Shown piece by piece: positions 1 to 22,688 of a DNA stretch of 22,688 nucleotides. How positions within the stretch are numbered: the stretch's first letter is position 1; each line of letters begins with the position of its first letter. A program made the position numbers and the translations under genes. Under the pieces are notes generated by a model, which saw only the letters and a program-made list of their open reading frames with translations, had not been told where the DNA came from and did no database searches. Origin of the DNA: a virus; IMG/VR virus record IMGVR_UViG_3300030118_006385, positions 1 through 22,688 of that record; one strand, given 5' to 3'.

Positions 1-163
1 TAAAACAAACTGACTTTGTGTGTAATGTACTATGTCCTGATATGTAAGAGAACCTAAAACCTCAGCATTTCTGCAACCCTAAAAATATGTGGCGTATTTT
101 ATAAGCTTTGTCTAGTAATTATATAGGTGTACAAGGCTATTTTTTTTTATGCCACAATTTTCT

Positions 164-171
164 TATCTTTG
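164..171 (+). promoter_or_regulatory. Bacteroidota-type -7 promoter element (TATCTTTG)
   Basis: TATCTTTG matches the Bacteroidota primary-sigma -7 consensus TAnnTTTG exactly and faces groEL. No clear TTG/TTTG box is visible at the -33 position. It is the only exact match on either strand in the gene-free leader. It would start the groEL-groES-HTH operon with a leader of about 370 nt. Confidence 0.45.
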
Positions 172-218
172 TTTTTGTATTTCATATTGAGATATTTTAA
201 TTTGTTAGTTAGTTTGAT

Positions 219-287
219 AACCAGGCTAGTATGATTGTAATTTTTTTCTATCAATTGGTTTGTTTAATTTGTTTCACTAGTCTGGTT
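219..287 (+). repeat. Imperfect inverted repeat / possible RNA stem-loop
   Basis: The arm at 219-230 (AACCAGGCTAGT) pairs with the arm at 276-287 (ACTAGTCTGGTT). All 12 positions pair, with one G-U wobble if transcribed. The loop is 45 nt and T-rich. It lies about 50 nt downstream of the 164-171 promoter element, so it would be inside the groEL leader RNA. It is not followed by a U-tract at the right distance for an intrinsic terminator. It could be a leader structure, a protein-binding site or an origin element. Confidence 0.45.
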
Positions 288-414
288 TCTTTAAAATTTA
301 ACGGTTGCACAATCTCCGCACACATATAATTAGTCATAACAAGAGGAACAGCAGTGCTTTTGGGGGTTGTGCTTCTTTTTTATGCACGAAGTATCGCACA
401 CTGAAGAGGTTTGC

Positions 415-427
415 TATACACTGTATA
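415..427. repeat. Small palindrome TATACA-C-TGTATA
   Basis: A perfect 6-bp inverted repeat with a 1-bp centre lies about 120 bp upstream of groEL. Its form resembles a small dimeric operator, but in such AT-rich DNA a chance occurrence is plausible. Confidence 0.2.
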
Positions 428-547
428 AATACTAGTATATACATAGTTAAGATATACTACAGAGTTATTATATTGCTATTATATAATATATATATATAAT
501 ATATACAAAATAATAAAATGATACATTTAATTTAAATTTAATTTGCA

Positions 548-2143
548 ATGATAGAAAAAAACGTCACTTTTAATGACGATGCCTGGACTAAAATAAAAAG
601 CGGTGTAACCCTTCTAAATAGGGCTGTAGGATCCACATTAGGACCTAACGGTAAAACAGTTATCCTAGAGGACGCGCAAGGGAATCCACACGTTACAAAA
701 GACGGTATAACGGTTGCGGAGAGTTTACTCCTTCCAGATCCGATAGAAAACCTGGCGATGAGTACAGTTAGGCAGGCTAGTAAAAAAACAGCGCTTCGCG
801 CTGGAGATGGCACTACCTCCTCGATTGTAGTTAGCAACGCAATAGTCGCTTTGACTTCTCGAAATAGAATTGGCAATGTTCACCTTTTCAAAAAGGGAAT
901 GTATGATGCAAAAGATTATGTTGTGAGTGTTTTGAAAAAAACCAGCAAAAAACTAAATAAAAAAGATTTACTATCTGTAGCTTCGATATCGGCAAACAAT
1001 GACGAAAGTATAGGGAAGTTAATTGCCGAGGCGTATGAGAAGGTGGGAAAAGATGGAGTTGTTGCAGTAGAGCAATCATACAACGAGAAGAGCTACGTCA
1101 CAATAAAAGAAGGAACAAAAATAGATCGGGGATGGGCGACACACCACCTAGTCACGGATTTGAATAAACGTGAATTCGTTGCTCAGTCCCCATTTATTTT
1201 TATATGTTCAACACAAATACAAAGCGCACAACAAATACTACCAATACTACAACACTGTGCTGAAACTTCAAAGCAAATAATTATCGTATCGGATACTTCT
1301 GAAGAGTTTCTTGCTACAATGATATTAAATAACAACAAGGGAAGATTCAAAGCTTGTGTCATAAGACCACCAGGGATTGGATATAAGCGTGATGAATTAT
1401 TAGAAGATCTAGCCCTTATGACTGGATCAAAAGTTTTTTCAGAAGCTCAAGGTAATGATTTTGGTCAAATAGATACTAGCTATCTAGGAATGGCAGATAA
1501 GGTTGTGGTTTCTGAAGGAGAGACTGTTTTATTTACAAAACCAAAAGAAGAGGGCAAAATAAAAAAATTAAAGAAGCATATCGAAGATTTACTTTCTGAC
1601 GAAAGTGAGGCGGACAATGAGTGGCATTTAAGAGATAGACTTTCAAAACTAACTGGTGGTGTAGCTACAGTTCATGTAGGTGCATCTACAGAAGTAGAAA
1701 TGAAAGAAAAAATGGATAGGGTAGATGATGCAATAAATGCTACTCGTGCTGCTTTGAAGATGGGAGTAGTTCCTGGTGGTGGGGCAACTTTGCTTCACAT
1801 AGCCAAAGATATGAGATTACACATTCAAGATTCAAAACATCATGAAATGCATCCGTCATACATTGAGGCTTGGGATATTTTGATAAAAGCTCTGGCTGCT
1901 CCACTAACAACAATCCTATATAATACTGGCATAACTGATAAAAAGTTTACAGAAGTAACAAAGTCTATGATGCAAGAAACTTACAAAATAGGATACAATG
2001 CATTATCAGGAGAGCTAGTCGACATGTATAAAGAAAAAATATTAGATCCAACAGCTGTAACTATAAATGTTGTTGAAAACGCAGTCAGTGTAGCTTGTGA
2101 ACTTATAACCACCGACTGTGTTGTAACAAATGTTAGGGCATGA
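548..2143 (+). CDS. groEL: Phage-encoded GroEL-type chaperonin (Cpn60)
   Basis: This is a 531-aa group I chaperonin, which folds client proteins by ATP-driven cycling with GroES in the cytoplasm. Visible family blocks are TLGPNGKTV (30-38), VTKDGITVA (49-57), GDGTT (86-90) and DDAINATRAALKMGVVPGGG (393-412). The catalytic aspartates of E. coli GroEL (D52, D87, D398) correspond to D52, D87 and D394, so ATPase activity should be intact. The C-terminus ends in VVTNVRA and lacks the GGM-repeat tail that normally projects into the folding cavity. By eye, apical substrate-binding aromatics differ: E. coli Y199, Y203 and F204 align with W196, H200 and L201, suggesting altered client choice. It overlaps groES by 4 bp (ATGA), so translation is probably coupled. 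Chaperonins are known in some large and marine phages. They are thought to assist capsid or tail folding; which phage client is served here is inference. Confidence 0.96.
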   Translation: MIEKNVTFNDDAWTKIKSGVTLLNRAVGSTLGPNGKTVILEDAQGNPHVTKDGITVAESLLLPDPIENLAMSTVRQASKKTALRAGDGTTSSIVVSNAIVALTSRNRIGNVHLFKKGMYDAKDYVVSVLKKTSKKLNKKDLLSVASISANNDESIGKLIAEAYEKVGKDGVVAVEQSYNEKSYVTIKEGTKIDRGWATHHLVTDLNKREFVAQSPFIFICSTQIQSAQQILPILQHCAETSKQIIIVSDTSEEFLATMILNNNKGRFKACVIRPPGIGYKRDELLEDLALMTGSKVFSEAQGNDFGQIDTSYLGMADKVVVSEGETVLFTKPKEEGKIKKLKKHIEDLLSDESEADNEWHLRDRLSKLTGGVATVHVGASTEVEMKEKMDRVDDAINATRAALKMGVVPGGGATLLHIAKDMRLHIQDSKHHEMHPSYIEAWDILIKALAAPLTTILYNTGITDKKFTEVTKSMMQETYKIGYNALSGELVDMYKEKILDPTAVTINVVENAVSVACELITTDCVVTNVRA

Positions 2144-2394
2144 AAGCACTAGGAGAATATATAGTGGTTACTCCAGAAAAAGCTGAGATAGAGTCTGGTG
2201 GTGTAATACTTTCTAGTAAAACTGATAAAAATGTTCGCTACGTGAAAGGTGTAGTCGAGTCAGTCGGGGGGAAGGTAAAGGAGGTTAGCCCAGGAGACAT
2301 TGTTTACTATGATAAAATGGCTTCATCAGAAATGAGAGTAGCAGGTGAAATAAAGCTAGTTTTACTCGAAAACGGCATTGTTGTTAAGGAGTAA
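2140..2394 (+). CDS. groES: Phage-encoded GroES-type co-chaperonin (Cpn10)
   Basis: An 84-aa co-chaperonin, shorter than the usual ~95 aa, which caps the GroEL ring as a heptamer. The mobile-loop contact segment GGVIL (20-24) corresponds to GGIVL of E. coli GroES, whose IVL tripeptide binds the GroEL apical domain. The barrel signature follows: a GxVxxVG segment (37-43), then PGDIVYYDK (51-59) and a GEIKLVLLENGIVV end (69-82). It starts at the ATG that overlaps the groEL stop by 4 bp, and its stop TAA overlaps the next start (TAATG). A cognate GroEL/GroES pair preserved side by side implies that the phage pair works as a unit rather than relying only on host GroES. Confidence 0.93.
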   Translation: MKALGEYIVVTPEKAEIESGGVILSSKTDKNVRYVKGVVESVGGKVKEVSPGDIVYYDKMASSEMRVAGEIKLVLLENGIVVKE

Positions 2395-3119
2395 TGTACA
2401 TCCCACTCTTCGAATATGAAGAAGACAGGATTATTATGGAATCTTGTTTTAAGTTTCATGGTAAAAAATATTTGTTTTTTCCTGAAGGGGTAGAGTTTTA
2501 CAGCCTTTACAGAACGACCAGAAAAATAAACTCCATACAAGAAGTAGAGTATGTGGCGGAAAAATTGAGGTGGTTAAATCCAAATATCGAATACTCTGCT
2601 TTTGTACGCCACATGAAGCAAATGACAGATAGATCTAATGGTCATGTAATTAGAACTTACAGCGAAAGGAAGATAGAAGTTATTTGTGAAGAAATTTGGG
2701 ATAAAACTTTAACAAAACCATATTGTAGAAGAAAAAGAAAAGTTATATTTAATCCATCAAAAATGCTTGAATTACAAGAAAAAAGAAAAATCGTGCAGAA
2801 GTTAATTCATCCAAAAATTAGTTTTGATTCAGCTGATGTTTGGAGGGCCTGCAATCAAATCCAAGGTAAGATTACTATGAAGAAGATCGGAGAAGTCCTT
2901 GGGTGTAGCGCACCTACTGTGCGCAGAAGTTTCGATGATGCGATGTTGTTAAATGTTAAACTTCGAAACAGAGAGATAAAAAGAGAGTCAGAGCTTCTCA
3001 AGTGCAAGCATGCTGTGGCTGAGATAAAAGACGCAGGCCTACCTGTTACAATGAGGGAACTTAAAAGCAGGGTCTCCGTAAGAGATTACGATGTTTTAAA
3101 AAGGGCAGTCAGTCTTTGA
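2394..3119 (+). CDS. Putative DNA-binding protein with two helix-turn-helix-like segments
   Basis: A 241-aa protein I cannot assign to a named family. The N-terminal part (1-140) is rich in aromatic and basic residues, with a very basic stretch around 111-117. The C-terminal part contains a helix-turn-helix-like segment, ITMKKIGEVLGCSAPTVRRS (160-179), the pattern of a short helix, turn and recognition helix. A second similar segment is VTMRELKSRVSVRDYDVLKR (218-237). This suggests sequence-specific DNA binding, for example transcription control or replication initiation. It is the third gene of the groEL operon, translationally coupled by a 1-bp overlap, and its 3' end overlaps the convergent minus-strand gene by 11 bp. 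Function beyond DNA binding is not visible. Confidence 0.75.
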   Translation: MYIPLFEYEEDRIIMESCFKFHGKKYLFFPEGVEFYSLYRTTRKINSIQEVEYVAEKLRWLNPNIEYSAFVRHMKQMTDRSNGHVIRTYSERKIEVICEEIWDKTLTKPYCRRKRKVIFNPSKMLELQEKRKIVQKLIHPKISFDSADVWRACNQIQGKITMKKIGEVLGCSAPTVRRSFDDAMLLNVKLRNREIKRESELLKCKHAVAEIKDAGLPVTMRELKSRVSVRDYDVLKRAVSL

Positions 3120-3597
3120 TTTTCTGATTCATTTTTTTTATCGCTATCCTGTAAACCCTGTCAGTGTAAGAATCACCCTTCATGACGGGGTTTATTCTTG
3201 GGTTTTCAGATATTTTTTCTTCAAGCAAAAGCCTTTTGTATACTAGGTTGCAAATCCTTGAAGATGTTATAGATAATTCGTATATAGCTTTTCTGTTTGC
3301 AACTTCGTTTTTTTTCCTCCACACATTGATATAACCTTTTTGTTTTAGTTTCCAAAACCTATTTCTATCCCAGTGCATTATATTTGCATATTCTTTGAAG
3401 GCTTCCATATCAAACTTACCCTCATCATATAAATACAAAAGCATTTCTAAATCTGGTTCTGACAGTTCGTATTTTCTTTTTATGTAATACTTAACTATCC
3501 TCCAGTATTTTAAAAAATTGTATTTACGTTCTTTTTCGTATGATATATTATACTTGTCAGAATTTTTTCTACGTTTTATTTTTGTAGCTTTTCTCAA
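3109..3597 (-). CDS. Leftward winged-helix-like protein, possible transcription switch
   Basis: This 162-aa basic protein is the only leftward gene in the window. Residues 45-125 have the helix-helix-wing plan of MarR-like winged-helix domains: helices around LSEPDLEMLLYLYDEG (45-60), a recognition-like stretch to WKLKQKGYINVWRKK (82-96), and a beta-wing ending in YELSITSSRICNLVYKRLL (106-124). Gene identity and function are inferred from this pattern only. The start is a TTG at 3597-3595, because an in-frame TAG precedes it and the first ATG lies about 50 codons inside. A TAnnTTTG element (3623-3616 on the minus strand) sits 18 bp upstream, supporting that start. Its position between the early-looking operon and the late block fits a regulator. 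Confidence 0.75.
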   Translation of the reverse strand: MRKATKIKRRKNSDKYNISYEKERKYNFLKYWRIVKYYIKRKYELSEPDLEMLLYLYDEGKFDMEAFKEYANIMHWDRNRFWKLKQKGYINVWRKKNEVANRKAIYELSITSSRICNLVYKRLLLEEKISENPRINPVMKGDSYTDRVYRIAIKKMNQKIKD

Positions 3598-3615
3598 CTA
3601 TATTAAATTTAAAAT

Positions 3616-3623
3616 CAAAAATA
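3616..3623 (-). promoter_or_regulatory. Leftward -7 promoter element (TATTTTTG)
   Basis: Read on the minus strand, this is TATTTTTG, an exact TAnnTTTG match 18 bp before the TTG start of the leftward winged-helix gene. It faces away from the rightward element at 3642-3649, so the 56-bp gap is a compact divergent promoter region. No -33 box is obvious. Confidence 0.5.
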
Positions 3624-3637
3624 ACGAACTTTTTTTA

Positions 3638-3649
3638 TTTGTATATTTG
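3638..3649 (+). promoter_or_regulatory. Rightward late promoter element (TTTG-TATATTTG)
   Basis: TATATTTG (3642-3649) is an exact Bacteroidota -7 match, directly preceded by another TTTG (3638-3641) and by CGAACTT further up. The same arrangement recurs at 6962-6974 and 12893-12904. The ATG at 3654 is only 4 nt past the element. With the usual start site a few nucleotides downstream of TAnnTTTG, the mRNA would be leaderless or nearly so. Confidence 0.55.
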
Positions 3650-3653
3650 TGAC

Positions 3654-3953
3654 ATGGCTAAGAGAGTAGATAAATCCAAGATGAAATGTAATTCACCTCG
3701 ACCAAGCACAAGGCCAGGAAAGAAAAGAATGGTCAAGGCTTGTTCAGGAGGAGAGGAAAAAATAATTCATTACGGAGCCAAAGGATATGGACACAACTAC
3801 TCTGCAGCAGCGAGAAAGTCTTTCAAGGCTAGACATAATTGTTCTTCAGCAACAAACAAGTTGACTGCAAGATATTGGGCTTGTAAAAATTTATGGGCAG
3901 GAAAGGGAGGTTCTACAAAATCATCTCCCAAGTCAAGACAAGGTAAATATTAA
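3654..3953 (+). CDS. Small basic Cys-containing conserved phage protein
   Basis: A 99-aa Lys/Arg-rich protein with four cysteines (C12, C30, C63, C77) and the segments GAKGYGHNYSAAARKSFKAR (41-60) and KLTARYWACKNLW (69-81). From memory, this pattern recurs in small proteins of marine and cyanobacterial phages near structural genes; its function is not known to me. The spaced cysteines and strong positive charge suggest a small metal-bound or nucleic-acid-associated protein, possibly a minor virion component. ATG 3654 is chosen over the TTG five codons upstream because the TTG lies inside the promoter element. It is the first gene of the late rightward transcript. Confidence 0.8.
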   Translation: MAKRVDKSKMKCNSPRPSTRPGKKRMVKACSGGEEKIIHYGAKGYGHNYSAAARKSFKARHNCSSATNKLTARYWACKNLWAGKGGSTKSSPKSRQGKY

Positions 3954-3956
3954 ACT

Positions 3957-4073
3957 ATGAAAAAATTAACACCAGGGCAAAAAAAAATAGCAAGAGTAGC
4001 GATACCTTATGATAAAATAACATCTGCAGATTTTGCAGCTCTTAGGAAAAGTAACAGAAAAAAGAAAAAATAA
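3957..4073 (+). CDS. 38-aa basic conserved phage peptide
   Basis: This short gene encodes a peptide beginning MKKLTPGQKKIARVAIPYDK and ending in a Lys-rich tail, with ITSADFAALRK at 21-31. The pattern of a Lys-rich N-terminus, an IARVAxPxDKIT segment and DFxALR resembles tiny proteins I recall from many marine phages, of unknown role. It starts 3 nt after the upstream stop and ends 4 nt before the next ATG. That spacing, together with its predicted-helical sequence, supports it as a real gene despite its size. Confidence 0.7.
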   Translation: MKKLTPGQKKIARVAIPYDKITSADFAALRKSNRKKKK

Positions 4074-4077
4074 TAAA

Positions 4078-4254
4078 ATGTCAAATCTATTTAAAAACCA
4101 CAAAGGTCTTGGAGATACGGTCGAGGCATTTACAACAGCGACAGGAATCAAAGCTATTGTAAAAGCTGGATCAAAAGCTTTCAACAAACCTTGTGGGTGT
4201 GATGAAAGAAAAAAAACTTTAAACGATTTATTTCCTTATGGCAACAAAAAGTAA
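4078..4254 (+). CDS. 58-aa conserved protein with CGC motif
   Basis: The 58-aa product has the segments HKGLGDTVEAFTTATGIKAI (8-27) and CGCDERKKTLNDLFPYG (39-55). The combination GLGDTxExxTxATGI followed by CGCxxRKxxLNxxFPY is a recognisable pattern in small proteins of marine and other Bacteroidota phages. Its function is not known. The two close cysteines could bind a metal or join subunits. ATG 4078 is preferred over upstream alternative starts because it is the first ATG after the preceding stop and gives the length seen in similar proteins. It overlaps the next gene by 17 bp. Confidence 0.78.
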   Translation: MSNLFKNHKGLGDTVEAFTTATGIKAIVKAGSKAFNKPCGCDERKKTLNDLFPYGNKK

Positions 4255-4405
4255 AACAAAAGCGAAAAGAGGCAACAAGATATGTCCTGCAGGAATAGCT
4301 TGGGCTAAAAGAACATTTGACAGATATCCTTCTGCTTACGCTAATATGGCAGCAAGTAAGTATTGTAAGGATCCTAATTATGCAAAAAAATCTAAAAAGA
4401 AATGA
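4238..4405 (+). CDS. 55-aa basic conserved phage protein
   Basis: A 55-aa Lys-rich protein with the core GNKICPAGIAWAKRTFDRYP (12-31) followed by SAYANMAASKYCKDPNYAK (32-50) and a KKSKKK tail. I recognise the core from small uncharacterised proteins in marine phage genomes. The pattern is a compact helical domain with two cysteines (C16, C43). It overlaps the upstream gene by 17 bp and the downstream gene by 4 bp (ATGA), typical of coupled translation. No catalytic motif is visible. A role in the virion or in DNA condensation is speculation based on charge and location. Confidence 0.75.
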   Translation: MATKSKTKAKRGNKICPAGIAWAKRTFDRYPSAYANMAASKYCKDPNYAKKSKKK

Positions 4406-4551
4406 AAGTAAAAGCACCGAAAGGATACCATTGGATGAAATCAGGTAAATCGGCTCCAAAGCTTATGAAAAACCCAGCAGGTGGGTACAAGCCTCATACA
4501 GGAGCAAGTTTAACTTTTAACTTCCAGGTTCAAAAACTACATAAAAAATAA
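4402..4551 (+). CDS. 49-aa basic conserved phage protein
   Basis: This 49-aa product has a KGYHWMKSGKSAPKLMKNPA core (7-26) and a GASLTFNFQVQKLHKK end (34-49). Similar short proteins with the HWMKSG...LMK...GAS...F.VQ pattern occur in marine phages, without known function as far as I can recall. The predicted beta-rich C-terminal half differs from the helical neighbours. It starts by a 4-bp ATGA overlap and ends 4 nt before the next gene. Confidence 0.72.
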   Translation: MKVKAPKGYHWMKSGKSAPKLMKNPAGGYKPHTGASLTFNFQVQKLHKK

Positions 4552-4555
4552 ACAC

Positions 4556-5011
4556 ATGCAACTCCCCAAAAATGGCGTGGCCAAAGACATTCGTTCATAC
4601 GTAGGATCATTATTTATCTTCTTGTTTGTTATAGGAATTATAATTACTTTATTGCAATTTCCTGTACTTGATTCAAACAAAGAAGTTGTAATGATGCTCA
4701 TCGGAACAATATCAGCGTCCATACCAATAATTATATCAAGTATTACTGGAACCAAACCAGATGATGTAAATGCCTTGAAGGGTGAGATAGATAAAAAGAA
4801 TCATCAGATTGATTTACTTGTTGCTGCAAAAGACAGGTTAGAAGATATGGTAATACAATTACAAAAACAAATGCTTGATAACCAAGATGATGTAATGGAC
4901 AAGATAATCCTCAAAGCTGCATTAGACTATGATGATAGAGCTCAAGCAAAGGCTATCATGAAAAAATGTAAATGTGGTAAAAACGAATGTAAATGTGAAG
5001 GAGAATCATAA
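4556..5011 (+). CDS. Two-helix membrane protein with coiled coil and Cys-rich tail
   Basis: The 151-aa product has two hydrophobic helices (about 17-35 and 43-63), then a charged helical, coiled-coil-like region (about 72-110), then a CKCGKNECKC tail (138-147) giving C-x-C-x4-C-x-C. The layout fits an inner-membrane hairpin with a cytoplasmic coiled coil ending in a possible metal- or Fe-S-binding knot. It could be a membrane-remodelling or holin/pinholin accessory protein, but it is separated from the M15 peptidase by six small genes. The stop overlaps the next start by 1 bp (TAATG). Family unknown to me. Confidence 0.75.
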   Translation: MQLPKNGVAKDIRSYVGSLFIFLFVIGIIITLLQFPVLDSNKEVVMMLIGTISASIPIIISSITGTKPDDVNALKGEIDKKNHQIDLLVAAKDRLEDMVIQLQKQMLDNQDDVMDKIILKAALDYDDRAQAKAIMKKCKCGKNECKCEGES

Positions 5012-5250
5012 TGGGAGAACTAAAAAAATGGCGTGAACAAAAGTGGGTACGTATAGGAACAGATGGTAAAATAAAAGGACCATGTGGTACTAGTAAAAAT
5101 AAAAAAAATCCAGACCGATGTTTGCCATTAGCAAAAGCTAGAAGCTTAACGCAGGCTGAAAGAGCTGCCACCGCAAAAAGAAAAAAGAGAGCTGGAGGTA
5201 GTAAGAAACAATTTGTTTCTAACACAAAAAGTGCGAGAGTTAAATCATAA
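5011..5250 (+). CDS. 79-aa basic conserved protein (KWVRIG...GPCG...RCLP pattern)
   Basis: A 79-aa Lys/Arg-rich protein with KWVRIGTDGKIKGPCGTSKN (11-30), PDRCLPLAKA (34-43) and SLTQAERAATAKRKKRAGG (45-63). This order of motifs is known to me from small uncharacterised proteins in marine phages and some algal or giant viruses. The two cysteines (C25, C37) flank a Lys-rich turn, and the C-terminal half is a predicted basic helix. The start overlaps the upstream stop by 1 bp, with a purine-rich AAGGAG at 4998-5003. Function is unknown; nucleic-acid or virion association is a guess from charge. Confidence 0.72.
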   Translation: MGELKKWREQKWVRIGTDGKIKGPCGTSKNKKNPDRCLPLAKARSLTQAERAATAKRKKRAGGSKKQFVSNTKSARVKS

Positions 5251-5270
5251 ATAACCTAAAAACTAAAATT

Positions 5271-5357
5271 ATGTATCACGGAGGAAAAATGAACAGTAAA
5301 AAAAAGGCTAAAGGAAAAGCAAAACCTTCTATGAAGAAGAAGAAAAAGAAAAAGTAA
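5271..5357 (+). CDS. 28-aa Lys-rich peptide
   Basis: A 28-aa peptide in which half the residues are Lys, beginning MYHGGKMNSKK and ending in a run of seven lysines. An alternative start at ATG 5289 (22 aa) is preceded by GGAGG (5280-5284) at 4-nt spacing, one of the few clear Shine-Dalgarno-like sites in the window. However, that GGAGG also encodes the GG of MYHGGK, which I recall from similar tiny phage peptides. It sits in a 113-bp gap between larger genes, which supports coding. The charge suggests binding to DNA or acidic lipids. Moderate confidence that it is translated. Confidence 0.5.
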   Translation: MYHGGKMNSKKKAKGKAKPSMKKKKKKK

Positions 5358-5363
5358 ATTATT

Positions 5364-5606
5364 ATGAATTTAGGCAGAACTGCTTTATTTTACAGAAGCA
5401 ACCCGAAGGCGAGAGCCAAGAAAGCTGCTTATGATAGCGTGTTTCAGAAAAAAAAGAAACAAGTTAAAAAGCGTGTAGAGTGTAATGCCTTTAATCGTAA
5501 ATTTGGAAAAAAAGGAGACAATATGGACTGTTCTCACAAAAACGGTACTATTGTTTCAGAACACAGAAAAAAAAATAGAGCTAGAGGAGGAGCAAAAAAG
5601 AAATGA
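5364..5606 (+). CDS. 80-aa basic conserved phage protein (DxSH motif)
   Basis: The 80-aa product has YRSNPKARAKKAAYDSVF (10-27), a Lys-rich linker with VECNAFNRKFG (38-48), and NMDCSHKNGTIVSEHRKKNR (53-72). The order RTALxYRxNPKARAKKAAYD, then NxDxSHxxGxIV, then KKNRARGG is one I recall from many Bacteroidota and marine phages as a conserved protein of unknown function. The His-containing segment loosely recalls HNH-type elements, but no complete HNH motif is present, so nuclease activity is not claimed. It overlaps the CDGSH-type gene by 4 bp. Confidence 0.78.
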   Translation: MNLGRTALFYRSNPKARAKKAAYDSVFQKKKKQVKKRVECNAFNRKFGKKGDNMDCSHKNGTIVSEHRKKNRARGGAKKK

Positions 5607-5683
5607 AATCAAAACCATGTGTATGCGGAACTACGCAGAATCCATTAGGGCTTTGTGACGGTTCTCATTTAAATAATAAATAA
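5603..5683 (+). CDS. 26-aa CDGSH-type mini iron-sulfur protein (putative)
   Basis: This gene is short but striking: KPCVCGTTQNPLGLCDGSH (4-22) carries C6, C8, C18 and H22, the 3Cys-1His ligand set of CDGSH (NEET) 2Fe-2S domains. The canonical signature is C-x-C-x8-C-x3-H; here the middle gap is nine residues, so one residue is inserted. Canonical domains are about 39 aa, so this would be a minimal version that may need to dimerise. It starts at ATG 5603 within a 4-bp overlap with the upstream stop and ends 1 nt before the next ATG, which supports a real gene. The role is unknown; redox or iron handling is inferred from the motif only. Zinc binding is an alternative. Confidence 0.72.
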   Translation: MKSKPCVCGTTQNPLGLCDGSHLNNK

Positions 5684-5684
5684 A

Positions 5685-5981
5685 ATGCAAACATTAATAA
5701 TAGTAACTATAATATTATTAATTGTATTAATTACTATCAATATATCAGCTATTTGGCTTGCCAAAAAAGGATATACGAGAGATGATAATAATAATATGAT
5801 TCCTGATATTATAGAAGAAAAATTTGTAGAACTTAAAAAAGATGTTTCTATAACAGTTGATAGGGTTGGTCAAGAATTGAAAGATGTAGGTAAAGCTTTG
5901 TCTCAGGTTGGCAATCAACTAGGGGATTTACCTAAAGCTGTTCAAGGAAAAACCAGACCAGGAAGAAAACCAAAAAAATGA
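5685..5981 (+). CDS. Membrane-anchored helical protein with EF-hand-like loop
   Basis: A 98-aa product with one N-terminal hydrophobic helix (about 3-25), a DDNNNMIPDIIE segment (33-44), a long amphipathic helix (45-88) and a basic tail. The segment matches an EF-hand/dockerin-type calcium loop: D33, N35, N37, I39 (backbone), D41 and E44 at positions 1, 3, 5, 7, 9 and 12. The layout of one membrane anchor and a helical domain resembles spanin-like or holin-accessory proteins. It sits directly upstream of a holin-like gene and an endolysin, overlapping the holin-like gene by 4 bp. A lysis-related role is inferred from context. Confidence 0.75.
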   Translation: MQTLIIVTIILLIVLITINISAIWLAKKGYTRDDNNNMIPDIIEEKFVELKKDVSITVDRVGQELKDVGKALSQVGNQLGDLPKAVQGKTRPGRKPKK

Positions 5982-6130
5982 TCGAGGATTTGAAGATATA
6001 CGGTTTAAGTATCTCAGCAGTTGGGACAAGCATATTTCATGATCTCAACCCAATATTATCAACTTTTGTATTAATTGCAACGTTGATATATACAATAATA
6101 AATATTGTACATAAATTAAATAAAAAATAA
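5978..6130 (+). CDS. 50-aa putative holin
   Basis: This product has two hydrophobic segments (about 8-22 and 26-45), a short HDLNP turn between them and a Lys-containing C-terminus (KLNKK). Size, two predicted membrane helices and a charged tail are typical of class II holins, which form membrane lesions that let the endolysin reach peptidoglycan. Its stop is followed immediately by the ATG of the M15 peptidase (6131), a holin-endolysin arrangement. The start overlaps the upstream stop by 4 bp. Holin families are too diverse to name one by eye. Confidence 0.68.
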   Translation: MIEDLKIYGLSISAVGTSIFHDLNPILSTFVLIATLIYTIINIVHKLNKK

Positions 6131-6505
6131 ATGAAACTCAAATACTTTAATATTCAAGATTTCGATTCTCCTGATGACCCAGGTAGCGGAACCTTGATGG
6201 ATAAAGAATTTTTGTTACTTCTTGATAAAGCAAGAGAAATATCTGGAACTCCATATATTATAAACTCAGGAGTACGCACACCCACACATAACAAGTCTGT
6301 TGGTGGAAAATCCAACTCAGCACATTTGTCTACAAGACAAGGAGGACCCTGTGCAGTTGATATAGCTGTTAAAGGTTCAAGAGATAGGTTTTTAATTTTA
6401 AAAGGACTTATAGAGGCTGGGTGCCATAGAATAGGCGTTGCAAAATCGTTTATACATGCAGATGGGGCAAAAGATTTAGATCCAGAAGTAACTTGGGTAT
6501 ACTAA
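6131..6505 (+). CDS. M15-family peptidase, putative endolysin
   Basis: A 124-aa zinc metallopeptidase of the M15 (VanY/DacC-like, M15_3-type) fold, which cleaves peptide bonds in peptidoglycan stem peptides. Visible features are SGVRTPTHN (46-54) with R49, SAHL with H65, VDIA with D77, and FIHADG with H109. H65, D77 and H109 are the expected zinc ligands; W122 is near the C-terminus. The size matches single-domain phage and M15_3 proteins. There is no signal peptide, so export would depend on a holin. It is flanked by a 50-aa holin-like gene and a 140-aa GTA-type holin-like gene, forming a lysis cassette. Confidence 0.9.
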   Translation: MKLKYFNIQDFDSPDDPGSGTLMDKEFLLLLDKAREISGTPYIINSGVRTPTHNKSVGGKSNSAHLSTRQGGPCAVDIAVKGSRDRFLILKGLIEAGCHRIGVAKSFIHADGAKDLDPEVTWVY

Positions 6506-6509
6506 TGAA

Positions 6510-6932
6510 ATGTCACAAGATAAAAAGAAATTTAAAGACACAGCGGTAGGAAAATTCTTACTAAATAAAATACCAAACGTTGTTGGTGCAATTGCAGATC
6601 AATCTCCAGTAGGTAATGTCATACAAGCTATTATAGGCGGTTCTGATATGTCCGACCAAGACAAAGAGCTTGCCTTAAAGAAGCTAGAGCTAGAAAGAGC
6701 TGAAATGGATGGTGTTACGAGGAGGTGGCAGGCAGACGCCAGAAGTGATTCTTGGCTTGCCCAAAACGTAAGGCCATTAACATTAGCAGTTCTAACTATA
6801 GCTTTTATTGGAGGATGGTATATGCAAATAGACGGGTTGTCAGTAGTGAAAGAATTACTCTTTGTTGTGTTTGCAGGTTATTTTGGAGGAAGGTCCTACG
6901 AAAAGGTTATGGGTAATAAAAACCACAAGTAG
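6510..6932 (+). CDS. GTA-type 3TM holin-like protein
   Basis: A 140-aa product with a soluble helical N-terminal half, then VTRRWQADARSDSWLAQNVR (69-88) followed by hydrophobic helices at about 90-104 and 112-127. The RWxAD...SDSWLxxNVRP motif preceding membrane helices is typical of the holin family named for gene-transfer-agent release (GTA_holin_3TM). Only two clear helices are visible in the C-terminal part; the stretch 14-43 is only moderately hydrophobic. It follows the M15 peptidase by 4 nt, so the endolysin is bracketed by two holin-like genes. It is the last gene before a new promoter. Confidence 0.83.
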   Translation: MSQDKKKFKDTAVGKFLLNKIPNVVGAIADQSPVGNVIQAIIGGSDMSDQDKELALKKLELERAEMDGVTRRWQADARSDSWLAQNVRPLTLAVLTIAFIGGWYMQIDGLSVVKELLFVVFAGYFGGRSYEKVMGNKNHK

Positions 6933-6961
6933 CTGCAGATTACAAATCGAGCTTACTTTTA

Positions 6962-6974
6962 TTTGGTATCTTTG
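6962..6974 (+). promoter_or_regulatory. Rightward late promoter element (TTTG-G-TATCTTTG)
   Basis: TATCTTTG (6967-6974) is an exact TAnnTTTG match, preceded by TTTG (6962-6965) and by CGAGCTTA (6948-6955). The layout mirrors 3625-3649. The ATG of the large fibre gene is 8 nt beyond it, giving an expected leader of only a few nucleotides. Confidence 0.6.
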
Positions 6975-6982
6975 TACTAATT

Positions 6983-9900
6983 ATGCCTAGAATAAACACA
7001 TACGATCTTGACACCACGCCAAGCCTTAGTGATAAGTGGATTGGCACGGATTCAGCGACAACAACAACCAAAAACTTTACTGTTAGCAGTGTAGTTAATT
7101 TAATTAATGATGAGTCGCTAATTGACTCTTTTGATGGCGTAAGTTACGAATTCAAAGCTATAGATTCTGAAAACCCAAACCCGACAGGGGTTATTTGTGT
7201 ATCAGCTACAAATGTTCTTTCAACTGCTTTTTCTGCAATAAATAATATTTTTATAAGTAAAGTACATGCAACAGGAGACGATGTTACTGCATATCTCCAA
7301 GCAATGGATAACGATACAATAAAGATAAATCAAGCTGGAAACTTAAATGCGTTTGGAATATTTAAAGTAACAAACATACAGACCTATAGTTCTGATTCAA
7401 ACTTTTTACAATTTACTGTCACATATCAGTCTGGAAATGGCTCTTTAACACCCAGTTCAAGATATTTTATATCTAATTATCAGGCAATAGAGAATATTGA
7501 CTTTTCTACAAAATCAGTTACAGAATTAAGCGACGTAACTAGTGCTGGTTCTGGATCAATAATTACAACATCAGAAAGATCAATAGTTGGTAACGCTTTA
7601 GTTCATAATGATGTTGTTGATAATCTTACTACAGTTACATCTGATGTGCCATTGTCAGCCAATCAAGGAAAATTATTAAATGATGCAATAGTTTCAATAA
7701 ATTCTCTTTTAAGTAGTGATGAGGCAACTTTAGATACTTTACAAGAAGTTGTAGATTACATCCAGCTAAACAGAACAGATTTAAACAGTTTAGGAATATC
7801 AAGTATAGCTGGATTACAAACTGCTCTTAATGGAAAGGTCGACACTGTAACAGGAAAAGCATTATCTGCAAATGATTTTACAGATACACTTCTTACAAAG
7901 CTAAATGGAATTGCAGATGGAGCTGAAGTAAACGTTCAGGCAGATTTTACTGAAACAAATACAGCAGCAGATTCGTTTATTCTAAATAAACCAACAGACT
8001 TAACAGATCTATCGACACATAATGTTACAGAATTATCTGATGTCCTTAGTGCTGGATCAGGATATATAATTACAGATGCAGAAAGAATTAAGCTAGGAGC
8101 GATTGATGTAAATCCTACAACATTTGCTATAACTGATGGCACAGACTCAGTAACAGTCACGCCTCAATCTAGAACAATAGAATTTGCAGGGACATCAAAC
8201 GAAGTTGAAGTTTCTCCTACAGGAGCTCAAGATTTAACTGCAAATAGAACTTTTACAGTTGGGCTTCCTAACGATGTCACCATAGGTAATAATTTAACTG
8301 TAACTGATGATTTACTTTCTAAAACAATAATAAGTAAATATATATCTACAACAAAAACATACACAGTTACAGTTGCAACAAAAGCATCAACGCATAGATA
8401 TTATAATAATGGATCAACTCTTGGATATGTTATAGATGGAGTTCCGTCTCCTTACATAACTTTAACTCCAGGCAATACTTATAGGTTTGATACATCAGAT
8501 AGCACAAACCTGAATCACCCATTACATTTCTTTTACAACTCTGATAAAAGTACACCGACAGGACTATCGTCAAATAAATATACTACTGGCGTAACAGATA
8601 ATTATTCTACAAACGCACCAGGTAATTCAGGTTCTTATATTGAGATTGTTGCCGATGAAAATACACCAACTGTATTACATTATATGTGTGATAGTCACGC
8701 ATTGATGGGTAATGCTGTAAACTTTAACACAAGAAACTTAACAAACTTTTCAATTGACGCTTTAGTTGATGTAGATCTTACTAGTGTAGCAAACGATAAG
8801 ATATTAAAATACAATTCAACTACAGGTAAATTTGAGGTTGCAGATGAAAGTGGAGGAACTGTAACAGAAGCATTTAAAACAATTGCAGTTACAGGAACTT
8901 CTGGTCAATCTGATGTTGTAGCAGACGTAGCAGCAGACACGCTAACTTTTAATGCTGGCAGTGGCATGAGTATTACTACTAATGCTACAAATGACACAAT
9001 AGAGTTTGCAAGCACAGCGACTGGAGGTACAGATTTAAATACTTTAAATTCAGCAACAATTGATGTAACTGCAGATAGTTTTGGTTTCATTGATAGTAGT
9101 GATTCTAACAATAGTAAAAAATCAACCATTGCAAGTTTAGTCTCTGCTATAGCAGGAAATAATTTAACAGCAAGTAATGGGCAGTTAAATGCACAAGCTG
9201 GAGGTGGTGGAGGAACTGTTACTGTTGAAAAAAATGTTTATACGGCAAATGGAAACACATTTGCATTTGCAACTACTACTGCTATTGCAAACGAAAACAA
9301 TGTACAGGTATATATAGATGGTGTTTACCAATCTAAGGATAATTACACTACAAGTGGCAGCACTGTAACCTTTTCACCAACCGCACCTGCAAACGGAACC
9401 TCCGTAGAGCTTATACATATGGTATCTACTGATGGTGTTATCGCAAGGGACACGTTTACTGGAGATAATACCACTACGGCTTTTACACTGTCAATGTCTA
9501 TATCAAATGTAAATGCGACACAAGTTTATATAGATGGAGTTTATCAAAGCAAAAGTAATTACACGACATCTGGTAATGTTTTAACATTTACAACTACTGC
9601 GCCTGCAACTGGAACCTCAATAGAAGTTGTTCATATAAAAGCAGTTAATGCAACATCAATTAATCAAAACAACTTCACTGGTAATGGCAATCAAACGTTT
9701 ACGTTATCACAGAGTATCGATGATTCAGCTAAAACATTTGTATTTATACAAGGTGTTTACCAAGAAAAATCAACTTATGCTATATCAGGAAATCAAATAA
9801 CATTTACGACTGCGCCTCAAACTGGATTTAGCGTGGAAGTTATGGCATTTAATAGTATTACAGTTGGAAATCAGAATGCTGGAATTGATTGGCAATCAGC

Positions 9901-11086
9901 AATAAAAACAGCAAACTTTACAGCTGATTCAGGAAAAGGATATTTTGTTAATACAACTAGTGGAGGAGTAACTGTTACGTTGCCATCCTCCCCAAGTTCT
10001 GGAGATGAGGTGTCTATTGTGGATTATGCTGGAACTGCGGATACAAATGCAATAACTTTAACATCTTCTAATAATATCAAAGGTCTTTCTGAAAATCATA
10101 AAATAACAAGAGAAAGAGCAGGAGTATCTCTAGTCTATTCGGATGCTACTCAAGGATGGCTTGCTTACAATTCAGCCAATGAAGGTACTTTATCTTTATC
10201 ACAAGTTTTCACCCAATATAACGTTAGTTATCTTCTAGTCGGTGGCGGAGGAGGTGGTGGCGGTTATGGTCAAGCTGGAGGTGGTGGAGCAGGTGGACTA
10301 CTAGAGAACTCTTTCAGTTCATTAGCCGTGGGCACTGTTTTAAATATAACTATTGGATCTGGTGGAGCAGGTGGATCTGGATCTGCAGGTGTTACAGATG
10401 CTTCCAAAGGTGCTAACGGTGGATTATCATCAATATCTGGGACTGGAATTTCAACAATACAAGCTCTTGGTGGAGGATATGGTCACGGGCATAGCTTTAA
10501 CGGTGGAAATGGAGGATCTGGAGGTGGTAGTGGAACAAACGGAACTGGTGGAACTGGCACGTCTGGACAAGGAAATGATGGAGGAACAGCAGGTTCATAT
10601 CTTGCACCTTATTCTGGTTCAGGGGGTGGTGGAGCAGGCGCAGCAGGGGCAGCTGGTGGTAATAACTCTGGGAATGGTGGTATAGGTGTCACAACTACTA
10701 TAATAGGCGCAGTTAACGCATCAGCCGCACAAGTTGGAGAAATAAGTTCAGGTAATGTTTATTTTGCTGGAGGTGGTGGTGGAGGAACATACCAAGGAAC
10801 AGCAGGAACAGGAGGATTAGGTGGCGCAAGTGACGGTTTTTCTGGTTCAGGTAGCTCTTCAGCATCAGGTACAGCATCTAACGCAACTGCTAATACTGGA
10901 GGTGGTGGAGGTGGCGCTGGAAACTATTCAGGGTCAAGTGATGGCGGAAATGGAGGCTCTGGGGTTTGTATTTTAAAATTCCCTCTTGCAGCTTACTCAG
11001 GCACAACAACTGGATCACCACTTGAATATGAAGAAAACAATTTTAAAATATTAGTATTTAAACAAAACGGTAGTTATACGGTATAA
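6983..11086 (+). CDS. Large tail-fibre protein with cupredoxin-like domain and Gly-rich tip
   Basis: A 1367-aa mosaic. Residues ~220-340 carry phage-fibre modules common in marine T4-like and other fibres (LDTLQEVVDYI, SIAGLQTALNGKVD, KLNGIADGAEVNVQADF, FILNKP). Two copies of a VTELSDV..AGSG..I module lie near 178-202 and 346-370. Residues ~455-580 form a cupredoxin-like domain: H512 in NHPLHFF and C569-x2-H572-x2-M575 in YMCDSHALMG, the spacing of amicyanin-type copper sites. Residues ~750-960 hold three 72-residue repeats, then a beta module (963-1066), then a glycine-rich region (~1087-1328) like phage adhesin polyglycine tips. It is probably a trimeric receptor-binding fibre. It has its own promoter just upstream and heads the fibre block. 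Confidence 0.88.
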   Translation: MPRINTYDLDTTPSLSDKWIGTDSATTTTKNFTVSSVVNLINDESLIDSFDGVSYEFKAIDSENPNPTGVICVSATNVLSTAFSAINNIFISKVHATGDDVTAYLQAMDNDTIKINQAGNLNAFGIFKVTNIQTYSSDSNFLQFTVTYQSGNGSLTPSSRYFISNYQAIENIDFSTKSVTELSDVTSAGSGSIITTSERSIVGNALVHNDVVDNLTTVTSDVPLSANQGKLLNDAIVSINSLLSSDEATLDTLQEVVDYIQLNRTDLNSLGISSIAGLQTALNGKVDTVTGKALSANDFTDTLLTKLNGIADGAEVNVQADFTETNTAADSFILNKPTDLTDLSTHNVTELSDVLSAGSGYIITDAERIKLGAIDVNPTTFAITDGTDSVTVTPQSRTIEFAGTSNEVEVSPTGAQDLTANRTFTVGLPNDVTIGNNLTVTDDLLSKTIISKYISTTKTYTVTVATKASTHRYYNNGSTLGYVIDGVPSPYITLTPGNTYRFDTSDSTNLNHPLHFFYNSDKSTPTGLSSNKYTTGVTDNYSTNAPGNSGSYIEIVADENTPTVLHYMCDSHALMGNAVNFNTRNLTNFSIDALVDVDLTSVANDKILKYNSTTGKFEVADESGGTVTEAFKTIAVTGTSGQSDVVADVAADTLTFNAGSGMSITTNATNDTIEFASTATGGTDLNTLNSATIDVTADSFGFIDSSDSNNSKKSTIASLVSAIAGNNLTASNGQLNAQAGGGGGTVTVEKNVYTANGNTFAFATTTAIANENNVQVYIDGVYQSKDNYTTSGSTVTFSPTAPANGTSVELIHMVSTDGVIARDTFTGDNTTTAFTLSMSISNVNATQVYIDGVYQSKSNYTTSGNVLTFTTTAPATGTSIEVVHIKAVNATSINQNNFTGNGNQTFTLSQSIDDSAKTFVFIQGVYQEKSTYAISGNQITFTTAPQTGFSVEVMAFNSITVGNQNAGIDWQSAIKTANFTADSGKGYFVNTTSGGVTVTLPSSPSSGDEVSIVDYAGTADTNAITLTSSNNIKGLSENHKITRERAGVSLVYSDATQGWLAYNSANEGTLSLSQVFTQYNVSYLLVGGGGGGGGYGQAGGGGAGGLLENSFSSLAVGTVLNITIGSGGAGGSGSAGVTDASKGANGGLSSISGTGISTIQALGGGYGHGHSFNGGNGGSGGGSGTNGTGGTGTSGQGNDGGTAGSYLAPYSGSGGGGAGAAGAAGGNNSGNGGIGVTTTIIGAVNASAAQVGEISSGNVYFAGGGGGGTYQGTAGTGGLGGASDGFSGSGSSSASGTASNATANTGGGGGGAGNYSGSSDGGNGGSGVCILKFPLAAYSGTTTGSPLEYEENNFKILVFKQNGSYTV
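9236..9883 (+). repeat. Three tandem 72-residue repeats in the large fibre
   Basis: The signature VYIDGVYQSK / VYIDGVYQSK / VFIQGVYQEK begins at codons 776, 848 and 920, an exact 216-bp period. Each unit also carries an N-terminal F(T/A)..N...F.. part and a TFxxxAPxxGxSxEV end. The outer boundaries given are approximate. The first two units are closest in sequence; the third has diverged. They are probably stacked beta domains of the fibre shaft. Confidence 0.8.
10241..10975 (+). repeat. Low-complexity glycine-rich coding tract
   Basis: Codons about 1087-1331 of the large fibre are dominated by Gly (GGN codons) with Ser, Ala, Thr and Asn, including runs of six to eight Gly. This raises local GC content against the AT-rich background. 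Such tracts form polyglycine-helix bundles at the tips of some phage adhesins and are often sites of rapid variation. Confidence 0.75.
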
Positions 11087-11098
11087 AATAAATAAATT

Positions 11099-11473
11099 AT
11101 GGCACATTACGCTTTTTTAAACATGCAAAATATCGTTACTGAAGTAATAGTAGGTAAAGATGAAACAGAAGGTCCTACAAACTGGGAAATACATTATGGT
11201 AACATACGAGAGCAAGTTTGTAAAAGAACATCTTATAATACATCAGCGGGTGAGCATAAATTAGGTGGAACTCCCTTTAGAAAAAACTATGCTGGAATTG
11301 GGTACGCTTACGATGAAACCAGAGATGCGTTTATTCCACCTAAGCCATACGATAGTTGGATTTTAAATGAAGACACATGTAGATATAAAGCACCAGTAGA
11401 AATGCCATCTGATGGCAAACGATACTTATGGAGCGAAGAAAATAAAAATTGGATAGAGGATGGCACAAACTAA
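11099..11473 (+). CDS. Conserved phage fibre-associated protein
   Basis: A 124-aa protein beginning MAHYAFLNMQNIVTEVIVGK, with KRTSYNTSAGEHKLGGTPFR (42-61) and KNYAGIGYAYDETRDAFIPP (62-81). It continues to KPYDSWILNEDTCRYKAP (82-99) and a Trp-rich end. This is a widely recurring protein beside tail genes in marine cyanophages and other marine phages. Its exact role is not known to me; a baseplate or fibre component is likely from location. It lies 12 nt after the large fibre gene and overlaps the next gene by 14 bp, so it is co-transcribed with the fibre. Confidence 0.82.
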   Translation: MAHYAFLNMQNIVTEVIVGKDETEGPTNWEIHYGNIREQVCKRTSYNTSAGEHKLGGTPFRKNYAGIGYAYDETRDAFIPPKPYDSWILNEDTCRYKAPVEMPSDGKRYLWSEENKNWIEDGTN

Positions 11474-11786
11474 GGTTAAAAGAGATTTAATAGGTGTCCT
11501 TTATACGACTGAGCTTATAGGGACAAATACGAATGCAGATGCAAATCGTTTTTATGTCTTTACAGCGGCATGTACATTAACATTACCAGCGACTCCAACT
11601 GTTGGTGATTCAATTAAAATATCCAATAGATCAGGTTTGGCAACGCCTATAATTGCAAGAAACGGCAAAAAAATTATGGGTGCCTCAGAAGATCTCACAA
11701 TTGACAAATTAAATGCTGGTTTTGAAATGATTTTTTCAGGCGATACGCATGGATGGTTATTAGTATCAGTAGAAGGAACAACATAA
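11460..11786 (+). CDS. Small fibre-module protein
   Basis: A 108-aa beta-rich product. Core segments are FTAACTLTLPATPTVGDSIK (34-53), PIIARNGKKIMG (63-74), EDLTIDKLNAGFEMIF (76-91) and GWLLVSVEG (98-106). The same plan (VTLP..P..GD.V.I, then a x-Gly turn, then ...L.Y....GWLAY) is visible in residues ~963-1066 of the large fibre, so this looks like a free-standing copy of a fibre module. It could be a small fibre subunit or cap. The start overlaps the upstream gene by 14 bp. Confidence 0.78.
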   Translation: MAQTKVKRDLIGVLYTTELIGTNTNADANRFYVFTAACTLTLPATPTVGDSIKISNRSGLATPIIARNGKKIMGASEDLTIDKLNAGFEMIFSGDTHGWLLVSVEGTT

Positions 11787-11799
11787 TAAAATATTAAAT

Positions 11800-12705
11800 A
11801 TGGCAAATTTTTCAAGTTTTTTTCCAGCAGCCTCGACAGGTGGGGGTGCTATACCTCAAACAGAAATATTCACAAGTTCTGGTATATGGCTAGTACCACA
11901 AGATGTCCAAGATAAAATTACTAGCGATGGGCATGCTGATATAGGTATTTTAGCGGTTGGAGGCGCAAATGCAAATAATAATATTTGTGGAGAAGTAAGA
12001 AATGAAATATTAAAATTAACTTCTTCTACTTATTCTCCATCAGGTGTATGGGCTAATGCAAACCAACCTGAAATAGCTGTGACTGTAGGTGCTGCTGGAG
12101 GTAATTCAGGAATAGGTTATGACACAAACGCTGGAGATGTTTCTTTAAGTGCATTTACATCAGATCAAACTTTAGCAGCAGGTACTTATTCTAAAGATTC
12201 TAATAATGATATTTTAATTAAAAGTTTTGCAACTGTCTGGGGTGGTGCCGCTATAAGTAATTTTGGCTATAGTTATACTGGAACAACTCAACCTACATTT
12301 ACTACTACAAGTGGTCATTCTGTACCGGGTCTTGCGGGTACTTATACTAAAGGAATTGTTACTTGGTCAGGAAGTGGTACATATATGGATGGTAATTTAA
12401 CTATGACGGCTGCTAGATATGGAGACCCTAGAACTATTGGGTTAAGGTGGCTTGACGCTTCACATACATTTGATATATATAATCTTTCTACAAGTAGTGT
12501 TACTTGGAATGCTGATTTAACTTATGTAGCAGCTCCTGGCGCACCGACTATAAAAGCAGAAAGTGGGGATGGTACAGTAGCTAATTTTAGAAATTTGCCA
12601 ACCTCTACAGAAGGTTATTTAGGATTTTCAAGACATGGCTCTTTACGCCCGGGGTCAGCAGGTGGCAGTTCAGGGCAAGGCGGATATGTTCAAATATTTT
12701 TTTAA
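11800..12705 (+). CDS. Putative tail-fibre adhesin
   Basis: A 301-aa beta-rich, Gly/Ser/Thr-rich protein with no signal peptide. The N-terminal FTSSGIWLVPQDVQDKI (24-40) resembles the start of glycine-rich phage adhesin domains (F..SG.W.VP..V). The C-terminus SLRPGSAGGSSGQGGYVQIF (281-300) resembles the closing strand of those domains (GG.V.I.F). The middle contains repeated short strands with Gly and aromatic residues and may be an inserted binding domain. It sits between the fibre-module gene and a 51-aa protein. A secondary host-binding adhesin is the most likely role. Confidence 0.68.
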   Translation: MANFSSFFPAASTGGGAIPQTEIFTSSGIWLVPQDVQDKITSDGHADIGILAVGGANANNNICGEVRNEILKLTSSTYSPSGVWANANQPEIAVTVGAAGGNSGIGYDTNAGDVSLSAFTSDQTLAAGTYSKDSNNDILIKSFATVWGGAAISNFGYSYTGTTQPTFTTTSGHSVPGLAGTYTKGIVTWSGSGTYMDGNLTMTAARYGDPRTIGLRWLDASHTFDIYNLSTSSVTWNADLTYVAAPGAPTIKAESGDGTVANFRNLPTSTEGYLGFSRHGSLRPGSAGGSSGQGGYVQIFF

Positions 12706-12707
12706 TT

Positions 12708-12863
12708 ATGGCAAATACATATATAATAATTGAAGACGGTATAGTAATAAATAGAATTTTAGCTGACAACATATTTTTAGCTAAAAGAACAACTACAGAA
12801 GATAAGGTGGTAGTTGAAGATAATGATAATAATTTTATGATTGGTGACACTTATACTGAGTAA
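12708..12863 (+). CDS. 51-aa fibre-associated protein
   Basis: A short gene encoding MANTYIIIEDGIVINRILAD (1-20), then FLAKRTTTEDKVVVEDND (23-40) and NFMIGDTYTE (42-51). The plan YIIIEDGIVINRILAD... and a closing ..IGDxY resembles the N-terminal module of many phage tail or fibre-assembly proteins (YAIVENGVVxNxxxAD...xGxxY). It starts 2 nt after the adhesin stop, with an A/T-rich start context. It is likely a small structural or assembly partner of the adhesin. Confidence 0.65.
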   Translation: MANTYIIIEDGIVINRILADNIFLAKRTTTEDKVVVEDNDNNFMIGDTYTE

Positions 12864-12892
12864 ATATCACACAGGATCATAAAGCTTAAAAT

Positions 12893-12904
12893 TTTGTAAA
12901 TTTG
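12893..12904 (+). promoter_or_regulatory. Rightward late promoter element (TTTG-TAAATTTG)
   Basis: TAAATTTG (12897-12904) is an exact TAnnTTTG match directly preceded by TTTG (12893-12896) and by AAGCTTA (12882-12888), like the elements at 3638-3649 and 6962-6974. It lies in a 55-bp intergenic gap, 14 nt before the ATG at 12919, and would start transcription of the second fibre block. Confidence 0.55.
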
Positions 12905-12918
12905 AATAAATATTAAAA

Positions 12919-13269
12919 ATGGCAATAACTAAAGTAACAAGCAGCGTTTTAAGTGATTCTACAATCACACAAGAAAAATTATATCCTGGTTTTAAGGGTA
13001 CTTCAGTAATATCAGGAACAGAAATAAATTGGGACTCATCAGCAGTTTTCACAAAAACTTTAGGTGCAGCCACAACATTTACCTATGTGAATGACGAAAT
13101 AGGTATGGTGAAAGATTTAGTAATATCTGGAGCATATCAAATTACTTGGCCAATAGGGACAAAAATTATTGCCGGCGAGTATGATACAGCAGCAACCGCT
13201 AATTTTATACAGATTGTAAAAACAGGAGCTGCTGAATACTTTTTATCAATATCAAAAGAAGCAGTATAA
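12919..13269 (+). CDS. Small fibre protein
   Basis: A 116-aa beta-rich protein beginning MAITKVTSSVLSDSTITQEK, a start style common in marine phage fibre proteins (MAITKxTxxVLxDxTIT.xKL). The rest has alternating strands with AATTFTYVNDEIG and a GTKIIAGEYDTAATANFIQI segment near the end. It resembles the single-module protein at 11460-11786 in size and place but not clearly in sequence. It is the first gene after the promoter at 12893-12904 and overlaps the next gene by 1 bp (TAATG). Confidence 0.7.
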   Translation: MAITKVTSSVLSDSTITQEKLYPGFKGTSVISGTEINWDSSAVFTKTLGAATTFTYVNDEIGMVKDLVISGAYQITWPIGTKIIAGEYDTAATANFIQIVKTGAAEYFLSISKEAV

Positions 13270-13817
13270 TGGTAGCAATAGAGAAAAACGGAACAATACA
13301 AACATTTAACCGTCTACCAAATAAATGGGAGGACGAAAAGGGTGTGCATATGAATTTTAGGCTTTGCACAAACAAAGAAGATTACGGTTTTTATGATGTT
13401 GTTACACCAACTTATGATCGTATTACACAACGACTTTCTCCTATTTTTTGGGATGCAGACAATAAGGTGTTTACATACACTGTGAGTGATATAGATTTTG
13501 ACGCTTCTTATGATGAGCTAGATAAAAATGGAGAGCCTACTGGAAACAAAATACCTGTTTACGACAAGGAAGACCTTAAAAAAACCATCATATCACAAAT
13601 AAAACAGCAAGCCTACATATTGTTAAATGTGACTGATTGGTATGCTGCAAGAAAATCTGAATTAGGCACAGATATCCCTCAGACTATTTTAGATGAAAGA
13701 AAGGTCATAAGAGATAAAGCGGAAGCCTTAGAAACAGAAGTTAATGCGCTTGATAATGTAGAGGCAATATTAAAATACACTTATTCTTTTACTGAGCAAG
13801 CCGAACAACCCGAATAA
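13269..13817 (+). CDS. Putative tail-fibre assembly/chaperone-like protein
   Basis: A 182-aa product. The N-terminal half (1-80) is beta-rich (RLPNKWEDEKGVHMNFRLC). The C-terminal half is helical: QIKQQAYILLNVTDWYAARK (112-131), ELGTDIPQTILDERKVIRDK (133-152), then an acidic helix to 165. The order A..LL..TDWY..R..E.G..IP..I...R..IR is characteristic of phage tail or fibre accessory proteins with a DUF4376-like C-terminus, where the helical part often follows a fibre gene. It abuts the LamG protein gene (stop at 13817, start at 13818), suggesting the two proteins work together. Confidence 0.7.
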   Translation: MVAIEKNGTIQTFNRLPNKWEDEKGVHMNFRLCTNKEDYGFYDVVTPTYDRITQRLSPIFWDADNKVFTYTVSDIDFDASYDELDKNGEPTGNKIPVYDKEDLKKTIISQIKQQAYILLNVTDWYAARKSELGTDIPQTILDERKVIRDKAEALETEVNALDNVEAILKYTYSFTEQAEQPE

Positions 13818-16800
13818 ATGTTAGGCAAAAGACTAATCAATACTGGAGGAGTTGGAGCTTGTACAACAGATACTACGCAAATATTAAATGCAGGTTCAAC
13901 TCAATCTTTAGCCTTATATAGATTTGAAGATAACGCTAATGATACTGCATCAGGTACTGGCAAGTTTGGTAAAGGCGCTGTATTTAATGGAAGTAATTCA
14001 GAAATTACACTACCTGCTGCTTTAAGTGATGGTTCAACAACAGATACAAATTGTATATCTTTTTGGTTTAATGTAGGTGCAGAAGTAACATCATCATCAT
14101 CAGGTAATGAAATAATGAGCTTTTCTAAATCTGGTAGTAATACTGGTAAAATTGCTCTTGGTTCTACAACAGGTAATTTTAGCAATGAAACATTTTCAGT
14201 TACATCGGATGTAGCAAATCAATACACATATATTACAGAAACTATACCAGCTGGATGGAATCATGCTGTAGTGCAATGGAATTCGTCTACAACTAGATGG
14301 GATATATACATAAATGGACAAGCTAAAAGCACTTCAACTTTTGGGACAAATGAACAAGGTAAATTATTATTAAAGTTTGGTAATCGGAGTTCATATTATT
14401 TTGATGGAAAATTAGACCAAGTTAGAGTATTTAATAGGTCTTTAAGTTCGTCTGAAGTTTCAACTCTTTATAATGAAACTTCATCTACTGTAAATACTTT
14501 ACAAATATTAGGGGATACAAGTTGTATTGCAACATATACGTTTGAAGGAAACGCACAAGATTTATCAGGCAACTATTACCATGGATCTGCAAGTAATATA
14601 ACATATGATTATAGTGGTACTGCATCTAATGTAACTTATACTACAGGTAAATTTGGGAAAGGAGCTGCATTCAATGGAAGTAATAGTCAAATAAGCACAA
14701 GTAGCTTTGCATCTTTAAGTCAAGTTAGCATATCTATGTGGGTTAATATGCCTGATATATCCCAACAAGCAGGTTTAATTGCAAGATATGGTACTAATAG
14801 AGAGTTTGCTATTTATATGTATTCAGGTACTTTAACTGCAAGTATTTATTATAATGGCAACAATGGTAATGCAACACAGGTTACTGCCAGTACATATATG
14901 TCCAACGATACTTGGCATCATATTGCATATACTGCTAATGGTTCAACTGCACCAAAATTATATATTGATAATGTAGAAGTAGGCTCACCACAATATACAG
15001 ATTCGACAAGGTGTGCTTATTACACATCTTCAGAGCCTTTAGATATTGGACACTTTGCTGGCATTTCTGCTTATAATTATGAAGGTAAAATAGATCAAGT
15101 TCGATTGTTTGATAAAGAACTAAGTGTAGGCGAAATAAATAGTCTTTATAATGAAACTGCAACTTCAGCAGCATTAGGAACAATAGATAATCCATCTCTT
15201 TTGGCATATTATAAAATGGCTGACGCTACAGATGAAACGGGTAATTATGATGGAACACCTACAAGCGTAGACTTTAATGTTGAAGGGAAATATGGTTTTG
15301 CTGGAAAATTTACTGGTTCAAGTAAAATTGTAATACCTAGTGATTTAGGATTAAGAGATAGTAATCTTCCATTTACATTTAGCCTTTGGATAAATTTTGA
15401 TGATATGCCTGGAAATGGTAATTTCCGTGCAATAACAGGATCTGCGTCTGGTAATACTTCAAGAGGGCCATTTGTTGTAAACATGTATGGCACCTCTAGT
15501 GGGGCTGTAACGGCAAGTCTTGAAAGATATTATTCAGGATTAATGTATTATAATAGTAATTATAATAGCTCTGCGGCACTTTTTACTTATACACCTGGTG
15601 TTTGGTATCATTTATGTTTTGTATATACTCCTATATCTGATGGCACCTCTACTGCTTCTGTTTATATAAATGGATCACAATCTGGTATAACAAATCCAAC
15701 ATATACTTTAGATACTGGCCAAAATCGTGCTTCTGCAAATAATTTAGTTATTGGCGTATATAGTAGTTCTGGTTATGGTTGGAGAGGTAAATTAGATCAA
15801 ATAAGAATATTTAACAGAGGAATTAGTGCCTCAGAAGTTACTACACTTTATAACGAAATACAGTGCGCTAATACTATATCTACTCCTGAAAGTTATTTTA
15901 ATACAAAATTATGGACAGGTGATGGAAATGCTCGGTCTATAACTGGCATTGGTTTTGATCCTGATTTTGTTTGGATAAAAAAGAGAGGTAATGATACTAA
16001 ATCCCATAGGGTATTTGACTCTGTTAGAGGCGCTAATAATGTGATTTACGCTGATTTAAACAATGACCAAGACACTCCAACAAATGAATTAACCGCTTTT
16101 GTTAGCGGGGGATTTTCTCTTGGCAATGCAAGTGCTGTAAATGATGCCGCAAGTGATACTTATGTATCATGGAACTGGAAAGCCGGGGGCACGGCGGTTG
16201 CTAATAATGATGGTACTATAGCAAGTCAAGTCAGTGCATCACCAGAATCTGGATTTAGTATTGTAAAATATACAGGAAGTGGTACGGCTGGATCTACTGT
16301 GGGGCATGGTCTTTCGGCTAAACCTGAATTGATTATTATTAAGAATTTAGATGGCGATATAGGTTGGATTGCTTATGACACTGTTAATAATGTTATAGGG
16401 TACCTTCATCTAGAAGATAGCCTTTTAGACAGCAGGCGATCCTGGGCTGTAAACAATACTGATCCTACAAGTACGTTGGTTACTTTAGGTAATAATCAGG
16501 CTACTAATAATACCGGAAACTTTATAATGTACTGTTTTCACTCTGTAGACGGTTATCAACGTATAGGCTCTTATATTGGAAATGGTTCAACTGTTGGTCC
16601 TTTTGTTTATACGGGATTTGAACCTGCTTGGATTATTATAAAACAAATTAATGCGGATAATCATTGGGTTATTAAAGACAATAAAAGAAGTACATCAAAC
16701 CCAAGAGAAGAAAGATTAAAAGCTAATGTAAACAATATAGAAGACACAGGTGCAGATGTAGATTTTTTTACTAATGGCTTTCAAATTAAATCATCATCAA

Positions 16801-17873
16801 ACGAAGTTAATGATAATAATGATACTTATTTATTTTATGCTATAGCCGGAAATCCAGATACTACAGCACCTACTAAAGCCAATAGTTTTGGTATAAAATT
16901 ATATACAGGTGACGATAGTAATAATAGAGATATAACTGGGCTTGGATTTAAGCCCGACTTTCTTTGGATAAAACGAAGAGGTTCGGAACCACATGCTTTA
17001 TACGATAGTGTTAGAGGTCCTAATCTTCAATTAACAACTCATAATACTGATACTGAAGCTACAAATTCAGGATCATATTTAGGTATGTCATCTTTTGATG
17101 CTGATGGATTTAATGTTGGAAACAATGGCGGTACAAATAGAGCCCCACATGATTATGTAGCATGGGCATGGAAAGGCTTGGATCACGACAGAAACTTACC
17201 AGCAATAAATAATGATGGGAGTATTACAAGTTTAGTTAGTGCAAACATTGAAGCGGGATTTTCAATAGTATCTTATAGAGGAAACGCTAGTTCTGGTGCT
17301 ACTGTAGGGCATGGTTTAGGAGGTGAATTAGATTTTCTTATTGTTAAATCTACAAATCTTACTCAAGCTTGGAATGTATATGTTAAAGGTGTAACAGACA
17401 CTAATGCAAAATATCTTCGTTTAAATGAACCTAATAATATTTATACTACAGTAAATCCAAGATTTATTCCTGGAAATTTTAATGATAATGTTTTTTCTAT
17501 TGGTAGCGATAATGCGTGTAACGGTAATAATGATGACTATATTGCATATTGTTTTAGGTCGATTTCAGGATATAGTAAAGTAGGGACTTATAGCGGTGCA
17601 GGTTCAAGTGGTAAAACAATTTCAACAGGATTTCAACCTAGATTTATATTAATTAAAAGAATTGATGACTCAAGCAATAATACTAGTTGGGCGATTTATG
17701 ATAGTGAAAGAGGGGGAACAAAACCTATTCGACCTAACACATCTGGAGATGAAACTTCAGCATCAACAACTGAAATATCATTTACCTCAACTGGAATCTC
17801 AATCCCCACTTCTTCAACAAGTGGACTTATAAATGAAAGCGGAGATACTTATATCTACCTAGCAATATCATAA
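13818..17873 (+). CDS. Giant lectin-like receptor-binding protein: three LamG-like domains plus a doubled C-terminal domain
   Basis: A 1351-aa protein. Residues ~30-680 hold three LamG/concanavalin A-like domains. Each opens with an A.Y.FE(G/D)NA.D or AYYKM.D.TD..G motif and FGKGA.FNGS, and closes with GKLDQVRVFNRSLSSSEVSTLYNE-type ends at codons 197, 423 and 657. Such domains bind sugars, often using calcium. Residues ~694-1351 hold two copies of a ~332-residue domain (KLWTGDG...GFDPDFVWIKKRG; KLYTGDD...GFKPDFLWIKRRG), each with WNWKAGG / WAWKGL, NNDG(T/S)I.S.VSA and VGHGL (codons 828 and 1163). I recall this C-terminal domain from marine phage structural proteins. A host glycan-binding tail component is the likely role. 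Confidence 0.87.
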   Translation: MLGKRLINTGGVGACTTDTTQILNAGSTQSLALYRFEDNANDTASGTGKFGKGAVFNGSNSEITLPAALSDGSTTDTNCISFWFNVGAEVTSSSSGNEIMSFSKSGSNTGKIALGSTTGNFSNETFSVTSDVANQYTYITETIPAGWNHAVVQWNSSTTRWDIYINGQAKSTSTFGTNEQGKLLLKFGNRSSYYFDGKLDQVRVFNRSLSSSEVSTLYNETSSTVNTLQILGDTSCIATYTFEGNAQDLSGNYYHGSASNITYDYSGTASNVTYTTGKFGKGAAFNGSNSQISTSSFASLSQVSISMWVNMPDISQQAGLIARYGTNREFAIYMYSGTLTASIYYNGNNGNATQVTASTYMSNDTWHHIAYTANGSTAPKLYIDNVEVGSPQYTDSTRCAYYTSSEPLDIGHFAGISAYNYEGKIDQVRLFDKELSVGEINSLYNETATSAALGTIDNPSLLAYYKMADATDETGNYDGTPTSVDFNVEGKYGFAGKFTGSSKIVIPSDLGLRDSNLPFTFSLWINFDDMPGNGNFRAITGSASGNTSRGPFVVNMYGTSSGAVTASLERYYSGLMYYNSNYNSSAALFTYTPGVWYHLCFVYTPISDGTSTASVYINGSQSGITNPTYTLDTGQNRASANNLVIGVYSSSGYGWRGKLDQIRIFNRGISASEVTTLYNEIQCANTISTPESYFNTKLWTGDGNARSITGIGFDPDFVWIKKRGNDTKSHRVFDSVRGANNVIYADLNNDQDTPTNELTAFVSGGFSLGNASAVNDAASDTYVSWNWKAGGTAVANNDGTIASQVSASPESGFSIVKYTGSGTAGSTVGHGLSAKPELIIIKNLDGDIGWIAYDTVNNVIGYLHLEDSLLDSRRSWAVNNTDPTSTLVTLGNNQATNNTGNFIMYCFHSVDGYQRIGSYIGNGSTVGPFVYTGFEPAWIIIKQINADNHWVIKDNKRSTSNPREERLKANVNNIEDTGADVDFFTNGFQIKSSSNEVNDNNDTYLFYAIAGNPDTTAPTKANSFGIKLYTGDDSNNRDITGLGFKPDFLWIKRRGSEPHALYDSVRGPNLQLTTHNTDTEATNSGSYLGMSSFDADGFNVGNNGGTNRAPHDYVAWAWKGLDHDRNLPAINNDGSITSLVSANIEAGFSIVSYRGNASSGATVGHGLGGELDFLIVKSTNLTQAWNVYVKGVTDTNAKYLRLNEPNNIYTTVNPRFIPGNFNDNVFSIGSDNACNGNNDDYIAYCFRSISGYSKVGTYSGAGSSGKTISTGFQPRFILIKRIDDSSNNTSWAIYDSERGGTKPIRPNTSGDETSASTTEISFTSTGISIPTSSTSGLINESGDTYIYLAIS
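15895..17873 (+). repeat. Tandem duplication of a ~332-codon domain
   Basis: The two halves align at TGDG.../TGDD..., G(F/F).PDF(V/L)WIK(K/R)RG, SVRG, VSWNWK / VAWAWK, NNDG, EAGFSIV-type segments and VGHGL. Offsets between equivalent motifs are about 330-335 codons. DNA identity is only partial, so the duplication is old. It lies inside the 13818-17873 gene. Confidence 0.75.
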
Positions 17874-17890
17874 AAATAAAATTAAATTGA

Positions 17891-18109
17891 GTGAATTATA
17901 TTAGAAAAATATCAGTCGGAGCGGATTATAAAAATGCGATGCATTATATAGTTGGTCAGCAAGTTATGAATGGCTCTTACGAAATAGCTGAAATAAATCA
18001 AGAAGAAGACAAGGTTTCTATTTGGGTCAAAAAAGGCAACGAAATAATCAAATGGAAAGACATCTCTAACAATCCTATTATTATAGAATACAATTTGCAA
18101 GCAATATGA
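17891..18109 (+). CDS. 72-aa conserved phage protein, GTG start
   Basis: The product begins with a GTG-encoded start followed by NYIRKISVGADYKNAMHYIV (2-21), then GQQVMNGSYEIAEIN (22-36) and a KVSIWVKKGNEIIKWKDI strand-rich end (41-58). The NYIRKISVGADYKNAMHYIVGQ opening is highly recognisable from marine phage genomes, where it sits beside packaging genes; its function is unknown. No in-frame ATG is available near the expected start, so GTG 17891 is chosen. It is 17 nt after the giant lectin gene and overlaps the next gene by 4 bp. Confidence 0.8.
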   Translation: MNYIRKISVGADYKNAMHYIVGQQVMNGSYEIAEINQEEDKVSIWVKKGNEIIKWKDISNNPIIIEYNLQAI

Positions 18110-18672
18110 AACCCAGGTGGAGTTATCTAGTAGAGCCTATCGATGGCACATATTTAAATACTCAAACCATAGGAGGAGTTGACTTTGTCATTAACACATC
18201 TATTGAAGATGTTAAATATGTAAATAGACTTGGAAAAATAATTGAGTCGCCAAAAGGATCTGAAATACCCAAAGGCTCTACAGTGGTTTTACATCACAAT
18301 GTTTTCAGAACTTACTACAACATGAAAGGAAAAAAAACAAAAAGCAATGAATATTTTAGAGAAAATAAATATTTGGTTCCAGAAGAAAAAATATATATGT
18401 ACAACCATAGTGGAGATTGGGTGTGCACTTCTGATTTCTGCTTTGTTAGCCCTATAGATTTTCATCAAGACGATGAGATATTTAGGTCTGATAAAAAAGA
18501 ACAAGAACATACAGGAATAGTAAAGTATATAAAAAATTCATATATTAATATTGGAGATAAAGTTGCATTCACAAAAAACTCAGAATATGAGTTTAATATC
18601 GGTGGAGAAAAGCTTTATAGAATGAAACATAAAAACATTTGTTTACTTTTAGATGGGCAAGTCGTTAAATAG
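18106..18672 (+). CDS. Conserved phage protein with GroES-like barrel pattern
   Basis: A 188-aa product. Residues 136-184 (TGIVKYIKNSYINIGDKVAF then EYEFNIGGEKLYRMKHKNIC) follow the GroES barrel order: GxV, a short loop, (hydrophobic)GD.V.F, a turn, GE...(R/V)M, then a closing strand. The N-terminal part (43-117) has a similar plan: GKIIESPKG, PKGSTVVLHHNVFR, YLVPEEKIYMY, FCFVSP. It may therefore be two tandem GroES-like barrels. The GGVIL mobile loop of the phage GroES is absent. It is coupled to the upstream gene by a 4-bp overlap and precedes the terminase genes. A structural protein or a co-chaperonin-like scaffold are both possible. Confidence 0.68.
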   Translation: MKPRWSYLVEPIDGTYLNTQTIGGVDFVINTSIEDVKYVNRLGKIIESPKGSEIPKGSTVVLHHNVFRTYYNMKGKKTKSNEYFRENKYLVPEEKIYMYNHSGDWVCTSDFCFVSPIDFHQDDEIFRSDKKEQEHTGIVKYIKNSYINIGDKVAFTKNSEYEFNIGGEKLYRMKHKNICLLLDGQVVK

Positions 18673-18748
18673 AAAAGGTAAATATAGCCACTGCACAAGA
18701 GCGCAGAGAAATGGAAGAAACAGGCCAGCAAAAAAAGGTAACAAATAG
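18653..18748 (+). CDS. 31-aa basic peptide (putative)
   Basis: A short open frame encodes MGKSLNRKGKYSHCTRAQRN (1-20) followed by GRNRPAKKGNK. It overlaps the end of the GroES-like gene by 20 bp and ends 8 nt before the next ATG, filling the gap exactly. The very high Arg/Lys content matches the tiny basic proteins at 3654-5606. No family is recognised. It could be a chance frame in an AT-rich gap. Confidence 0.42.
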   Translation: MGKSLNRKGKYSHCTRAQRNGRNRPAKKGNK

Positions 18749-18756
18749 TTGTGCTT

Positions 18757-19059
18757 ATGGATAAAGAGGTAAATAAAACAATAGAAAAAGTAATTGAGGC
18801 TGGAGAAAAGGCTGTTGAAGAATTAATTAAAGTTGCTGAAGAAGAAATTATAACTGGCAAACCAGAAGACGATTTAGCAGCTGACAGATTAAAAAATGCA
18901 GCAGCTACAAAAAAGCTAGCAGTTTTTGATGCTTTTGAGATATTGCAAAAAATACAAAAAGAGAAAGACAAGTTAAGTGGAAAAGAAGACACTTCAGAAG
19001 GTTCGGGAAAAGATACAGGATTTCAAAGCTTCGCAGAATCCAAAGGAAGAAAGCTTTAA
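18757..19059 (+). CDS. Putative terminase small subunit
   Basis: A 100-aa helical acidic protein. Long amphipathic helices span about 3-32 and 40-72 (DLAADRLKNAAATKKLAVFD at 39-58), followed by a polar tail with FQSFAESKGRK (89-99). Size, all-helical content and position directly before the large terminase gene suggest the small subunit that recognises phage DNA. No helix-turn-helix is clear, so the assignment is mainly by context. ATG 18757 is preferred over GTG 18751. The 3' end overlaps the large-subunit gene by 83 bp in another frame. Confidence 0.6.
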   Translation: MDKEVNKTIEKVIEAGEKAVEELIKVAEEEIITGKPEDDLAADRLKNAAATKKLAVFDAFEILQKIQKEKDKLSGKEDTSEGSGKDTGFQSFAESKGRKL

Positions 19060-21256
19060 TTTATATTTAGAGCTCAAAAACTTTATACCTGCAAAGACTT
19101 TGTATTCTAGAAATAGAGATAAGTCTTGGCGTTATGGCTATGATGAAGAGCATGACATTATTGTTATATCAAAAAATGGAAAGATAGGTAGTGTAATTCA
19201 GATACAAGATTTAAAGATTGCATTACCTTTGCAGCCAAAGAAAGTATATTCAAGAAGTCGTGAAAAAGCAAAACAATATTGGGAGCCTTTTGAATATCCA
19301 AAAGAACTCAGCCACATCAAAACCATATTCCAGTGGAACGAATACCCAAATTCATTTAAAGATAAGTGGCTTGAATATATTGAAAATGAATTCGATAGGA
19401 GAGAAAGTGGTTATTGGTTTAAAAATAACGGTACTCCTATTTATATTACTGGCTCTCACTACATGTACCTTCAGTGGACAAAGATTGATGTTGGCAAACC
19501 AGACTTTAGAGAATCGAATAGGATCTTCTACATATTCTGGGAAGCTTGCAAAGCAGATGAACGATGCTTTGGAATGTGCTATCTCAAGAACAGAAGATCG
19601 GGATTTTCTTTTATGTCTTCCTCAGAGATCGTTAACCAAGCAACAATTACTTCAGATGCGAGGTTTGGTATATTATCAAAAACGGGAGCAGATGCAAAAA
19701 AAATGTTTACAGACAAGGTTGTCCCAATATCAACAAACTACCCATTCTTTTTCAAGCCAATACAAGACGGGATGGACCGACCAAAAACAGAGCTTGCTTA
19801 CAGGGTACCTGCATCAAAGCTTACTAGAAAGTCCATCATTAAGTCCGACAGTGATGATCTTACAGGACTCGACACAACTATCGATTGGAAAAATACCGGA
19901 GATAACTCTTACGACGGCGAAAAACTACGACTTCTCGTCCATGACGAAAGTGGAAAATGGGAAAAACCAGATAATATCCTCAACAACTGGGCTGTCACTA
20001 AAACTACATTACGATTAGGTAGAAGGATTATTGGTAAGTGTTTGATGGGATCAACATCAAACTCATTAGATAAAGGGGGTGATAACTTCAAAAACCTTTA
20101 TAAAGATTCTGATTTGTCTACAAGAAATGTAAATGGCCAAACTAAAAGCGGCATGTATAATTTATTTATTCCTATGGAGTGGAACATGGAGGGTTTTTTA
20201 GATATACATGGCAATCCTATATTTCACACTGACAAAGTAGTTGAAGGAATTGACGGTATGGATATAAATATAGGGGTGATTGATTATTGGAACAATGAGG
20301 TTGATTCTTTAAAAACCGATCACGATCAACTTAACGAATTCTATAGACAGTTTCCAAGAACAGAAAATCACGCCTTTAGAGATGAATCCAAAAATACTTT
20401 ATTTAATTTATCGAGGATTTACGAGCAAATAGATTACAATGACGGACTCGAAGCACAAAGAGTTGTTATGCAGGGTAGTTTTTCATGGAAAAATGGAAAA
20501 AAAGATACAGAGGTTATATGGACACCAAATAGAAACGGAAGGTTTCATGTAAACTGGATACCGCAAAGAGAGCTAAGAAACAATATTATATACAAAAATG
20601 GTAAGAAATATCCAGGCAACGAGCACATAGGGGCATTTGGCTGCGATTCTTACGACATTTCAGGCACTGTAGGTGGGGGAGGTTCTAACGGTGCATTACA
20701 TGGCCTTACAAGGGTTAATTTTGATGCTCCATCAGATGTATTTTTTTTAGAATATATAGCACGACCTCAAACCTCAGAAATATTCTATGAAGATGTACTT
20801 ATGGCTTGTGTTTTTTATGGAATGCCAATCCTTGTTGAAAACAACAAACCAAGGATATTATATCATTTTAAAAACAGGGGCTATAGGGGCTTCAGTCTTT
20901 CACGACCAGATAAACATAAAAATGATTTATCAAAAGCAGAAAGAGAACTTGGAGGTATACCATCATCATCAGCTGTTATAGCAATACATGCTGAAGCAAT
21001 TGAGTCTTATATAGAAACCAATGTAGGTTTTAATGAAGATTCAAATGGAAATATGTTTTTTAACAGAACATTATTAGACTGGGCAAACTACGATATATCT
21101 AACAGAACTAAGTTTGATGCTACTGTTAGTTCAGGATTAGCTATTATGGCTAACAACAAGTATGTAGTTAAGCCTGAAAAAAAGGTTAAAGAAATAAATG
21201 TTAACTTTGCAAGGTACAATAATCGTGGAATGATTAGCACTATGCTTACAAAATAA
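18977..21256 (+). CDS. terL: Terminase large subunit (packaging ATPase-nuclease)
   Basis: A 759-aa protein, long for TerL, as in some Bacteroidota phages. It powers DNA packaging into the prohead and cuts concatemers. The Walker A-like loop is KNRRSGFS (204-211), a deviant form without the GK(S/T) core. Walker B is LRLLVHDES (317-325) with D323 and E324. The coupling motif is IIGKCLMGSTSNS (around 351-363). The nuclease domain begins near GAFGCDSYDIS, with D557 as the likely first metal ligand. Further acidic residues follow, up to AEAIESYIE. Start: GTG 18977 gives an 83-bp overlap with the small-subunit gene; the next ATG is well inside the conserved region. The portal ATG is 2 nt after the stop. 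Confidence 0.92.
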   Translation: MEKKTLQKVREKIQDFKASQNPKEESFNLYLELKNFIPAKTLYSRNRDKSWRYGYDEEHDIIVISKNGKIGSVIQIQDLKIALPLQPKKVYSRSREKAKQYWEPFEYPKELSHIKTIFQWNEYPNSFKDKWLEYIENEFDRRESGYWFKNNGTPIYITGSHYMYLQWTKIDVGKPDFRESNRIFYIFWEACKADERCFGMCYLKNRRSGFSFMSSSEIVNQATITSDARFGILSKTGADAKKMFTDKVVPISTNYPFFFKPIQDGMDRPKTELAYRVPASKLTRKSIIKSDSDDLTGLDTTIDWKNTGDNSYDGEKLRLLVHDESGKWEKPDNILNNWAVTKTTLRLGRRIIGKCLMGSTSNSLDKGGDNFKNLYKDSDLSTRNVNGQTKSGMYNLFIPMEWNMEGFLDIHGNPIFHTDKVVEGIDGMDINIGVIDYWNNEVDSLKTDHDQLNEFYRQFPRTENHAFRDESKNTLFNLSRIYEQIDYNDGLEAQRVVMQGSFSWKNGKKDTEVIWTPNRNGRFHVNWIPQRELRNNIIYKNGKKYPGNEHIGAFGCDSYDISGTVGGGGSNGALHGLTRVNFDAPSDVFFLEYIARPQTSEIFYEDVLMACVFYGMPILVENNKPRILYHFKNRGYRGFSLSRPDKHKNDLSKAERELGGIPSSSAVIAIHAEAIESYIETNVGFNEDSNGNMFFNRTLLDWANYDISNRTKFDATVSSGLAIMANNKYVVKPEKKVKEINVNFARYNNRGMISTMLTK

Positions 21257-21258
21257 AT

Positions 21259-22688
21259 ATGTACGAAAAGGGCCCAAGAAGAATTATAGGTTTTCCTGAT
21301 CAATTGTCTACTGATAATGAAAAATCATCAGTGGACTATGGCTTGCGTGTTGCTCAAGCAATAGAAGCTGAATGGTTTAGAAAAGAGAGTGGTACATCAA
21401 GATACTACAACAATAGAGACACATACCATAAGTTAAGAACTTACGCTATGGGTGAGCAGTCTGTTCAGAAATACAAAGATGAATTGGCTATAAACGGAGA
21501 TATATCTTATCTAAATTTAGATTGGTCTCCAGTACCTATTATACCAAAGTTTGTGGATATTGTTGTAAACGGAATGTCTAACAGACTCTACGACGTTATA
21601 GCACAAGCAGTTGATAGCATCTCTTCAAACAAGAAGGCTATGTATAAGCTAAAGCTCAAAACAGAAATGACTAACAGACAAGACTTCAAACAGATAGAAG
21701 AGTCTCTTGGCATTAGCATGTTTGATACAGCCGAAGATGAGCTTCCAACTTCAAAAGATGAATTAGATTTACATGTATCTTTAAATTATAAAGATGACAT
21801 AGAGCTTGCGCAAGAAAAAGCTATAGAAACTGTATTACAGTTAAATGATTACGATCAAATAAAACGCCAAGTAGATGAAGACCAAGTTGTCTTAGGAATA
21901 TCTGCTTTACGTCATTCTTTCAACACACATGATGGAATTAAGATAGATTACATAGATCCAGCTAATTTTATATGGAGCCCAACTGAAGACCCAAACTTTG
22001 AAGACTGCTACTATTTTGGCGAAGTTAAAAATGTAAATATTACAGAGCTTAAAAAACTTGATCCATCTTTAACTCAAGAAGATATATCAGAAATATCTAA
22101 AATGTCTTCTAAGTTTGATGCATACCAAGGTATAAGAGGTGGATATCATTCAGATAATTTTGACAAGAGCACTGTAACTCTCTTATACTTTTGTTATAAA
22201 ACAGATAAGAATATTGTATATAAGAAAAAGAAAACAGCAACAGGAGGTGAAAAGGTTTTAAAGAAAGACGACCAGTTTAACCCACCAAAAACAGAAGCAG
22301 CAAGATTTGAAAAGCTTTCAAAAAGAATTGATGTTTGGTATGAGGGAGTTTATGTTTTAGGAAGCAACAGAATGATTCAATGGGAAATCATGAGCAACAT
22401 GGTGAGACCAAAATCTTCTATAAACAAAGTATATTCACCTTTTATTGTTTCAGCTAAAAAACAATACAGAGGTCAGATTGATTCGCTTGTCAAAAGAATG
22501 GTGCCTTTTGCTGACCAAATTCAACTGATACATTTAAAATTACAACAAGTCACAGCAAAAATGATACCTGATGGTGTGTATATGGATATAGATGGTTTGT
22601 CTTCTATAAACATAGGAAACGGTGCTACATATTCTCCACAAGAAGCTTTGAATTTATATTTTCAAACAGGTTCTGTGCTTGGAAGATC
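21259..22688 (+). CDS. Portal protein, 3' end cut by window
   Basis: The frame is open from ATG 21259 to the window edge (476 codons seen). It forms the dodecameric ring at the capsid vertex through which DNA enters and leaves. Supporting segments are LDWSPVPIIPKFVDIVVNGM (codon ~95 on), INTHDGIKIDYIDPANFIW-like text near codon 225 (phage portal ..GI.IDYIDPANFIWSPTEDP), and a later VSAKKQYRGQIDSLVKRMVP stem-like segment. Position directly after terL supports it. The large terL plus a long portal with this LDWSPVPIIPKFVD motif recalls Bacteroidota phages, including crAss-like ones, but I cannot test that by eye. The C-terminal part is missing here. Confidence 0.83.
   Translation, partial: MYEKGPRRIIGFPDQLSTDNEKSSVDYGLRVAQAIEAEWFRKESGTSRYYNNRDTYHKLRTYAMGEQSVQKYKDELAINGDISYLNLDWSPVPIIPKFVDIVVNGMSNRLYDVIAQAVDSISSNKKAMYKLKLKTEMTNRQDFKQIEESLGISMFDTAEDELPTSKDELDLHVSLNYKDDIELAQEKAIETVLQLNDYDQIKRQVDEDQVVLGISALRHSFNTHDGIKIDYIDPANFIWSPTEDPNFEDCYYFGEVKNVNITELKKLDPSLTQEDISEISKMSSKFDAYQGIRGGYHSDNFDKSTVTLLYFCYKTDKNIVYKKKKTATGGEKVLKKDDQFNPPKTEAARFEKLSKRIDVWYEGVYVLGSNRMIQWEIMSNMVRPKSSINKVYSPFIVSAKKQYRGQIDSLVKRMVPFADQIQLIHLKLQQVTAKMIPDGVYMDIDGLSSINIGNGATYSPQEALNLYFQTGSVLGR

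Follow-up and report, generated by a model that had tools for sequence, protein, structure and literature searches.

Organization of the locus

The window analyzed here is the complete 22,688-base viral record IMGVR_UViG_3300030118_006385, from a marine phage, which includes GroEL and GroES genes, a late cassette, a terminase gene and a portal-like gene. The terminase is most similar to that of a podovirus from Manatee Spring (64%), followed by those of Flavobacterium and Cellulophaga phages, and these relatives make a bacteroidete the likely host. The phage-encoded GroEL-like (531 aa) and GroES-like (84 aa) genes occupy positions 548-2394, and the same pair is located near the terminase gene of podovirus MW202828.1. 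A basic protein specified at 3654-3950 matches phrog_220, 'minor head protein and DNA pilot' (E 2.3e-16), and also phrog_7595. The relevant part of the late cassette is organized as follows.

5364..5606, + strand: basic 80-aa protein (phrog_6437, E 1.6e-19, unknown function)
5585..5592, + strand: AGGAGGAG, possible ribosome-binding site as judged from the sequence, 10 nt 5' of the ATG
5603..5683, + strand: x9 micro-CDGSH gene, 26 aa, MKSKPCVCGTTQNPLGLCDGSHLNNK
5618..5668, + strand: ligand motif C-x-C-G-x-T-x4-G-x-C-D-G-S-H, read from the sequence
5685..5981, + strand: 98-aa protein, hydrophobic stretch at the N terminus, remainder coiled-coil-like (phrog_25296, E 9.8e-5, unknown)
5978..6130, + strand: 50-aa holin-like protein (Phage_holin_2_2, E 0.004, below cutoff; phrog_920 holin, E 8.6e-4)
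6131..6505, + strand: M15 peptidase, endolysin (PF08291, E 2.1e-11, above cutoff; phrog_894 endolysin, E 2.8e-20)
6510..6932, + strand: GTA-type 3TM holin (phrog_3427 holin, E 1.7e-16; GTA_holin_3TM, E 0.015, below cutoff)

The open reading frame at 5603-5683 and its sequence agree with the preliminary description of a 26-residue peptide with residues C6, C8, C18 and H22 and an exact CDGSH string. The ligand motif has no second match of its kind within the window. The spacing between the second and third cysteines (x9) is indeed one residue longer than the canonical x8 spacing, but is the defining feature of a large class instead of an oddity of this phage. The start codon overlaps the stop codon of the upstream 80-aa gene in an ATGA sequence (5603-5606) and the downstream gene begins at 5685, one base past the micro-CDGSH stop codon. 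Translational coupling to both neighbors, as described earlier, therefore is plausible.

Two further products of the cassette are of note. The membrane protein encoded at 4556-5011 terminates in KCKCGKNECKCEGES, a CxC-x-CxC-type tail, and relatives of this protein at two other viral loci (L002 and L009) retain similar cysteine-rich tails, which possibly form a second metal site in the cassette. A 28-aa lysine-rich reading frame at 5271-5357 (MNSKKKAKGKAKPSMKKKKKKK from an inner start) is one of several tiny basic reading frames in the cassette.

Conservation and selection of the micro-CDGSH gene

The full motif C.C.{9}CDG[STA]H did not arise in 300 dinucleotide shuffles of the window, and CDG[STA]H arose 0.013 times per window in these shuffles. 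The bare ligand spacing has a chance expectation of 0.13 in the window and is not significant by itself. The case for the gene thus derives from its conserved relatives and not from the spacing. As pattern scans select for the ligands, conservation was judged on loci that were recruited independently of the peptide and on codons outside the motif. Relatives were recruited via neighboring genes and DNA patterns rather than via the 26-aa peptide, and 80 viral loci were gathered by their relatedness to the holin. The micro-CDGSH reading frame was present in 19 of the 80 cassettes, with all four ligands in every copy. When the six frames of the 80 loci were searched with the family profile, the 19 carriers scored 46.7-55.1 bits and the next sequence scored 8.1 bits; with nothing in between, copies are either intact or absent. 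Loss of a ligand or disruption of the frame in relatives, which had been suggested as the outcome that would speak against the gene, did not occur at any of the 80 loci. The cassette set had a dN/dS ratio of 0.14, which rose to 0.20 when codons outside the motif were considered, and the ligand codons have undergone many silent changes among relatives. A chance reading frame is ruled out by the all-or-none pattern among relatives, the dN/dS value and the lack of the full motif in shuffled sequences. The segment at 5603-5683 is a real, strongly conserved gene under purifying selection. This upholds the earlier view of a phage mini-protein with CDGSH-type ligands in a late cassette, here one for lysis.

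The loci with the nearest holin relatives (L001-L006, L008 and L009) do not possess the gene, which therefore is accessory, and its absence from most related cassettes indicates that it is dispensable. Isolated phages were searched by tblastn with one fused protein of 120 aa and five shorter queries of 26-60 aa, which were x9 proteins or protein ends, and no match was produced; within that sensitivity, the carriers seem to be uncultured phages.

Distribution of x9 micro-CDGSH sequences

Viral contigs were scanned with the pattern CxCG-x8-CDG[STA]H, which corresponds to the x9 spacing, and at least 120 stretches were recovered. Nearly all of those listed are real reading frames, mostly of 22-45 residues, and two (L082 and L140) are clearly due to chance. 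When bacterial and archaeal genomes were scanned for the same x9 pattern, at least 120 stretches were again recovered, and nearly all of those listed are genuine short reading frames or protein ends. Among the matches listed, chromosomal short reading frames occur in Polaribacter, other marine Flavobacteriaceae, Paenibacillus and others, with marine Flavobacteriaceae as the most frequent carriers. The motif thus occurs commonly among marine viral contigs and is located on the chromosome in many bacteria, and is not peculiar to the window phage. The gene was found in 13 of 199 Flavobacteriaceae species sampled, and these 13 carriers have genomes of 1.2-2.7 Mb, with the exception of the centre genome (4.1 Mb). 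Opitutaceae-type genomes possess tandem x9 pairs, an arrangement that fits a dimeric unit.

The x9 and x8 spacings are two discrete sequence classes. Among the matches listed, the residue two before the third cysteine is glycine in 98% of viral and 90% of bacterial x9 sequences, and is proline in 117 of 117 x8 sequences. Position 1 in x9 sequences usually is lysine, glutamine or proline. The x9 micro-CDGSH family is defined by the motif C-x-C-G-x-[TS]-x4-G-x-C-D-G-[ST]-H with invariant ligands in a reading frame of ~22-45 residues, and the window peptide conforms to this definition. Neither PHROGs nor NCBIfam has a model for the micro proteins, and open-access PMC literature, outside which most subscription journals lie, yielded no paper on a phage CDGSH protein or on CDGSH in conjunction with YceI. 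The x9 micro-CDGSH proteins of 22-30 residues apparently form a widespread, undescribed family. Micro-CDGSH reading frames with x8 spacing likewise are frequent in viral contigs (L202-L321) and are without an M15 neighbor.

The x9 motif also is attached to larger proteins. It forms the C-terminal tail of an XkdF-like head protease (PF14550) at L108:1914-3677 and also at L127, L137 and L191, and of a PSP1-domain protein at L344:2554-3732, with L411 looking alike. It further occurs with a WYL_2 protein. The head protease tails, together with the late operon, could suggest that the window peptide carries iron or forms a metal site within the virion, as proposed in the preliminary description. However, the tails of other phages bear on those proteins only, the window phage has no fusion to a structural gene, and free bacterial copies are chromosomal, so that this role is very improbable.

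Genomic neighborhoods in viruses and bacteria

Among the matches listed for pattern-recruited viral loci, 45 of 86 small x9 reading frames have an M15 endolysin gene no more than 700 nt away; for the 49 loci with an M15 gene, 12.7 close pairs would be expected by random placement compared to the 45 observed. M15 identity was confirmed for three distant members and for the window protein. When the 700-nt rule was applied to a profile search, an M15 gene was near 44 of 82 x9 minis and none of 52 x8 minis among the matches listed, a contrast that is indicative since x9 loci were the source of the search profile and the metagenome contigs are partly redundant. Relatives of the 98-aa protein (5685-5981) also are present in many x9 loci. 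The phage neighborhood points to a lysis cassette. The strong link with M15 and 3TM holin genes, which x8 minis do not share, raises the possibility that the peptide is a lysis-specific partner that modulates the holin or the M15 endolysin; metal handling for the zinc peptidase and redox sensing for lysis timing would be examples. This role is improbable: approximately half of the x9 minis among the matches listed are not near an endolysin gene, most holin-recruited cassettes do without the gene, bacterial copies have no adjoining lysis genes, and the cassettes may merely be sites that tolerate late accessory genes.

The bacterial copies have a different context. Among the matches listed, a YceI-family gene is on the same strand in 50 of 81 single-copy bacterial x9 loci, and in 49 of these 50 it ends <85 nt upstream of the first cysteine codon. 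Only three of the YceI assignments were tested against Pfam, with one of the three matches being partial and weak, and the rest were made by blastp clustering. In two further loci (L355 and L374), both in Flavobacteriales MAGs, x9 and YceI are fused. The fusion at L355:905-1564 is complete, with a micro-CDGSH motif, a hydrophobic stretch and a YceI domain (E 1.3e-22) within 220 aa. At L374:7624-7998 x9 also is joined to YceI via a hydrophobic stretch, although this copy is short and matches YceI weakly. An FMN_red-type gene is directly downstream in 13 bacterial loci among the matches listed, followed in some by a pirin gene, and HxlR, MarR and DoxX genes recur beside bacterial copies. The neighborhood of YceI, FMN reductase, pirin and HxlR/MarR genes points to redox or envelope stress. 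A prophage origin of the bacterial copies was considered and rejected for most, given their shared YceI operon context and the single copies in the Polaribacter genomes examined.

Relationship to CDGSH/CISD proteins

CISD proteins are characterized by the 17-residue consensus PhiCXCXX(S/T)XXXPPhiCDG(S/T/A)H, and also possess a lid-proline P motif (GP-Phi-X-Phi), an N-terminal strand and a beta-sandwich dimer module, with a core that includes position 1, P11 and position 12 (Lin et al., 2011; PMC3174974). The window peptide carries the CISD ligand set of three cysteines and one histidine (C-x-C ... C-D-G-S/T/A-H). The 3Cys-1His order, the C-x-C-G start, S/T at position 7 and the C-D-G-S/T-H end are common to x9 sequences and CISD proteins (mitoNEET, MmCISD 3TBN and RsCISD 3TBM; PF09360). 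Of the residues described as universally conserved in PMC3174974, all except the proline are kept in x9 sequences (C2, C4, S/T7, C13, D14, G15, S/T16 and H17). In contrast, the window peptide is one residue longer than the consensus, has glycine in place of proline and lacks a hydrophobic residue at position 1, and as only five residues precede the first cysteine there is no N-strand, P motif or beta-sandwich. The x9 micro proteins of 22-30 residues also are much shorter than PcCISD, which at 53 residues is the shortest CISD crystallized in PMC3174974. A search with zf-CDGSH (PF09360), as recommended in the preliminary description, gave 14.4 bits (E 0.046) for the window protein against a gathering cutoff of 29.5, and up to 16.6 bits for other micro members. 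With these departures from the consensus, which include the proline and position 1, its Pfam score and the missing sandwich, the window peptide by definition is no canonical CISD, and its earlier placement in the CDGSH/NEET (CISD) family does not hold as worded. Since the proline and hydrophobic position 1, which build the dimer core of CISD proteins, are lost, a stably bound cluster cannot be taken for granted.

Profile comparison by hhalign nevertheless aligned the x9 profile with canonical CDGSH sequences with a probability of 96.9, and the best two of 177,635 PDB sequences were the CISDs 3tbm and 3tbn (E 0.1 and 0.21). Moreover, an 80-aa tandem CDGSH protein (L340) that exceeds the Pfam cutoff at 61.2 bits begins with an x9 motif, followed by an x8 motif, which places the x9 loop inside a true CDGSH protein. 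Sequence comparisons thus support either descent of the x9 loop from, or convergence on, the CDGSH loop. The two x9 motifs per chain in Opitutaceae-type genomes and the x9 plus x8 motifs of L340 resemble type 6 tandem CISDs (Miner2/MmCISD type), but in x9 tandems the linkers are short and beta-strand sequence is not recognizable. The x8 micro-CDGSH reading frames of viral contigs (e.g., MKKCTCGNSKSKPSCDGSHKQKEK) are similarly phage-encoded and very short with the same ligands, and differ from x9 in their canonical spacing, invariant proline and lack of an M15 endolysin link. AlphaFold modeling gave a middling mean pLDDT of 72.5 for a 30-aa relative, for which Foldseek detected no match, and a poor value of 45.9 for the tandem form.

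A mononuclear zinc or iron site, in which the peptide would fold on a structural metal like a zinc knuckle and bind a partner protein or nucleic acid, is a tentative alternative that we consider unlikely. A peptide of 26 residues with no beta-sandwich and a score below the Pfam cutoff would suit such a site, many neighboring proteins are basic, and the motif is added to unrelated proteins (XkdF-like protease, WYL_2, PSP1 and YceI) as zinc modules are. However, the first pair is C-x-C and not the usual C-x2-C around one zinc of knuckles and ribbons, and the conserved T, D, G and S/T residues track the CISD cluster loop and exceed what four zinc ligands need. The x9 motif within L340 and the redox genes beside the bacterial copies also argue against a zinc site.

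Proposed role of the micro-CDGSH peptide

The window peptide is CDGSH-like in sequence and probably binds metal, most likely [2Fe-2S]. We somewhat favor the interpretation that it is a phage member of the x9 family whose metal loop most likely holds a labile [2Fe-2S] cluster, with a redox or iron context in bacteria and late deployment with lysis genes in the phage. The peptide would be essentially one CDGSH cluster-binding loop from which the classical beta-sandwich and dimer core are missing, and the three cysteines and one histidine would hold the metal site, perhaps as a dimer. The YceI operon context of the bacterial relatives suggests that a cytosolic partner for redox or iron handling acts at the inner membrane. 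The phage gene probably was acquired from a marine bacteroidete, a direction of transfer that we infer. Expressed late with the lysis genes, the peptide might, speculatively, buffer iron or the redox state near the membrane until lysis. It is quite doubtful that the 26-residue loop on its own forms a redox-active [2Fe-2S] protein without the CISD fold and acts as a redox or metal switch for lysis with the holin and M15 endolysin.

Members of the x9 family are missed by Pfam, NCBIfam and PHROGs because they are too short. The window peptide is a first candidate for an Fe-S protein tied to phage lysis cassettes, and the YceI operon provides a testable lead to the function of the x9 family. Should the peptide bind a cluster, it would rank with the smallest Fe-S proteins in nature and would reveal which portion of the CDGSH fold is required.
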